Shown here: positions 1 through 64,000 of the stretch, one piece after another
Position numbering within the stretch: position 1 is the first letter of the stretch
Layout of the letters: every line of letters starts with the position of its first letter
NCBI RefSeq assembly: GCF_025143985.1
Contig: NZ_CP083564.1
Location: 428,501-492,500 of the forward strand
Direction of reading: 5' to 3'
DNA length: 64,000 bases
DNA from: Sulfitobacter sp. W027
GTDB lineage: Bacteria; Pseudomonadota; Alphaproteobacteria; Rhodobacterales; Rhodobacteraceae
The notes under the pieces: model-generated
The model's database searches: none
Seen by the model: the letters and a program-made list of their open reading frames with translations, nothing else
What the model was told of the DNA's origin: nothing
Made by a program: the position numbers and the translations under genes

Positions 1-738
1 ATCCGAGTAATCGTCGGGCTGGAAGTCGAAGGGCTCTTTCGCTGCGTCTTCGGCCAGATCGATGATCAGGTCGATGACCGGCTGGATCTGCTCATGGGCG
101 AATTTCACCGCACCCAGCATTTCCTCTTCCGACAGCTCATAGGCTTCGGATTCGACCATCATCACGGCGTCTTTGGTACCGGCGACAACCAGATCGAGGC
201 GCTGATCGGGGTTCAGGCGCAGGTCCTGCATGTCGTCGATTGTCGGGTTCAGGACGTAGTCGCCGCCCTCGTAACCGACGCGGCAGCCAGCAATCGGGCC
301 ACGGAACGGCGCGCCGGAAATTGTCAGCGCGGCGGAGGCGGCGATCATGGCGACCATATCGGGGTCGTTGACCAGATCGTGGCTCAGCACGGTACACATC
401 ACCAGAACTTCGTTTTTGAAGCCGGGGACGAAGAGCGGGCGGATCGGACGGTCGATCAGACGCGCGGTCAGGGTTTCTTTCTCGGTGGGGCGGGCCTCAC
501 GCTTGAAGAAGCCACCCGGTACTTTACCGGCGGCATAGTATTTCTCTTGGTAGTGCACGGTCAGGGGGAAGAAATCCTGGCCCGGCTTTTGCTGACGTGC
601 ATACGTCACGTTGGCCATAACGCTGGTTTCCCCCAGCGTGGCAATCACCGACCCGTCCGCCTGACGGGCAACCTTACCGGTTTCCAGTGTCAGCGTCTCT
701 TCGCCCCACTGGATCGATTTTTTCGTTACATTAAACAT
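1..738 (-). CDS. pnp: Polyribonucleotide nucleotidyltransferase (PNPase), N-terminal part
   Basis: PNPase is a phosphorolytic 3'-5' exoribonuclease of the RNA degradosome that also acts in cold adaptation. The 246 codons visible start [14 protein letters not shown] and contain the first RNase PH-like domain, with the typical stretches [15 protein letters not shown] and [12 protein letters not shown] that form part of the RNA and phosphate binding surface. The frame is open to the window edge, so about two thirds of the protein (second RNase PH domain, KH and S1 domains) lie outside. It follows rpsO on the same strand, the classic rpsO-pnp order. The 281 bp between the two genes hold the rpsO terminator and probably the pnp leader, which is autoregulated in enterobacteria; no such element was identified here. 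Confidence 0.97.
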
Positions 739-946
739 CTACGTTTCCTTTTTGGCCCATTGGCCATTGCATAGGGGCCGTATTGCCCCTGACTCCGGTA
801 TCTTCTTTTCAGGCGCTGGAGTCCGGGCGCCGGATTTCAGATTGCGCGGGCATACATGTTTTCAAGGCAAATGGGAAGCGTTCTGTCAGGGCGGGGGGGT
901 AAGCGGCGGCTTCTTTCCACTGCGCCGGGCCAAGGTCCGCGCGCAA

Positions 947-979
947 CAAAAAACCTCCCGGCGCGGGCCGGGAGGTTTT
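947..979 (-). terminator. Rho-independent terminator of rpsO
   Basis: An 11-bp perfect stem (952-962 paired with 967-977, loop of four) is flanked by an A-run on the plus strand, which reads as a U-run after the hairpin in the direction of rpsO. It sits about 40 bp past the rpsO stop, so much of the rpsO transcript should end here, with pnp reached by readthrough or by its own promoter. Confidence 0.85.
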
Positions 980-1019
980 GATCGTCTTGTTACCGGATTT
1001 TCCGGCGGGCTGTCCGCAA

Positions 1020-1289
1020 TTAGCGGCGCAGGCCGAGGCGTTTAATCAGGTCCTGATAACGGGACTCGTCTTTGGCCTTAACGTAATCCAGCAGTTTGCG
1101 GCGCGTCGCGACCATTTTCAAAAGACCACGGCGGCCGTGGTTGTCTTTTTTGTGGGTCTTGAAGTGCTCGGTCAGCGTGGTGATGCGCGATGTCAGAATG
1201 GCAACCTGAACTTCGGGCGAACCGGTGTCGCCTTCTTTGGTTGCGAAATCTTTCATGACTTTTGCTTTTTCTTCAGCAGTAATCGACAT
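1020..1289 (-). CDS. rpsO: 30S ribosomal protein S15
   Basis: Primary 16S rRNA-binding protein of the small subunit, needed for platform assembly. At 89 residues it has the exact length of the family. It shows the conserved N-terminal helix ([23 protein letters not shown]) and the central [19 protein letters not shown] segment that contacts rRNA, then the C-terminal [12 protein letters not shown]. An AAAGGAG-like ribosome binding site precedes the ATG. The gene lies between an RTX-repeat gene and pnp; a strong hairpin terminator follows. Confidence 0.98.
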
Positions 1290-1457
1290 CGGGGTCTCCT
1301 TTCGAAAAGAGTTTAAATGGATGGCTCAGGCCGGGATGTCGTCCAGCTCAGGCCCATGGAGATACCACCCGCTGACGGAATCAGCAGGCGATGGGGGCGT
1401 ATAGGAGGAATTTGCGCCTTTGGCAAAGGGTGATTTCTGCGACGGCAGCCGGGAGCA

Positions 1458-2396
1458 TCACGCGGCAAGGCCAAGGTCAAAGGCCGCAGACAGCGGGATC
1501 AGCGCGATATCGTCCAGCGTGACGCTGTCCCCCGCCACCCGCGCGACGATGATGTCATCCAGCAGGACGAGCGTCTGGTTCGGGTGATCTGGGTCGGGCA
1601 GGATGGAAAGGGGCGGCTCCGCCCCGGTGGCATCGCTGTCATCCCAGACAAACAAGAGCGAATCATCCTGGGCGTGATAATCCATGATCTGTGCTGCACC
1701 TTCTGCGCCAATCCAATCTCCGAAAATGATCTGATCCGTACCTTCGCCTGACGTCACCACATCCTGTGCTCCCGCGACGATGAGGTCATCCCCGCCGCCG
1801 CCGTTCAGGTAATCGCGGCTTTGCAGGTCGTCCGCCCCGGTAAGCGTGTCATCCCCCCAGCCGCCAAAGAGCGTATCTTCACCCGCACCACCGCGCAGCG
1901 CATCATCGCCAAGCCCGCCTTGGAGCGCGTCATTCCCAGCTTCGCCATTCAGCACGTCATCACCCGCAGAGCCTTGCAACGCGTCATCGCCCGCACCGCC
2001 ATAAAGGAAGTCATCGTCATTATGGCCAAAAAGGCTATCGTCGCCTGCGCCGCCAAAAAGGTCATCATCCCCGTCGTTGCCGTGCAGGCTGTCGTCGCCA
2101 TCGTCGCCGTGCAGCGTGTCATTGCCGTCGTGGCCGTGCAGATCGTCATCTCCAGCAGCGCCATAAAGCAGATCATTCCCGCCGTAGCCGCCAAGTTGGT
2201 CGTCGCCCGCGCCGCCTTGCAGCGTCTCATCGCCATCGCTGCCCGACAGGATGTCTCCGACGGTGTTGGGCCCGCGCGGAGTGTCACCTTCCGGAACATC
2301 CTCCCCGGGCGGCGTTTCAATTTCAACGAAAGTGACAGCGCCGACCGCCATCAGACCCATCACACCAGCCAGCCACAACATGCGCAGTTCCACCAT
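1458..2396 (-). CDS. RTX-type calcium-binding repeat protein
   Basis: A 312-residue acidic protein. It begins with a short hydrophobic segment (about residues 7-24) that could be an uncleaved anchor or signal, then an acidic linker, then glycine/aspartate nonapeptide repeats of the GGxGxDxLx type (52-186, with one more copy at 199-207). Such repeats fold into a calcium-binding parallel beta-roll. The C-terminal 100 residues resemble the end of small Rhodobacteraceae hemolysin-type calcium-binding proteins. RTX proteins usually leave the cell by type I secretion, but no type I secretion gene is nearby and the hydrophobic N-terminus is unusual for a type I substrate. No enzymatic domain is visible. 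It occupies the normally short truB-rpsO interval. Confidence 0.85.
   Translation of the reverse strand: MVELRMLWLAGVMGLMAVGAVTFVEIETPPGEDVPEGDTPRGPNTVGDILSGSDGDETLQGGAGDDQLGGYGGNDLLYGAAGDDDLHGHDGNDTLHGDDGDDSLHGNDGDDDLFGGAGDDSLFGHNDDDFLYGGAGDDALQGSAGDDVLNGEAGNDALQGGLGDDALRGGAGEDTLFGGWGDDTLTGADDLQSRDYLNGGGGDDLIVAGAQDVVTSGEGTDQIIFGDWIGAEGAAQIMDYHAQDDSLLFVWDDSDATGAEPPLSILPDPDHPNQTLVLLDDIIVARVAGDSVTLDDIALIPLSAAFDLGLAA
1839..2243 (-). repeat. 15 tandem RTX nonapeptide repeats (27-bp unit)
   Basis: Fifteen uninterrupted nine-residue units of the form GxxGxDxLx encoded by imperfect 27-bp repeats. The unit begins at residue 52 and runs without a break to residue 186. Because the DNA repeats are similar, copy number may vary between strains by slippage or recombination. 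Confidence 0.9.
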
Positions 2397-2507
2397 TCAT
2401 TTGCCTGATGCCCCACACATCATCCCAGCTCCAAAAGGACATGGCTTGGCTTTAAATTCAAAGGAATAGCGGGAAAGTGGTTAACGAATGCCTGCCAGCC
2501 TGCGACG

Positions 2508-3023
2508 CTAGGGCTGCCACAAAACCGGTTCTTGCGTGTAGGGCAGGTAGAGCGGATGTCGGGGGTGCCCCGCTTTGGACAGTCCAAGGTGATAGAGCGG
2601 TTTGGCCCCCGAAGCCAGCCGCGCGGCAACGGTCAAACCGCGGTCCAGATGGGCACCGTGCACGCCCCAGGCCGCAATGATACGGTCGGCCCAATCGGCC
2701 CCGTCGATCAGCGTGCTGTCATTGTCCGGCCCGATGGGATCAGCGGCAGCGCGCATGTCGCGCGGATCAGTGGCGCGCCATGCAAAGATATTGGTTACCC
2801 GAAAACCGCCAAAACCCAGCACCCGCGCGCGGCGCTCGCAGCGCTCGACCGTCGGGTCATTCTGCACTTCGGTCGCGGTGGAGGGGTTTAGCATCACGAA
2901 CATCACCCGCAGCGCAGCGCTGTCCCAGACTCGTGTGAGGCTGTAGCGGTACTGCTCGCAAGCAGAGTAGACCGCCGTTGAGGGCGCATCGCCCTTCGTA
3001 TGACTGCGGGTGATGAGGGGCAT
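2508..3023 (-). CDS. DUF1643 domain protein
   Basis: 171 residues matching the DUF1643 family, recognised by VMFVMLNPSTA near residues 40-50, the DPTVERCERRA segment, the NIFAWRATDP block and a C-terminal KPLYHLGLSKAGHPRHPLY stretch. The family has no established biochemical role that I know of; the conserved Asn, Arg and His residues suggest a small nucleotide- or nucleobase-binding enzyme, which is a guess. Its ATG directly abuts the truB stop codon with no spacer, so it is translationally coupled to truB and probably co-transcribed. Confidence 0.85.
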   Translation of the reverse strand: MPLITRSHTKGDAPSTAVYSACEQYRYSLTRVWDSAALRVMFVMLNPSTATEVQNDPTVERCERRARVLGFGGFRVTNIFAWRATDPRDMRAAADPIGPDNDSTLIDGADWADRIIAAWGVHGAHLDRGLTVAARLASGAKPLYHLGLSKAGHPRHPLYLPYTQEPVLWQP

Positions 3024-3950
3024 TCAGCCCTCGTTCGTGTCCGTAGAGAGGTTAAACACCCGGCTGGGGTGCAATTCGCCCGCTTTGAAGCGGCCCAAGG
3101 CCACGGGCTGGCCATCCAGCGAAGCCCAGCATTCGTCGCCATATTCCACGTCATGGGCGATGACCATGCCGGGGTTGCCATTGCGCAGACGGGTGGCACC
3201 TTCGGGCGTGGCTTTGACCTCGGGCAGGTCGACCAGCCCCTCGGCCAAGGGCAAAAGATGCGTGTCGAGTTCCGGCGTGCGGGCGATTTCGTCGATCTGT
3301 GCCAGCGTCAGCGCGTTCGCGGCGTCAAATGGGCCGGACCACGTGCGCCGCAATTCGCGGACGTGACCCAAACAACCAAGTTTCTGCCCAAGATCGCGCG
3401 CGATGGAGCGGACATAGCCGCCCTTGCCGCAGACCATTTCAAGCGTGACGTGATCGGCGTCAGGCCGGTCGAGCAGCAGCAGGCTTTCCACCCAAAGCGG
3501 GCGGGCGGCGATGTCCATCTCTTCGCCATCGCGGGCGCGTTTATAGGCGCGCTGGCCGTCGATCTTCACGGCAGAGAACTGCGGCGGTACCTGTTGGATA
3601 TCGCCGATAAAATTGCTTAGCGCATCCTTGATGGCCGCATCGTCGGGGCGCAGATCGGAGGTGCCGATGACTTCGCCTTCGGCGTCGTCGGTGTTGGTGG
3701 CAATCCCCAGACGCACGGTGAACTCATAGGCTTTGAGCGCGTCGGTGATATAGGGCACGGTCTTGGTCGCTTCGCCCAAGGCGATGGCCAGAACGCCGGT
3801 GGCTTCGGGATCAAGCGTGCCCGCGTGGCCCGCCTTCTTGGCTTCAAGCGCCCAGCGAACCTTGTTGACCACGGCGGTCGATGTCGGCCCGGCGGGTTTG
3901 TCCACCACCAGCCAACCGGAAATGTCGCGACCTTTGCGTTTGCGTGCCAT
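3024..3950 (-). CDS. truB: tRNA pseudouridine(55) synthase
   Basis: Converts U55 in the T-loop of tRNAs to pseudouridine. The 308 residues match family length. The substrate-binding DKPAGPTST motif is at 17-25 and the catalytic aspartate lies in [12 protein letters not shown] (Asp47). The [13 protein letters not shown] motif and a C-terminal PUA-like tail are also present. It lies in the rbfA-truB-rpsO-pnp order common in bacteria. The gene upstream on this strand is the glycosidase-like gene (stop at 4029), 78 bp away. Confidence 0.98.
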
Positions 3951-4028
3951 GTCTTGCCCCTTCGCCTTTGTGGTGCTGCCCTCTAACGGAGCCGCGCGCC
4001 GCTGCCCAGCCCTAGCGCCGGGGAAAAG

Positions 4029-4775
4029 TCACTTTGCAGGCGTGACGATGCCGATGATCGGCCCTAGCGTGGTGAAGCCCGCCCCGGTGCGGCGCAGTCC
4101 CGGCGCGCGCAGACGTGAGATATTGCCGTCGAAATACAGCGCGTTAGGCAGGTCCAGCTCATCGCGGTAGAGCCGGGCAAACTCATGAAAGGTTACCACG
4201 TCATTGGAAATCGCGAAAACCGCGCGTTTTCCGTCTGCCGTGGTGCCAACGCCGTTGCGGATATAGCGCGAGGTGCTGTTGGGTAAGAATCGCGGATGCA
4301 GCGCCCCGTCGATCACCAGCATTGGCCCCGATTGCGTCGCAAAGCGGCAGTCAGGTTTGTCCTTGAGGTAACGCTTGGTCTCGATCACATCGGCGCGGCC
4401 ATCGCGCAGGCAAAAGACCCCATTGGGCAGCAGGCCAAAGTTGCCGGGCCCCGCGCTGTCGATCACGCCGCGCGCCTCGACGCCTTCTTCGACGTAATGC
4501 CCCACCGGAGAGCGGTCTTCGTGGTACATGCCCGCGTTCATCGCAAAGCCCAGCCGCAAGCCCTGCGCCTTCAAGGCCTCATCGAGCGAGCCGAAGAACC
4601 CATAGGGCGCGCCTGCGTCATCGTTAAGAAAGAGCCGCAGGTCGTCACGGTCCAGATCAACTTCGCAAATGGTGTAGGAGCTGCCGTCAAACGTGATGTT
4701 GCGACATTCGGCAGCATCCGAAGGCGTGCCTTTCAGCGCGATCAGCGCCAGTGCGATTAAACCGGCCCGGATCAC
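4029..4775 (-). CDS. Phosphodiester glycosidase-family (DUF2233/NAGPA-like) secreted protein
   Basis: 248 residues starting with GTG inside a GTGA overlap with the rbfA stop. A signal peptide is evident (hydrophobic to about residue 19, cleavage near SDAAEC). The mature part carries DUF2233/NAGPA-like landmarks: [58 protein letters not shown] and a C-terminal [12 protein letters not shown]. The family includes the enzyme that uncovers mannose-6-phosphate in animals. In bacteria, members are thought to act on phosphodiester-linked sugars of the envelope; the substrate here is unknown. Two cysteines in the first ten mature residues may form a disulfide. It probably acts in the periplasm. Confidence 0.88.
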
Positions 4776-5203
4776 TGATCCGGCGCGCTGTCGGCAGCGT
4801 CATCGTCAGGCGCATCCGCATCGCGGCGCACCACGTCTTGGTTCAACATCCGGCGCGTGTCGTCCATCCGGTCGAATGTGCGATCCAATTGGAACCGCAG
4901 ATCAGGAGAGAACTTGAGCGTGAGTTTCTTAGCCACCTGTCGGCGCAATTCGTTCTTATTGCGCGCCAGCAGCTTGAGCACCTCATCCTGACCTTCACCG
5001 CCCAGCGGCAGCACATAGGCCGTGGCGATCTTGAGATCGGGCGAAATGCGCACCTCTCCCACGGTGATCGACAGACGGTTGAGGTCGGTGTCATGCACGT
5101 CCCCGCGTGCGAGAACATCAGACAAGGCGCGGCGGACGGTTTCGCCCACGCGGAGTTGTCGTTGCGACGGGCCTGCGCCCTCATGAAACTTGTTCTTTGC
5201 CAT
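4772..5203 (-). CDS. rbfA: 30S ribosome-binding factor A
   Basis: Late 30S maturation and cold-adaptation factor with a KH-like fold that binds 16S rRNA helix 1. The protein has [19 protein letters not shown] near the N-terminus and the typical [18 protein letters not shown] and [21 protein letters not shown] blocks. The acidic low-complexity tail ([16 protein letters not shown]) is common in alphaproteobacterial members. I chose MAKNKFHEG at 5203, because relatives begin there and a G-rich ribosome binding site precedes it; an in-frame ATG three codons upstream (5212) is the alternative. It is the first gene of the minus-strand block and is divergent from dapB. Confidence 0.95.
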
Positions 5204-5301
5204 GAACCCCATCTAAGGCTTCGGTTGCACTTTGCCAAGCGCTCGCCGACGGGCTAAACCAGCCGAGCCATTCATGCCCCCGAACTGCAGGAGACACCCC
5301 C

Positions 5302-6120
5302 ATGACACAGACCCCCGGCATCGCCGTTACCGGCGCCTCTGGCCGCATGGGCCAGATGTTGATCCGTGAGATCACCGCCAGCGACAAAATGCATCTGGCC
5401 GCGGCGGTGGAGCGTCCCGGTCATGACTGGGTGGGGCGCGACGTGGGCGAAGCGATGGGGGGCACTGCGTCTGGTGTGACCGTAACTGACGACGCAGCCG
5501 AGGCGTTTGCCAAGGTGCAAGCCGTGATCGACTTCACCGCGCCGCAAGCTACGATTGCCTTTGCTGCCGAGGCCGCGAAGGCCGGGATCGTGCATGTCAT
5601 CGGCACCACCGGGATGACCGATGAGGAGATCGCGCAGCTTGCCCCAGCAGCCGAGCAGGGGGCTGTCATCGTCCGCGCGGGCAACATGAGCCTTGGAGTG
5701 AACCTGCTGACACAGTTGACCCGTCAGGTCGCCGCCGCGCTGGATGTTGACTACGACATTGAGATCATTGAGGCGCATCACAATCAAAAGGTGGACGCAC
5801 CGTCAGGCACCGCTTTGATGTTGGGCGAAGCTGCCGCCGAGGGGCGGGGCGTGAAACTTGCCGATGTCTCAGACCGGGGACGCGATGGCATCGCTGGCGC
5901 ACGGAAGAAGGGTGACATCGGTTTCACCGCGATCCGGGGCGGTGACATCGTGGGGGAACATGATGTGATGTTCGCCGCCGCTGGCGAGCGGATCATCCTG
6001 CGCCACATCGCCTCTGACCGGGCACTGTTTGCGCGAGGCGCCCTCAAGGCAGCGCTTTGGGGGCAGGGGCAGGCGCCGGGCGAATATGACATGCTGGATG
6101 TGCTGGGCCTGAAAACCTGA
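5302..6120 (+). CDS. dapB: 4-hydroxy-tetrahydrodipicolinate reductase
   Basis: NAD(P)H-dependent step of the diaminopimelate/lysine pathway, feeding peptidoglycan and protein synthesis. 272 residues, the usual length. The dinucleotide-binding motif [11 protein letters not shown] is near residue 9-19. The catalytic [15 protein letters not shown] block, with the His pair and Lys, lies in the second half, and the [13 protein letters not shown] segment follows. Start supported by AGGAGA about 10 nt upstream. Divergent from rbfA over about 100 bp that must contain both promoters. A 6-bp hairpin without a T-run follows the stop (6119-6137). Confidence 0.98.
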
Positions 6121-6198
6121 TAATAGCGCAGATTATCTGAAACTTTACCCGCGTGAGCTACGTGAATGCCGAAGGCAATTCACTGATGGGAGGTTTCG

Positions 6199-6558
6199 AT
6201 GAGGTTTATCTTTGCACTCGCCGCGACTGCGGTGCTGGCGCTGAGCGCCCTGCCCGCGGCGGCGGAATATGCCCGTATCCAAAGCAAATCCGACTTCGTC
6301 GCGGCGGTGAATGGCAAAAGGCTGACCCGCCCGCTCGTCGATCTGCGGGTGACCTCTGGCGGAGCCATTTCCGGCAAAGGCGCGGTTTGGGAGGTCACGG
6401 GCACTTGGACGTGGAAAGACGGTTTCTTCTGTCGGACGCTGGTCTGGGGCGGCAAGGATCTGGGCTATAACTGCCAAGTGGTCATGCGCGATGGCGCGAA
6501 AATCCGTTTCACCTCAGACAAGGGGACGGGTGAATCGGCGGTGCTGACCCTGCGCTAA
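6199..6558 (+). CDS. Small secreted protein next to dapB, function unknown
   Basis: 119 residues with a clean signal peptide (MRFIFALAATAVLAL to a cleavage site after PAAA|EYA). The mature part of about 95 residues is beta-rich, with WEVTGTWTWKDGFFCRTLVWGG and a second cysteine in YNCQVV, so a single disulfide is likely in the periplasm. The GGGAGG ribosome binding site fits the chosen ATG. Comparable short proteins occur in other Rhodobacteraceae and are sometimes labelled dihydrodipicolinate reductase, apparently only because of the neighbouring dapB; the sequence has no reductase motif. I do not recognise a function. Confidence 0.85.
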   Translation: MRFIFALAATAVLALSALPAAAEYARIQSKSDFVAAVNGKRLTRPLVDLRVTSGGAISGKGAVWEVTGTWTWKDGFFCRTLVWGGKDLGYNCQVVMRDGAKIRFTSDKGTGESAVLTLR

Positions 6559-6564
6559 GGCCAC

Positions 6565-6870
6565 TTAGAAATCGACAGCGATGCCCTTTTTCTCCCAATC
6601 ACCATAGCGCACCGGCTCTGGCCCATCGCGCCCGCCGAGTTCGGCGGGCAGGTCCAGTGCTGCGGCGGCCTCGCGCCGTGCGGCAGCTTCGGCCAAGGCG
6701 CGTTGCGCGGCGGCGGGCAGGTCCGGGCCGGGGGCCGGTGTCGGGTCATGCGGCGTGTCGGGGATCGGTTTCGGGCCCGGTTTGGGCTGCGGGGGCAGGT
6801 CCGGCGCGGGGCTTGGAGTTGGGTCAGGGCCGGGTCTACTGTCGGGAATGGGGCGTTGATCGGGCATCAT
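6565..6870 (-). CDS. DUF1674 protein, SDHAF4-like succinate dehydrogenase assembly factor
   Basis: About 101 residues from the ATG pair at 6865-6870, preceded by AAGAGGACC; a longer frame upstream lacks a ribosome binding site. The N-terminal two thirds is a proline-rich, low-complexity segment (many P, D and K) and an alanine-rich helix. The conserved end GGRDGPEPVRYGDWEKKG plus IAVDF is the DUF1674/SDHAF4 signature. SDHAF4 in eukaryotes binds flavinylated succinate dehydrogenase subunit A before complex II assembly, so a cytoplasmic role in complex II maturation is the natural inference. It is convergent with the small secreted protein and divergent from rsmB. Confidence 0.8.
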   Translation of the reverse strand: MMPDQRPIPDSRPGPDPTPSPAPDLPPQPKPGPKPIPDTPHDPTPAPGPDLPAAAQRALAEAAARREAAAALDLPAELGGRDGPEPVRYGDWEKKGIAVDF

Positions 6871-6964
6871 GGTCCTCTTGAGCCAAGTTCTCCCTTGATA
6901 TACGTCGCGCGCTGGCCCAGACAACCCGGCAACCCCCGAAGCAAGACCCAGATAGGATAAGATC

Positions 6965-8260
6965 ATGGCAGACACAGGCGTTCAGGCCCGCAGAAGCGCG
7001 GTATATCTGCTGGATCAGGTTTTGGGCGAAGAACCACGTCTGATGTCGGAACTGCTCGCCTCCGGCGCGTTGGACAAGCTGCCCCCCGATGACCGGGCGC
7101 GGGCACAACGTCTGGCACAGGACACGCTGCGCGGGTTGGAGCGTGCCGACCGGCTGTTGCAAAAACATCTGCAAAAGCCCCCCCCGTTGACCGTGCGCAA
7201 CGTGCTGCGCGTCGGTACGGTGGAGCTCTGTCAGGGCGGGGCGGCGCATGGGGTCGTGAACACGATGGTCAATCTCGTGTCCCAGCACCGCACGCTGAGC
7301 CACCTCAAGGGTCTGACCAACGCCGTCTTGCGTAAGATAGCCGCGCAGGGCCCCGAAGCATGGGGCGCCCTGCGCGCACCGCGCTTGCCCAAATGGCTGC
7401 GCGGCCCGCTGGCTGAGGCTTGGGGAACGGACGCCATCGCCGCGATGGAAGAGGCGCATTTCGCGGGCGCGCCGCTTGATCTGACCGCCAAAGGTGACCC
7501 TGCCGCTTTGGCCGAGGCCGTGGGCGGCACTCTGCTGCCGACCGGCTCGGTCCGGGTGACGGATGCCGGGCAGGTCTCGACCATGCCCGGCTTTGCCGAA
7601 GGCGACTGGTGGGTGCAGGACGCTGCCGCCGCGATTGCGGTGCGGGTGCTGGCCCCGAAAGAAGGCGAGACCGTGCTGGACCTCTGCGCCGCGCCGGGGG
7701 GCAAAACCATGCAACTCGCCGCTGCCGGGGCCGTTGTCACTGCCGTCGACCAGTCCCATCCCCGGATGCAGCGGGTGAAGGAAAATCTGACCCGCGTGGG
7801 TCTTAAGGCTAAGACGCTGACCAAAGACGCGCGTGCCGTAGAAGGGGAATTCGACGCCATCCTGCTCGACGCGCCGTGCTCTGCCACCGGTACAATCCGC
7901 CGCCACCCCGATCTGCCCCATGCCAAAGACGGCTCGGAATTCGGTGATCTGATCGAGTTGCAATCCGAGCTGATCGACCACGCATGGAGCCTGCTGAAAC
8001 CCGGCGGGCGGCTGGTGTTCTGTACCTGCAGCCTGCTGCCGGATGAGGGCGAAGTGCAGGTCGATGAGGCACTGGAGCGGCATGGCGACATGACCGTCGA
8101 CCGCGCCGCGCTTGATCTGCCGGGGGTTGAGGCCGCATGGCAGACCGAAGAGGGCGGATTGCGTCTGCGGCCCGATTTCTGGGCTGACAAAGGCGGGATG
8201 GACGGATTCTACATCGCCTGTTTGCGCAAAGGCGAAGCGTCACGCGCCGTAGGGCGGTGA
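6965..8260 (+). CDS. rsmB: 16S rRNA (cytosine-C5)-methyltransferase, RsmB/Sun family
   Basis: SAM-dependent m5C methyltransferase of 16S rRNA (position 967 in E. coli). 431 residues. An N-terminal NusB-like RNA-binding domain (about 1-140) is followed by a Rossmann methyltransferase domain with LDLCAAPGGKTMQLAA (SAM binding), LLDAPCSATGTIRRHPD (motif IV cysteine) and FCTCSLLPDEGE (motif VI, nucleophilic cysteine). The ribosome binding site is AGGATAAG. The last 21 bp overlap the end of the convergent PhnD-like gene. Confidence 0.95.
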   Translation: MADTGVQARRSAVYLLDQVLGEEPRLMSELLASGALDKLPPDDRARAQRLAQDTLRGLERADRLLQKHLQKPPPLTVRNVLRVGTVELCQGGAAHGVVNTMVNLVSQHRTLSHLKGLTNAVLRKIAAQGPEAWGALRAPRLPKWLRGPLAEAWGTDAIAAMEEAHFAGAPLDLTAKGDPAALAEAVGGTLLPTGSVRVTDAGQVSTMPGFAEGDWWVQDAAAAIAVRVLAPKEGETVLDLCAAPGGKTMQLAAAGAVVTAVDQSHPRMQRVKENLTRVGLKAKTLTKDARAVEGEFDAILLDAPCSATGTIRRHPDLPHAKDGSEFGDLIELQSELIDHAWSLLKPGGRLVFCTCSLLPDEGEVQVDEALERHGDMTVDRAALDLPGVEAAWQTEEGGLRLRPDFWADKGGMDGFYIACLRKGEASRAVGR

Positions 8261-8989
8261 GGGCACGGCGAGATATGCGGCTTTGGAGATATCGACCAAG
8301 CCGCGCAGGCCCAGTGTTTCAGCATCCTTTGGTGTAAGCCGGGTAATGGCATCCCTGAGGGCGGCGGCTGTCGCGGCCCGATCTGCGCCCGCCGCTGCAA
8401 TATAAGGCAGGCCGGGCGTCGGTGTCGTGCTGTCTAGCACCCGCAAACGACCCGCGAAAGCGTCATATCGCCGGATCAACCGCCACGAAACCGCATCCAG
8501 CGCCGCAATGTCCGCCCCGCCTTCGGCGACGGTTTTGGCAGAGTTCCGGTGCCCGTGGCTTTGCGCGCGGTCTTCAAACCAGAATCCCTCCGCCCGGCAA
8601 TGCGCATAGGCGGCGGCATAGCCAGACTGCGAGAATGTCTGGTTGTATGTGAAACGCGCCGCGCGGAAATCCGAAATTGTTTCACGGGGATCATTGGCGC
8701 GGACCACGAAAACGCTGTTGTAATACCCCGGCGGACAGCCCTCGACGCCAAAGTCCGGCGTTCCGATCAGGGTGACATGGTCGTGCAGCCATAGGCGATA
8801 CGGCATCCCGCAGGTTTGCGAGAGGGTCAGATCAGGATCATTCCAGACCTCGAATTCGTAGGCAATATTGCTCAACATTTCTGGTGCCGCGATGCCCCGC
8901 GCATGCAGTTCTTCTTGGATCACAGCCCAGTAGCGGGCCGTGGCCGCGGCGGTCTCGGGGCGCAGGTACATCATTAGGCTAGCGATCAT
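8240..8989 (-). CDS. PhnD/SsuA-type substrate-binding domain protein without signal peptide
   Basis: 249 residues related to phosphate/phosphonate ABC binding proteins: an early M-Y-L-R-P-E start, then CGMPYRLWLHDHVTLIGTPD, YNSVFVVRANDP, FNQTFSQSGY-like (YNQTFSQSGYAAA) and a GGADIAALDAVSWRL segment that in PhnD proteins lines the ligand cleft. Unlike true binding proteins there is no N-terminal hydrophobic signal, and no ABC permease or ATPase is adjacent. It may therefore be a cytoplasmic sensor or an enzyme-like scavenger; the ligand is unknown. The start is backed by a GGAG 8 nt upstream. It overlaps the rsmB end by 21 bp on the opposite strand. Confidence 0.8.
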   Translation of the reverse strand: MIASLMMYLRPETAAATARYWAVIQEELHARGIAAPEMLSNIAYEFEVWNDPDLTLSQTCGMPYRLWLHDHVTLIGTPDFGVEGCPPGYYNSVFVVRANDPRETISDFRAARFTYNQTFSQSGYAAAYAHCRAEGFWFEDRAQSHGHRNSAKTVAEGGADIAALDAVSWRLIRRYDAFAGRLRVLDSTTPTPGLPYIAAAGADRAATAAALRDAITRLTPKDAETLGLRGLVDISKAAYLAVPSPPYGA

Positions 8990-9154
8990 CGGTGCGCTCC
9001 GGTTGAGGTCCCCTTGTTTAGGCCGCGCCGCCGCGCACAGGCAACCGTCCGATCCCCGCCGATCCCCCCGCGGGCGGGGAAAATCCGGTGACTCATTGCG
9101 GGGCTACGGCTATGCTGCCGCCAAACGCCATCAGAGCGTCAGGGGCAGCTTGAT

Positions 9155-10903
9155 ATGATTCATCTTTCCAGCGTCATGGCCCGGAGGGCGCGGTTTTTGA
9201 ACCGCTGGCACGCATGGCGCGCGACCCGTGGCCGGGGGCGGGTGCTGGGCTTCACCGCCTCGCCCGAGCCGCGTACCATCGGCTCTTTCGCGCGGGGGCG
9301 GCAGCTGATGGCGGGGAATTACCTCTTTGCGGGGAGCCTGCTTACCGCGCCGCAGACCGCGATGTGGGATCTGACCCCGCCTGACCCTGCCTTTGCCGCG
9401 GAGCTACACGGTTTTGCATGGCTGGATGACCTTGCCGCCGTGGGGGACGCGCGGGCGCGGGCCGCGGCGCAGGTCTGGCTGTGGGGGTGGATTGACCGTT
9501 TTGGGCGCGGGCAGGGACTTGGCTGGACCCCGGCGCTGACCGGGCGGCGGCTGATTCGCTGGATTAACCACGCGCTGTTCATGCTGCGGGGGACGGAGAC
9601 CGAGCAGAGCGATGCTTTCTACCGTTCATTGGAGCAACAGACCCGCTTCCTGTCAAAACGCTGGCGCGCCTCTGCGCCGGGCTTGCCGCGGTTCGAAGCG
9701 CTGACTGGGTTGATCTATGCGGGGCTTTCATTGGAGGGGTTGGAGGAACTGGCCGATCCCGCGATCAAAGCCCTCGCGCGGGAATGCGCCAGTCAGATAG
9801 ATGCCGAAGGCGGCCTGCCCACGCGCAACCCCGAAGAACTGCTCGCCGTTTTCACATTGCTCACTTGGGCCGCCGCCGCGCTCAGCGATGCAGGCCGCAG
9901 CACGCCCAAAGAGCACCTAACCGCGATTGAGCGTATCGCACCCACCCTGCGCAGCCTGCGTCATGCCGATGGCGCATTGGCACGCTTTCACGGCGGTGGG
10001 CGCGGCATGGAAGGCTGGCTGGATCACGCGCTGGCGGCAGCCAAGGTCAAGACGCGGCAGCCCGATGGGCTGGCGATGGGCTATGCAAGGCTGTCGGCGG
10101 GGCGGACCAGCGTGATTGTGGATGCGGCGGCCCCGCCGGGCGGCGCGGCTTCTGGCAATGCCCATGCCTCGACATTGGCGTTCGAGCTGACCTCGGGGCG
10201 GCGGCCCTTGGTGGTGAACTGCGGCTCCGGCGCGTCATTTGGGTTGGAGTGGCGTCGGGCAGGGCGGGCCACCCCATCGCATTCCGCGCTATCGCTCGTG
10301 GGCCATTCCAGCGCGCGGCTGGCAGAGCCCGATCGCTACACGCGAGAAGAGGCGCTGATCAACGGGCCGCGCCATGTGCCGGTGGAGATGGGAGAGGCCG
10401 ATGAGGGCCTGCGCTTTGAGGGCGGCCATGATGCCTATCTCAGCAGTCATGGGCTGACCCACGCGCGGCGGCTGGAACTGACTTCGGATGGGCGCAGTCT
10501 GACGGGGGAGGATATGCTGCTTGCGATAGAGGGGGCGGAGAAGCGGCGCTTTGATAAAGTGCTGAGCGCTACCCAACTGAAGGGCGTGCCTTTTGACATC
10601 CGTTTCCACCTCCACCCGGATGTGGATGCCACCGTGGACCTTGGCGGCGCTGCGATCTCGATGGCGCTGAAAAGTGGGGAGATTTGGGTGTTTCGCCACG
10701 ATGGGACGCATAATCTGTCTTTGGAAGCAGGGGTTTACCTCGAAGGCACCCGGCTGAAGCCCCGTTCTGCGCAGCAGATTGTGTTGACTGGATACGCCAT
10801 GAACTATGCCACACGGGTGCGCTGGTCGTTGTCAAAAGCGCAGGAAACTGCGATTGGCGTGCGAGATTTGTCGATCGACGATCCCTATGCTGATGAAGAC
10901 TGA
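9155..10903 (+). CDS. Heparinase II/III-family protein
   Basis: 582 residues with an N-terminal all-alpha toroid-like part ([29 protein letters not shown]) and a C-terminal beta-rich heparinase II/III-like domain. The latter is marked by [40 protein letters not shown] and a later [11 protein letters not shown] segment. No signal peptide is visible, so it may act in the cytoplasm or be exported by another route, which is unusual for a polysaccharide lyase. The place between rsmB and purH is, as far as I recall, conserved in Rhodobacteraceae. Its substrate is unknown; an envelope glycan is an inference only. Confidence 0.85.
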
Positions 10904-10919
10904 CCAAGGAACCAGCCCC

Positions 10920-12506
10920 ATGCCCGATCTCTATCCCATCAAACGCGCGCTTCTTTCCGTATCCGACAAGACCGGTCTTTTGGACCTTGGCAAAGCTTTG
11001 GCGGCACGCGGCGTGGAACTGCTCAGCACCGGCGGCACCGCGAAAGCACTGCGCGACGCGGGGCTTGAGGTGTTGGATGTGGCCGATGTGACGGGCTTTC
11101 CCGAGATGATGGATGGGCGCGTGAAGACGCTGCACCCGGTGGTGCATGGTGGCCTGCTGGCGCTGCGCGACAACAACGCCCATGTCGGCGCGATGACCGA
11201 GCATAACATCGGCGCAATCGATCTGGTTGTGGTGAACCTTTACCCCTTCGAGGAAACCGTCGCCAAGGGCGCGGAATATGCCGAGGTGATCGAGAATATC
11301 GACATTGGTGGACCAGCGATGATCCGTTCGGCGGCCAAGAACCACGGTTTCGTCAACGTCGTGGTCGATGTCGAGGATTACGCCGAGGTGATCGCTGAGA
11401 TGGAGGCCAACGACGGTCAGACCACCTACGCCCTGCGCCAGCGCCTCGCTCAGACCGCCTACGCCCGCACCGCCGCCTATGACACGGCAGTCAGCACATG
11501 GATGGCTGAGCAGGTCGCAGGCACCCCGCGCCGCCGCACCTTTGGCGGCACGCTGGCGCAAACCCTGCGCTATGGCGAGAACCCGCACCAGCAGGCCGCG
11601 TTCTACACCGATGGCTCCACCGCGCCGGGACTGGCGAACGCCGTGCAGCATCAGGGCAAGGAGCTGTCCTACAACAACATCAACGACACCGACGCCGCCT
11701 TTGCGCTGGTAAGCGAGTTCGACCCCAAGGATGGCCCTGCCTGCGCGATCATCAAACACGCTAACCCCTGCGGCGTGGCGCGGGGCGAGACAATGCTCGA
11801 CGCCTATAAACGCGCCTTCGACTGTGACCGCACTTCCGCTTTCGGCGGCATCATCGCGCTGAACCAACCGCTCGACGGCCCGACCGCCGAGGCGATTGCC
11901 GCGATCTTTACCGAAGTTGTCATCGCGCCCGGCGCGGATGAGGAGGCCAAGCGCATCTTTGCCGCTAAGAAGAACCTGCGCCTGCTGACCACCGAAGGTC
12001 TGGCCGACCCTGCCGCCGCTGCTTTGGCCGTGCGTCAGGTCTCGGGCGGGTTCCTTGTGCAGGACAAAGACGTGGGCCGGGTTAGCCGCGACGACCTCAA
12101 GGTCGTGACCAAGCGCAAGCCATCGGATCAAGAACTGGACGACATGCTTTTCGCGTGGACCGTGGCCAAACACGTCAAATCCAACGCGATCATCTATGTC
12201 AAAGACGGCGCCACCGTCGGCGTCGGTGCGGGCCAGATGAGCCGGGTGGACAGCACGCGCATCGCCGCGCGCAAGGCGCAGGACATGGCCGAGGTGATGG
12301 ATATCGAGGCACCGCTGACACAAGGCTCCGTGGTGGCCTCCGACGCATTCTTCCCCTTCGCGGACGGTCTGATCACGGCGGCAGAGGCCGGTGCCACGGC
12401 GCTGATTCAGCCCGGCGGCTCCATGCGGGACGACGAGGTGATCGCCGCAGCGGATGAAGCGGGCCTTGCCATGGTCTTTACCAACATGCGCCACTTCCGG
12501 CACTAA
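10920..12506 (+). CDS. purH: Bifunctional AICAR formyltransferase / IMP cyclohydrolase
   Basis: Catalyses the last two steps of de novo purine synthesis (AICAR to FAICAR to IMP). 528 residues from the ATG at 10920, which has AAGGAA upstream; an open frame extends further but is not needed. The N-terminal MGS-like cyclohydrolase domain opens with [14 protein letters not shown] and contains the STGGTAKAL and [13 protein letters not shown] motifs. The C-terminal transformylase domain has [14 protein letters not shown], the KHANPCG catalytic motif, [10 protein letters not shown] and a closing AGQMSRVDS / DAFFPFADG. Followed 15 bp later by lspA. Confidence 0.98.
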
Positions 12507-12521
12507 GCGAAGGGCAGCACC

Positions 12522-13010
12522 ATGCGGGTATTCAGCATCGCGGCCTTCGTGGCCTTTCTGATCGACCAGATCAGCAAATATGTGGTCATTCACATGATGG
12601 AACTGGCACGCATCAGGTCCATCGAAGTGCTGCCCCCGGTGCTGAATTTCCGCTACGGCGAAAACCGGGGCATCAACTTTGGCCTTGGTGGCGACATGAG
12701 CCAATGGGTGCTGATTGCGGTGGCGCTGGCGATCTGCGCGGGCGTCACCCTCTGGCTCTGGCGCAGCCCTCATGGGTGTTGGGCGCAGCTCAGCGGCGGC
12801 TTGCTGGTCGGCGGGGCCTTGGCGAATGTGGCGGATCGGCTGATCTATGGTTATGTGCTAGATTTCCTGAACAACTCCTGCTGCGGGATCAACAACCCTT
12901 TCGTCTACAACCTTGCCGATGTCTTTATCTTCGCCGGTGCCTTAGGGTTGATCCTCTTTACCGGAGAGCCGAAAAGCGCGCCCAAGCGCCGGGGCAAAAA
13001 AGGTCAGTGA
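12522..13010 (+). CDS. lspA: Lipoprotein signal peptidase (signal peptidase II)
   Basis: Inner-membrane aspartyl protease that cleaves prolipoprotein signal peptides before the lipid-modified cysteine. 162 residues with four predicted membrane helices. The family motifs are present: NRGINFGL after helix 1, GGALANVADRLIYGYVLDF (first catalytic Asp in ADR) and FVYNLADVFIFAGA (second catalytic Asp). The next gene encodes a lipoprotein, a likely substrate. It lies in a run with purH (15 bp gap), so the genes may share a transcript. Confidence 0.96.
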   Translation: MRVFSIAAFVAFLIDQISKYVVIHMMELARIRSIEVLPPVLNFRYGENRGINFGLGGDMSQWVLIAVALAICAGVTLWLWRSPHGCWAQLSGGLLVGGALANVADRLIYGYVLDFLNNSCCGINNPFVYNLADVFIFAGALGLILFTGEPKSAPKRRGKKGQ

Positions 13011-13062
13011 CATTGCCTGCTCGCCTGCGATATTGAACAAGCAGACCCCGAAAGGAGACACC

Positions 13063-13575
13063 ATGCGCCGCATTGCCTTCATCAGCTTGATCCCGCTGGC
13101 CCTCGCCGCCTGCAGCAATCAGGGCCTTCGCGACTTGCAGCCTGTCTCCGAAGGGCCGGATGAATTCCTGATCCAACCGGTCAAGCCACTGGAACGCCCC
13201 GAAAATTTGAACGCTCTGCCGACCCCCATGCCGGGGCAGGCGAACCTGACGGATCGGTCAGCGGTGGCCGAAGGTGTGGCGGCGTTTGGCGGGCGGCTGG
13301 ATACGTCGACAGGCATACCAGCCGGAGATGCCGCACTGGTGCAACACACGAGCCGCATGGGTGTGCAACCGGGCATTCGCGCCAGCTTGGCGCAATCTGA
13401 CGCCGAATTCCGCAAGCGTAAGGGTCGCTTCACCCAGTTCCGCATCGTGCCGGTGGATCGCTACAGCCAAGCCTACCAGCGGCAATCCCTTGACGCCCAT
13501 AGCGAGGCGGAGCGCTGGCGCAACGCAGGCGGGCGTACGCCGTCTTACCCGCCACACGACACACGTTTTCGCTAG
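13063..13575 (+). CDS. DUF3035 family lipoprotein
   Basis: 170 residues from the ATG at 13063, preceded by AAAGGAG; an upstream TTG extension is unlikely. A lipoprotein signal peptide is clear: MRRIAFISLIPLALAAC with lipobox LAAC, so Cys17 would be lipidated. The rest is low in recognisable structure, proline-rich and polar, with a DAEFRKRKGRF segment matching the DUF3035 family of alphaproteobacteria. Function unknown. It directly follows lspA and precedes the paired M16 peptidases, an arrangement that hints at an envelope role. Confidence 0.85.
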   Translation: MRRIAFISLIPLALAACSNQGLRDLQPVSEGPDEFLIQPVKPLERPENLNALPTPMPGQANLTDRSAVAEGVAAFGGRLDTSTGIPAGDAALVQHTSRMGVQPGIRASLAQSDAEFRKRKGRFTQFRIVPVDRYSQAYQRQSLDAHSEAERWRNAGGRTPSYPPHDTRFR

Positions 13576-13639
13576 GCTTCTTGAATGTAGCGCCAGACCG
13601 CGTAGGTAATGCGGGAGGCGATATATTTCGAGGTAAGCA

Positions 13640-14986
13640 ATGATCCGACTGCCGATGATGGCGGCCCTGGTGGCGACGCTCTTCACAGCCCCCTCCGCGC
13701 AGGCGCGCGATAATGAGAATGAGGCGGTGACCCATTTCACCCTCGATAACGGCATGGAGGTGGTGGTCGTCGAAGACCACCGCGCCCCGGTCGTGCAGCA
13801 GATGGTCTGGTACCGTGCGGGATCGGCGGATGAACCAAAAGGGTCATCCGGGGTGGCGCATTTCCTTGAACACCTGCTGTTCAAGGCCACCGATAAGCTG
13901 GAGTCGGGCGAGTTTTCCGCCACCGTGGCCGCCAACGGCGGGCGCGACAATGCCTTCACCAGCTACGACTACACCGCCTATTTCCAGCGCGTCGCCGCTG
14001 ACCGTCTCGGCCTGATGATGGAGATGGAGGCCGACCGGATGAAGAACATCCGCCTCACCCCCGAAAACATCGAAACCGAACGCGATGTGATCTTGGAAGA
14101 GCGCAACCAGCGGACCGAGAACAACCCCGCCGCCCTGTTCAGCGAACAGCTCAACGCCGCGCAATATCTCAACCATCGCTACGGCGTGCCGATCATCGGC
14201 TGGAAACATGAGATGGAGGAGTTGGACCTCGAAGATGCACTGTCGTTCTATAAACTCTACTATTCGCCCAATAATGCGATCCTCGTGGTCTCGGGCGATG
14301 TGACGCCCGAGGAAGTACGCGAATTGGCCGAAGCCACCTATGGCAAAATCCCCGCTAACCCCGAATTGCCCGAACGCCTGCGCACCGCAGAGCCACCGCA
14401 AGTCGCAGAACGCCGGTTGATCTACAAGGACGCCCGCGTGGCCCAACCCTATGTCCGCCGCTCCTACCTCGCGCAAGAGCGCGACAGCGGTGCCCAAGAG
14501 GAGGCGGCAGCGTTGCTGTTGCTAAGCGAATTGCTCGGCGGCGGCACAACTTCCTATCTGGCCGAAAAGCTGCAATTCGACGAACAGATCGCCAATTACA
14601 CCGGCGCGTTCTACAAGGCCGACACGCTAGACGACACGACCTTCGACCTCGTCGTGCTGCCCGTGCCCGGGGTCAGCCTTCAGCAAGCCGAAGAGGCGAT
14701 GGACGAGGTATTGGTGCAATTCATGGAAACTGGGGTGGACCCAGAACATCTTAAGCGTCTCAAAGCGCAGCTGCGTGCGGATCAAATCTATGCCCGCGAC
14801 GATGCCGACCGCGTGGCGAACCGCTACGGCTCGGCCCTCGCCATCGGTCTGACCGTCAAAGACGTGCAGGACTGGCCCGATGTGCTGCAAGCCGTTACCG
14901 CCGAAGACATCATGCAGGCGGCCCGCACCCTGTTCGACAAACGCGCATCGGTCACCGGTTGGCTGATGAAGGAGGACGCGCAATGA
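13640..14986 (+). CDS. M16 family zinc peptidase, catalytic partner
   Basis: 448 residues with a signal peptide (to about SAQARD, residue 22). The inverted zinc motif HxxEH is present as HFLEHLLF (His74, Glu77, His78), and a distal acidic cluster TERDVILEERNQR would supply the third zinc ligand. This is the metal-binding half of a two-chain M16B peptidase, probably periplasmic. It overlaps the next M16 gene by four bases (ATGA), giving coupled synthesis of both subunits. Confidence 0.93.
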   Translation: MIRLPMMAALVATLFTAPSAQARDNENEAVTHFTLDNGMEVVVVEDHRAPVVQQMVWYRAGSADEPKGSSGVAHFLEHLLFKATDKLESGEFSATVAANGGRDNAFTSYDYTAYFQRVAADRLGLMMEMEADRMKNIRLTPENIETERDVILEERNQRTENNPAALFSEQLNAAQYLNHRYGVPIIGWKHEMEELDLEDALSFYKLYYSPNNAILVVSGDVTPEEVRELAEATYGKIPANPELPERLRTAEPPQVAERRLIYKDARVAQPYVRRSYLAQERDSGAQEEAAALLLLSELLGGGTTSYLAEKLQFDEQIANYTGAFYKADTLDDTTFDLVVLPVPGVSLQQAEEAMDEVLVQFMETGVDPEHLKRLKAQLRADQIYARDDADRVANRYGSALAIGLTVKDVQDWPDVLQAVTAEDIMQAARTLFDKRASVTGWLMKEDAQ

Positions 14987-16305
14987 GACTGTTCTACGCC
15001 CTGATCCTGACGGTAGTTGCCGCACTCCCCGCCCGTGCCGAAGTCGACATCCAGCCCGTTACCAGCCCCGGCGGCATCACCGCTTGGTTGGTCGAGGAGC
15101 ATTCGATCCCATTTGTCGCCTTGGAAATACGGTTCCGAGGCGGCGCTTCGCTGGACGCGCCCGGCAAACGCGGCGCGATCAATCTGATGACCGGCCTTCT
15201 GGAAGAGGGCGCAGGCGACATGGACGCGCGTGCCTTCAGCCGCGAGACCGAAGCGCTGGCCACAAGTCTCAGTTTTGACGTGTCGGATGACGCACTGTCC
15301 GTCTCCGCCCGTTTTCTGACCGAGAACCGTGATGCCTCCATCGATCTGCTGCGGGCCGCGCTGTTGGAGCCGCGTTTTGACGAAGACGCGGTAGAGCGGG
15401 TGCGCGGACAGGTGATCTCGAACATCCAGTCGAACCAGAAAGATCCGAATGAGATCGCCCGCGAGACCTTTGACAAGATCGCCTTTGGCGACCACCCCTA
15501 CGGCAGTTCGCTGAACGGCACCTTGGAGACGGTGGCCGGGCTAACCCGCGACGATCTGATCGCGGCACATAGCGCCGTGCTGGCGCGTGACCGTATTTAT
15601 GTGGGTGCGGTGGGGGACATCACGCCCGAAGAGTTGGGCGAGCTGCTCGACACCCTGCTTGGCGATCTGCCCGCCGAAGGCGCGCCGATGCCCCCACGCG
15701 CCGAAGTCGATATTCCTGCTGGCACCACGCTGGTCGATTTCGCCACACCGCAATCCGTCGCGATCTTCGGCCAGCCGGGCCTTGCCCAAGATGATCCCGA
15801 TTGGTTTACCGCCACGGTCCTAAACCACGTCCTCGGCGGTGGTGGTTTCGAATCCCGCTTGATGACCGAAGTGCGCGAGAAGCGCGGTCTGACCTACGGC
15901 GTCTATTCCTACCTCGCCCCGCGCGATCTGGCTGAGACCTATCTCGGCTCCGTCAGTTCGGCCAATGACCGTATCGGCGAGGCAATCGAGGTGATCCGCG
16001 CCGAATGGTCCAAAGCCGCTGCTGAAGGCATTACCCAAGAGGAACTGGAGGCCGCCAAGACCTATATCACTGGCGCCTATCCGCTGCGTTTCGACGGCAA
16101 CAGCCCGATCGCCAATATCCTCGTCGGCATGCAGATGCTCGGCCTGCCGACCGACTATATCGCCACCCGCAATGACAAGGTCGAAGCGGTCACGCTGGAG
16201 GACGTCAAGCGCGTCGCGGCAGATTTGCTGGACCCCGAAAACCTGCATTTCGTCGTCGTCGGCCAGCCAGAAGGGCTTGAGGCGTCAACCCCACCGCAGG
16301 AATGA
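14983..16305 (+). CDS. M16 family peptidase, non-catalytic partner
   Basis: 440 residues from the ATG at 14983, with AAGGAGGA upstream. A signal peptide (MRLFYALILTVVAALPARA) is followed by an M16 fold in which the HxxEH site is replaced (INLMTGLLEEGAGD), so it cannot bind zinc in the usual way. The R/Y substrate-binding motif of the partner subunit is kept: VREKRGLTYGVYSY. Together with the upstream gene it should form a catalytic/non-catalytic heterodimer like other bacterial M16B pairs. A strong terminator follows at once. Confidence 0.93.
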   Translation: MRLFYALILTVVAALPARAEVDIQPVTSPGGITAWLVEEHSIPFVALEIRFRGGASLDAPGKRGAINLMTGLLEEGAGDMDARAFSRETEALATSLSFDVSDDALSVSARFLTENRDASIDLLRAALLEPRFDEDAVERVRGQVISNIQSNQKDPNEIARETFDKIAFGDHPYGSSLNGTLETVAGLTRDDLIAAHSAVLARDRIYVGAVGDITPEELGELLDTLLGDLPAEGAPMPPRAEVDIPAGTTLVDFATPQSVAIFGQPGLAQDDPDWFTATVLNHVLGGGGFESRLMTEVREKRGLTYGVYSYLAPRDLAETYLGSVSSANDRIGEAIEVIRAEWSKAAAEGITQEELEAAKTYITGAYPLRFDGNSPIANILVGMQMLGLPTDYIATRNDKVEAVTLEDVKRVAADLLDPENLHFVVVGQPEGLEASTPPQE

Positions 16306-16340
16306 AAAAAGCGCCGCTCCCGAAAAGGGGCGGCGCTTTC
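16305..16340. terminator. Bidirectional terminator between convergent M16 and aldehyde dehydrogenase genes
   Basis: A stem of about 13 bp (16308-16320 with 16327-16339, one G-U pair) with a small A-rich loop, flanked by AAAAAA on the left and TTT on the right. It serves both convergent transcripts. Confidence 0.85.
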
Positions 16341-16362
16341 ATCTTGTCTCGGGCGTTAGGGC

Positions 16363-18708
16363 TTATTCGCCGTAGGGCACCCAGATGTTCTTAACCTCGG
16401 TCGCGGCTTGCAGGAATTCGCGCCCCGCGCCTTCGGCCCCGAACCAATCGCGCGCCATGCCGTGGTTGACCCAAGTGCGCTTGATATTGCTCGCCGCCCC
16501 TTTTTCGACCACGGCCGAGAGTTCCGCCGCGCCAAAGCTCCAGACGCCATCAATGTCCATATGCCGCGCCATCGGGTCGGCCAGATCGGCCTGCGGCCCG
16601 GTCAGGATATTCACCACACCCGCAGGCACGTCGGATGTCTCAAGCACCTGCACGAAATCGGTCGCCGCCAGCGGGAAGGGTTCGCTCGCCGAAAGGATCA
16701 CGCGGTTGCCCATGGCGATGGCGGGGGCCATGCAAGAGATCAGGCCCAAAAGCGGTGCCTCTGCCGGGCAAAGCGCCCCGATCACGCCCACAGGTTCCTT
16801 CATCGCCAGCGCCACGCCCCGGATCGGCACGCCGTGCACCTGACCGTCGTATTTGTCGGCCCAAGCCGCATAGGTGAACAGCCGGTCAATAGCGGCATCA
16901 ACCTCTTTGCGACCATTCTTTGTCCCTTGCATCGCATCCAGCCGCGCGGCGAATTCATCGCCCCGCGCTGAGAGGTTTTCGGCAATATAATACAGGATTT
17001 GCGCGCGCAGATGGCCAGTGGTCTTCGACCACCCCTTCGCCGCATGCGCCGCCTCAACGGCGTTGCGGACATCTTTGCGGCTGGCGAGGCTCACATGACC
17101 TAACAGTCCACCAGACTTGCCCCAAACCGGTGCGGAATACCCCCCATCGGGCCGGGCTTGCTTGCCCCCGATATAAAGCTTTGCCGTGCGGTCGATCCCA
17201 TCCTCCGGACCGCCTTCACCGCTGAAGGCTTCGATCTCTTTCAACGGCTTCTGAGCGGTCTTGGGCTTGGTATAGCTCGCCAAACCTTCCCAGCCGCCCT
17301 CACGGCCAAAGCCGCTCTCGCGCTTGCCGCCAAAGCCGGCGGCGGCGTCCATCATATTGGTGCCATTGACCCAGACGATCCCAGTCTCCAACTGCGGCGC
17401 AATATCAAGCGCGAGGTTCACATTCTCTGTCCAAACCGTCGCCGCCAGACCATAACGCGTGTTATTGGCCAGTTGCACGGCCTCGCTAGGCGTGCGGAAG
17501 GTGGTCGAGACCAACACTGGGCCAAAAATCTCTTCCTGCATCAGCGTATCTGCCGGGTTCAGCCCGGTGATCAGCGTCGGCGGATAGAAACACCCATTCT
17601 CAGGCATCGCGCCCGGCGTGACAAACCGCTCGCCCGCAGTGTTCGCCGCCACCATCTCGCTCACACGCTTGTACTGCACCGGGTCCACCAGCGCGCCGAC
17701 GTCGATGCTCTTGTCCAAGGGATCGCCGATGCGCAGTTTCTCCATCCGCGTGCGCAGCTTGGCATAGAAACGATCAGCCACCGGCTCATGCACCAGCAGA
17801 CGCGAGCCTGCACAGCAGACCTGCCCCTGATTGAACCAGATCGCATCGACCAAGCCTTCAACGGCACTATCAAGATCGGCGTCATCAAAGACGATGTAGG
17901 GCGATTTGCCCCCAAGCTCCAAAGTCAACGCCTTGCCCGAGCCTGCCGTCGCCTCACGAATGCGGCGGCCCACGGCGGTAGAGCCGGTAAAGGCGATCTT
18001 GTCGATATCCTCATGGCCGACGATCATCTCGCCCACGCTGCCATCGCCCGTTACGATATTTACGACACCCTTCGGCAGCCCCGCCTGTCGGCAGATATCG
18101 GCAAACAAAAGCGCGGTTAGTGAGGTATATTCCGCAGGCTTCAACACCACGGTATTGCCCATCGCCAGCGCGGGCGCGATCTTCCACGCCAACATTAACA
18201 GCGGGAAGTTCCACGGAATGATCTGCCCGCAAACCCCAAGCGCCTGCACATCGGGCAGTTCGCTCTCCATCAACTGCGCCATGCCCGCGTGATAATAGAA
18301 ATGTCGCTGCGCCAAGGGCACATCAATATCACGCGCCTCGCGGATCGGCTTACCGTTGTCCAGCACCTCCAACACCGCAAACAGCCGCGCATGCTTCTGC
18401 AACAGCCGCGCCAGTGCATAGATATGCCGCGCCCGGCCATGGCCGCCCAGCTTCTCCCACTTCGGCTGCGCCTTGCGCGCCGCCTTGACGGCGCTATCGA
18501 CATCACCCTGCGTCGCCTGCGTCAGGCTCGCCAAAACCTCGCCCGTCGCCGGGTTGGTGCTGTCGAAACCCGCTCCCGGCGCGGTGAAAGCGCCATCAAT
18601 GAAATGACCAAAGCGCCCGCCCTGGTCGACGATCCACGCCAGCGCATCTGCCGCCGATTCCGGGGCTGGCCCGTATTCCATGCTCTCAAAAATCTCGGAC
18701 ACGCTCAT
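16363..18708 (-). CDS. Double-domain aldehyde dehydrogenase (second domain degenerate)
   Basis: 781 residues starting at MSVSEIFESMEYGP. The first 480 residues form a complete NAD(P)-dependent aldehyde dehydrogenase: IIPWNFPLLMLAWKIAPALA (cofactor binding), FTGSTAVGRRI, LELGGKSPYIVFDDADLD (catalytic Glu) and FNQGQVCCAGSRLLVHE (catalytic Cys). After a linker (about 520) a second ALDH-like N-domain begins. It ends after a few hundred residues and lacks the catalytic Cys region and the LGGK motif, so it is probably structural. Just downstream of deoC in the same orientation (44 bp), it may oxidise the acetaldehyde made by deoxyribose-phosphate cleavage; that is an inference from context. Confidence 0.92.
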   Translation of the reverse strand: MSVSEIFESMEYGPAPESAADALAWIVDQGGRFGHFIDGAFTAPGAGFDSTNPATGEVLASLTQATQGDVDSAVKAARKAQPKWEKLGGHGRARHIYALARLLQKHARLFAVLEVLDNGKPIREARDIDVPLAQRHFYYHAGMAQLMESELPDVQALGVCGQIIPWNFPLLMLAWKIAPALAMGNTVVLKPAEYTSLTALLFADICRQAGLPKGVVNIVTGDGSVGEMIVGHEDIDKIAFTGSTAVGRRIREATAGSGKALTLELGGKSPYIVFDDADLDSAVEGLVDAIWFNQGQVCCAGSRLLVHEPVADRFYAKLRTRMEKLRIGDPLDKSIDVGALVDPVQYKRVSEMVAANTAGERFVTPGAMPENGCFYPPTLITGLNPADTLMQEEIFGPVLVSTTFRTPSEAVQLANNTRYGLAATVWTENVNLALDIAPQLETGIVWVNGTNMMDAAAGFGGKRESGFGREGGWEGLASYTKPKTAQKPLKEIEAFSGEGGPEDGIDRTAKLYIGGKQARPDGGYSAPVWGKSGGLLGHVSLASRKDVRNAVEAAHAAKGWSKTTGHLRAQILYYIAENLSARGDEFAARLDAMQGTKNGRKEVDAAIDRLFTYAAWADKYDGQVHGVPIRGVALAMKEPVGVIGALCPAEAPLLGLISCMAPAIAMGNRVILSASEPFPLAATDFVQVLETSDVPAGVVNILTGPQADLADPMARHMDIDGVWSFGAAELSAVVEKGAASNIKRTWVNHGMARDWFGAEGAGREFLQAATEVKNIWVPYGE

Positions 18709-18752
18709 GCCTTCATCCTTTTCCAAATACCGTCCTGCAGCCTGCAACAGGC

Positions 18753-19766
18753 TCAGGAGGTCGCGTGGCGGTAAGCCGCCGAATAATTGCCGGTCACATG
18801 ATGCTCCAACTGCCGCTCGATGTCGCCCAAGAGCGAAGACGCCCCAAAGCGGAACAGGTCGGGCTGCAACCAAAGGTCGCCCAGCTCTTCCTTCATCAGC
18901 GCCAAATAGGTGATTGCATCCTTAGCTTTCGAGATGCCCCCCGCGGGCTTGTAGCCCACACGCACCCCGGTGCGTTCATAATACTCACGGATCGCGCGGA
19001 TCATCACGAGGCTGACAGGCAGGGTGGCATTGACGCTTTCCTTGCCGGTTGAGGTCTTGATGAAATCGGCCCCGGCCATCATGCAGACCAGCGACGCACG
19101 CGCCACATTGCGCAGTGAGCCCAATTCGCCCGTCGCAAGGATCGCCTTCACATGCGCCTCGCCACAGGCCTCGCGGAAGGCGCGCATTTCGTCGTAAAGC
19201 GCCTGCCAGTTGCCCGAAAGCACATGACGGCGCGAGATCACGATGTCGATCTCGCTGGCCCCTTCTTCCACACTCATCTCAATCTCGCGGATACGCAGTT
19301 CCAAAGGCGACAGACCCGCCGGGAACCCGGTGGAGACGGCGGCGATGGGGATATTCGTGCCTTCCAGCGCGCGCCGCGCGGCGGGGATCATCTCGTGGTA
19401 CACACAAACCGCACCGGTGGTGATCGGGGCCATACCAAGCGCATCAAGCAGATCGGGCGCAATCGGTTGGCGCGCCTTGGCGCAGAGCCGCTCAACCCGG
19501 CGCGCAGTGTCATCGCCCGAGAGGGTCGTCAGGTCGATACAGGTCACGGCGCGGAGCAGCCACGCGGCCTGATGCGCCTTTTTCAGCGAACGCCGCGCGG
19601 GCAGGGCGGCGGCACGGCGTTCGATCGCCGAGGTGTTCGCCTGCACCGAGCGCAGCCAGTCCATATCAAGCGGCATAGGCTCGACACGTCGTTCGGTCAC
19701 CTGCGGCAGATGGCCGGTGGCGCCGGTTTCAGTCGTGCTTTCGCGCGGGGTCGTTTGAGTGGCCAT
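18753..19766 (-). CDS. deoC: Deoxyribose-phosphate aldolase
   Basis: Class I aldolase splitting 2-deoxyribose 5-phosphate into glyceraldehyde 3-phosphate and acetaldehyde in deoxynucleoside breakdown. 337 residues, of the longer DeoC type. Key segments are EIDIVISRRHVLSG, AHVKAILATGELG (the assisting Lys) and ADFIKTSTGKESVNATL (Schiff-base Lys), followed by GYKPAGGISKAKDA. The roughly 40-residue N-terminal extension is polar and of unknown use. It heads a two-gene unit with the double aldehyde dehydrogenase. Confidence 0.95.
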   Translation of the reverse strand: MATQTTPRESTTETGATGHLPQVTERRVEPMPLDMDWLRSVQANTSAIERRAAALPARRSLKKAHQAAWLLRAVTCIDLTTLSGDDTARRVERLCAKARQPIAPDLLDALGMAPITTGAVCVYHEMIPAARRALEGTNIPIAAVSTGFPAGLSPLELRIREIEMSVEEGASEIDIVISRRHVLSGNWQALYDEMRAFREACGEAHVKAILATGELGSLRNVARASLVCMMAGADFIKTSTGKESVNATLPVSLVMIRAIREYYERTGVRVGYKPAGGISKAKDAITYLALMKEELGDLWLQPDLFRFGASSLLGDIERQLEHHVTGNYSAAYRHATS

Positions 19767-19887
19767 CGGGTCTCTCCGGTTTGGTCAGGCGGGCAAAATG
19801 GCATGGGGCCGGGGGCAAGGCAAGCGACGCTAACCCCGCGTCACGGGGCGACTGCCTGAAATACAGGCAAGATGCCGCGATTGTTAA

Positions 19888-19902
19888 TGAGAACCATTCT
19901 CA
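19888..19902. promoter_or_regulatory. Fur-family operator 1 (Mur/Zur-type box)
   Basis: Palindrome TGAGAA-N3-TTCTCA, 46 bp upstream of the mntA ATG when measured from its centre. The half-site matches the general pattern of Fur-family sites, and its position before a metal ABC operon points to a manganese or zinc sensing repressor (Mur or Zur). Confidence 0.72.
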
Positions 19903-19906
19903 ACTG

Positions 19907-19936
19907 TTGACTTAATTGAGAATCGTTCTCATTAAT
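19907..19936 (+). promoter_or_regulatory. Candidate sigma-70 promoter of mntABCD
   Basis: A TTGACT -35 element (19907-19912) and an ATTAAT -10 element (19931-19936) are separated by 18 bp that consist mostly of operator 2. If used, transcription would begin at about 19943, i.e. at the start codon itself, which would make the mRNA leaderless. No Shine-Dalgarno sequence is visible before the ATG, which agrees with this. Confidence 0.5.
19917..19931. promoter_or_regulatory. Fur-family operator 2 within the promoter spacer
   Basis: A second TGAGAA-N3-TTCTCA palindrome, 29 bp from the first centre to centre, placed between the presumed -35 and -10 elements. Binding there would directly block RNA polymerase. 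Confidence 0.72.
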
Positions 19937-19941
19937 GTCTC

Positions 19942-20931
19942 ATGAAACATACATCTGACCTGCTTCGCCCTTCCCGCCGCACCGCTTTAATCGGTGGCAT
20001 CAGTGTCTTGGCACTTCTCGGGGCTGCGCCAGCCGCCTTCGCAGCGCAAAAACTTAACGTTGTCGCGACAACAGGGATGATCGCCGACGCCGCTCGCCGC
20101 GTGGGGGGCGAACTGGTCGAGGTCCGCTCGCTCATGGGCTCAGGGGTCGATCCGCACAGTTACCGCCAGACGCGCAGTGACATCGTGGCGCTGACACGGG
20201 CCGATCTGGTGCTTTGGCATGGTCTTTACCTTGAGGCGCAGATGGAGCGGTTTTTCGAAGATCTGGGCCGCAAGCGGGCCGTGGTTGCCGTGGCCGATGC
20301 GCTGCCCAAGGACGATCTGCTCAGCCACCCGGACTACGAGGGGCGTTATGACCCCCACGTTTGGATGGACCCGAAAACTTGGATCGCCGTGGTCGATGAA
20401 GTCACCCGCGCCCTGACCGAGGCGCATCCCGCAGGGGCCAAGACTTTCGCCCAGAACGCAGCCACCTACCGCGCCGAGCTGGAAAAATTGGCCACCTATG
20501 CCGCCGAGACTGTGGCACAGGTGCCAGAGAGCCAGCGCGTGCTGGTCACAGCCCACGACGCATTCAGCTATTTTGGACGCACCTTTGGGTTCGAGGTGAT
20601 CGGCATTCAGGGCATCTCAACCAACAGCGAGGCTGGGTTGAACCGTATCTCTTCACTGGTTGATGAATTGGTCGAGCGTGAGATTGGCGCAGTCTTTGTC
20701 GAAACCTCCGTTTCCGACCGCAACATGCGCGCGCTGGTCGAAGGCGCTGCGGCGCGGGGGCATGAGGTCGTGATCGGCGGGTCGCTCTATAGTGACGCCA
20801 TGGGGGAACCCGGCAGCTATGAGGGTACTTATATCGGTATGATCGATCACAATGTCACCACCATCGCCCGCGCGCTTGGCGCGCCGGTGGATGCGGGCGG
20901 GATGAACGGCAAGCTGGTACAGGGGAGCTGA
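19942..20931 (+). CDS. mntA: Manganese/zinc ABC transporter, substrate-binding protein
   Basis: Cluster A-I metal-binding protein (ZnuA/SitA/MntA family), periplasmic. 329 residues. The N-terminus SRRTALIGGISVLALLGAAPAAFA is a signal peptide with a twin-arginine-like pair, cleaved near AAFA|AQK. Metal ligands are suggested by GSGVDPHSYRQT (first His), DPHVWMDPKTW (second His), a Glu in the GIQGISTNSEAG region and ETSVSDRN. There is no long His-rich loop as in many zinc-specific ZnuA proteins, which together with the operators favours manganese. First gene of a four-gene operon; the start has no ribosome binding site. Confidence 0.92.
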   Translation: MKHTSDLLRPSRRTALIGGISVLALLGAAPAAFAAQKLNVVATTGMIADAARRVGGELVEVRSLMGSGVDPHSYRQTRSDIVALTRADLVLWHGLYLEAQMERFFEDLGRKRAVVAVADALPKDDLLSHPDYEGRYDPHVWMDPKTWIAVVDEVTRALTEAHPAGAKTFAQNAATYRAELEKLATYAAETVAQVPESQRVLVTAHDAFSYFGRTFGFEVIGIQGISTNSEAGLNRISSLVDELVEREIGAVFVETSVSDRNMRALVEGAAARGHEVVIGGSLYSDAMGEPGSYEGTYIGMIDHNVTTIARALGAPVDAGGMNGKLVQGS

Positions 20932-20934
20932 TCC

Positions 20935-21729
20935 ATGACACTTGAACTCGCCAGCAACCGTGAGGCCGCGCTGACATCGCGTGCCGACAGCCCGCTCGCT
21001 GTGCGCGGCATGACCGTCTCATACGGACAAAAGCCTGCGGTTTTTTCAGTCGATATGACCGTCGAGCCGGGAAAGATGACCGCAATCATCGGCCCGAATG
21101 GCGCCGGCAAATCGACCTTGCTTAAGGCCGCTTTGGGCATTCTTACCCCGCTGGCTGGCACCGCCACTGTCTTTGGCAAGCCGGTGGCTGAGCAGCGTCA
21201 CCGCATCGCCTATGTGCCGCAGCGTGCCAGCGTGGATTGGGATTTTCCGACCCGCGTGGTCGACGTGGTGCTGATGGGCCTTTACCCGCAGCTGGGGCTG
21301 CTGGGCCGCATCCGCCCCGTGCACCGCGCCCGCGCCACAGATTGTCTGGCGCGCGTCGGGATGGAAGATTTCGCCACCCGCCAGATCGGCCAGCTTTCCG
21401 GTGGCCAGCAGCAGCGGGTCTTTCTCGCCCGCGCCTTGGCCCAAGAGGCGGATCTCTACCTGCTGGACGAACCCTTTGCCGGGGTCGATGCCGCAACCGA
21501 GAAAGCGATCATCGCCGTGCTGAAATCTCTGCGGGATGCAGGTAAGACCGTTGTGGCCGTGCACCATGACCTGTCGACCGTGGCCGAGTATTTCGACAAT
21601 GTTTTTCTGATCAATACCCACCGCGTCGCCGAAGGCAGTGTCGCGGAGGTATTCCAAGCCAACCACCTGCAAGACGCCTATGGTGGTCGCTTGGCAGGCG
21701 CGCAGATGGATGCGTTGCAACTGTCATGA
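20935..21729 (+). CDS. mntB: Manganese/zinc ABC transporter, ATP-binding protein
   Basis: 264-residue ATPase energising the importer on the inner face of the membrane. Walker A is GPNGAGKS, the ABC signature is LSGGQQQRV, Walker B is LYLLDEPFAGVD, and the switch histidine follows in VAVHHDLS. It starts 3 bp after the mntA stop and overlaps mntC by 4 bp, so the operon is translationally coupled. Confidence 0.94.
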   Translation: MTLELASNREAALTSRADSPLAVRGMTVSYGQKPAVFSVDMTVEPGKMTAIIGPNGAGKSTLLKAALGILTPLAGTATVFGKPVAEQRHRIAYVPQRASVDWDFPTRVVDVVLMGLYPQLGLLGRIRPVHRARATDCLARVGMEDFATRQIGQLSGGQQQRVFLARALAQEADLYLLDEPFAGVDAATEKAIIAVLKSLRDAGKTVVAVHHDLSTVAEYFDNVFLINTHRVAEGSVAEVFQANHLQDAYGGRLAGAQMDALQLS

Positions 21730-22931
21730 TCTGGGACGCGCTGACGCTGCAACTGGGCTATAATGCCACGCTGGTGACACTCGGGGCCACGCTTTTGGGC
21801 ATGGCTGCGGGTGTTGGCGGCACCTTCCTATTCCTGCGCAAACGGGCGCTTGTCAGCGACGCGATCTCCCATGCGACGCTGCCCGGTGTGGCGCTGGCTT
21901 TCATGGCGATGGTCGCGTTCGGCGGTGACGGCCGCAACCTGATCGGCCTGCTGCTGGGCGCGGCGTTGTCTGCGGCGGCGGGGTTGCTTTTGGTCTCATG
22001 GCTCAGCAACCGCACGCGGCTGGCCGAAGACGCGGCGATTGGCTCGGTCCTCTCGGTTTTCTTTGGGCTCGGCATCGTCTTGCTGACGGTGATCCAGACC
22101 ATGAGCGCCGGACGGCAAGCGGGGCTGGAGGATTTCCTTCTGGGGTCCACCGCCGGGATGCTTCGCAACGATGCGCTGATTATCGCGGTGGCAGCGGCGC
22201 TGACGCTGGCGCTTGTGCTGCTGTTGCGCCGCCCACTTACATTGGCGTCGTTCGATCCCGAATATGGCACCGCCATTGGCCAGAACGTGCCGCGCACCGA
22301 TCTGGCGATGATGGGGCTGGTATTGGCCGTGACTGTGGTGGGGCTCAAGATCGTCGGGCTGATCCTGATCGTCGCGCTGCTGATCATCCCGCCCGTCACA
22401 GCCCGGTTCTGGAGCGAGCGCACCGATCACGTGGTGCTGATCTCAGGCGCACTTGGCGGTATCGCAGCCTATGTCGGTGCGGCGTTGTCGGCGGCGCAGC
22501 CGAACCTGCCAACGGGGCCGATTATTGTGCTGGTGGGCTTTGCGCTGTTTGCTCTATCGCTGTTGCTGGCGCCGGGGCGCGGGGCGCTGTCGGCTCTGCT
22601 GCGCCACCGCCGATACCAACGCCGGGTGCATCTGCGGCAGGGGCTGCTGGCGTTGGCCCATGGGCAACCGATCTACGAACAACTCACCCTACGCCTGCTA
22701 CGCGCCGAGGGCTATGTGCTCCCCGACGGAGTGGCCACCAAAGCGGGCAGGGGCCGCGCGGCCAAGGCGCTGCGGGATGAGACCCGCTGGCAGCTCATCC
22801 GCCGCGATCCGGCCTATGAGGCCGCCGCCCAGCAATATGACGGTCTGACCCCGATAGAGACTGTGCTGACCGCCGACCAAATCCGCGAAATTGACAGCCG
22901 CATCGACATGCGTGGCGGGGTAATGGCATGA
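21726..22931 (+). CDS. mntC: Manganese/zinc ABC transporter permease with cytoplasmic C-terminal domain
   Basis: 401 residues. The first 290 are an ABC-3 family permease with eight to nine membrane helices, including SDAISHATLPGVALAF and a LIPPVTARF-like loop (LLIIPPVTARFWS). After the last helix (about residue 288) comes a soluble tail of roughly 110 residues with RLLRAEGYVLPDGVATKAGR and KALRDETRWQLIRRDP, which resembles a winged-helix segment such as those seen in DtxR-type proteins. Typical SitC/ZnuB permeases of about 290 residues lack it. The start overlaps mntB by 4 bp. Confidence 0.92.
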   Translation: MIWDALTLQLGYNATLVTLGATLLGMAAGVGGTFLFLRKRALVSDAISHATLPGVALAFMAMVAFGGDGRNLIGLLLGAALSAAAGLLLVSWLSNRTRLAEDAAIGSVLSVFFGLGIVLLTVIQTMSAGRQAGLEDFLLGSTAGMLRNDALIIAVAAALTLALVLLLRRPLTLASFDPEYGTAIGQNVPRTDLAMMGLVLAVTVVGLKIVGLILIVALLIIPPVTARFWSERTDHVVLISGALGGIAAYVGAALSAAQPNLPTGPIIVLVGFALFALSLLLAPGRGALSALLRHRRYQRRVHLRQGLLALAHGQPIYEQLTLRLLRAEGYVLPDGVATKAGRGRAAKALRDETRWQLIRRDPAYEAAAQQYDGLTPIETVLTADQIREIDSRIDMRGGVMA

Positions 22932-23857
22932 ACGGTTCTGAATTCGTCCCCCTGTCGCTGGTGCCTATGCTGACGGGCATCTTCGTCGCCGTGGCCTGCG
23001 CCCTGCCAGGGAACTTCCTTGTCCTGCGCCGCCAAGCGCTGATCGGCGATGCGATCAGCCATGTGGTGCTGCCGGGGATCGTGGTGGCGTTCCTGCTGAC
23101 CGGGGTGGTCAGCACTTGGCCGATGCTGCTGGGCGCTGCAGGCGCGGCGCTGATTTCTGTGCTGGCCATTGAGGGTGTGCGACGACTGGGCAAAATCGAA
23201 TCCGGGGCGGCGATGGGCGTGGTCTTTACCGCCATGTTCGCGGGCGGCGTGCTGCTGCTTGAGCAATCGGACACCAGCAATGTGCATCTTGACGTGGAAC
23301 ATGCGCTCTACGGCAACCTCGAAAGCTTGATTTGGCTGGATGCGACCGGCTGGGGGTCTTTGTTGGACCCCGAGGTGCTGGCGACCCTCCCGGTCGAATT
23401 GCCGCGCATGGCTGTCACGCTTCTGTTTGTCGCGCTTTTCACGGTGATTTTCTGGCGACCGCTGAAGATCAGCACCTTTGACGAAGGGTTCGCGCGCACC
23501 ATCGGCATGAAGACAGGGCCACTCGGCCTTGGGCTGGTGATCGTCGCCGCGATTGCCGCTGTCGCCGCTTTTGACGCGGTGGGCAGTATCATCGTCATCG
23601 CCATGTTCATCTGCCCGCCCGCTGCCGCCCGGATGATGACCAATCGGTTAGAGCATCAGATTGCATGGTCGGTGCTGTTTGCAACTTTGGCCGCCATAAT
23701 GGGTTATGTGCTGGCGGGGTACGGGCCGCTTTGGATCGGCATGCGGGATTCGGTGTCGGCGGCGGGAATGATTGCTACGGTCTCTGGCGTGATCCTTGGG
23801 CTGGCGGCGCTGATGGGGCCGCATCGGCACAGAGGTGCCGCCGCCCCCGCCGCTTAA
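22928..23857 (+). CDS. mntD: Manganese/zinc ABC transporter, second permease
   Basis: 309-residue ABC-3 family permease, all membrane helices, with GDAISHVVLPGIVVAF and a CPPAAARMMTNRL loop. Two permease genes side by side are usual for sitABCD/mntABCD operons, whereas znu systems have one, which again favours a manganese (and possibly iron) importer. The last gene of the operon; a small hairpin with a T-run follows the stop. Confidence 0.93.
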   Translation: MNGSEFVPLSLVPMLTGIFVAVACALPGNFLVLRRQALIGDAISHVVLPGIVVAFLLTGVVSTWPMLLGAAGAALISVLAIEGVRRLGKIESGAAMGVVFTAMFAGGVLLLEQSDTSNVHLDVEHALYGNLESLIWLDATGWGSLLDPEVLATLPVELPRMAVTLLFVALFTVIFWRPLKISTFDEGFARTIGMKTGPLGLGLVIVAAIAAVAAFDAVGSIIVIAMFICPPAAARMMTNRLEHQIAWSVLFATLAAIMGYVLAGYGPLWIGMRDSVSAAGMIATVSGVILGLAALMGPHRHRGAAAPAA

Positions 23858-23858
23858 C

Positions 23859-23879
23859 CGAATCGCAACGATTCGTTTT
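23859..23879 (+). terminator. Rho-independent terminator of mntABCD
   Basis: A 7-bp perfect stem CGAATCG/CGATTCG with a three-base loop, followed by TTTT. A second partly similar CGATTCGTTTTT stretch lies about 20 bp further on. The remaining 260 bp up to mutL hold no gene I can support. Confidence 0.65.
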
Positions 23880-24140
23880 CTTACGAACCGATTCGTTTTT
23901 ACTTTGACCTGTGATTCGTCCTGCGTCTATACAGGTGGCAAGCTCCCCCGGAGACCACTTGTACCCGGGTCGCCCGCCGCTCTGATAAGACCGGAATAAC
24001 AAAAGCACCAGCGCGCCGAGAAGCCGACCCAGAAGCGGATCGCCCCAGTCTTGGCGGCGGTCCGCTGACTCTTCTCTCCCGCTCTGATAGACGCATTCCG
24101 ATCTGGCAGAATCGGAATTGGCCATGCTAGGTCTTGCGGT

Positions 24141-26012
24141 ATGCCAAGCCCGACCCCCAATATAAGCGAAAACCGCCCCGTCATCCGCCAGTTGGACGAT
24201 TCCGCGATCAACCGCATCGCGGCGGGCGAGGTGGTCGAACGTCCGGCTTCTGCGGTGAAGGAACTGGTCGAGAACGCCATCGATGCGGGCGCGCGGCGGA
24301 TCACCGTTGAATATGCCGACGGCGGCAAGACAATGATCCGTGTGACTGACGATGGGTGCGGCATGGCGCCCGAGGATCTGACGCTGGCCTTGTCCCGGCA
24401 CGCGACCTCCAAAATCGATGGCTCCGACCTGCTCGACATCCACACCTTTGGCTTTCGGGGGGAGGCATTGCCGTCCCTCGGCGCGGTGGGACGGCTCACG
24501 ATCACCAGCCGAGCGCCGGGGTTTGGCGGGGCCGAGATCACCGTCGACGGCGGACGCATGGGCGACGTGCGCCCTGCTGCGCTCAACAGCGGCACCATCG
24601 TTACCCTCCGCGACCTGTTCTTTGCAACGCCCGCGCGGCTGAAGTTCTTGCGCACCGACCGGGCAGAGGCGCAGGCCATCGGCGATGTCATCAAACGGCT
24701 CGCCATGGCCGAACCCTTCGTGCGCTTTGTGCTGCGTGATGTCTCGGGCGATGGCAAAGGCCGCGACGTTTTCCGGGCCGAGGCCGAGCAAGGCGATCTG
24801 TTTGAGGCGCTTCATGGCCGTCTGGCACAGGTGCTGGGCCGCGAGTTTGCCGAAAATTCCCTGGCCATCGACGCGATGCGCGAAGGGCTGCATCTGACCG
24901 GTTTCGCTGCCCTGCCGACCTACTCGCGCGGCTCTGCGGTGGCACAGTATCTCTTCGTGAATGGCCGCCCGGTGCGGGACAAACTGCTGACCGGGGCGCT
25001 GCGGGGCGCTTATTTCGACTTCCTCAGCCGGGACCGCCACCCGGCGGCGGCGCTCTTTGTCGAATGCCCGCCGACCTTGGTGGATGTGAACGTACACCCG
25101 GCCAAATCCGAGGTCCGCTTCCGCGATCCCGGGCTGGCACGCGGGCTGATCGTCTCGGCCTTGCGTCATGCGCTGGCCGAAGCCGGACACCGTGCTTCGA
25201 CAACCGTGGCGCAGGCAACCTTGGGCGCGATGCGGCCAGAGCCACAGGGTGCACGGGTCTATCAGATGGACCGCGCTGGCATGGAGCGCCCCAGCCCCGC
25301 CGCACGTGAGGCCGCATATCAGGCGCAAGCGCCGGGCTTTGCCGAGACCGCTGGCGTTTGGGGGCGGGTGGAGGGCACGCCGATGCCCGAAGCACCGGCT
25401 GATGCACAGGCGTCCGAGACGCTAGCACCGGACTACCCGCTCGGCACGGCCCGCGGGCAGGTGCATGAGAATTACATCATCGCCCAAACCGCCAACGGCA
25501 TGGTCATCGTTGACCAACACGCGGCGCATGAGCGGTTGGTCTATGAAAAACTGAAACGCCAGATGAATGACAACGGCGTCGCCGCGCAAGCGTTGCTGAT
25601 CCCTGAAATCGTTGAACTGTCTGCAAATGACTGTGCCCGTCTGCTGGAGCTTGCCGCCGAACTCGCGAAGCTAGGCCTTGGCATCGAAGGCTTTGGCGGC
25701 AGCGCCATCGCCGTGCGCGAGACGCCTGCGATCCTCGGCACCGTCAACGCCCGCGCGTTGATCCTTGATGTGTTGGACGAGTTGGACGACGGCGACAGCA
25801 GCAACATCGTGCAGGCCAAAATCGAAGCGATCCTGAGCCGCGTGGCCTGTCACGGCTCGATCCGTTCGGGCCGCTTGATGCGCGCCGAAGAAATGAACGC
25901 GCTCTTGCGTGAGATGGAGGCGACGCCGCATTCGGGCCAGTGCAACCACGGGCGGCCAACCTATGTCGAACTCAAACTCGCCGACATCGAACGGCTTTTC
26001 GGGCGCACTTGA
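24141..26012 (+). CDS. mutL: DNA mismatch repair endonuclease MutL
   Basis: 623 residues. The N-terminal GHKL ATPase has [27 protein letters not shown] and [11 protein letters not shown]. The following transducer domain ends near [14 protein letters not shown]. After a poorly conserved linker the C-terminal domain carries the endonuclease metal motif [12 protein letters not shown] (DQHAx2Ex4E), plus ACHGSIRSG and CNHGRPTY. So this MutL should nick DNA itself, as expected in bacteria without MutH/Dam-directed repair. Its stop overlaps the rmuC start (TGATG). Confidence 0.97.
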
Positions 26013-27253
26013 TGGAGCTTGGCGGCACGACGTTGAACCTGTCTGACCCTGTGACGCTGGCCGCCCTTGCCGGCGCCGGGCTGCTGTTGCTCATCGTTAT
26101 CCTGCTGATCATGGCGGTCCGCGCCGCTGGCCGCTCGGCCCGTGTGGCGGCACCCTTGGCACAGCAGATGCGCATTCTTGGAGGGCATGTGCAGCAGTTG
26201 GGGCAGGGGCAGGAGCAGTTGCGCGGCGGGTTGCAGATGGTCTCGGACACCCAAACCAACACCCAAGCGCAGATGATGCAGAGCATGGAGGCGCGGCTGG
26301 CCCATGTGCAGCAGCAGATGCAGGACCGCTTGGCCGACAACGCCGCCCGCTCGGCCCGATCCTTGGCCGAGATGCAGCAGCGCATGACCGAAACGCTGCA
26401 CGGCTCGTCAAAGCGCACCACCACCAGCCTGACGCAGTTGCAAGAGCGGCTCGCCTCCATCGACAAGGCGCAGGACAACATTACCAAACTTTCGGGCGAT
26501 GTGCTGTCGCTGCAGGACATCCTGAGCAACAAGCAAACACGCGGCTCATTCGGCGAAATTCAGTTGCGTGACATCGTGTCCAAAGCGCTGCCGAGTGACA
26601 GCTATTCGCTGCAAGCGACCCTCAGCAACGGCAAGCGGCCCGATTGTCTGATCCACCTGCCCAACCCGCCGGGGCCGATCGTAATCGACAGTAAATTCCC
26701 GCTGGAAGCCTATGAGGCGCTGCGCCGGGCCAAGACCGAGATTGAGACCCGCGCCGCGGCACAGCAGATGAAAACTGCCGTGCGGGTGCATCTGAATGCG
26801 ATTGCCGACAAGTATATTCTGGAGGGCGAGACCGCTGAAGGCGCGTTGATGTTCCTGCCCTCTGAGGCGGTTTATGCCGAGTTGCACGCCAACTTCCCCG
26901 AACTGGTGCGCGAAGGGTTTGAAAAGCGTGTTTGGATCGTCAGCCCGACCACCTGCATGGCCACGCTCAACACCATGCGCGCGATCCTGAAAGATGCGCG
27001 GATGCGTGAACAAGCGGGGGCGATCCGCCGTGAGTTGGGCAATCTGAACAAGGACGTTGAGCGTCTAGCGATGCGTGTCGGCAACCTCGACCGGCACTTC
27101 AGCCAAGCGCGGCGCGATGTCGAAGAGATCAAAGTCAGCAGCGAGAAAGCCGCCAAACGCGCAGGCCGTCTGCATAATTTCGACTTCGAAGAACTGGCAG
27201 AAGAGAAAAGCGAGGCTATTGTTCCCTTAAGGACACCCAAAGGGAACGGCTGA
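26012..27253 (+). CDS. rmuC: DNA recombination protein RmuC
   Basis: 413 residues from the ATG overlapping the mutL stop. One membrane helix near residues 12-34 anchors it. A long coiled coil follows (about 40-170, rich in Q, heptad pattern), then the RmuC nuclease-like domain with KQTRGSFGEIQLRDIV, IVIDSKFPLEAYEAL and FLPSEAVYAEL. RmuC limits inversions at short repeats in E. coli by a still unclear mechanism. Coupling to mutL suggests a shared genome-stability role. The next gene starts directly after its stop. Confidence 0.93.
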   Translation: MELGGTTLNLSDPVTLAALAGAGLLLLIVILLIMAVRAAGRSARVAAPLAQQMRILGGHVQQLGQGQEQLRGGLQMVSDTQTNTQAQMMQSMEARLAHVQQQMQDRLADNAARSARSLAEMQQRMTETLHGSSKRTTTSLTQLQERLASIDKAQDNITKLSGDVLSLQDILSNKQTRGSFGEIQLRDIVSKALPSDSYSLQATLSNGKRPDCLIHLPNPPGPIVIDSKFPLEAYEALRRAKTEIETRAAAQQMKTAVRVHLNAIADKYILEGETAEGALMFLPSEAVYAELHANFPELVREGFEKRVWIVSPTTCMATLNTMRAILKDARMREQAGAIRRELGNLNKDVERLAMRVGNLDRHFSQARRDVEEIKVSSEKAAKRAGRLHNFDFEELAEEKSEAIVPLRTPKGNG

Positions 27254-28267
27254 ATGAACGACGTGGACATTACCGGTATGACGCTGGAGGCGATGCAAAC
27301 GCGGGCCGCCGCGTTACGCAGCGATATCTTGCAAACGCCGGTGGTGACGTTGTCCTCTCCTATGGTTGATGATGTGTTGGGTGGCGCGCGGATCGCGCTT
27401 AAGCTGGAGTGTTTTCAGCATACCGGCACCTTCAAGGCCCGCGGCGCGCTTTCGGTGGCGCGACAGCTTGACGATGACACCCGCGGGCGCGGGATCACCG
27501 CAGCCAGTGCGGGCAACCACGCCATCGCAGCAGGCTGGGCCGCGGCCAAGCTCGGCATCAGCGCCAAGGTGGTGATGCAGGACAACGCCAATCCTTTTCG
27601 CGTTGCCCTCGCCCGTGCCACTGGGGCCGAGGTCATCATGAAACCCCCGGGAGCCGAGACTTTCGCCGAGGCGGAGCGGCTCGTGCGTGATGAGGGGCGG
27701 TTTTTTATTCACCCATTTGAAGGGCTGCACACCTCGCTCGGAACTGCCGGCCTGGGGCTGGAACTGATGGCACAGGTGGCGGATCTTGATGCGGTCGTCG
27801 TCTCGGTCGGCGGCGGCGGGCTTATTAGCGGGGTGGCTGCGGCGGTCAAGGCGATCAACCCCGCCTGCCGGGTCTACGGTGTGGAGCCTGAAGGCGCCGA
27901 CAGCATGTCGCAAAGTCTCGCCTCTGGCGCGCCTGTCACCATCCCGCAGGTCAACACAATCGCCGACAGCCTCGGCCCGCCGATGGCGTTGCCCTTCGGT
28001 CATGCGCTCTGTGCGGTCTATGTCGACGATGTGGTGACGGTCAGCGATGATGCGATCTGCGCCGGAATGGTGGTGCTGCAACAGGCGGCGAAACTGGCGG
28101 TGGAGCCTGCCGCCGGGGCTGCGATGGCCGGGGCGCTTGGCCCCTTGCGCGCGCAACTGGCAGGGCGGCGTGTCGGCGTGATTGTCTGCGGGGCGAATAT
28201 CGACACTGACAGCTATCTGGCGCAACTCACCCGTGGGCAGGCAGCGCTTGAAAGCCTGCTGTCTTAG
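27254..28267 (+). CDS. PLP-dependent serine/threonine dehydratase family protein
   Basis: 337 residues of the fold-type II PLP family (threonine dehydratase/serine racemase-like). The Schiff-base lysine is in FQHTGTFKARGA, the cofactor-binding Asn motif is ASAGNHA, and the glycine-rich phosphate loop is SVGGGGLISGV. It lacks the C-terminal ACT-like regulatory domain of biosynthetic IlvA, so it is more like a catabolic TdcB-type dehydratase or a serine racemase. The ATG directly follows the rmuC stop, so it belongs to the mutL-rmuC transcript although its role is unrelated. Confidence 0.9.
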   Translation: MNDVDITGMTLEAMQTRAAALRSDILQTPVVTLSSPMVDDVLGGARIALKLECFQHTGTFKARGALSVARQLDDDTRGRGITAASAGNHAIAAGWAAAKLGISAKVVMQDNANPFRVALARATGAEVIMKPPGAETFAEAERLVRDEGRFFIHPFEGLHTSLGTAGLGLELMAQVADLDAVVVSVGGGGLISGVAAAVKAINPACRVYGVEPEGADSMSQSLASGAPVTIPQVNTIADSLGPPMALPFGHALCAVYVDDVVTVSDDAICAGMVVLQQAAKLAVEPAAGAAMAGALGPLRAQLAGRRVGVIVCGANIDTDSYLAQLTRGQAALESLLS

Positions 28268-28335
28268 CGGCCCCTTTCCACACTGCTCGTGGCCTTTCGG
28301 CCCTGTGAAAACACCCAAGAAAATGTACCGGGCGC

Positions 28336-28365
28336 TGCAACTTTAACTCCCCTTTATCCGTGTTT
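28336..28365 (+). promoter_or_regulatory. Possible ECF-sigma promoter of the FAD/DUF1365 operon
   Basis: TGCAACTT (28336-28343) and CGTGTTT (28359-28365) give an AAC-N17-CGT pattern, typical of ECF sigma promoters in general. The R. sphaeroides sigma-E pattern (TGATCC with TAAGA), as I remember it, is not seen in the 136 bp upstream of the operon. Visual match only. Confidence 0.3.
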
Positions 28366-28403
28366 GCCCCATATCCAAAGTCCCGGACCAAAGCAGGACC
28401 CCT

Positions 28404-29723
28404 ATGCCTTTTGAAGCTCTGAACGACGCCATCCACCCCCAGCATCCTCTCGACCGACGGGTCGCGGTGATTGGCGGGGGAATTTCCGGTATGGGGGCGG
28501 CACATATGCTGGCGCCCGCAGACCGGGTGACCCTGTTTGAGGCAGGCGCGCAAATAGGTGGCCATGCCCGTACGGTGATGGCGGGCAAAAACGGCGATCA
28601 GCCGGTAGATACCGGGTTTATCGTGTTTAATTATGCCAACTATCCGCATCTTGCGGCGCTTTTTGCGGAGTTGGACGTGCCGGTTGTGCCGTCGAACATG
28701 AGCTTTGGCGCGTCGATTGACGGCGGGCGTCTGGAATATGCGCTGACCAATTTTAACGCGGTCTTTGCTCAGAAACGCAATATGTTCAGCCCGCCTTTCC
28801 TGCGGATGCTGCGCGATATCGTGCATTTCAACAAAAACGCTCTGGCTGTCTCGCGCGATCCGTCGATGACCATTGCCGAGTTTCTCGACCGGCTTGGCAC
28901 CGGGCGCTATTTCCGCGACTTCTACCTCTCGCCGCTTTCCGGTGCGATCTGGTCCACCCCGACCGAAAAGATCATGGACTTCCCGGCCCATGCCATGGTC
29001 AACTTTTTCGAGAACCACGCGCTGCTGAACTATTCCGGCCAGCATCAGTGGTACACGGTGAAGGGCGGCTCGCGGCAATATGTCGACCGGCTAGAGAGCG
29101 CCCTGCGCGCCAAGGGCGTCGCGTTGCGCACCGACAGCGCCGTGCAGGCCGTGCGGCGAACCGCGCAGGGTGTTGAGGTCCATGTTTGGGGCGGTGAGTG
29201 GGAGGCGTTTGACGAAGTGATCTTTGCCACCCATTCCGATGACACGCTGGCAATGCTTTCTGACCCGACCGAGGCTGAGCAGCGTGCGCTCGGGGCGATC
29301 CGCTACCAGCCTAATGACATTGTGTTGCATGCAGATACCAGCATCATGCCCAAGCGCCCCTCCACATGGGCATCTTGGGTCTATACTGAGGATCGGGAGC
29401 AGAAGTCTGACCGGATCGACCTGACCTATTGGATGAACTCGCTCCAATCGATCCCGCAGGATGATCCGCATTTCGTGACCCTCAACACCAAACGCACGAT
29501 CCGCGAAGAGCTGATTTACGATCAAGTCACCCTGCGCCATCCGGTCTATGATCTTGCCGCCTTGGCCGCGCAGGAGGAGGTGCGTGCGTTTAACGGCAGC
29601 CAGAATACGTGGTTCTGCGGCGCTTGGATGCGGCACGGCTTTCACGAAGACGGGCTGGCCAGTGCGGTGGATGTGGTTGAGCGGATGCAGACCGCGCGGG
29701 CGGCGCCCTTGGCGGCGGAGTGA
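28404..29723 (+). CDS. FAD-dependent amine-oxidase-like enzyme (fatty acid modification operon)
   Basis: 439 residues. The dinucleotide motif VAVIGGGISGMGAAHML is at about 21-37, the FAD-contacting GGHARTV follows, and a C-terminal NTWFCGAWMRHGFHEDGLASAVD closes the FAD site, as in flavin amine oxidases and carotenoid/fatty-acid desaturase-like proteins. The gene order suggests orthology to the flavin amine-oxidase-like gene of the R. sphaeroides singlet-oxygen regulon (RSP_1091 as I recall), part of a set linked to furan fatty acids; UfaD is described there as a fatty acid desaturase. The precise assignment is from memory. GTGA overlap with the next gene; ribosome binding site AGCAGGA. Confidence 0.85.
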   Translation: MPFEALNDAIHPQHPLDRRVAVIGGGISGMGAAHMLAPADRVTLFEAGAQIGGHARTVMAGKNGDQPVDTGFIVFNYANYPHLAALFAELDVPVVPSNMSFGASIDGGRLEYALTNFNAVFAQKRNMFSPPFLRMLRDIVHFNKNALAVSRDPSMTIAEFLDRLGTGRYFRDFYLSPLSGAIWSTPTEKIMDFPAHAMVNFFENHALLNYSGQHQWYTVKGGSRQYVDRLESALRAKGVALRTDSAVQAVRRTAQGVEVHVWGGEWEAFDEVIFATHSDDTLAMLSDPTEAEQRALGAIRYQPNDIVLHADTSIMPKRPSTWASWVYTEDREQKSDRIDLTYWMNSLQSIPQDDPHFVTLNTKRTIREELIYDQVTLRHPVYDLAALAAQEEVRAFNGSQNTWFCGAWMRHGFHEDGLASAVDVVERMQTARAAPLAAE

Positions 29724-30508
29724 CGGCAGGCGTCGATCATATCAGCGGTCAGACCTTCCATGGCCGCAAGGGCGCGGTCGAAAACCGCTTTCGCTATTCG
29801 GTAGACTATGTGCTTTGCGATGCGGAGACCGAGGTATTGGCCACGCCCGCGCTGTTCGCCCGCAATGGTACGGGGCTGACCAGCCTGCAAGACAGCGACC
29901 ATGGCGGCGCGCCGGGGCAGGGGCGCGGCGCTGCTTGGGCGCGCGATGTGTTGGCGGCACACGGCATCTCTGGCGTGGCGCGGATAGAGCTTTTGGCGCA
30001 GCCGCGTGTGCTAGGTCATGTCTTTAATCCCGTCAGCTTCTGGCTTTGTCGCAGGGCGGACAACGCGCTGATTGCGGTGATTGCTGAGGTCACCAATACC
30101 TACGGCGACCGGCATTCTTATCTTTGCCATCACCCTGACCTGCGGCCTATTCTGCCTGAGGATCGGCTGGAGGCGGCTAAACTCATGCATGTCTCACCCT
30201 TTCAGGATGTCTCGGGCGGTTATGTGTTTCGGTTTGATATTAACCCTGAGCGGATCGGCATCTGGATCGATTTCACGGATGGTGAGAATGGGTTGATCGC
30301 GACATTGACCGGGCCGCGTGCGCCGCTGACGAACGGCCGCATCCTCTGGTCGCTGCTGCGCCGACCCTTCGGTGCGCGGCGGGTGCTGGCCTTAATCCAT
30401 TGGCAGGCGCTGAAACTCTGGCTCAAGCGCGCCGGATTTCGCGGTCGGCCTGAGGCGCCCGAGATCGAAGTCTCGCGCGACAGCGCCCATGGCGCGGGTG
30501 GCAGATGA
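29720..30508 (+). CDS. DUF1365 family protein
   Basis: 262 residues from a GTG start overlapping the previous stop. DUF1365 is recognised by FRYSVDYVLCD near the N-terminus, the LLAQPRVLGHVFNPVSFWLC block, EVTNTYGDRHSYL and the KLMHVSPFQDVSGGYVFRFDI block. The family is almost always found beside the FAD enzyme of the previous entry and often a cyclopropane-synthase-like methyltransferase. Proposed roles involve modified membrane fatty acids, but no biochemical function is firmly known to me. No membrane helices or signal peptide. Confidence 0.88.
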   Translation: MTAGVDHISGQTFHGRKGAVENRFRYSVDYVLCDAETEVLATPALFARNGTGLTSLQDSDHGGAPGQGRGAAWARDVLAAHGISGVARIELLAQPRVLGHVFNPVSFWLCRRADNALIAVIAEVTNTYGDRHSYLCHHPDLRPILPEDRLEAAKLMHVSPFQDVSGGYVFRFDINPERIGIWIDFTDGENGLIATLTGPRAPLTNGRILWSLLRRPFGARRVLALIHWQALKLWLKRAGFRGRPEAPEIEVSRDSAHGAGGR

Positions 30509-31740
30509 AGAGGCCTGCGGCGCGACTGCCCGCCTATGCGCTCTTCGCGGCACTGCTCGCAGCAGCGGGGCTGCCGATCTACATCCATGCACCGAAATTC
30601 TATGTCGATGAATATGGCGTATCGCTGGCTGCTCTCGGCTCTGTCCTGTTTGCGCTGCGGCTGCTCGATGTCGTGCAAGACCCTGCACTCGGTTGGTTGG
30701 CTCAAAGGCTTCGTGCCCAGCGGGCGGCGGCGGTGGCGGGGGCAGGCGCGGTAATGGCGCTGGCGATGCTGGGGCTTTTTGCCGTGCCGGCCCCTGTGGC
30801 TCCGGTGCTATGGTTCGCGCTGATGCTGACGCTGGTTTTCTCCTCTTTCAGTTTCCTGACCATTTGCTTTTACGCGCAGGGGGTCGCAAAGGCTGACATG
30901 CTCCCCGGTGCGGGGCATCTGACGCTGGCGCGTTGGCGTGAGACCGGGGCGCTGTTGGGCGTTTGTGTGGCATCCGTGGCCCCATTGCTGCTGGGCTTGG
31001 CCCTCGAACGGCCCTTTGCCGGTCTTGCAGTGGGCTTTGCCATCTTGGCCCTCTGGGCAATCACTGCGATGCGCGGCGAATGGCGCGCGGCGGGGCCGCC
31101 CATGGCCAGCGGATTTGGCACCGTTTTGCGGGACCAGCAGGCGCGGCGGTTGCTGCTGATCGCGCTGGTTAATGCCGCGCCGGTGGCCGTTACGTCGACC
31201 CTGTTTCTGTTCTACGTTGAGTTGGCGCTCGACGCGCGGGGGTGGGAAGGGCCGCTTTTGCTGCTCTTCTTTCTTGCTGCTGCGGCGGCGGCCCCGATTT
31301 GGGGAATGCTGGCCGAACGCTTTGGCGCGCGGCAGGTTTTGTTGTTTGCGATGACCTTAGGCATTGTGGCCTTTGGTGGCGCGCTGCTGCTGGGGCCGGG
31401 GGATGTGATGCTTTTCGCGCTGGTCTGTCTGGCCTCTGGCGCAGTTCTGGGCGCGGATTTGACGCTTTTGCCCGCCATGTTCGCCACCCGTATGGCGCAG
31501 ATCGCCCCCTCCGCTGCCGAAGGTTTCGGTCTTTGGTCCTTCGTATCTAAATTGACCTTGGCTTTCGCGGCGGCGGCCCTACTTCCAGCTTTAGAACGCG
31601 CAGGGTTACAGACCGGTGCGGGAGACAGTTCCGACACATCCATCTCCCTGTTGATCTGGTTCTATGCTGGTGTACCTTGCGCTTTGAAATTGCTGGCGAT
31701 CGCTCTGCTTGCCAGTACCAATGACGTGGAGAAACTGTGA
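30505..31740 (+). CDS. MFS transporter (GPH-like) of the fatty acid modification operon
   Basis: 411 residues, about 12 membrane helices in two sets of six. The first helices read YALFAALLAAAGLPIYIHAPKFY. The RLLDVVQDPALGWL segment after helix 2 is typical of glycoside-pentoside-hexuronide-type major facilitator carriers. In this operon a sugar symporter makes little sense, so it may move a lipid or oxylipin; that is an inference. It overlaps both neighbours by 4 bp (ATGA at its start, GTGA at its end), indicating fixed stoichiometry of the five products. Confidence 0.85.
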   Translation: MKRPAARLPAYALFAALLAAAGLPIYIHAPKFYVDEYGVSLAALGSVLFALRLLDVVQDPALGWLAQRLRAQRAAAVAGAGAVMALAMLGLFAVPAPVAPVLWFALMLTLVFSSFSFLTICFYAQGVAKADMLPGAGHLTLARWRETGALLGVCVASVAPLLLGLALERPFAGLAVGFAILALWAITAMRGEWRAAGPPMASGFGTVLRDQQARRLLLIALVNAAPVAVTSTLFLFYVELALDARGWEGPLLLLFFLAAAAAAPIWGMLAERFGARQVLLFAMTLGIVAFGGALLLGPGDVMLFALVCLASGAVLGADLTLLPAMFATRMAQIAPSAAEGFGLWSFVSKLTLAFAAAALLPALERAGLQTGAGDSSDTSISLLIWFYAGVPCALKLLAIALLASTNDVEKL

Positions 31741-32303
31741 CAGAGCCGTTGATCTTTATCGCTGTCGGGCTTGCGCTTGGTCTATTGCTGACCTTTCTGC
31801 GCCGCCGTTTGGGAGAGTTCCACGGGCAATCGCCGAGCGACTATGTCGATTCCTTCCCTGTCTTCGACCTGCGCTTGCATCTGCGGGACAAAATGATCTG
31901 CGAGGGCGTGATCTTTGGCCCCCTGGGCCGTGTTACCAGCAGTTTTACCGCGAATTTCGACGTGTCCTGGGAGGGCAACGTGGCGACGGTGGCCGAGACT
32001 TTCCGCTACAATGACGGTTCGCGTCAGGAGCGGGAATGGACCGTGACGCTGGGCAAGAACGGCAATTTCACCAGCACCGCGCCGGATGTGATCGGTGAGG
32101 GGCAGGGGATCCAGTCAGGGCCGACACTGCTGCTACGCTACCGTATCCGTCTGCCCGAAGAGCTTGGCAGCCATGTGCTGAAAACGGTCGATTGGATGTA
32201 TCTGACCCCCGACGGCACCATCGTGAACCGCAGCCAGTTTCGAAAATTCGGGATTAAAGTAGCAGAATTGGTCGCCACGCTGCGACCGGCGGAGGAACGA
32301 TGA
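31737..32303 (+). CDS. DUF3833 family membrane-anchored protein
   Basis: 188 residues with GTG start. A single N-terminal hydrophobic segment (about 4-22) is followed by a soluble domain of about 165 residues: SDYVDSFPVFDLRLHLRDK, ICEGVIFGPLGRVTSSF, VATVAETFRYNDGSRQER and a C-terminal TVDWMYLTPDGTIVNRS. This matches DUF3833, whose members are often lipoproteins; here there is no lipobox cysteine. The beta-rich pattern is lipocalin-like, so lipid binding is plausible. No experimental function is known to me. Confidence 0.82.
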   Translation: MTEPLIFIAVGLALGLLLTFLRRRLGEFHGQSPSDYVDSFPVFDLRLHLRDKMICEGVIFGPLGRVTSSFTANFDVSWEGNVATVAETFRYNDGSRQEREWTVTLGKNGNFTSTAPDVIGEGQGIQSGPTLLLRYRIRLPEELGSHVLKTVDWMYLTPDGTIVNRSQFRKFGIKVAELVATLRPAEER

Positions 32304-33031
32304 AGGACTGGCAAGGCAAGACCTTTTGGCTGGTGGGCGCAAGCGACGGACTTGGCGCGGCGCTGGCCCATCAACTCAGCCGCACCGGGGCGGAGGTGAT
32401 CCTTTCCGCCCGGTCAGAGGACAAGCTGACCGAATTGGCCTCAGCCCTGCCGGGGCGGGCGCGGGTGCGGGTCTTGGATGTGACCGATGAGGCCGATGTC
32501 GCCGCCGCTGCGCAGGAGATCGGTCCGATTGATGGGCTGGTCTATCTGGCCGGAGCCTATTGGCCCTTCGGTGCGAAGGATTGGCAAGCGGGTCACGCCG
32601 TAACCATGGCGGATGTGAACTTTACCGGCCTGTTGCGCGTGCTGGGACAGGTCGTGCCGCAGATGGTTGCCCGAGATGAGGGGCATATCGTCATCACCTC
32701 TAGCCTGACCGCCTATCGGGGGCTGCCCGGCTCAATCGGCTATACGGCCTCCAAGGCGGCAACAATGTCTTTGGCGGAATGTATGCACGCCGATCTGCGC
32801 AAGACAGGCGTGCAGGTTCAGGTCATCAACCCCGGTTTCATCAAGACCCAGTTGACCGACAAGAACGACTTTAAAATGCCCTTCTTGATGGCGCCGGAAG
32901 ACGCCGCGCGGCGGGTCTATGAGCATATGAACAGCGACAGTTTCAAACTGGATTTCCCGTACGGGTTCTCGCTGCTGTTCCGTTTGGGGCGGTTCCTGCC
33001 GGATTGGCTGTACTACCGGTTCTTTTCCTGA
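32300..33031 (+). CDS. Short-chain dehydrogenase/reductase of the fatty acid modification operon
   Basis: 243 residues. The cofactor motif is LVGASDGLGAALAH (TGxxxGxG type with VGA), the NAG-like position is YLAGAYW, the catalytic Ser is in ITSSLTAY, and the YxxxK pair is in GYTASKAA. Specificity within SDRs cannot be read off. The last gene of the five-gene operon, overlapping DUF3833 by 4 bp. Its stop is only 2 bp from the stop of the convergent saccharopine dehydrogenase-like gene, with no terminator between. Confidence 0.88.
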   Translation: MKDWQGKTFWLVGASDGLGAALAHQLSRTGAEVILSARSEDKLTELASALPGRARVRVLDVTDEADVAAAAQEIGPIDGLVYLAGAYWPFGAKDWQAGHAVTMADVNFTGLLRVLGQVVPQMVARDEGHIVITSSLTAYRGLPGSIGYTASKAATMSLAECMHADLRKTGVQVQVINPGFIKTQLTDKNDFKMPFLMAPEDAARRVYEHMNSDSFKLDFPYGFSLLFRLGRFLPDWLYYRFFS

Positions 33032-33033
33032 GT

Positions 33034-34089
33034 TCAGACTTCGGCGACATGCTGATCGAACAGCTTTCGCGCGCGTTGCCAGACGGCATTGTCCGTTTCT
33101 GGCAGGGCCCGCAGCGTTGGCAACAACTGGCTAGCAAAATCTTCCGAGCTTTCGCGCGGCAGCATTGAGGGCAGGTTGTCGATGGCCATGACATCCAGCG
33201 GCGGAGTGTCATGCACGCGCAGCGCTGGCACCGCCCAAGTGGTCGCGCGGTCATAGACCTGCACCGGGTTGAAGGCGCTGTCGGGGTCGCAGGCAATGTC
33301 ACCAATCACGCGCAGGGCGCGCTCGGCCTTGGGGGCGTCAGGGTGGACGAAGGCCGGAGTGTCCGGGCCCGCGAGGATGCAATTGAAGAAATAGGCGTGG
33401 TCGAGAATTTCCGGGAACGGCCCGCCATGGGTGGTCTCTGCCATGTCCCAGCAGGTGACTGGGATGCGCAGAGCCGCGCAAAGATCGCTGGCCCCACGGC
33501 CCACCCGGCCCAAGGCCCCGATGACCAGCGCGCGGTCGCCGCTTGCGTCAACCTGAGCGAGTTCTTCGGCCAGCGCGGCTTTTAGAGCTTCGGCGTCGGG
33601 GTAGGGCTGCACCGGGCCGCAGGTCTTGCCACGCAGTTGCGCGATGCGGCATTTAACGGAAATCGCAGCCCCGGCAAACCCGGCCCAATAGCCAAAGGCG
33701 GCAACGCGGCGGCCCGCGTCATCGGTCAAATACTCTAAATCCAGCAACGTGCCGCCACCCGCCTTGAACTGTTCCAGTAGTTTGCGGCCCGAGGATTGCC
33801 CCTTGTAGGCATGGCCGAACATGATGTGGGTATGCGGCAGGGGCGTGCCGTCTTCGGGCAGCTCCTTCAGGCCAAAGATCACCGCATCGCGCGGGGCGTC
33901 GGGCCAGCTATGCGCCGGAACGATCTCGCAGCCCGCCTGCGCATAGGCGGCGGTGGGGATCACGCGGCTGTCGCTGTCTTCGACGCTCACCTTCATGCCT
34001 AGGGCGATCAGCGCGGCAGCCCCTTCAGGTGTCAGCCCGGTGCGTGTCTCATTATCGCGCTGCTCGGCGCGGAGCCATAGATGGGTCAT
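33034..34089 (-). CDS. Saccharopine dehydrogenase (NAD+, L-lysine-forming), LYS1 type
   Basis: 351 residues. Matches the fungal LYS1 family rather than the LYS9 type: RTGLTPEGAAAL near the N-terminus, the catalytic Lys75 in FGLKELP and His93 in HIMFGHAYKGQ, then YWAGFAGA, a Rossmann motif VIGALGRVGRGA and a C-terminal DNLPSMLPRESS. Fungal LYS1 interconverts saccharopine with lysine and 2-oxoglutarate using NAD. In a bacterium that makes lysine by dapB, the role is likely lysine breakdown or another opine-like reaction; substrate unproven. It overlaps the GST gene by 4 bp. Confidence 0.9.
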   Translation of the reverse strand: MTHLWLRAEQRDNETRTGLTPEGAAALIALGMKVSVEDSDSRVIPTAAYAQAGCEIVPAHSWPDAPRDAVIFGLKELPEDGTPLPHTHIMFGHAYKGQSSGRKLLEQFKAGGGTLLDLEYLTDDAGRRVAAFGYWAGFAGAAISVKCRIAQLRGKTCGPVQPYPDAEALKAALAEELAQVDASGDRALVIGALGRVGRGASDLCAALRIPVTCWDMAETTHGGPFPEILDHAYFFNCILAGPDTPAFVHPDAPKAERALRVIGDIACDPDSAFNPVQVYDRATTWAVPALRVHDTPPLDVMAIDNLPSMLPRESSEDFASQLLPTLRALPETDNAVWQRARKLFDQHVAEV

Positions 34090-34709
34090 GCCAAGATCCC
34101 TTTCGCGCGAACGGCCTTGAGGCTGGCACGGTCTTCCATGCGGGCGGCGAAGGCATCGAGCCGTGGGTAAGCCGCGCGGTCGACCCCGTCACCGGCCAGC
34201 CATCCCGAGACGACAAAGAGATAGGGATCGGCCAGCGACAGGGCATCGCCCGCAACGAAGTCACCTCGGAAGGCGTGGTTTTCGATATAGGCCGCGCAAT
34301 CGGCCATGGTCTGCGGCACCTTGGCTTTCATATCGTCAAAACTGGATTGCTGATCGGCCCAGCGGTGGCCGCGCATCTTATGAGCATGGGCCACATGCAT
34401 GGTCGAGGCGAGGTAGTACATCACCCCGCGCATATGGGCCGCGAGTTCAGGGTCAGCCGGGACCAGCGCCGCCTCGGGCGCGCGGGCGGCGACATAGTCC
34501 AACAGCGCGCCAGTCTCGGTCAGGGCGCTGCCCGCTTCGGTCACGAGGGTCGGCACCCGGCCCTTGGGGTTCAGCGCCAGATAGGGCGCGGCGGTCTGTT
34601 CGGCGGCGGCGAAATCGACCTTCACCGGCTCATAGGCCAGCCCCGCTTCTTCGAGGGCGATGGCGACGGCGACCGAGATCGTGCCGGGGGCGTAGTGAAG
34701 TTTCAGCAT
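34086..34709 (-). CDS. Glutathione S-transferase family protein
   Basis: 207 residues with an N-terminal thioredoxin-fold domain (LKLHYAPGTISVAVAIALEEAG; RVPTLVTEAG; ALTETGALLDYVA) and an all-helical C-terminal domain with VAGDALSLADPYLFV. The catalytic site is probably the Ser of PGTIS, as in beta-class enzymes. Middle gene of a minus-strand set: histidine phosphatase, GST, LYS1-like dehydrogenase. Confidence 0.9.
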   Translation of the reverse strand: MLKLHYAPGTISVAVAIALEEAGLAYEPVKVDFAAAEQTAAPYLALNPKGRVPTLVTEAGSALTETGALLDYVAARAPEAALVPADPELAAHMRGVMYYLASTMHVAHAHKMRGHRWADQQSSFDDMKAKVPQTMADCAAYIENHAFRGDFVAGDALSLADPYLFVVSGWLAGDGVDRAAYPRLDAFAARMEDRASLKAVRAKGILA

Positions 34710-34735
34710 GGGTCAGCCTTTCGCGGGCGAGGGGG

Positions 34736-35386
34736 TTACATATGCGTTTGTGCAAGGCGGCGGTCGGGCCGGTCAAGATGTGGCACAGCGTTGAACAGCA
34801 CGGGCGACCAATGCCCGCCGATGGGAAAGAGCCGGTGCATCGAGGTATGCATGATCGCCAGCGCCAAACGCGCCATGGCCGGGATGCCCACGCCCATGGC
34901 CTGCGCCATCGCTAAAGAAATCAGCCCGCCCGAAGTCACCACCAGCGCCGGGCCTTCACCTTCGGCAATTTCAGCCAGAGCCGATTGCACCCGCGTTTCA
35001 AAGTTCTCATAGGTTTCGGGCGTGTCGGCAAGCTTGCCCGCTTTCCAATAGTCAAAGACCTGCGGCAGGTGATGCACAAACTCGCCCGCGCGGGGAAAGG
35101 GCACCTTGTGCTGCTGCTCCATCAGATTGGCGAGGGTGAAATACTCCAACTCGTTCAGCCGTGCGTCGCGAATGGGTTCCAGCCCGGTGTTCATCCCCTC
35201 CGCCGTCTCGATGTGGCGGGTCAACGTGCCGGTATAAAGCCGCGTGTGGTGGGTTTCACTCTGGCGCAAATGGTCGCCCAGCCACGCGGCCTGCTCATGA
35301 CCCAGCGGGCTGAGGCGGTCATAGCTTAACTCGTCCTTGGCGGTGGAATTGGCTTGGCCGTGGCGGATCAGGGTAATGTGGGACAT
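34736..35386 (-). CDS. Histidine phosphatase family protein
   Basis: 216 residues starting at MSHITLIRHGQA; the longer frame upstream was rejected because it lacks a ribosome binding site and the family starts with the beta strand leading into RHG. The phosphohistidine is in LIRHGQ, the second Arg in YTGTLTRHIETA, the Glu in NELEYF, and the second His region is VVTSGGLIS, where the usual His is replaced by Ser. Such a change in the catalytic pocket could alter or abolish phosphatase activity. It is the first gene of the three-gene unit. Confidence 0.85.
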   Translation of the reverse strand: MSHITLIRHGQANSTAKDELSYDRLSPLGHEQAAWLGDHLRQSETHHTRLYTGTLTRHIETAEGMNTGLEPIRDARLNELEYFTLANLMEQQHKVPFPRAGEFVHHLPQVFDYWKAGKLADTPETYENFETRVQSALAEIAEGEGPALVVTSGGLISLAMAQAMGVGIPAMARLALAIMHTSMHRLFPIGGHWSPVLFNAVPHLDRPDRRLAQTHM

Positions 35387-35548
35387 CAAAGGGCTTTCAC
35401 TGTTCGCCCAAGTGATAGGGCAGCTTGTCGGGCCATACAATGCAATGCACCGCCGCGGCGTTTATCCGTGACGGGGTGTCGGGATTGGCCCCTGACAAGG
35501 GCCGAGTTTTGCTTATAGTTTGGGCAATAGCTAGCGGGAGGGGCAGCC

Positions 35549-38314
35549 ATGGCCGAGAGGATCACATTCACGCTTGATGGGCAAACCGTTGAGGCAGAGG
35601 CTGGCATGACCATTTGGGAAGTGGCCAATGGTCGGGGTCTTAAAATCCCGCATCTGTGTCACAAGCCCGCCCCCGGCTACCGCCCCGACGGCAACTGCCG
35701 CGCCTGTATGGTCGAGATCGAAGGAGAGCGGGTGCTGGCGGCCTCCTGCATCCGCGAGCCTGCCGAGGGGATGGTCGTCACCACCAACAATGCGCGCGCC
35801 GAGAATGCCCGCAAAATGGTGATGGAGCTGCTGCTGGCCGACCAACCCGCGCAGGAGGTGGCGCATGACAAATCGAGCCATATGCGCGAAATGGCGGCGC
35901 TGAATGGCGTGGAAGAAAGCCGTTTCCCGAAGTTGGAGCGCGACCGTGTGCCGCTTCTCGACGACACCCATGTCGCGATGCGCGTGAACCTCGACGCTTG
36001 CATCCAGTGCAACCTCTGCGTCCGCGCCTGCCGGGAGGTGCAGGTCAACGATGTGATCGGCATGGCCGGGCGAGGCCATGACGCCTACCCGGTCTTCGAC
36101 ATCGACGATCCGATGGGGGCCTCGACCTGCGTTGCCTGCGGCGAATGCGTGCAGGCTTGCCCAACGGGCGCGTTGATGCCCGCCACGGTGGTGGACGCGG
36201 CGCAGGTGGGCGACTCGGCGGATTACGACAATGAGGTCGCCAGCGTCTGCCCCTTCTGCGGCGTCGGTTGTCAGATTTCGCTCAAGGTGAAGGACAATAA
36301 AGTCAAATACGTCGAAGGCATCAACGGCCCGGCGAACGAAGGGCGGCTCTGCGTCAAGGGGCGCTTTGGCTTTGACTATATCCACCACGATCACCGCCTG
36401 ACCAAACCGCTGATCCGCCGCGAGGACGCGCCCGCCAAAGGGCTGAATGTCGATCCGGGCAATTGGGGCGAGGTGTTCCGCGAGGCCACATGGGACGAGG
36501 CGCTGGATTTCGCAGCACAGGGCCTCAAGGGGCGCGGGCGCGAGGTGGCGGGCTTTGGCAGTGCGAAATGCACCAATGAAGAAGCCTATCTGTTCCAGAA
36601 AATGATCCGTCAGGGCTTTGGCCATAACAACGTCGATCACTGCACGCGGCTCTGCCACGCCTCATCCGTGGCAGCGCTGATGGAGAACGTCGGATCGGGC
36701 GCTGTCACGGCGACCTTCAACGAGATCGAAAACGCCGATGTGGCCATCGTCATCGGCGCGAACCCGGTTGAGAACCACCCCGTCGCCGCGACCTATTTCA
36801 AGCAATTCACCAAACGCGGTGGCAAGCTGATCGTGATGGACCCCCGCGGTGTGGGGCTGCGTCGTTTCGCCAGCCATATGCTTCAATTCCGCCCTGGAAC
36901 CGATGTGTCGATGCTCAATGCGATCATGCATGTGATCGTCGAAGAAGGGCTGTATGACGCGCAATATATCGCGGCCTATACCGAGAATTGGGAGGCCGAA
37001 AAGGCGCACCTAAAGGACTTCAGCCCCGAAAGAATGGCCCCGATCTGCGGTATCGAAGCCGAAGTGCTGCGCGATGTGGCGCGGACCTTCGCGGGGGCCA
37101 ATGCGGCAATGATCTTCTGGGGCATGGGGGTGAGCCAGCACATCCATGGCACCGACAATTCGCGTTGCCTGATCTCTCTTGCGCTGATGACCGGCCAGAT
37201 TGGACGCCCCGGCGCTGGGCTGCATCCGCTTCGGGGGCAGAACAACGTGCAGGGCGCGTCGGATGCGGGCCTCATTCCGATGTTCCTGCCCGATTACCAG
37301 CCGGTGGAGGACGACGGCGTGCGCTCGGCCTTTACCGAGGTCTGGGGTTCGGGCGATTTCAGCGCCGAGAAGGGGCTGACCGTGACCGAGATCATGGATG
37401 CGGTGCATGATGGGGACATCAAGGCGATGTATGTGCTGGGGGAAAACCCGGCGATGTCGGACCCCGATGTCGACCATGCGCGCGATGCGCTGGCAAAGCT
37501 GGATCACCTTGTGGTGCAGGATATTTTCCTGACTGAGACGGCGAATTACGCCGATGTGATCCTCCCCGCCAGCGCCTTTGCTGAAAAGACTGGTACGGTG
37601 ACCAACACCAACCGTCAGGTCCAAATGGGCCGCCCGGCGGTGACACCACCCGGCGAAGCGCGGGAGGATTGGTGGATCGAAGTGGAACTGGCCAAGCGGC
37701 TGGGGCTGGACTGGAGCTATGAAAGCCCGGCGGATGTCTTTGCCGAGATGAAGCTGAACATGAAGTCCTTCGACAACATCACATGGGACCGTCTGGCGCG
37801 CGAGAATGCAGTGACCTACCCGTCACTGAGCGCAGATGATCCGGGGCAGGCAATTGTCTTTGGCGAGGGCTTCCCGCGCCCTGAGGGCCGGGCCAAATTC
37901 ACCCCTGCCTCAATTGTGGCGCCCGATGATGTGCCGGATGCGGACTACCCGATGATACTGACGACCGGGCGGCAGTTGGAACATTGGCACACGGGCTCAA
38001 TGACCCGCCGCTCCAAGGTGCTGGACGGATTGGAGCCGGAGGCGAACTGCTCACTTCATCCGTCAACCCTACGCCGTCTTGGGGTGGCTCCGGGCGAACA
38101 TGTGCGACTCTCTACCAAACGCGGCAGTATCGAGATCATGGCCCGGGAAGACCGCGCCGTGGCCCCCGATATGGTTTTCCTCCCCTTCGCCTATGTCGAA
38201 GCGGCGGCGAATATTCTGACCAATCCAGCGGTTGACCCTTACGGCAAGATCCCGGAGTTTAAATTCTCTGCCGTCAGGGTGGAAGCGGCGAAAGAGGCCG
38301 TCGCCGCCGAGTAA
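35549..38314 (+). CDS. fdhF: Formate dehydrogenase alpha subunit (FdsA/FdhF-like molybdoenzyme)
   Basis: 921 residues. The N-terminal [2Fe-2S] domain binds through Cys37, Cys50, Cys53 and Cys67. Then come two 4Fe-4S ferredoxin repeats (Cys151/154/157/161 and Cys194/197/200/204) and the bis-MGD domain opening with CPFCGVGC (234-241, Cys268 as fourth ligand). The active-site pair appears as TRLCH (Cys369-His370), so it is the cysteine and not the selenocysteine type. The NADH-side subunits FdsB/G and the chaperone FdsC/D are not next to it, so its electron acceptor is unknown. The GGGAGGGG ribosome binding site is strong. It is followed 15 bp later by a hydrolase gene. Confidence 0.92.
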   Translation: MAERITFTLDGQTVEAEAGMTIWEVANGRGLKIPHLCHKPAPGYRPDGNCRACMVEIEGERVLAASCIREPAEGMVVTTNNARAENARKMVMELLLADQPAQEVAHDKSSHMREMAALNGVEESRFPKLERDRVPLLDDTHVAMRVNLDACIQCNLCVRACREVQVNDVIGMAGRGHDAYPVFDIDDPMGASTCVACGECVQACPTGALMPATVVDAAQVGDSADYDNEVASVCPFCGVGCQISLKVKDNKVKYVEGINGPANEGRLCVKGRFGFDYIHHDHRLTKPLIRREDAPAKGLNVDPGNWGEVFREATWDEALDFAAQGLKGRGREVAGFGSAKCTNEEAYLFQKMIRQGFGHNNVDHCTRLCHASSVAALMENVGSGAVTATFNEIENADVAIVIGANPVENHPVAATYFKQFTKRGGKLIVMDPRGVGLRRFASHMLQFRPGTDVSMLNAIMHVIVEEGLYDAQYIAAYTENWEAEKAHLKDFSPERMAPICGIEAEVLRDVARTFAGANAAMIFWGMGVSQHIHGTDNSRCLISLALMTGQIGRPGAGLHPLRGQNNVQGASDAGLIPMFLPDYQPVEDDGVRSAFTEVWGSGDFSAEKGLTVTEIMDAVHDGDIKAMYVLGENPAMSDPDVDHARDALAKLDHLVVQDIFLTETANYADVILPASAFAEKTGTVTNTNRQVQMGRPAVTPPGEAREDWWIEVELAKRLGLDWSYESPADVFAEMKLNMKSFDNITWDRLARENAVTYPSLSADDPGQAIVFGEGFPRPEGRAKFTPASIVAPDDVPDADYPMILTTGRQLEHWHTGSMTRRSKVLDGLEPEANCSLHPSTLRRLGVAPGEHVRLSTKRGSIEIMAREDRAVAPDMVFLPFAYVEAAANILTNPAVDPYGKIPEFKFSAVRVEAAKEAVAAE

Positions 38315-38329
38315 GGAAAGTACCGAGAA

Positions 38330-39523
38330 ATGAAGATTGATGCCGCGCGATTTCTGAAGGATTTGCACGATCTGCGTGCCATTGGTGCGGCAGGGGTGGG
38401 TAAGGGCGTGGTGCGCCCGGCCTATTCCGCCGCCGATGTAGAGGCGCGGGAGTGGCTTGCGGGCCGGATGCGCGAGGCGGGGCTCAAGATCGAAGTCGAT
38501 GCGATGGGCAACCTCTTTGGCCTGGCAGAGGGGCCCTCGATCCTGTTGGGGTCGCATTCCGACAGCCAACCCGAGGGGGGCTGGCTGGATGGTGCCTTGG
38601 GCGTGATCGCGGCGCTCGAAGTCGCCCGCGCGACGCGTGAGACCGGGGGCCCCGCGGTATCGGTCGTGTCGTTCCAAGATGAAGAGGGGCGCTTTGGCGT
38701 GACCACCGGTTCGACCGTTTGGTCCGGCGCCTTGGATCAGACGGAGGCTGACGGTCTCACCGATCACGCCGGGGTCAGCTTGGCCGAGGCGCGCGAGGCG
38801 ATGGCGGGCATGGTGACTGGTCCGGTCGATCCGGCGCAGTTCACCGGCTATATCGAGTTGCACATCGAACAGGGGCCGACCTTGGATGATAGCGGAGAGC
38901 AGATTGGCGTGGTCAGCGACATCGTTGGTATTCGCGACATGAAGGTGACTTTTGAAGGCCAGCAGAACCACGCAGGCACCACGCCGATGGCGGTGCGCCG
39001 CGATGCCTTTCAGGCGGTGTCTGAGTTCAACAGCCTGCTGAACGACCGGCTGCGCAATGTGGTGACGCCGACCACGGTCTGGACCATTGGCCATGTCAGC
39101 CTGCATCCCAATGCGTCATCCATCGTGCCGGGCAAGGCGGTGTTCTCGATGCAGTGGCGGGACGGCGACAGTGACCGTCTGGGGCGGATGGAAGCGATCA
39201 TCCGCGAGACCGCCGAGGAGGTGGCCAAGTCTCGCGGGATGGACCTGACCTATGGCCCGATGCTGGGGCTGGAGCCTGAGGCGATGGATGCGCGATTGCA
39301 AGATGCGCTGGCCGAGGCGGCAGAGGCGGTGGCCCCCGGCAAATGGCGCAAGATGCCTTCGGGTGCCTTGCATGACGCAACCAATGTGGCGCGATTGATG
39401 CCCGTGGCGATGTTGTTCGCGCCCTCGATCAATGGGATCAGCCATGCCTTTGAAGAGGACACGGCGGAAGACGATCTGGTCGCGGCGGTTGAGGTGTTGG
39501 GGCGGGCCGTCGCGGCGCTTTAA
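38330..39523 (+). CDS. M20-family Zn-dependent amidohydrolase (carbamoylase/hydantoinase type)
   Basis: 397 residues of the N-carbamoyl-L-amino-acid hydrolase / allantoate amidohydrolase group of M20. Metal-binding signals: [18 protein letters not shown] (His and Asp), FQDEEGRFG (catalytic Glu and metal Glu), ELHIEQGP (His), and a C-terminal [11 protein letters not shown] (His). The dimerisation domain holds [11 protein letters not shown]. Substrate could be an N-carbamoyl or N-formyl compound; the preceding formate dehydrogenase raises the idea of a product that yields formate, which is an inference. Convergent with the response regulator gene, 6 bp apart. Confidence 0.9.
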
Positions 39524-39529
39524 GCGCCG

Positions 39530-40246
39530 TCAGTCCCAGTGCACATCGCCAAGGAAAATATAGCCCGCACCGTAGATCGTCTTGATCAGCTGCGGGTTCT
39601 TAGGGTCCTCGCCAAGCTTCGTCCGCAGCCGCGAGATGCGCACATCCATCGCCCGGTCAAAACTCTCGGAAGCTACGCCGCCGAGTGTTTCTTGCATCTG
39701 CGCGCGGCTGATCAGGCGTTTCGGAGCGTCGAGGAACAGGCGCAGCACCTCGCCTTCGGCATGGGAGAAGGTGACCTCGGTCCCCTGTGCATCCTGCAAG
39801 ACATAGCGGTCGAAATGCGCGGTCCAGCCGTTAAACCGCGCGGTGGTGCCGGCCTGTGGCGTCGGTTTGGCGCTGCGTAGGCGGGCGCGGATGCGGGCGA
39901 CCACTTCGGCAGGATCGAAGGGTTTGATGATGTAATCATCGGCGCCCAGTTCCAGCCCCGTCACTCGGTCCTGCACCTGTGCGCGGCCTGAGATGATGAT
40001 CACGATCGCGCCTTGTTCCAGCGCTAACCGGTGCACCAGCGTCAGACCGTCGGTGTCAGGCAGGCTGAGATCGACAAGGCAGACATCGGGGGTATGGGTG
40101 GCCAGTGCGGCTTCAAAAGCCCGCGCGCGACCAAAGCTGAGTGTGTCGAAGCCCGCTTCCTCAAGCGTGTCCGACAGCATGCTGCGGATTTCAGGCTCGT
40201 CATCCAGAATGGTAACCAGCGGGCGCGGGGCGGTATCACGGCTCAT
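39530..40246 (-). CDS. OmpR/PhoB-type response regulator
   Basis: 238 residues. The receiver domain (about 8-122) has the acidic pocket DDEP (15-18), phospho-acceptor Asp59 in CLVDLSLPD, Thr/Ser site in IIISGRA and Lys in YIIKPFDP. The C-terminal winged helix (about 135-235) ends in RISRLRTKLGEDPKNPQLIKTIYGAGYIF, typical of the OmpR family. Overlaps the kinase gene upstream by 4 bp, so it is its cognate partner. Target genes are not evident; the divergent cytochrome c gene is the nearest candidate. Confidence 0.94.
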   Translation of the reverse strand: MSRDTAPRPLVTILDDEPEIRSMLSDTLEEAGFDTLSFGRARAFEAALATHTPDVCLVDLSLPDTDGLTLVHRLALEQGAIVIIISGRAQVQDRVTGLELGADDYIIKPFDPAEVVARIRARLRSAKPTPQAGTTARFNGWTAHFDRYVLQDAQGTEVTFSHAEGEVLRLFLDAPKRLISRAQMQETLGGVASESFDRAMDVRISRLRTKLGEDPKNPQLIKTIYGAGYIFLGDVHWD

Positions 40247-42153
40247 GGGGCGGTGGCTTTCAATGGGGCGATCAGCGACAAAAGCGCGTCGGCGTCAAAA
40301 GGTTTGCGCAGCACCGGCGCGAGGGTCTGCGCCTCGACAAACAGTGGGTGATCAGCGGGTAGGGAGGTCATCAGCAACAGCGGCAGGCTGCTGCCGACAC
40401 GGCGGGCAAGGTCGATGCCAGTGCCTTCGCCGGTGAGTTGGATGTCCGAGAGGACAAGGGTGATGTCGGGCAGATCGGCAATCAGCGCCGTGGCTTCATC
40501 GGCGCTGGTGGCCTCGATCACCGAATGGCCTTGATCCATCAGCATGTCCCGCACCACAGCGCGAATGTCGGTGGTGTCTTCGACCAGCAAAACCAGCCCC
40601 GTGGTGGCAGGCACAGCAGCGCGGTAGGGCAAGCGCAGGCTGATCTGTGCGCCGCCTTCGGGTGCATTGCTCAGCCGCAGATCGCCGCCTGCGGATTTGG
40701 TCATGTCATAGACCATCGACAGACCCAGCCCCGATCCTTCGCTGCCCTTGGTGGTGAAAAACGGTTCAACCCCGCGTTCCAGTGCCGAAGGCGAGAAGCC
40801 CGGTCCGGTGTCATGGATCACCCATTCGATCCAAGTGTCATGCACTAGCCGTTGGGTCAGTGTGATCGTGCCCTGCGCGCCGCAGGCGTCGCGTGCGTTA
40901 AGGATGAGGTTCAAAAGCGCATCCTGCACCCGGCCTTTGTCGAGCAGCACCGACCCCTCCGGCGCGTCATTGCGCACCACCAGCGCGCATTTCGGGGGCA
41001 GGGTCGGGGCGGCGAGGGTCGAAAGCTCGTTCAGCAGGTCGGCGATATCGGTGGCCGCCGGGCGCAGGGCGCGGGGTTCGGTCACATCGGCGATGGAGCT
41101 GAGCAACGTGCCGCCCCGTCGTGCGGCCGCAAGCGTGCCTTCGACCAATTCGCCCGCTTGCGGCGGCATGTCGGGCAGGCGGGCAAGTTTCGATTGCATC
41201 CCAAGAATGATGGTCAAAAGGTTTGAGAAATCATGCGCCAGCCCAGAGATCATCCGAGAGGCCAACTCGCGTTTCAGCGTCTGTTGCAGGGCGACACGGG
41301 TCTGGGTTTCCTCGGTGATGTCCATTGACAGGATATAGACCCCGCCGCGCCCATCGGGGGTGAAGGCACCGCGTATCCGCCGGGCAGAGGCGTCATGGGT
41401 AAATTCGATCACCGCCGGGCTGCCCGCGTAGGCTTGGGTCAGCGCGGGTTTGATCCGCGCATAGGCAGAGGCCCCAAGCGCGTCGCTGATGTGCAGACCG
41501 TAGATATTGCTGGGCCGTCCCGGCATCACACTGCTGAGGCGGCGGTTGGAATAGATATAGCGGCCATTCTCGTCCACATGGGCGATATGCGCAGGCATCA
41601 TCTCGGTCGTCAAACGGGTGCGGGCTTCGCTTTCGGTGACCTGCCGTTTGGCTTCTTCCAGCGCCGTGATCGTCGCTTCGAGCTTGCGGTTGCTGGCGGC
41701 AAGTTGTTCGGCATGGGAGAGCAGTTGGTCGCTCAACGCATCGGACCGCGCGCGCAACAGCGCCTCTTGCCGCTTGGTGTTGGTGATGTCGGTATAGACC
41801 GTGACCCAGCCGCCTTGCGGCAGGGGGGAACCTTCGACGCTGATGGTGCGCCCATTGGCGCGGGTGCGCTCCATATAATGCGGTACGAAGGCGCGGGCCT
41901 GCTCCACACGTTCGGCCACAAAGGCATCGACATCGCCGACTTCCCCATATTCGCCGGTCCCGGCGAGATGGCGGATCGTATCCTCAAAGGGGGCGCCGGG
42001 GGTGACCAGCGCATCGGGCAGATCGAACATCGATTGAAACGGCGCATTGCAGACCGCGAGGCGCAGATCACTATCATAGATGGTTAGCGCCTGAGCTATC
42101 AGGTTCAGACCGGCATGGGTCAGCGCTTTGGTTTGGTCTTCGGTGATCTGCAT
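40243..42153 (-). CDS. Cytosolic PAS hybrid sensor histidine kinase
   Basis: 636 residues from the ATG at 42153, with GAAAGGAT upstream; longer frames exist but are unsupported. Order: PAS_7-like domain (about 5-125), coiled coil (125-180), second PAS domain (180-283), HisKA with phospho-His307 in GLAHDFSNLLT, HATPase with NLILNARDA (416-423), DTGPGF (448-453) and GSGLGLSMV, then a C-terminal receiver (519-630) with Asp570 and Lys in RKPF. No membrane helices, so it senses a cytoplasmic signal. A receiver fused to the kinase next to a separate OmpR regulator implies either a side branch or a phosphate sink; no Hpt domain is seen nearby. Confidence 0.92.
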   Translation of the reverse strand: MQITEDQTKALTHAGLNLIAQALTIYDSDLRLAVCNAPFQSMFDLPDALVTPGAPFEDTIRHLAGTGEYGEVGDVDAFVAERVEQARAFVPHYMERTRANGRTISVEGSPLPQGGWVTVYTDITNTKRQEALLRARSDALSDQLLSHAEQLAASNRKLEATITALEEAKRQVTESEARTRLTTEMMPAHIAHVDENGRYIYSNRRLSSVMPGRPSNIYGLHISDALGASAYARIKPALTQAYAGSPAVIEFTHDASARRIRGAFTPDGRGGVYILSMDITEETQTRVALQQTLKRELASRMISGLAHDFSNLLTIILGMQSKLARLPDMPPQAGELVEGTLAAARRGGTLLSSIADVTEPRALRPAATDIADLLNELSTLAAPTLPPKCALVVRNDAPEGSVLLDKGRVQDALLNLILNARDACGAQGTITLTQRLVHDTWIEWVIHDTGPGFSPSALERGVEPFFTTKGSEGSGLGLSMVYDMTKSAGGDLRLSNAPEGGAQISLRLPYRAAVPATTGLVLLVEDTTDIRAVVRDMLMDQGHSVIEATSADEATALIADLPDITLVLSDIQLTGEGTGIDLARRVGSSLPLLLMTSLPADHPLFVEAQTLAPVLRKPFDADALLSLIAPLKATAP

Positions 42154-42279
42154 TGGCATCCTTTCGCATAGGGCTAGCATCGCACGGGCGAAAGGCAAAG
42201 AGCCGCGCGCAAATCGCGCTTGACCTTCTTGCGCTGGAGGCCCTGAGAAGCGCGACAAATGAAACGCGAAAGGCAGAGC

Positions 42280-42702
42280 ATGAACAAGAAAATCGGAGTG
42301 GCGGCATTGGCTGGAGTGGCCGCAATTGGCGGGTATCTTTGGTGGAGTGGCCAAGAGAGCCCTGCGCCCACTGCCAGCGGGGAGGCTATGGTGACAGTGA
42401 CCCTACCGGATAGCCTGAGCGAAGGGGCGCAGATCGGCGCGCGCGCCTTTGAAGCGAAATGCGCGGCCTGTCACGGGATCAACGCCGCCGGGCGCGAAGG
42501 CGCAGGCCCACCGCTGATCCATAAAATTTATGAGCCCAGCCATCATGGCGACGGGGCCTTCATGGTTGCAGCGACCAATGGCGTGCGTCAGCATCACTGG
42601 TCTTTCGGCAATATGCCCCCGGTCGAAGGGATCACCCCGGCAGAGATCAAATCCATCGTGAGCTATGTGCGCGAGGTGCAGCGCGCCAACGGCATCGACT
42701 AG
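42280..42702 (+). CDS. Membrane-anchored c-type cytochrome
   Basis: 140 residues from the ATG at 42280. An uncleaved N-terminal helix (about 4-22) is followed by a short linker and a single class I cytochrome c domain: haem attachment CAACH (Cys61, Cys64, His65) and the axial Met112 in GNMPP. The HHGDG / HHW histidines are unusual and could bind metal. Such anchored cytochromes pass electrons between the bc1 complex and terminal oxidases or reductases. It is divergent from the hybrid kinase gene, so its promoter may be controlled by that system. Confidence 0.9.
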   Translation: MNKKIGVAALAGVAAIGGYLWWSGQESPAPTASGEAMVTVTLPDSLSEGAQIGARAFEAKCAACHGINAAGREGAGPPLIHKIYEPSHHGDGAFMVAATNGVRQHHWSFGNMPPVEGITPAEIKSIVSYVREVQRANGID

Positions 42703-42861
42703 CCGCGAAGGCGACTAAATCGCGCTGTAACAATTCGTTAGGATTCGGAAAAGATCAGGAAAAAGTTGACCCCCACACCTAAGACAACGTCACTTGTGAG
42801 ATCATAGAATCGCACAAGCGATCGAACCCGCCGGGGAGGGCGGGCATGGGAGGAAGACAAT

Positions 42862-44832
42862 TTGGCTAAGCCGCTGACGCGTGCCGACGGACCTCAGTCC
42901 GTGCCGGCGCTGTTGCACCGCAACGCAAGTGAATTCGCAAACGCCCCCGCCTATCGGGAGAAGGAATACGGGATCTGGCAAAGCTGGACCTGGTCGCAGA
43001 CCCGTGACGAGGTTGAGGCGCTGGCACTCGGGTTCTTGGAGTTGGGTCTGAACGAGGGCGATTTTGTCGCCGTTATTGGCCGCAACCGGCCAACTCTCTA
43101 TTGGGCAATGATGGCCGCACAGATGGCCGGGGCCGTGCCGGTGCCGCTGTACCAAGACGCCAATGCCGAAGAGATGGCCTATGTCATGGGCCACTGTGGC
43201 GCACGTTTTGCCGTCGTGGGCGATCAGGAGCAGGTCGACAAGATCATCGAAGTGCAAAGTCAGTTGCCCGACTTTGAGCGGATGATCTACCTCGATCCGC
43301 GTGGCTTGCGCAAATACGACCATTCCAAGCTCGACCAATACAGCGCTGTGCAGGAATTGGGCCGCGCCAACCGCGAGAAGCATATCGCTGAGCTTGAGGC
43401 GCGTCAGGCCAAGCTGAATTATGATTCCACCGGCGTGATGCTTTACACCTCAGGCACCACCGGCAAGCCCAAGGGCGTGGTGCTGTCCAACCGCAACGTG
43501 ATCGAGACGGCGAAATCCTCCTCCGAGTTCGACAATCTGCGCCGCGATGATGAAATCCTCGCCTATCTGCCGATGGCATGGGTCGGCGATTTCATCTTTT
43601 CCGTGGGTCAAGCGCTTTGGACCGGGTTCTGCACCAACTGCCCCGAAAGCGCCGAGACAATGCATGTCGATCTGCGTGAAATCGGGCCGACCTATTACTT
43701 CGCCCCGCCGCGGGTGTTCGAGACGCAGCTCACTTCCGTCATGATCCGCATGGAAGACGCGAGCCGGTTCAAGAAGTGGCTCTTCGACACCTTCATGGCC
43801 CATGCCCGCAAGGTCGGCCCCGCCATTCTGGACGGCAAGAAGGTGTCCTTCATGGACCGCGCGAAATATGCGTTGGGCGAGTTGATGATCTATGGCCCGC
43901 TGAAGAACACGCTTGGCTTCAGCCGCGTCCGCGTGGGCTATACCGCCGGTGAGGCGATCGGGCCGGAGATTTTCGATTTCTACCGCTCGCTTGGCATCAA
44001 CCTAAAACAGCTCTACGGCCAGACCGAGGCGACGGTGTTCATCACCGCGCAGCCCGATGGCGAGGTGCGCAGCGACACCGTGGGCGTGACCTGCCCGGGC
44101 GTGGAGCTGAAGATCGCGGACAATGGCGAGGTCTTCTACCGCTCGCCTGGCGTTTTTGTGGAATATTACAAGAACCCCGAAAGCACCGCCGACACCAAAG
44201 ATGCCGAAGGCTGGGTCGCCACCGGCGACGCGGGCTTCATTGAGGAGGGAAGCGGCCACCTGCGCATCATCGACCGCGCCAAGGATGTGGGCCAGATGGC
44301 CGACGGGCGGCTCTTTGCGCCGAAATATGTGGAGAACAAGCTGAAGTTCTTCCCGAACATTCTGGAGACCGTGGTCTTTGGCAACAAGCGCAGCGAATGC
44401 ACCGCCTTTATCAACATCGACCTCACGGCGGTGGGCAACTGGGCCGAGCGCAACAACATCGGCTACGCCTCCTACCAGGAACTGGCGCGGCATCCGCAGG
44501 TGATGGACACAATTCAAAGCCATGTGGAAGAGGTGAACCGCTCGGTCGCGGAAGACGAGATGCTCTCGGGCTGTCAGGTGCACCGCTTTGTCGTGTTGCA
44601 CAAAGAACTCGACGCCGACGACGGTGAATTGACCCGCACCCGCAAAGTGCGCCGCAAGATCATCGAAGAGAAATACGCCGACATTATCGCAGCGCTCTAT
44701 GACGGCTCCAAACAGGTCAGCACCGAGACGGAAGTGACCTATGAGGATGGGCGCAAAGGCTCGATCAAGGCGACACTCGAAATTCGCGAAGCTGCCGTGC
44801 AGCCGACCAGCCACCAGATGGCGGCGGAATGA
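42862..44832 (+). CDS. AMP-dependent long-chain acyl-CoA synthetase-type ligase
   Basis: 656 residues starting with TTG after GGGAGGAAG. The ANL superfamily motifs are clear: MLYTSGTTGKPKGVVLSNRN (P-loop), YGQTEATVF and GWVATGDAGF with the later DRAKDVGQMADGRLFAP (A8 hinge region). The length and FACL-like structure with an inserted C-terminal region match the long-chain acid/aromatic acid ligases that accompany LIV-type transporters in alphaproteobacteria. The likely job is to activate the imported acid as a CoA thioester; the substrate is not readable. First gene of the operon; overlap of 4 bp with livG. Confidence 0.9.
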   Translation: MAKPLTRADGPQSVPALLHRNASEFANAPAYREKEYGIWQSWTWSQTRDEVEALALGFLELGLNEGDFVAVIGRNRPTLYWAMMAAQMAGAVPVPLYQDANAEEMAYVMGHCGARFAVVGDQEQVDKIIEVQSQLPDFERMIYLDPRGLRKYDHSKLDQYSAVQELGRANREKHIAELEARQAKLNYDSTGVMLYTSGTTGKPKGVVLSNRNVIETAKSSSEFDNLRRDDEILAYLPMAWVGDFIFSVGQALWTGFCTNCPESAETMHVDLREIGPTYYFAPPRVFETQLTSVMIRMEDASRFKKWLFDTFMAHARKVGPAILDGKKVSFMDRAKYALGELMIYGPLKNTLGFSRVRVGYTAGEAIGPEIFDFYRSLGINLKQLYGQTEATVFITAQPDGEVRSDTVGVTCPGVELKIADNGEVFYRSPGVFVEYYKNPESTADTKDAEGWVATGDAGFIEEGSGHLRIIDRAKDVGQMADGRLFAPKYVENKLKFFPNILETVVFGNKRSECTAFINIDLTAVGNWAERNNIGYASYQELARHPQVMDTIQSHVEEVNRSVAEDEMLSGCQVHRFVVLHKELDADDGELTRTRKVRRKIIEEKYADIIAALYDGSKQVSTETEVTYEDGRKGSIKATLEIREAAVQPTSHQMAAE

Positions 44833-45701
44833 GCGTGGCGCAGGCGAGCGGCGGACAGCCCGGAACTATGGAAAGGGACAGCGTGAAAGATCAGGCTGAC
44901 AGCTATGTCACCGACGACGGCCGCACCATTGGCCCCACGGTGATGGAGATGAAAAACATCACCCTGCGCTTTGGCGGTGTGGAAGCGATCAAGGACATTT
45001 CCTTCGACATCCGCGAGGGCGAAATCCGCGCGATCATCGGGCCGAACGGGGCGGGGAAGTCCTCGATGCTCAATGTGATTAGCGGCTTCTATGTCCCGCA
45101 AGAGGGCGAGGTCTGGTACAAGGGCGCACGCCGTCCGCCGATGAAGCCGTTTGAGGTGGCCCAGCAGGGCATCGCACGGACCTTTCAGAATATCGCGCTG
45201 TTCGAGGGCATGTCGGTGCTTGACAACGTCATGACGGGCCGTCTGACCCAGATGAAATCAGGGCTGCTGGCGCAGTCGATCTGGAAGGGCAAGGCCGAGC
45301 GCGAAGAAATCGAAAACCGCGAAATTGCCGAGAAGGTCATCGACTTTCTGGAAATCCAAGCGATCCGCAAGACGCCGGTGGCGCGTCTGCCCTACGGTCT
45401 GAAGAAACGCGTTGAACTGGCCCGCGCCTTGGCGGCGGAGCCGACGATCCTGCTGCTCGATGAGCCGATGGCGGGCATGAACGTCGAGGAAAAAGAGGAC
45501 ATGTCCCGCTTCATCCTCGATGTGAATGACGAGTTTGGCACCACCATCGCGCTGATTGAGCACGATATGGGCGTGGTCATGGACCTCAGCGACCGCGTGG
45601 TCGTGATGGACTATGGCCGCAAGATCGGTGACGGCTCGCCGCATGACGTGCGCAATAACCAAGAGGTGATCGACGCCTATCTCGGGGTGGCGCATGACTG
45701 A
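44829..45701 (+). CDS. livG: LIV-type ABC transporter, ATP-binding protein LivG
   Basis: 290 residues with a non-conserved N-terminal extension of about 38 residues before the ATPase core; the true start could be lower (ATG at 44868). Walker A is GPNGAGKS; GIARTFQNIALFEGMSVLDNV is the LivG-like Q-loop region; the signature is degenerate (ARLPYGLKKRVELAR, in place of LSGGQ), which is common in this subgroup; Walker B is ILLLDEPMAGMN. Works with LivF, LivH and LivM. 53 bp before livH. Confidence 0.93.
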   Translation: MSVAQASGGQPGTMERDSVKDQADSYVTDDGRTIGPTVMEMKNITLRFGGVEAIKDISFDIREGEIRAIIGPNGAGKSSMLNVISGFYVPQEGEVWYKGARRPPMKPFEVAQQGIARTFQNIALFEGMSVLDNVMTGRLTQMKSGLLAQSIWKGKAEREEIENREIAEKVIDFLEIQAIRKTPVARLPYGLKKRVELARALAAEPTILLLDEPMAGMNVEEKEDMSRFILDVNDEFGTTIALIEHDMGVVMDLSDRVVVMDYGRKIGDGSPHDVRNNQEVIDAYLGVAHD

Positions 45702-45754
45702 GCGCCGCACCATCACCCGCAATGACACAGCCGTTCTGACTTTGGGGAGGGCCA

Positions 45755-46747
45755 ATGATGCCTGAGCAACTGGCGTTTACAATCGAAGTCTTCATGAACG
45801 GGCTGATGGCCGGGGTGCTCTACGCGCTCGTGGCGCTTGGCTTCGTGCTGATCTACAAGGCTTCGGGCATTTTTAACTATGCCCAAGGCGTCATGGCGCT
45901 CTTTGCCGCGCTGACGCTGGTCGGGATCATGGAGGGGCAGGTGCCCTTCAGCCATCTGATCAACGCCATCCTCGGCACCGAAGTACATCACTTCGGCTGG
46001 CATGTGCCTGCCTTCCTCGCCATCGTGTTGACGATGATCGTGATGATCGTGCTGGCCTATTGCGTGCAACGTTTCGTGTTCCGCTACCTTGTGGGACAAG
46101 AGCCGATCATCCTCTTTATGGCGACCATCGGTCTGGCCTATTTCCTCGAAGGTGTCGGCGACCTGATGTGGGGGTCCGAGATTAAGACGCTCGATGTCGG
46201 TCTGCCGCAGGGCATCAACGTCTGGATTGATGAGTTCACTTTTGAGGCCACCGGCTACGGGTTCTTTATCGACAACCTCGATATCGTGGCCTCCATCGTC
46301 GCGGCGATCCTTGTGATCGGACTGGTGATGTTTGCGCAATACACCAAACAGGGCCGCGCCATGCGGGCCGTGGCGGACGACCATCAGGCCGCACTTTCGG
46401 TTGGTGTCTCGCTCAACTTCATCTGGATCTTGGTCTGGTCGCTGGCGGGCTTTGTCGCGCTGGTTGCGGGCATCATGTGGGGCGCTAAATCGGGCGTGCA
46501 GTTCTCGCTGTCGCTGATCGCGCTGAAGGCGCTGCCGGTGCTGATGCTGGGCGGCTTCACCTCGATCCCCGGCGCGATTGTCGGCGGGCTGATCATCGGT
46601 GTGGGCGAGAAACTCTTTGAGTTTCTGATCGGTGCCCCCTTCCTTGGCGGCGCGACCGAGAACTGGTTCGCCTATATGCTGGCGCTGGTCTTCCTCGTCT
46701 TCCGCCCGCAGGGCCTGTTTGGGGAGAAGATCATTGAGCGCGTTTGA
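45755..46747 (+). CDS. livH: LIV-type ABC transporter permease LivH
   Basis: 330 residues, eight or more membrane helices, with the LivH opening NGLMAGVLYALVALGFVLIYKASGIFNYAQGVM and the GRAMRAVADDHQAALSVGVS loop that contacts the ATPase. Two ATG codons lie in tandem after GGGAGGG; either may be used. Its periplasmic loop near EIKTLDVGLPQGINVWID is longer than in amino acid transporters. Confidence 0.94.
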   Translation: MMPEQLAFTIEVFMNGLMAGVLYALVALGFVLIYKASGIFNYAQGVMALFAALTLVGIMEGQVPFSHLINAILGTEVHHFGWHVPAFLAIVLTMIVMIVLAYCVQRFVFRYLVGQEPIILFMATIGLAYFLEGVGDLMWGSEIKTLDVGLPQGINVWIDEFTFEATGYGFFIDNLDIVASIVAAILVIGLVMFAQYTKQGRAMRAVADDHQAALSVGVSLNFIWILVWSLAGFVALVAGIMWGAKSGVQFSLSLIALKALPVLMLGGFTSIPGAIVGGLIIGVGEKLFEFLIGAPFLGGATENWFAYMLALVFLVFRPQGLFGEKIIERV

Positions 46748-46810
46748 TACAGGCATGATGCGCCGCTGTGCATCCAACGACACAAAGATCGCAGAAGGGA
46801 AATCAGTCTA

Positions 46811-47887
46811 ATGTTCTATCGTGAAGCAGGCGATTTCAGCACGACATACGCCGAAGACCAGCAGACCTTTCCGATCAAGTTCGACCGCTATCGCTACTAT
46901 GTGGTGCTCTTTGTCGCGATCTTTGTCATTCCATTTTTGGTCAATGACTACTGGGTGAACTCGCTGTTCCTGCCCTTTTTGATCTACGCCATTGCGGCGA
47001 TCGGGTTGAACATCCTTGTGGGCTATTGCGGGCAGGTGAGCCTCGGCACCGGCGGTTTCATGGCGGTGGGCGCCTATGCCTGCTACAAGCTGATGACGGC
47101 GTTTCCCGATGTCAGCATGTTCATTCATGTGCTGTTGGCCGGGGTGATCACTGCGGCAGTTGGGGCGCTGTTTGGTCTGCCGTCTTTGCGGATCAAAGGG
47201 TTCTATCTCGCCGTGGCCACGCTGGCGGCGCAGTTCTTCCTTGTCTGGCTGTTTAACCGGGTGCCGTGGTTCTACAACTACTCCGCTTCGGGCCAGATCA
47301 GCGCGCCTGAGCGCGACACCTTTGGCATCCTGATCACCGGGCCAAGTGCCGATGCTTGGGCGACCTATATGTTCTGCCTGATCTTCACCGTCGGGAGTGC
47401 GCTGGTGGCGCGCAACCTGACGCGCGGCTCTGTGGGCCGCAAATGGATGGCGATCCGCGACATGGACATCGCGGCCGAGATCATCGGAGTGAACCCGCTG
47501 CGGGCGAAATTGACGGCCTTTGCGGTCAGTTCCTTCTTCATCGGCATCTCCGGCGCGCTGTTCTTTTCGATCTATCTGGGCGCGGTTGAAGTCGGCGAAG
47601 CCTTTGGCATCCAGAAAAGCTTCTTGGTGCTCTTCATGATCATCATCGGCGGCTTGGGCAGCATCTTTGGCAGCTTTGCTGGGGCGGCGTTCCTTGTGTT
47701 GCTGCCGGTGCTGCTGAAGATCGTCGGCGTCGACTGGCTGGGCTGGCCCACGGATATCGTGGCGCATTTGCAGCTTGTGATCGTCGGCGGGTTGATCATC
47801 ATCTTCCTGATCGCAGAACCCCACGGGCTGGCGCAGCTCTGGCGCGTTGCCAAGGAAAAACTGAGATTGTGGCCCTTCCCGCACTAA
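46811..47887 (+). CDS. livM: LIV-type ABC transporter permease LivM
   Basis: 358 residues with about ten membrane helices. LivM features: YAIAAIGLNILVGYCGQVSLGTGGFMAVGAYA, RIKGFYLAVATLAAQFF and RAKLTAFAVSSFFIGISGAL. A soluble stretch of about 30 residues precedes the first helix. The AGAAGGGAAAT ribosome binding region fits the ATG. Pairs with LivH to form the channel. Confidence 0.94.
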   Translation: MFYREAGDFSTTYAEDQQTFPIKFDRYRYYVVLFVAIFVIPFLVNDYWVNSLFLPFLIYAIAAIGLNILVGYCGQVSLGTGGFMAVGAYACYKLMTAFPDVSMFIHVLLAGVITAAVGALFGLPSLRIKGFYLAVATLAAQFFLVWLFNRVPWFYNYSASGQISAPERDTFGILITGPSADAWATYMFCLIFTVGSALVARNLTRGSVGRKWMAIRDMDIAAEIIGVNPLRAKLTAFAVSSFFIGISGALFFSIYLGAVEVGEAFGIQKSFLVLFMIIIGGLGSIFGSFAGAAFLVLLPVLLKIVGVDWLGWPTDIVAHLQLVIVGGLIIIFLIAEPHGLAQLWRVAKEKLRLWPFPH

Positions 47888-47967
47888 GGGGGCGCCACGA
47901 GAATTGAGGCGGGGGGAGGAAACCCGGCCCAAAAACCAAATCGGACAATCCAAGGGAGGAAACACCG

Positions 47968-49251
47968 ATGAAATATAAACTGGGAACACTGGCCGTTGCA
48001 GGCCTGATGGCCGCAAGCCCCGTGATGGCAGACCTTGTCTTTCCATCGCTGAGCTACCGCACCGGGCCATATGCGGCAGGGGGCATCCCCTTCGCTGACG
48101 GCTATGCCGATTACTTTACCCTTCTGAACGAGCGTGACGGCGGCATCGGCGGCGAAACCATCCGGGTGCCGGAGTGCGAGACCGCCTACAACACCGAGAA
48201 GGGCGTGGAATGCTACGAATCCACTAAGGGCGAAGGCGCGTTGGTCTATCAGCCGCTGTCGACCGGCATCACCTACCAGCTGATTCCCAAGGTCACCGCC
48301 GATGACATTCCGATGCTGACATCGGGTCTGGGCCGCACCTCGGCCAAGAACGGCAACACTTTCAGCCACGTCTTCAACTTCCCGGCTAACTACTGGGACG
48401 GCGCTTCGGTTGCGATCAAGCACATCATGGAGCAGGAAGGCGGTGACCTGAGCGGCAAGAAGATCGCGTTGGTTTACCACAACTCCGCCTATGGCAAGGA
48501 GCCGATCCGCACCCTGCAAGAGCTGAGCAAAAAGCACGGTTTTGAACTGAATGAAGTGCCGGTCGATCACCCCGGTCAGGAGCAGAAATCGCAGTGGCTG
48601 CAAATCCGCCGTGACAAGCCTGACTATGTCATTATGTACGGCTGGGGCGTGATGAACCAAGTTGCGGTTCAAGAAGCCGCCAACATCCGCTTCCCAATGG
48701 ACAAGTTCATTGGCATCTGGTGGTCCGGCTCGGAAAACGACGTTCTGTCTGCTGGTGCCAAGGCTGATGGCTACAAAGCGCTGACCTTCCACAACGTTGG
48801 CTCCGATTACCCGCTTTATGACGATCTGCAGAAATACGTCGTCGATGCGGGCAAAGCAGCCGGTGCAGGCGATCAGGTCGGTTCGGTGCTCTACAACCGT
48901 GGCGTCTATGCAGCCATGCTGGTGTCTGAGGCCGCCCGGACGGCGCAGGAAATCCACGGTGTGACCGACATCACCGGCGGGCAGATGCGCGACGGGATGG
49001 AGCAGCTTGAGATCACCGAAGAGAAAATGGCGGCCCTCGGTCTGCCGGACTTCGGCCCCGAGTTCTCGGTCTCTTGCGAGAACCACGGCGGTGAGGGCTT
49101 TGTCGCCGTGACCCAGTGGGATGCGGAAGCTAAGGAGTGGAACCTCGTGTCTGACTTCATGCAGTCGGATCAGGACGTGATCCAGCCGCTGATCGACGAA
49201 GACTCCTCGGCCTACGCAACCGAGAACGCCATCGAAGGCAACTGCAAGTAA
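47968..49251 (+). CDS. LIV-type ABC transporter substrate-binding protein
   Basis: 427 residues. The signal peptide ends at VMA|DLVFPS. The Peripla_BP_6 fold shows SYRTGPYAAGGIPFADGYADYF, a KIALVYHNSAYGKEP strand, and VLYNRGVYAAMLVSEA. A disulfide may form between Cys residues of VPECETAYN and GVECYES. The gene has a strong GGGAGGAAA ribosome binding site, in line with the need for excess binding protein. The size (larger than the usual 370) resembles binding proteins linked to acyl-CoA ligases, so the ligand is probably an organic or aromatic acid, not a branched-chain amino acid; this is an inference. Confidence 0.92.
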   Translation: MKYKLGTLAVAGLMAASPVMADLVFPSLSYRTGPYAAGGIPFADGYADYFTLLNERDGGIGGETIRVPECETAYNTEKGVECYESTKGEGALVYQPLSTGITYQLIPKVTADDIPMLTSGLGRTSAKNGNTFSHVFNFPANYWDGASVAIKHIMEQEGGDLSGKKIALVYHNSAYGKEPIRTLQELSKKHGFELNEVPVDHPGQEQKSQWLQIRRDKPDYVIMYGWGVMNQVAVQEAANIRFPMDKFIGIWWSGSENDVLSAGAKADGYKALTFHNVGSDYPLYDDLQKYVVDAGKAAGAGDQVGSVLYNRGVYAAMLVSEAARTAQEIHGVTDITGGQMRDGMEQLEITEEKMAALGLPDFGPEFSVSCENHGGEGFVAVTQWDAEAKEWNLVSDFMQSDQDVIQPLIDEDSSAYATENAIEGNCK

Positions 49252-49317
49252 ACCACGCTCCCGGCCACTCCGAACAGGGTGGCCGGGGACTTCCAAGCCT
49301 TAAGAGAGGTCATTCCC

Positions 49318-50154
49318 ATGCTGGATGCTGCCAATACCACTGACGTCGCAGTCGAAAACCTGCTTGAGGTCAACAATATCGAGGTGATCTACAATCACGT
49401 CATCCTCGTGCTGAAGGGCGTCAGCCTGAACGTGCCCAAGGGCGGCATCACCGCGTTGCTGGGCGGCAACGGCGCCGGCAAGACGACGACGCTCAAGGCG
49501 ATCTCGGGGCTTCTCGCATCGGAGCGCGGCGAGGTCACCAAGGGCTCGATCAAGTACCGCAATACCCCGATCCAGCATCAGGACCCTGCCGAGACCGTCA
49601 AGAAAGGCGTCGTGCAGGTCATGGAAGGCCGGCACTGTTTTGAGCACCTGACCATCGAGGAAAACCTGCTGACCGGTGCCTATACCCGAACTGACGGCAA
49701 TGCCGCGATCCAGCGTGATCTTGAGATGGTCTATGATTATTTCCCCCGCCTGAAGGAGCGCCGCCGTTCGCAGGCTGGCTATACCTCGGGTGGCGAGCAG
49801 CAGATGTGCGCCATTGGCCGCGCGCTGATGTCCCGACCCGAGACGATCCTCTTGGATGAGCCCTCGATGGGTCTGGCCCCACAGTTGGTTGAGCAGATTT
49901 TCGAGATTGTGAAGTCGGTGAACGAAAAAGAAGGCGTGACCTTCCTTCTGGCCGAGCAAAACACCAACGTCGCGCTGCGCTTTGCTCATTACGGCTACAT
50001 CCTTGAATCCGGCCGCGTCGTGATGGACGGCCCCGCCAAGGATCTGCGCGAGAACCAAGATGTGAAAGAATTCTACCTTGGCATGTCCGACGAAGGCCGC
50101 AAGAGCTTCCGCGATGTGCGCAGCTACCGCCGCCGCAAACGCTGGCTCAGCTAA
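49318..50154 (+). CDS. livF: LIV-type ABC transporter, ATP-binding protein LivF
   Basis: 278 residues from the ATG at 49318 (AGAGAGG upstream). Walker A is GGNGAGKTTTLKAISG, the signature region is YTSGGEQQMCAIGRAL, Walker B is TILLDEPSMGLAP and the switch region is LLAEQNTNVAL, all typical of LivF. A KERRRSQ loop precedes the signature. Completes the four-component importer with two permeases and two ATPases. Confidence 0.94.
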   Translation: MLDAANTTDVAVENLLEVNNIEVIYNHVILVLKGVSLNVPKGGITALLGGNGAGKTTTLKAISGLLASERGEVTKGSIKYRNTPIQHQDPAETVKKGVVQVMEGRHCFEHLTIEENLLTGAYTRTDGNAAIQRDLEMVYDYFPRLKERRRSQAGYTSGGEQQMCAIGRALMSRPETILLDEPSMGLAPQLVEQIFEIVKSVNEKEGVTFLLAEQNTNVALRFAHYGYILESGRVVMDGPAKDLRENQDVKEFYLGMSDEGRKSFRDVRSYRRRKRWLS

Positions 50155-50237
50155 GCCGGCCAAAGACCGAAACCAACGTGACAACAGACGCGGGCCTATG
50201 CCCTCTCTAGTGATGCCATAGCAGGAAAGTGACAGGG

Positions 50238-51464
50238 ATGCTGACCAAGCCCCATTTCGACGATCTGGAAACCCGCAGCGCTGACCAGCGTGCCGCCGAT
50301 CTGGCGAAGGCTTTGCCGCGCCAGATCGCCCGCGCTCAGGCGTTGCCGGGCTATGGCGATGCGCTAAAGGGTGTGGATGCGACACAGATCACCTCTGCCG
50401 AGGCGCTGGCCGAGCTTCCGGTGCTGCGCAAATCTGAACTGGGCAAGGCGCAGGCGGGTCAGGCACCCTTTGGCGGCTTTACCACCAAGCCGGTGCATGA
50501 GTTTTCTCACGTCTTCCAGTCCCCCGGCCCGATTTATGAGCCGTCAAGCAACGATCCCGATTGGTGGCGCATGGGACGGTTCCTGCACGCGGCGGGCATC
50601 GGTGCGGGGGACATCGTGCACAACTGCTTTGGCTATCACCTGACCCCAGCTGGCATGATTTTTGAATCAGGCGCGCGGGCCGTTGGCGCGACTGTGCTGC
50701 CTGCGGGCACCGGACAGACGGAGCTTCAGGTCACCGCAGCGCGGGATGTTGGCTCGACCGCCTATGCTGGCACGCCGGATTACCTAAAGGTGATTCTCGA
50801 AAAAGCCGATGCCATGGGGGTCGAGTTGAAGATCACCAAGGCTGCGGTGGGCGGCGGGGCGCTGTTCCCCAGTCTGCGGGCCTTCTATCAAGAGCGCGGC
50901 ATCACCTGTCTGCAGTCCTATGCCACTGCCGATCTGGGCAATATCGCCTATGAAAGCCCCGCGATGGAGGGGCTGATCGTGGACGAGCAGGTCATCGTCG
51001 AAATCGTCACCCCCGGCACCGGCATTCCGGTTGCGCCGGGCGAGGTGGGTGAGGTTGTCGTTACAACGCTTAACCCCGACTACCCGCTGATCCGTTTCGC
51101 GACTGGTGATCTGAGCGCCGTGCTTGAAGGTGAAAGCCCCTGTGGCCGTACCAACATGCGCATCAAGGGCTGGATGGGCCGCGCCGATCAAACCACTAAG
51201 ATCAAAGGTATGTTTGTCCGCCCCGAGCAGGTCGCGGCATTGGTCGCCCAACATGCGGAGATCGAAAAGGCCCGTGTTATTGCCAGCCGTGAGGGTGAGG
51301 CGGATGTGATGACGGTGCAAATCGAAACCACCGGGGCGGACAAGGACGGCTATGCGCAGTCCGTGGCAGACCTCCTCAAGCTCAAAGGTAAGGTCGAACT
51401 GGTTGCCCCCGGCAGTCTGCCGCGCGACGGGTTGGTGATTGAGGATCAGCGCAGCTACGACTAG
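50238..51464 (+). CDS. PaaK-like phenylacetate-CoA ligase family protein
   Basis: 408 residues from the ATG at 50238, with AGGAAA 8 nt upstream; a GTG three codons earlier (50229) is an alternative. The protein resembles the PaaK group of adenylate-forming ligases: FQSPGPIYEPSS near residue 95, NCFGYHLTPAGMIFESGARAVGATVLPAGTG, the acyl-adenylate-binding SYATADLGNIAYE and the hinge-proximal GWMGRADQTTKIKGMFVRP. The P-loop typical of CoA ligases (SSGTTGKP) is not conserved (FQSPGPIYEPS instead), so activity on the usual acid plus ATP may differ. It ends the liv operon. Confidence 0.88.
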   Translation: MLTKPHFDDLETRSADQRAADLAKALPRQIARAQALPGYGDALKGVDATQITSAEALAELPVLRKSELGKAQAGQAPFGGFTTKPVHEFSHVFQSPGPIYEPSSNDPDWWRMGRFLHAAGIGAGDIVHNCFGYHLTPAGMIFESGARAVGATVLPAGTGQTELQVTAARDVGSTAYAGTPDYLKVILEKADAMGVELKITKAAVGGGALFPSLRAFYQERGITCLQSYATADLGNIAYESPAMEGLIVDEQVIVEIVTPGTGIPVAPGEVGEVVVTTLNPDYPLIRFATGDLSAVLEGESPCGRTNMRIKGWMGRADQTTKIKGMFVRPEQVAALVAQHAEIEKARVIASREGEADVMTVQIETTGADKDGYAQSVADLLKLKGKVELVAPGSLPRDGLVIEDQRSYD

Positions 51465-51499
51465 GGGCGTTTTCGCGGGCTCTGGCATTTCCGAGTGAA

Positions 51500-53188
51500 A
51501 TGGTCGAAATAGGGCGTATGACGCCAAACGCCGCCCCCTCCGCCACGCCACAACTCACCCGCGCCCGCGACGGGCTGCGCGCGCTTTCCGGCGCGGCGCT
51601 GGCCGTTGCTGCATTCTGTGCGCTGCCGATGCTCGCCGTGCTGATCGCTGCACTCAGCGGCGGGACGGAGACGGTGCAGCATTTGATTGATACCGTTTTG
51701 GGCCGCTATACGGTCACGACGCTGTTGCTGGTGCTCTTGGTTTCGATCGGCACGTTCTCCATTGGGGTCGGTGCAGCTTGGCTGGTGACGATGACCCGAT
51801 TCCCCGGCGCGAAGGTTTTGGAGATCGCGCTGGTACTGCCGCTGGCCTTTCCTGCCTATGTGCTGGCCTATGCCTATACCCATGTGCTGGACCATCCCGG
51901 GGTGGTGCAGGCCACGCTGCGGGACGTCACCGGATGGGAGCCGCGCGATTATTGGTTCCCAGAAATCCGATCCCTTGGCGGTGCGGCAGCGATGCTGGTG
52001 CTGGTGCTTTACCCCTACGTTTACCTGCTCGCCCGTGCTGCGTTCTTACAGCAGAGCGGGACGACATTTCTGGCTGCCCGCGCGCTTGGTGCCAGCGCAT
52101 GGGCAGCGTTCTTCAAGGTTAGCCTGCCGCTGGCACGTCCTGCCATTGCGGGGGGCGTATTGTTGGCGGTGATGGAGACCATCGCGGATTTCGGCACCGT
52201 TGCGTACTTCGGCGTGCAGACCTTTGCGACGGGCATCTACACCAGTTGGTTTTCCATGTTCGACCGTGCGGCGGCAGCGCAGCTTGCGCTTTGTTTGCTG
52301 AGCTTCGCGCTGCTGCTGGCGATGCTAGAGCGTGCACAGCGTGGGAAGGCGAAATACCATGATCCGGCGCGGCGCACTCAGTCAGCCCCGCCTTCGGAAT
52401 TGAAGGGTGTGCACGCGGCTGCGGCGATCGTGCTTTGTGGCGTGCCGGTCCTATTCGGGGCGGTCTTGCCGGTGGTGATCCTCGTGACCATGGGTTTGGA
52501 GTCTGAGCAAAACCTGTTTAGCCCGCGCTATCTGGGGTTCATGCGCAACTCTGTAACATTGGCCGGCATTGCTGCCGTGTTGACTGTGCTGGCGGCAATC
52601 AGCGTGGGGTTCTTTCGGCGGCTGCGGCCCGGACGGCTGTCCCAAAGTGCGGCTTATGTGGCGCGTTTGGGCTATGCGGTGCCGGGCGGGGTGATCGCGG
52701 TGGGGCTGCTGGTGCCCTTCGCGGCCTTTGACAATGCACTGGATGCTTGGATGCGCGCGACTTTCGACATCTCCACGGGGCTCTTGATCACCGGGTCGAT
52801 CTGGCTCTTGGTGCTGGCCTATTTGGTGCGCTTCCTTGCGGCGGCGCTTGGCGCATATGAAGGCGGGCAGGCGATGGTCCATGCCAATATGGACGCCGCG
52901 GCGCGATCGCTGGGGCAGACGCCATTGGGCACGCTGCGCCGAGTGCATCTGCCAATCCTTGCACCGAGCCTGCTGACCGCGCTGCTGATCGTCTTTGTCG
53001 ATGTGATGAAAGAACTGCCCGCGACGCTGATCATGCGGCCGTTTAACTATGACACGCTGGCGGTGCAGGCGTATCGTCTGGCGAGTGATGAGCGGTTGAA
53101 CGGGGCAGCGGTGCCGAGTTTGGTTATCGTAGCGATGGGATTGCTGCCGGTGATCCTGATCTGCCGGCAGGTGGGGCGGCAGCGGTAG
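51500..53188 (+). CDS. fbpB: Iron(III) ABC transporter permease, two-domain FbpB type
   Basis: 562 residues, about 12 membrane helices in two fused halves. Each half carries the inner-membrane EAA-type loop: AARALGASAWAAFFKVSLPLARPAI in the first and AARSLGQTPLGTLRRVHLPILAP in the second. This is the layout of FbpB/ThiP-like iron permeases of 540-560 residues. The start could also be the ATG at 51518. The binding protein gene is convergent just downstream; no ATPase gene is within the window, so the FbpC partner lies elsewhere. Confidence 0.9.
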   Translation: MVEIGRMTPNAAPSATPQLTRARDGLRALSGAALAVAAFCALPMLAVLIAALSGGTETVQHLIDTVLGRYTVTTLLLVLLVSIGTFSIGVGAAWLVTMTRFPGAKVLEIALVLPLAFPAYVLAYAYTHVLDHPGVVQATLRDVTGWEPRDYWFPEIRSLGGAAAMLVLVLYPYVYLLARAAFLQQSGTTFLAARALGASAWAAFFKVSLPLARPAIAGGVLLAVMETIADFGTVAYFGVQTFATGIYTSWFSMFDRAAAAQLALCLLSFALLLAMLERAQRGKAKYHDPARRTQSAPPSELKGVHAAAAIVLCGVPVLFGAVLPVVILVTMGLESEQNLFSPRYLGFMRNSVTLAGIAAVLTVLAAISVGFFRRLRPGRLSQSAAYVARLGYAVPGGVIAVGLLVPFAAFDNALDAWMRATFDISTGLLITGSIWLLVLAYLVRFLAAALGAYEGGQAMVHANMDAAARSLGQTPLGTLRRVHLPILAPSLLTALLIVFVDVMKELPATLIMRPFNYDTLAVQAYRLASDERLNGAAVPSLVIVAMGLLPVILICRQVGRQR

Positions 53189-53195
53189 GAACCGA

Positions 53196-53235
53196 GGGCC
53201 ATCGCCTGCCCGCTGGGACGGGCAGGCGATGGCCC
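53196..53235. repeat. Perfect 17-bp inverted repeat
   Basis: Arms 53196-53212 and 53219-53235 are perfectly complementary, with a six-base loop. The hairpin lies 8 bp after the permease stop and has no T-run on either side, so it is a poor intrinsic terminator but could block exonucleases or act as a boundary. Confidence 0.85.
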
Positions 53236-53300
53236 GGCGCCTGCGGCTTGATTCCGGCCCGGGGTGCGCCGGGCGGGGCGTTTGAAGAAGAGGTCAGCGC

Positions 53301-53330
53301 AAAAAAAAAGGCGGGCCTGAAAGCCCGCCT
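53301..53330 (-). terminator. Rho-independent terminator of the fbpA-like gene
   Basis: An 8-bp G/C stem (53309-53316 with 53323-53330) is bordered on the left by nine A residues, which become a U-run after the hairpin for the minus-strand transcript. It is 22 bp past the stop of the iron-binding protein gene. Confidence 0.88.
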
Positions 53331-53351
53331 CCTGCTCGAATATCGTGCTGA

Positions 53352-54368
53352 TTATTCCCAGCCAACCGTGTCGAAGATTTTCTGCGCAGTGCCGATGTTC
53401 TCGGCCACGTCCGACAGGTTCACGTCATCGGCTTTGAACTCACCCAGTTGCTTCACGCTATCGGCCAGCTCCACGCCTTCCACGGTCGGGAATTCGTCGT
53501 TGCCCGCCGAAAAGTAGACCTGCGCCTGATCCGAGGCGAGATACTCAAGGAACTTCACAGCGTTCTCGCGGTTCGGCGCGTTCTTGGCCACGCCACCGCC
53601 GGAGAGGTTCATATGCGCGCCGTTGCCCTCTTGGTCCGGCCAGACCAGGCCGATCTTACCGATATCTGCGCTCACGCCGTCCACGTCGGTGCGGATCGCG
53701 CGGGCGAAATAGTAGCTGTTGGACACGGCGATGTCGCACTCTCCCGAGACGATACCGCGCAGCTGGTCGGTGTCGCCGCCCTGTGGTGCGCGCGCCATGT
53801 TGTCGACCACGCCCTGCGCCCATTCGGTTGCGGCTTCTTCGCCCTCGTGGGTGACGATGGAGGCCAGTAGCGTCTGGTTATAGGTGTTGGTGGAGGACCG
53901 GATGCAGACCTGACCTTTGTAGGCCGGATCGGCAAGATCCATGTAGGTCGCGGGCGGGTTGTCCAGCGTTTCCTTGTTGTAGAAGATGATCCGCGCGCGC
54001 TGCGACAGACCGAACCACTGATTGTCGTCGTCTTGCAGGTTGCCGGGGATGCGCTCTTCGAGCGTGTCACTCTCAATGGATTGCAACAGTCCCATGTCCT
54101 TGGCGCGCTTGAGGCGGCTGGTGTCGACGGTCAGCAGCACATCGGCGGGGGAGTTCGCGCCTTCGGCTTCCATACGGGCCAGCAGTTCGTCAGCCTTGCC
54201 TTCGATGCGGTTGATGGTGATGCCGGTCGCTTCGGTGAAGTCAGTGTAGAGCCGCTCATCGGTGTCATAGTGACGCGAGGAGTAGAGGTTCAGCTCGCCA
54301 TCGGCCAGCGCGGGAAGGGCCAGCGACATCAGCGCGGCGGCGGCAGTCGATGTTTTGCAGAAGGTCAT
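53352..54368 (-). CDS. fbpA: Iron(III) ABC transporter substrate-binding protein (FbpA/FutA type)
   Basis: 338 residues from the ATG at 54368, with AGGA 8 nt upstream; an ATG six codons higher has no ribosome binding site. The signal peptide ends near PALA|DGE. The mature protein starts ELNLYSSRHYDTDE, usual for FutA/FbpA, and has RARIIFYNKETLDNPP, CIRSSTNTYNQTLLASI and the conserved tyrosines of AVSNSYYFARAIR that coordinate ferric iron. It probably works with the convergent permease gene; the two are separated by a long hairpin and a terminator. Confidence 0.93.
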   Translation of the reverse strand: MTFCKTSTAAAALMSLALPALADGELNLYSSRHYDTDERLYTDFTEATGITINRIEGKADELLARMEAEGANSPADVLLTVDTSRLKRAKDMGLLQSIESDTLEERIPGNLQDDDNQWFGLSQRARIIFYNKETLDNPPATYMDLADPAYKGQVCIRSSTNTYNQTLLASIVTHEGEEAATEWAQGVVDNMARAPQGGDTDQLRGIVSGECDIAVSNSYYFARAIRTDVDGVSADIGKIGLVWPDQEGNGAHMNLSGGGVAKNAPNRENAVKFLEYLASDQAQVYFSAGNDEFPTVEGVELADSVKQLGEFKADDVNLSDVAENIGTAQKIFDTVGWE

Positions 54369-54497
54369 ATCAGGGTCCTGTTTCATTTGGGATAACTTGA
54401 CTGAAACAGTAAGAAACAGATTTTAAACGCCACTGCAACCAATTCCGAGGGAATTTGTCGGAAAGCCGCCGGCCTGTTGTGGCCGACGGCAGCGCAG

Positions 54498-55373
54498 TCA
54501 GTCTTTGCTGCCAATTATGTCTTGGGTCTTGGTGTCGAAATCGCTGGCGTCGTGGCGCTCGTGCAGCTGCAGGGACAGGTCATCGCCAAAGGCGCGGTTG
54601 ACCATACGGCCACGTTTCACGGCAGGGCGGGCATCAATCGCTTCGGCCCATCGCATCACGTTTTTATAGGAGGTCACGTCAAGAAACTCCGCCGCAGAAT
54701 AGAGCCGTCCGAGCACCAATTGCCCATACCAGCTCCAGATCGCCATATCCGCGATGGAGTATTCATCGGCGAAATACTCATGCTCGGCCAAATGCTTGTC
54801 CATTACGTCAAGCTGTCGCTTGGTCTCCATCGCGAAGCGGTTGATGGGGTACTCATACTTCTCAGGCGCGTAGGCATAGAAATGACCAAAGCCACCGCCA
54901 AGGTAAGGCGCGCTGCCCATCTGCCAGAAGAGCCACGACAGCGCTTCGGTGCGGCGCACAGGGTCTTTGGGGAGGAAGGCACCGAATTTTTCGGCCAGAT
55001 AAAGCAGGATCGCCCCCGATTCGAAGACCCGCTGCTGTGTGTCACCAGAGCGGTCCATCAAAGCGGGGATTTTGGAGTTGGGGTTCACCTCAACAAAGCC
55101 GGAGCCGAATTGATCACCCTCAGAGATATCGACGAGCCAAGCGTCGTATTCCGCCGCCTTATGGCCGGCCTCCAGCAGTTCTTCGAACATCACCGTGACT
55201 TTCACCCCATTCGGCGTGGCCAGCGAATACAGCTGAAACGGATGCTCGCCCACGGGCAGGTCTTTGTCATGGGTCGCACCGGCGATGGGCCGGTTGGTGC
55301 TGGCAAATTTGCCGCCGCTCTCCGATTCCCATTTCCAAACTTTAGGGGGCGTATATTCGGGCGTATCCGACAT
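54498..55373 (-). CDS. yghU: Glutathione-dependent disulfide-bond oxidoreductase, YghU-like
   Basis: 291 residues from MSDTPEYTPPKVW at 55373. Longer upstream frames are an artefact running through the rpmJ and tRNA regions. It belongs to the nu-class GST group: TNRPIAGATHDKDLPVGEHPFQLYSLATPNGVKV, GDQFGSGFVEVNPNSKIPALMDRSG, a Ser/Thr-rich active site around PNG, and a C-terminal YGQLVLGRLYSAAEFLDV. YghU binds two glutathiones and reduces disulfides. It is transcribed away from rpmJ's terminator. Confidence 0.93.
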   Translation of the reverse strand: MSDTPEYTPPKVWKWESESGGKFASTNRPIAGATHDKDLPVGEHPFQLYSLATPNGVKVTVMFEELLEAGHKAAEYDAWLVDISEGDQFGSGFVEVNPNSKIPALMDRSGDTQQRVFESGAILLYLAEKFGAFLPKDPVRRTEALSWLFWQMGSAPYLGGGFGHFYAYAPEKYEYPINRFAMETKRQLDVMDKHLAEHEYFADEYSIADMAIWSWYGQLVLGRLYSAAEFLDVTSYKNVMRWAEAIDARPAVKRGRMVNRAFGDDLSLQLHERHDASDFDTKTQDIIGSKD

Positions 55374-55450
55374 GTTGATATTCCTTGTTATTCGGGTCTG
55401 CTTTGTAGGTGGGGCTTTGCGCAGCGCTTGCAAGCGCTGTGCCGCAACGA

Positions 55451-55480
55451 AAAAGGCCGCCCCAAGAAGGAGCGGCCTTA
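55451..55480 (-). terminator. Terminator of rpmJ
   Basis: An 8-bp stem (55453-55460 with 55472-55479) followed in the minus direction by a U-run. It lies 21 bp beyond the rpmJ stop, separating this short gene from yghU. Confidence 0.78.
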
Positions 55481-55501
55481 AAAATCGAATTGCTGCAAGT
55501 C

Positions 55502-55627
55502 TCAGCCCTGACGGGCTTTGAACCGGCGCTGCGTTTTGTTGATGACGTAAACGCGGCCTTTGCGACGCACAACACGGCAATCGCGATGCCGATTCTTGAG
55601 CGAGCGGAGCGAATTGCGAACCTTCAT
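55502..55627 (-). CDS. rpmJ: 50S ribosomal protein L36
   Basis: 41 residues ([19 protein letters not shown]...RRFKARQG), read on the minus strand. This is the C-minus L36 type: the CXXC zinc motif of classical L36 is absent, apart from a single Cys. Highly basic with [18 protein letters not shown], exactly the family core. A GGAGACC-like ribosome binding site lies upstream of the ATG. It is too short for ordinary gene callers. Confidence 0.95.
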
Positions 55628-55703
55628 AGGTGGTCTCCTCATGTCGTGGCGCGGGCCAGCGCCTGGGTTGCGGGCAACCCGCCAAGGCGGGTCGATGAAT
55701 AAA

Positions 55704-55778
55704 TGGTGGGCGATACTGGGATCGAACCAGTGACCCCTTCGATGTCAACGAAGTGCTCTACCGCTGAGCTAATCACCC
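55704..55778 (-). tRNA. tRNA-Val (anticodon GAC)
   Basis: Full cloverleaf on the minus strand, 75 bases including an encoded CCA. The acceptor arm pairs GGGTGAT with ATCGCCC (one G-U pair). The anticodon stem CTTCG/CGAAG holds the loop TTGACAT with GAC, and the T-loop is TTCGATC. It reads valine codons GUC/GUU. No integrase or attachment repeat was seen beside it. Confidence 0.97.
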
Positions 55779-55923
55779 ACTTAACGACGTTTCATAATCG
55801 GCCCCAAACAAAAATGGGGCGCGAAATTTCGCGCCGTTTGGGTGCTATAAAAGGAGTCGGCAGGAGGATCAAGGGCTTTTGACGCGGAATAAACACGCTA
55901 TGTTCGACGCAGAGGGATTTATT

Positions 55924-56784
55924 ATGCCTATGACCGCCTACGAAGTACTGCATCCTGACCGCAACCGCTCTTGTGTGGTCTTTGCGTCGCCCCATTCAGG
56001 GCGCGATTATGCAGCGTCTTTTCTGCGGCGGTCGGTTTTGGATGAACATGCGATCCGCTCTTCTGAGGATGCCTTTGTCGATCTATTGTTCAATTGTGCC
56101 CCGCTTCATGGGGCATCCTTTATCAGGGCAGGCGCTCCGCGGGCCTATATCGATCTCAACCGCGCGCCGGAGGAGTTGGACCCATCCGTCATCGAAGGAA
56201 TACCGCGACAGGGGCATAATCCGCGCGTGGCTTCCGGACTGGGGGTAATCCCTCGCGTGGTGGCCAATGGCCGTGCGATCTACCGTGGCAAGCTGTCCCT
56301 AGAAGAGGCGCAGTTGCGAATCGACAGCTACTGGCGGCCTTACCATGCAAAATTACAGGAATTGCTGACCCGGGCGCATCGCCGTTTTGGGCAGGCGGTG
56401 CTGGTTGATTGCCACTCCATGCCGCATGAGGCCATGGACGGCGTGGCGCGTGGCGGCATGCGGCGGCCCGATGTGGTGCTGGGCGACCGCTTTGGCGCGG
56501 CGGCGGGCGGAGACGTGGTCGACCGAATCGAAGCGGCCTTTGTCGATGCCGGTTTCGTAGTGACACGCAATTCGCCCTTTGCCGGTGCCTATATCACCCA
56601 AGCCTATGGCCGCCCCTCACGTGGGCAACATGCGGTGCAGGTTGAGATCGACCGCGCGCTTTACATGAACGAGCGTCTGATTCGCCCGAATGGCGCTTTC
56701 GAGGCGGTGCAGGCGGCGCTGCAACGTGTTGTCGCCGAAGTGGCACAGATCGGGCAGGAACGTCTTCCGCTCGCGGCGGAGTAA
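55924..56784 (+). CDS. N-formylglutamate amidohydrolase family protein
   Basis: 286 residues from MPMTAYEVLHPDRN at 55924 (AGAGGG upstream; earlier starts lack a good ribosome binding site). The family is recognised by VVFASPHSGRDYAASFL, ADVF-like ALRSSEDAFVDLLF (here IRSSEDAFVDLLF), YIDLNRAPEELDP, the catalytic VDCHSMPHEA and NSPFAGAYITQAYGRPSRGQHAVQVEIDR. In the hut pathway it makes glutamate and formate. No hut genes are adjacent, so the substrate may be another N-formyl compound. Confidence 0.93.
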   Translation: MPMTAYEVLHPDRNRSCVVFASPHSGRDYAASFLRRSVLDEHAIRSSEDAFVDLLFNCAPLHGASFIRAGAPRAYIDLNRAPEELDPSVIEGIPRQGHNPRVASGLGVIPRVVANGRAIYRGKLSLEEAQLRIDSYWRPYHAKLQELLTRAHRRFGQAVLVDCHSMPHEAMDGVARGGMRRPDVVLGDRFGAAAGGDVVDRIEAAFVDAGFVVTRNSPFAGAYITQAYGRPSRGQHAVQVEIDRALYMNERLIRPNGAFEAVQAALQRVVAEVAQIGQERLPLAAE

Positions 56785-56786
56785 CG

Positions 56787-58040
56787 TCAGCGCAGGGCGC
56801 GGCCCTTCACGATCGCCTTCTCTCCAAAGCGGCTGCGGATACTATCGGCCGCGCGTTCGGCACGGCCACGCTGTGCGGCACCGGGGTCAAGCAAATCACC
56901 TGCCATATCTGCGCCTTCTGCACCCGAAAGGTCCGACAGCCCCACGCCAATAAGCCGGTAGGAGGTTTTGTGGTCGACCTGATCGAAAAGGGCGCGGGCG
57001 GTGCGATAGATGCGGTCGGCCAGTTGCGTCGGGTCGTGCAGCGACAGGCGGCGGGACAGCAAAGAGTGATCGGCACGTTTGAGCTTTAGGGTCACCACCC
57101 GGCCTGCAATCTCTTTCGCCTTTGCCCGGTCCGCGACCTTTTCCGCCAAGCGCCAGATGTGGCCGTCGAGAATCTCCGCATCGCCGGTATCGTCAAAGAA
57201 TGTCGTCTCATTGCTGATCGATTTTACCGGACGGTGCCTTGACACGCGCCGCTTGTCTTGGCCGCGTGCAAGGTGCCACAGCCGGTCGCCCATACTGCCG
57301 AAGCGGGCAATGAGGTCGGTCTGCTCCCACCGCAACAGATCGGAGAAGCTGCGGATGCCTGCTTTTTCCAACGAGGTTTGTGTGGCCGCCCCAACGCCCC
57401 AGATCATACCGACAGGTTTGTCGCGCAGAAAAGCAGCAGTTTCCCCCGCGCCAATCACCGAAAAACCATGTGGTTTGTCGAGGTCCGACGCAACCTTGGC
57501 CAAGAACTTGTTATGGCTAAGCCCGATGGAGCCAGTCAGTCCCAATTCCAGCTTCATCCGTCGCACCAGACGCGCCAGCATGACAGCAGGGGGCTGGCCG
57601 TGCAGCCGCGCGGTGCCGGTCATGTCGAGGAAGGCTTCATCAAGGGACAGAGGTTCAATTGCCGGGGTCATCTCTTCCATCATCGCGCGGATCGCGCGGG
57701 AGGCTTCGACATAGGCCTCCATCCGCGGTTTGATGATCACCGCCTCGGGGCAAAGCTTGAGCGCCTGAAACATCGGCATGGCAGAGCGCACACCCCGGAT
57801 CCGCGCCACATAGCAAGCAGTCGACACGACCCCGCGCCGCCCGCCGCCGATGATAACCGGTTTGCCCGCGAGTTCAGGATTGTCGCGTTTCTCGACCGAG
57901 GCATAGAAGGCGTCGCAATCCATATGGGCGATCGACAGGTCGAACAGTTCCGGGTGCGACAGCACGCGCGGGCTGCCACAACGTGGACAGCGTCGTGCAG
58001 GCACGATTTCATTCAGACAGTCGCGACAGAGGGTAGCCAT
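56787..58040 (-). CDS. dinB: DNA polymerase IV with N-terminal zinc ribbon
   Basis: 417 residues. Y-family error-prone translesion polymerase. The catalytic acids are Asp41 (MDCDAFYASVE) and Asp134/Glu135 (LSLDEAF); the steric gate residue is in DAFYASVE, and the GIGSVGR-like thumb helices follow (IGLSHNKFLAKVASDLDKP, VGMIWGVGAA). Ahead of the polymerase core the first 22 residues hold two CxxC pairs (Cys5/Cys8, Cys18/Cys21), a small zinc ribbon not found in E. coli DinB. No C-terminal beta-clamp motif QL(S/D)LF is obvious at the end. No SOS box was recognised upstream. Confidence 0.94.
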   Translation of the reverse strand: MATLCRDCLNEIVPARRCPRCGSPRVLSHPELFDLSIAHMDCDAFYASVEKRDNPELAGKPVIIGGGRRGVVSTACYVARIRGVRSAMPMFQALKLCPEAVIIKPRMEAYVEASRAIRAMMEEMTPAIEPLSLDEAFLDMTGTARLHGQPPAVMLARLVRRMKLELGLTGSIGLSHNKFLAKVASDLDKPHGFSVIGAGETAAFLRDKPVGMIWGVGAATQTSLEKAGIRSFSDLLRWEQTDLIARFGSMGDRLWHLARGQDKRRVSRHRPVKSISNETTFFDDTGDAEILDGHIWRLAEKVADRAKAKEIAGRVVTLKLKRADHSLLSRRLSLHDPTQLADRIYRTARALFDQVDHKTSYRLIGVGLSDLSGAEGADMAGDLLDPGAAQRGRAERAADSIRSRFGEKAIVKGRALR

Positions 58041-58100
58041 GGGTACACCGAGAGGGCAGGGTTCGGGCGACGATTCTAACTAGATCTCGAGGGTTTGAAC

Positions 58101-58535
58101 ATGGGCTTTGATGGTGCCAAGCTAGCGCTCTACCTCGGAGAGAAGCTGGCCGTGATCCTGCGCGATGATACGCCGGGACTTTTGTTCGCAGATCATTGGG
58201 ATTTACCCGGCGGCGGCCGCGAAGGGGCAGAGACCCCGCTGGCCTGCGCGCTGCGCGAATGCCACGAAGAATTGGGCATCAGGGTGCCAGAAGAAGCCGT
58301 TGTCTGGCAGGGCAGCTTCGATGAGGCGGGTCGGACCAAATGGTTCTTTGTCGCGCGGATGCCTGCGCAAGCGGAGGCTGAAATCGTTTTTGGTGACGAG
58401 GGACAGCGTTGGCGTTTGATGGATGAGGACGAGTTCCTGACCCATCCGCGCGCCGTGCCAGCATTTCAGGATCGACTGCGGGTCTATTTGACACAGACCG
58501 CGACGGAGAACGCTCAAATCGTGCAGAGAAAATAA
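58101..58535 (+). CDS. Nudix hydrolase
   Basis: 144 residues from the ATG at 58101 with GAGGG upstream. The Nudix box is complete, GGGREGAETPLACALRECHEELGI, in which the REx2EE core binds magnesium. The N-terminal strand LAVILRDDTPGLLFADHWDLPGG is typical. Short MutT-like form; substrate could be a nucleotide such as 8-oxo-dGTP, unproven. Lies next to dinB, divergently, in a DNA damage context. Confidence 0.92.
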   Translation: MGFDGAKLALYLGEKLAVILRDDTPGLLFADHWDLPGGGREGAETPLACALRECHEELGIRVPEEAVVWQGSFDEAGRTKWFFVARMPAQAEAEIVFGDEGQRWRLMDEDEFLTHPRAVPAFQDRLRVYLTQTATENAQIVQRK

Positions 58536-58538
58536 AGG

Positions 58539-58562
58539 CCCCCCGCCTGCGTCAGCGGGGGG
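58539..58562. terminator. GC-rich hairpin after the Nudix gene
   Basis: An 8-bp stem CCCCCCGC/GCGGGGGG. In the plus direction there is no T-run, but in the minus direction it is followed by TTTATTTT, so it better fits termination of transcripts coming from pyrF, about 150 bp downstream of its stop. Confidence 0.45.
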
Positions 58563-58717
58563 AGGTGACGAACATCAGGAAGAACCAGTTCGTCGGGGAG
58601 TATCACCTGAGTTCAACATAACATGTTACGCAGTTTCTGCCTAACAATGATCGTCTTAACCTTGGCGCATCCTGGCGGTCTGTGGTCGATTTGCTACAGA
58701 CAGAAGAAAGCGCATTG

Positions 58718-59413
58718 TTAATGCTTGGAAATTTCCATGAGCACTGCGCGGGCGGCGGAAGCCGGGTCTTCGGATTGCCAAATCGGGCGGCCTACCACGA
58801 TGTGATCGGCCCCATCCACAATCGCCTGACCGGGGGTGGCGACGCGCTTTTGGTCGCCTAGGGCGGCACCTTGGGGGCGCACGCCGGGGGTGACAATGAG
58901 CTTGCCAACCGCTTCGGGGAGGGCGCGGATCGCGGCGGCTTCTTGTGGGGAAGCGATGACGCCATCCGCCCCCGCATCCAGCGCGCGGCCTGCGCGGGTC
59001 AGCACCAGATCGCCCAGATCGCCCGGTTGGATCAGTGCGGCGTCAAGATCGGCGCGGTCAAGTGAGGTCAGGATCGTGACGGCGAGGATCTTCATATCGG
59101 TGCCGGCGGCCCCTTGCTTGGCCGCTGCCACCACATGCGGGTCGCCGTGGACAGTCAGGAAATCCAGATCGAACTGCGCAAGGCCACGCACCGCCGCCTC
59201 AACGGTCGCGCCAATGTCGAAAAGCTTCATATCGAGGAAGATGCGCTTGCCATGTTCCTGTTTGAGCTCGTTGGCCAGCGCCAACCCACCACCCGTCAGC
59301 ATGCCAAGGCCGATTTTATAAAAGCCCACGGCATCGCCAAGGGTCTGGGCCAGTTCGAGCCCCGCGACCGCATGGGGAACATCAAGGGCGACAATCAGAC
59401 GGTCATCAGACAT
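58718..59413 (-). CDS. pyrF: Orotidine 5'-phosphate decarboxylase
   Basis: 231 residues from MSDDRLIVALDV, with AGGAGCCC upstream; a longer frame was rejected. Final step of de novo UMP synthesis. The catalytic Asp-Lys-x-x-Asp network is in FLDMKLFDIG (Asp61, Lys63, Asp66), with TVHGDPHVV and the phosphate-binding VTPGVRPQG. TIM barrel of normal length. Gene preceded on the same strand by a small unknown gene, with a terminator between them. Confidence 0.97.
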   Translation of the reverse strand: MSDDRLIVALDVPHAVAGLELAQTLGDAVGFYKIGLGMLTGGGLALANELKQEHGKRIFLDMKLFDIGATVEAAVRGLAQFDLDFLTVHGDPHVVAAAKQGAAGTDMKILAVTILTSLDRADLDAALIQPGDLGDLVLTRAGRALDAGADGVIASPQEAAAIRALPEAVGKLIVTPGVRPQGAALGDQKRVATPGQAIVDGADHIVVGRPIWQSEDPASAARAVLMEISKH

Positions 59414-59495
59414 GCGAGGGCTCCTGCCAATTTTCAAACGGCTTTGACCTACGCCGCGGGGCGGGGCAAGTCCATCTTTCATGAGGGTAGCAGGC

Positions 59496-59533
59496 AAAAA
59501 AGAGGCCCGAACACCGCATCGCGGGTCCGGGCC
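59496..59533 (-). terminator. Terminator of the small unknown gene before pyrF
   Basis: Outer stem GGCCCG (59504-59509) pairs with CGGGCC (59528-59533), and an inner CCGC/GCGG stem is nested in the loop. The minus-strand continuation is a U-rich run (TCTTTTTT). So transcription from 59972 should stop before pyrF, which then needs its own promoter. Confidence 0.7.
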
Positions 59534-59657
59534 AAGTGTTCAGAGACTTAGCAGGCAGGCACTGGTCTCTGGTATGCGGATCGCCAACTCGGGACAGATG
59601 AGGTGGCGGCAGGTCCGCGGGCAGCCGCGCGGCAGGCAGGAGCCGCGCGGAAGAGGG

Positions 59658-59972
59658 TTAGGCCGCGTCGCGACCGGAAAGGTGCATGACCTCTTCCAGC
59701 CAGCGTAGCGGATCGAAGCTGCGGCGTCCCGCCCGCTGGGCGGGCACGTGGCGCAGGACTTCGGAATTCAATCCACGCTTCTGTGCGTGGCGGCGCAGCG
59801 CTTGACGGGACAGCCCGTCAGCGGCGTCGCGGTATGACATGGTGATTGGAGCATCGATGGCGCAAGCGTAGCGGCGCAGCTGCTCCCCGTCTTGGACGGT
59901 GACCAGCGCTTCGAAACACTGAGTGGCCGCGTTGTAGATGACATCGGTCAACTGGATAGGGCGCGTCTGCAT
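59658..59972 (-). CDS. Small basic protein of unknown function
   Basis: 104 residues from MQTRPIQLTDVIYNAATQ, with AGAGGTG 6 nt upstream (longer frame possible from 59993). The N-terminal half looks like a beta-rich pocket (FEALVTVQDGEQLRRYACAIDAP), followed by a basic helical part with RQALRRHAQKRG and RRSFDPLRWLEEV. I recognise no family or motif. Comparable small open frames seem to occur beside pyrF or clpB in related genomes, from memory. No signal peptide or membrane helix. Confidence 0.65.
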   Translation of the reverse strand: MQTRPIQLTDVIYNAATQCFEALVTVQDGEQLRRYACAIDAPITMSYRDAADGLSRQALRRHAQKRGLNSEVLRHVPAQRAGRRSFDPLRWLEEVMHLSGRDAA

Positions 59973-60326
59973 CGTTTCACCTCTTGCGTTCATTTGAACC
60001 CGGCAGGCTTTGTCGTCCTGCTCTCGTCTGATTGATAAACGCAGGACGAAGCCAAATGGTTTCATTATGGTGACAGCTTCTGTGGATAAAGGTTAAGGAT
60101 CTATGTATATCAATGGCATAGCGCGGTAATTTTTGATGTAAAATTGCCGCATTTCTGCCTTATTGGTTCGATGACACATGTGAGCCGTCCTTTTATCGAC
60201 GCCATTTTGCGACATACTGGTCTTGAACCGGCGGCCCCGCTTCCCAAATTGATACCGAGGCTCAGACCGCTGCGTGCCACTGATCGGGCGCAGCATTTTA
60301 GGGCGCTTGTAGAAAAGGAGAGACCC
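59973..60326. other. 354-bp intergenic region before clpB
   Basis: No gene is supported here; the open frame running into clpB from 60144 has no ribosome binding site. It is AT-richer near 60090-60170 and holds the presumed promoter of the small unknown gene (minus) and a heat-shock-like promoter for clpB. Confidence 0.6.
60222..60250 (+). promoter_or_regulatory. Possible RpoH (sigma-32) promoter of clpB
   Basis: CTTGAA (60222-60227) and CCCAAATT (60243-60250), spaced 15 bp, resemble the heat-shock consensus (CTTGAA with CCCATNT). A start near 60257 would give a leader of about 70 nt before the clpB ATG, which fits ClpB being a heat-shock gene. Visual match only. Confidence 0.45.
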
Positions 60327-62942
60327 ATGGACTTAAGCAAGTTCACGGAAAGATCGCGCGGCTTTATTCAAGCGGCGCAGACCATTGCAACACGGGAAAG
60401 CCATCAGAGGCTGGCTCCTGAACATGTACTCAAAGCACTGCTGGACGACGACCAGGGGCTCGCGCGCAATCTGATTGCTGCGTCGGGCGGTGATGGCGCA
60501 CGTGTGATGCAGGCGCTGGAATTGGCGCTTGGCAAGGTTCCAAAAGTCACCGGCGACGCAGGGCAAGTCTATCTAGACGGCACCACGGCCAAGGTCTTGG
60601 CTGAGGCCGAGGCCATGGCGAAGAAGGCGGGCGACAGCTTCGTCACTGTTGAACGTATTCTGACGGCGCTCTGCTTGGTGAAATCCGGCGCGAAAACTGC
60701 ATTGGAAGCTGGCAAGGTAACGGCCCAAGGGCTGAACGCAGCCATTAATGACGTGCGCAAGGGCCGCAAAGCCGACAGCGCTACGGCGGAAGAGGGCTAT
60801 GACGCGCTGAAGAAATACAGCCTTGATCTGACGGAACGGGCTGAGGAGGGTAAGATTGACCCGATCATTGGCCGCGACGAGGAAATCCGCCGCACCATGC
60901 AGGTGCTGAGCCGTAGGACCAAGAACAACCCGGTGCTGATCGGTGAGCCGGGCGTTGGTAAAACTGCCATCGCCGAAGGCCTGGCCTTGCGGATCGTGCA
61001 TGGCGACGTGCCCGAGAGCCTGCGCAACAAACGTCTGCTGGCGCTCGACATGGGCGCGCTGATTGCTGGCGCAAAGTATCGTGGTGAGTTCGAGGAACGT
61101 TTGAAAGCGGTTCTGACCGAGGTCACGGAAGCGGCGGGTGAGGTGATCCTGTTCATCGACGAGATGCACACGTTGGTCGGTGCCGGTAAGGCCGATGGCG
61201 CGATGGATGCGTCGAACCTGCTGAAACCTGCACTGGCGCGGGGTGAGTTGCACTGTGTGGGTGCCACGACCCTCGACGAGTATCGCAAATATGTCGAAAA
61301 GGACGCGGCGCTTGCGCGGCGGTTCCAGCCGGTGATGGTTCAGGAGCCGACGGTCGAAGACACCGTCTCGATCCTGCGCGGTATTAAAGAGAAGTATGAG
61401 TTGCACCACGGTGTGCGCATCTCTGACACCGCGCTGGTGGCGGCGGCGACGCTCAGCCATCGCTATATCACCGACCGTTTCCTGCCCGACAAGGCGATCG
61501 ACCTGATGGATGAGGCCGCCAGCCGTCTGCGCATGGAAGTCGACAGCAAGCCCGAAGAGCTGGACGCGCTGGACCGTCAGATCCTGCAACTTCAGATCGA
61601 GGCCGAAGCGCTGAAGAAAGAAGATGATACCGCGTCCAAGGATCGGCTGGAGGCTTTGCAAAAAGATCTCAGCGATCTGCAGGACCGCAGCGCTGAGATG
61701 ACAGCGCAGTGGCAGGCCGAGCGTGACAAGCTGGCTGGTGCGCGCGACATCAAGGAGAAGCTAGACCACGCGCGGGCCGAGCTCGACATCGCGAAACGCG
61801 AAGGCAACCTCGCGCGTGCGGGTGAGCTATCCTATGGCGTGATCCCGCAGTTGGAGCGCGACCTTGAGGCTGCCGAAGGCCGCGAGGACGACATGATGGT
61901 CGAAGAGGCCGTGCGCCCGGATCAGATTGCCAGCGTGGTGGAGCGTTGGACCGGTATCCCCGCGGGCAAGATGCTCGAAGGGGAGCGGGACAAGCTGCTA
62001 CGGATGGAAGACCAGCTGCATGGCCGGGTGATTGGGCAGAGTGCCGCTGTGAAAGCCGTCGCCAATGCGGTGCGCCGTGCGCGTGCTGGGCTGAACGACG
62101 AGAATCGCCCGCTGGGCAGCTTCCTCTTCCTCGGGCCAACCGGTGTGGGTAAGACCGAACTGACCAAGGCCGTGGCCGAGTTCCTCTTTGACGACGACAG
62201 CGCCATGGTGCGCATCGACATGTCCGAGTTCATGGAGAAACACAGCGTCGCCCGTCTGATCGGCGCTCCTCCGGGCTATGTCGGTTATGACGAAGGCGGT
62301 GTGCTGACCGAAGCGGTGCGGCGCAGGCCCTATCAGGTCGTGCTCTTCGATGAGGTCGAAAAGGCGCATCCGGATGTGTTTAACGTGCTCTTGCAGGTGC
62401 TTGACGACGGTGTGCTGACCGATGGTCAGGGCCGCACGGTAGATTTTAAGCAAACGCTGATCGTGCTGACTTCCAACCTCGGAGCGCAGGCGCTCAGCCA
62501 ATTGCCAGATGGCGGACACATGGCGCAGGCCAAACGTGACGTGATGGATGCGGTGCGGGCGCATTTCCGGCCCGAGTTCCTGAACCGTCTGGACGAGACG
62601 ATCATCTTCGACCGTCTGGGCCGCAAGGACATGGACGGAATCGTCACGATCCAGATGGCGCGGCTCCTCAAGCGGCTGGCGGGGCGCAAGATCACGCTTG
62701 ATCTGGATGACGCCGCCCGCAAATGGCTGGCGGACGAGGGCTATGATCCGGTGTTCGGGGCGCGGCCCTTGAAGCGGGTGATCCAGCGCGTCGTGCAGGA
62801 TCCGCTGGCTGAGATGCTTTTGGCTGGCGATGTGAAGGACGGCGATACAGTCACCGTCCGCGCAGGGGCCGACGGGTTGATCATAGGCGATCAGGTAGCC
62901 GCATCAAACCGGCCCAAGCCGGATGACGCCACGGTGCATTGA
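60327..62942 (+). CDS. clpB: ATP-dependent chaperone ClpB
   Basis: 871 residues from [15 protein letters not shown] (AAAGGAG upstream). Hsp100 disaggregase that rescues aggregated proteins with DnaK. Order: N-domain with [16 protein letters not shown]1 with Walker [15 protein letters not shown] and the [14 protein letters not shown]alker B; a coiled-coil middle domain (about 410-530), which separates ClpB from other Hsp100s; NBD2 with [14 protein letters not shown] and [14 protein letters not shown], and sensor [14 protein letters not shown] near the end. Its place after a possible RpoH promoter agrees with heat induction. A bidirectional terminator follows. Confidence 0.97.
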
Positions 62943-62955
62943 GCGCAGAGACATG

Positions 62956-62985
62956 AAAAAGGCCGGGGTTTTCCCGGCCTTTTTT
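62956..62985. terminator. Bidirectional terminator between clpB and the DUF302 gene
   Basis: A 7-bp stem GGCCGGG/CCCGGCC flanked by AAAAA and TTTTTT. Serves both convergent genes. Confidence 0.9.
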
Positions 62986-63014
62986 GCTTCGGTGAACGGC
63001 CGCGATGGCCGCCT

Positions 63015-63449
63015 CTACTCGCCAATCGCTTCCTTCACGATGTCATCCAGCAAGGTCTGCACCTCCTGCATCGCGCCTTCGGGGAAGGCGCGGTAGCCAA
63101 TGGTCACCTCGTCACTCTCGGGCAGTTGCATGACGAAAATATCGTAGGGGCAAAAGCCGATGTTCATTACATCCGCCTCCATCACCTTGCGCGACAGCGC
63201 GGCAGAGCAAAAGCTAAAGACATCTGCCGCTTCAAACAGCACCACGTCAGAGCCGACATCCGCACGTGTTCGGTCCAGCATCTCACCCACATGGCTGACG
63301 TTCTCGGGGATCAGCCCTTGGTTCAGGATCGCATTCTCGATCCCAAAGGTCACATCGCCGAAACTCTGATCGGTGGTGTAGGTGACCATCTCGTCTGCCT
63401 GCGCGGCGTTGGCCCAGATCAGCCCGGCAGAAATAAGAAAACGGAACAT
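63015..63449 (-). CDS. DUF302 domain periplasmic protein
   Basis: 144 residues. A signal peptide (MFRFLISAGLIWANAAQA|DE) precedes a DUF302 domain of about 125 residues, with SFGDVTFGIENAILNQGL, ALSRKVMEADVMNIGFCPYDIFVMQL and VTIGYRAFPEGA. DUF302 proteins form small dimeric alpha/beta barrels, and some relatives bind metal or haem-like ligands; function is not established. Two Cys residues in the mature part may be redox active. Divergent from msrP over about 120 bp. Confidence 0.9.
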   Translation of the reverse strand: MFRFLISAGLIWANAAQADEMVTYTTDQSFGDVTFGIENAILNQGLIPENVSHVGEMLDRTRADVGSDVVLFEAADVFSFCSAALSRKVMEADVMNIGFCPYDIFVMQLPESDEVTIGYRAFPEGAMQEVQTLLDDIVKEAIGE

Positions 63450-63571
63450 CGCAGCACTCCTTTAATAACGGCGCCTAACATTCCGGTGTGCTGGCTGAAA
63501 TCCGAGCGAAAGGATTTGGTGCCGCTCGCGGCGGGCGCTAACTTCTATTGAGTATAGTAGGGAGCGCTGAA

Positions 63572-64000
63572 ATGGCCAATCGCTGGATCAATCGACTGAC
63601 AGACCGAGACGTGACAGACGAGGCGCAGTACCTCAACCGGCGTCAGATCATGGGCGGTGCTGTAGCGGGGATTGGCCTTGCCGGTTTGGGGCAGGGGGCC
63701 GTGGCCCAAGAGGGGCTGACCCCGAATGCCTACGAAGACATCACCGAATACAACAACTATTACGAGTTCGGCACGGACAAAGGCGACCCTGCGAAATACG
63801 CCGCTGCGCTGACGACCGCCCCTTGGACGGTGACCATCGCAGGCATGGTCGACAAGCCCGGTGACTACGCTTTCGAGGACATCATGAAGGCGATGACCGT
63901 TGAAGAGCGCATCTACCGTTTGCGCTGTGTCGAGGCGTGGTCGATGGTGGTGCCGTGGAACGGGTTCGAATTGGCCGATCTGCTGAATATGGCGGGGGTG
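63572..64000 (+). CDS. msrP: Protein-methionine-sulfoxide reductase catalytic subunit MsrP, N-terminal part
   Basis: The first 143 residues of the periplasmic molybdoenzyme that repairs oxidised methionines with the membrane haem protein MsrQ. A Tat signal is seen (LNRRQIMGGAVAGIGLAGL), followed by TPNAYEDITEYNNYYEFGTDKGDP and the molybdenum-ligating Cys119 in YRLRCVEAWSMVVPW. The gene runs off the window; msrQ is expected next. The divergent DUF302 gene might be functionally linked, unproven. Confidence 0.95.
   Translation, partial: MANRWINRLTDRDVTDEAQYLNRRQIMGGAVAGIGLAGLGQGAVAQEGLTPNAYEDITEYNNYYEFGTDKGDPAKYAAALTTAPWTVTIAGMVDKPGDYAFEDIMKAMTVEERIYRLRCVEAWSMVVPWNGFELADLLNMAGV

Follow-up and report, generated by a model that had tools for sequence, protein, structure and literature searches.

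The closest described counterpart of the locus analysed here is the furan fatty acid (FuFA) system of R. sphaeroides, comprising RSP1091-1087 and ufaM (RSP2144) (PMC7380195, PMC3818230). In this system UfaM is reported to make the methylated precursor, UfaD (RSP1091) to desaturate the methylated acyl chain, and UfaO (RSP1090), a DUF1365 protein, to be necessary and sufficient for converting the desaturated product to the furan acid with O2; deletion of all five genes reportedly abolished the furan acid, and deletion of RSP1087, 1088 or 1089 singly left the fatty acid profile unchanged (PMC7380195). A separate report lists RSP_2144 alongside RSP_2143 (phrA) (PMC7074977). The furan lipid of R. 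sphaeroides has been proposed to act as a scavenger and also to contribute to the signal toward ChrR breakdown (PMC6852236). These two roles are hard to part, and species that carry the pathway and lack ChrR, with sister species that possess it, separate them in nature. The operon itself is known; what is new here is its regulation, namely the repeated parting of the furan genes from the singlet-oxygen sensor. The absence of rpoE-chrR as such is already known elsewhere, the phototroph KRV36 being reported to possess neither RpoE nor ChrR (PMC10949492). In the open-licence literature we found no report of furan fatty acids in Sulfitobacter and, judged from titles and abstract starts of the papers listed, no report of a furan operon without ChrR in Sulfitobacter or the Rhodobacteraceae.

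Gene content of the operon and the furan fatty acid route

The window, a 64,000-nucleotide stretch of the genome of Sulfitobacter sp. W027 (contig NZ_CP083564.1, positions 428,501 to 492,500), contains at positions 28404-33031 of its forward strand five ORFs with a 4-base overlap at every one of the four junctions (in order GTGA, ATGA, GTGA, ATGA; Table 1). A preceding sequence-only reading had described such an overlapping five-gene array and matched it to the RSP_1091-1087 operon; the former is borne out by the ORF coordinates and junctions, and the latter by gene order and domains. This layout suggests that the five products are made jointly. All five Pfam scores exceed the respective family cut-offs. 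The ufaD-like gene, which corresponds in place and order to RSP1091, is 75% identical to its counterpart in a member of the same genus (G055), the ufaO-like gene is the only DUF1365 copy in the host genome, and the operon is 97% identical at the protein level over 1321 columns to that of another Sulfitobacter genome (G126). Among 80 loci fetched with the DUF3833 profile, the 65 longer than 14 kb were scored and the 15 of 14 kb or shorter left out; homologues of UfaD, UfaO and the SDR lie near DUF3833 in 65/65 of the scored loci, and those of the MFS carrier in 57/65. As these homologues recur across the scored loci, the association of the five genes goes beyond chance. Going by record titles, the scored loci belong to one bacterial family, with Enemella as the single exception.

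The window shows the order ufaD then ufaO (DUF1365) of the FuFA pathway. The sequence-only reading had seen no cyclopropane-synthase-like gene nearby, which holds for the window, and had proposed a search for a ufaM-like gene elsewhere in the genome. Such a gene is indeed present: the single strong CMAS match in the genome (289 bits, C1:1641855-1642670) corresponds to a UfaM-like protein of 403 aa (C1:1641837-1643045) encoded beside a photolyase gene. Because ufaD and ufaO stand in the operon and a UfaM-like gene is found elsewhere, the three-enzyme FuFA route looks complete in the host, with orthology to the R. sphaeroides genes being based on synteny rather than on direct protein alignment.

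The earlier description of the operon's chemistry as unknown does not apply to ufaD and ufaO, for which reactions have been published, and stands for the MFS, DUF3833 and SDR genes. The carrier, which it had called GPH-type, scores over the cut-off for MFS_2 (PF13347; 187 bits, cut-off 27), and for the GPH subfamily TIGR00792 its score of 45.6 bits is far under the curated cut-off of 231.35. Among solved structures, those closest to the MFS profile are the MFSD2A lysophosphatidylcholine symporters, a distant match (E 4e-6) over part of the chain. The DUF3833 protein is predicted to form an N-terminal helix and a ten-strand barrel (pLDDT 92.8); this model has the closed antiparallel form of the lipocalin-like (calycin) barrels, and shares its barrel fold with nitrobindin and the fatty-acid-binding barrels. 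Inspection of the SDR revealed the S...Y...K residues of the motif of such enzymes. DUF3833 is missing from four native operons of the genus, and neither MFS nor DUF3833 genes were found in four divergent clusters (L099, L101, L120, L121). On the whole, the first interpretation is partly supported.

Table 1. Coordinates of genes and promoter elements in and around the operon
Feature	Position in window	Strand	Remarks
mutL and rmuC	24141..27253	+	upstream synteny anchors
IlvA-like PALP gene	27254..28267	+	directly 5' of ufaD
TGCAACT-N15-CCGTG element before ufaD	28336..28362	+	sequence comparison
Place of sigma-E-like promoter, apparently eroded	28348..28373	+	TCCCCT for ACATCC, CATA for CGTA; column alignment with ChrR+ relatives
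ufaD-like, FAD amine-oxidase-family acyl desaturase	28404..29723	+	439 aa, ATG start; Pfam Amino_oxidase 79 bits
ufaO-like, DUF1365 protein	29720..30508	+	262 aa, GTG start; Pfam DUF1365 229 bits
MFS_2 carrier	30505..31740	+	411 aa, ATG start; Pfam MFS_2 187 bits
DUF3833 protein	31737..32303	+	188 aa, GTG start; Pfam DUF3833 150 bits
Short-chain dehydrogenase/reductase (SDR)	32300..33031	+	243 aa, ATG start; Pfam adh_short 141 bits
AlaDh_PNT_N-domain gene and GST gene	33034..34709	-	downstream synteny anchors

Absence and distribution of the rpoE-chrR pair

In G055 mutL and rmuC are followed by chrR and rpoE, which lie on the opposite strand, and then by ufaD, ufaO, MFS, DUF3833, SDR and the downstream pair. 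The window retains this order minus chrR-rpoE, with the PALP gene directly before ufaD; the gap between these two genes measures 136 bases and is therefore too short for chrR-rpoE. Since seven relatives (L070, L075, L082, L090, L110, L115, L119) carry ilvA together with the pair, in the order rmuC, ilvA, chrR, rpoE, ufaD, loss of the pair is a simpler explanation than insertion of the PALP gene. A search of the host genome for the ChrR family at E 0.001 gave 0 matches, a search that would overlook a ChrR diverged to the extent of the R. capsulatus protein, which is reported to show 13% identity and to be detected by structure alone. The host genome likewise encodes no close RpoE, the best match to the RpoE of G055 being 30% identical; it contains four weak ECF matches.

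Of 62 Sulfitobacter genomes, 59 encode UfaO and 23 a ChrR that exceeds the family cut-off, with 17 further genomes that show sub-cut-off, mostly partial matches to the ChrR family being counted as lacking it; 60 of the 62 contain UfaM with an identity of at least 76%. UfaO occurs without ChrR in 36 of these genomes, the two occur together in 23, both are missing in 3, and ChrR alone was seen in 0. A UfaO match was detected in 58 of the 61 genomes other than the host, and all 58 loci were read. Among 120 genomes drawn evenly from the family the corresponding counts are 86 with both, 13 with UfaO alone (including G017, whose long ChrR match narrowly misses the cut-off, and three genomes whose DUF1365 matches are all partial: G012, G022 and G033), 1 with ChrR alone and 20 with neither. 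ChrR without UfaO is accordingly almost never seen, and UfaO without ChrR is common. The one counter-case is G114, in which ChrR is present and a UfaO match absent. Both chrR and rpoE lie beside the operon in 60/65 scored named loci, and the five pair-less loci (L157, L158, L165, L170, L175) belong to the genus sample. Two family members outside the genus, G066 and G067, also show a UfaO operon without the pair. The pattern of UfaO without ChrR is hence mainly one of Sulfitobacter, shared by a few other members of the family.

A tree of 57 operons, constructed from joined UfaD, UfaO, MFS and SDR sequences, requires 9 changes of ChrR state, at least 6 of which are forced by supported branches. 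Removal of the four divergent clusters reduces these numbers to 7 and 4, and an rmuC tree of 50 loci likewise gives 7 changes, 4 of them forced. Two loci cut at contig ends (L073, L122) were left out of the trees and promoter sets, and the divergent clusters were used in the first tree but in neither of the two later ones, nor in the promoter sets; the rmuC tree omitted 9 of 59 loci in all, namely these four and five with an absent or too-short rmuC match. All three trees are quick searches, with the second and third sharing most species with the first, and by themselves do not separate gain from loss of ChrR; the family-wide arrangement favours repeated loss.

Promoters and selection

On the rpoE side, 18/18 native ChrR+ operons display TGATCC-N16-CGTA with zero mismatches, which is the consensus reported for the P. 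syringae homologue of the sigma factor (PMC5507510). The ufaD side of these operons carries a weaker site, mostly ACATCC-N16-CGTA. A relaxed sigma-E-like pattern, defined after the sites had been viewed, is found before ufaD in 18/18 ChrR+ and 1/35 ChrR- operons, where shuffles lead one to expect 0.05 and 0.07. Matrix scores of the ufaD promoters also differ between the two sets (Mann-Whitney p 3e-8, uncorrected for relatedness), with exceptions on both sides: the ChrR- loci L068 and L118 score as high as is usual for ChrR+ ones, and the ChrR+ loci L074 and L076 fall lower. The second element before ufaD, TGCAACT-N15-CCGTG, is present in relaxed form in 27/35 ChrR- and 9/18 ChrR+ operons (expected 0.03 and 0.015). 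In the host genome it occurs exactly once, and with up to one mismatch at 26 sites (the exact one included) versus 18 for the reversed control; because these near forms are hardly enriched genome-wide, it is only as a suggestion that we note that the element may be another promoter.

Comparisons between 13 pairs of ChrR- operons placed 63 of 64 dN/dS values of the operon genes within 0.013-0.188; the remaining value is 0.351, at a dS of 0.02. The ChrR- operons are under purifying selection and show no decay after the loss.

Interpretation and comparison with known systems

Directly observed were the gene content, the lack of the pair, the differences between promoters and the low dN/dS. Given these observations, we consider it quite probable that the locus is a FuFA operon which lost the neighbouring pair, whose ufaD promoter decayed, and which was kept by selection; this assessment covers the statement as a whole, and its regulatory half is the less certain part. 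By analogy with R. sphaeroides, the same UfaM, UfaD and UfaO reactions would take place in the host: UfaD would add a second double bond to a phospholipid acyl chain whose methyl branch comes from the UfaM-like enzyme encoded elsewhere, and UfaO would use O2 to close the furan ring. The other three products (MFS carrier, anchored barrel protein, SDR) would be accessory, and might conceivably handle oxidised or released furan lipids. The host lineage would have lost rpoE-chrR, the adjacent genes for the sigma factor and its singlet-oxygen-responsive anti-sigma factor, and the sigma-E promoter of ufaD would have decayed, with selection retaining the operon, presumably under another promoter; the reactions in the host, loss as the direction of change and the present mode of control are the inferred elements of this scheme. 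The furan lipid would then act as a standing quencher outside the ChrR feedback loop. In more general terms, we lean slightly toward the view that the furan operon has repeatedly outlived the singlet-oxygen sensor, through several losses of rpoE-chrR with a change of promoter, the lipid serving as a standing defence. That ChrR hardly occurs without UfaO, and that the reverse is frequent, is what one would predict for a furan lipid that ChrR requires as input and that has a function of its own.

It is possible, if rather doubtful, that the operon is still under control by singlet oxygen or a related stress, exerted by another ECF factor, an RpoH-type sigma factor or a diverged ChrR. The host has four weak RpoE matches (the best at 30-31% identity), that at L128 being followed by ORFs which possibly include an anti-sigma factor; the TGCAACT element, common in ChrR- operons, loosely resembles RpoH1/RpoH2 spacing; and the R. 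capsulatus case is a precedent for a ChrR hidden from sequence searches. Against this stand the empty ChrR search of the host genome and the near-background count of the element, which reveals no regulon. Alternatively, the pair could have been dropped passively with the loss of photosynthesis, leaving an operon that lingers with little use. Such a history receives some support from the phyletic patterns, in that pufM exceeds its cut-off in 18/62 genomes of the genus, ChrR is present in 12/18 pufM+ but 11/44 pufM- genomes (Fisher p 0.003, or 0.0004 once the four divergent clusters and the three genomes lacking UfaO are removed), and the host genome has no match to pufM. However, the link has a median p of 0.5 on independent pairs, a design that cannot reach significance, ChrR is absent from six pufM+ genomes and present in 11 pufM- ones, and the low dN/dS values speak against an operon lingering unused, so that we regard this history as improbable.

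A different kind of alternative concerns the product itself, which could be other than the furan acid of R. sphaeroides, with the last three genes encoding core enzymes or transporters. In favour of this, these genes are broadly conserved alongside UfaD and UfaO and evolve under purifying selection. Nonetheless, ufaM, ufaD and ufaO are all present in the host, the single deletions reported for R. sphaeroides (PMC7380195) left the profile as it was, and native operons dispense with DUF3833 just as the divergent clusters appear to do with both MFS and DUF3833, which together render a different product very unlikely. Under the favoured reading of a FuFA operon parted from its sensor, ChrR- strains allow the MFS, DUF3833 and SDR genes to be studied outside the ChrR regulon.

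The core regulon of Sigma-E/ChrR (ECF11) is reported to contain orthologous furan lipid and photolyase genes (PMC6852236). The present operon falls outside this regulon, and differs from the R. sphaeroides furan system, in that the host has no ChrR match, no adjacent rpoE-chrR and no sigma-E-like site before ufaD. It resembles that system in the order ufaD, ufaO, MFS, protein of unknown function and SDR, and in the placement of ufaM away from the operon with a photolyase gene adjoining.

Divergent ufa clusters and regulatory genes

A divergent version of the furan fatty acid gene set, with the order ufaD-ufaO-ufaM-SDR, is present in the genus sample at loci L099, L101, L120 and L121 (genomes G166, G178, G136 and G135, respectively), where it shows approximately 37-57% identity to the proteins of the window and is in each case adjoined by its own chrR-rpoE pair. 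No second DUF1365 match was recovered in these four genomes. Within the even draw of 120 genomes of the family, G114 is the sole representative with a ChrR match over the cut-off yet without a DUF1365 match.

The window's own genome carries an ECF sigma factor gene (L128), the end of which is overlapped by a 245-aa ORF, with a 184-aa ORF located further on. Beyond the tRNA-Val gene, the window contains no other tRNA and no other Rfam match.

Coordinates of the regulatory and RNA genes
Feature	Location	Strand	Basis
ECF sigma factor gene (L128)	G000:C1:788437-788928		31% identity to RpoE
ChrR match of G114	G114:C294:16142-16756		over cut-off
tRNA-Val (anticodon gac)	window 55704-55778	minus	Rfam match

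Loci with apparently split or missing genes

At L123 (G127), the sequence of which was taken as is, MutL, UfaO, the MFS transporter and DUF3833 are each matched in two pieces, which may reflect read errors or decay. At L049 (G051:C4), no ufaD match was found beside ufaO; the apparent open frame there spans 13,962 aa, a length suggestive of a masked stretch of sequence, and the absence of ufaD is not to be trusted.

A second DUF3833 type

A second type of DUF3833 protein, encoded at L007, L010, L012 and L019, displays a lipoprotein-like cysteine near the N-terminus and 27-28% identity to the operon type, with which it co-occurs in some genomes.
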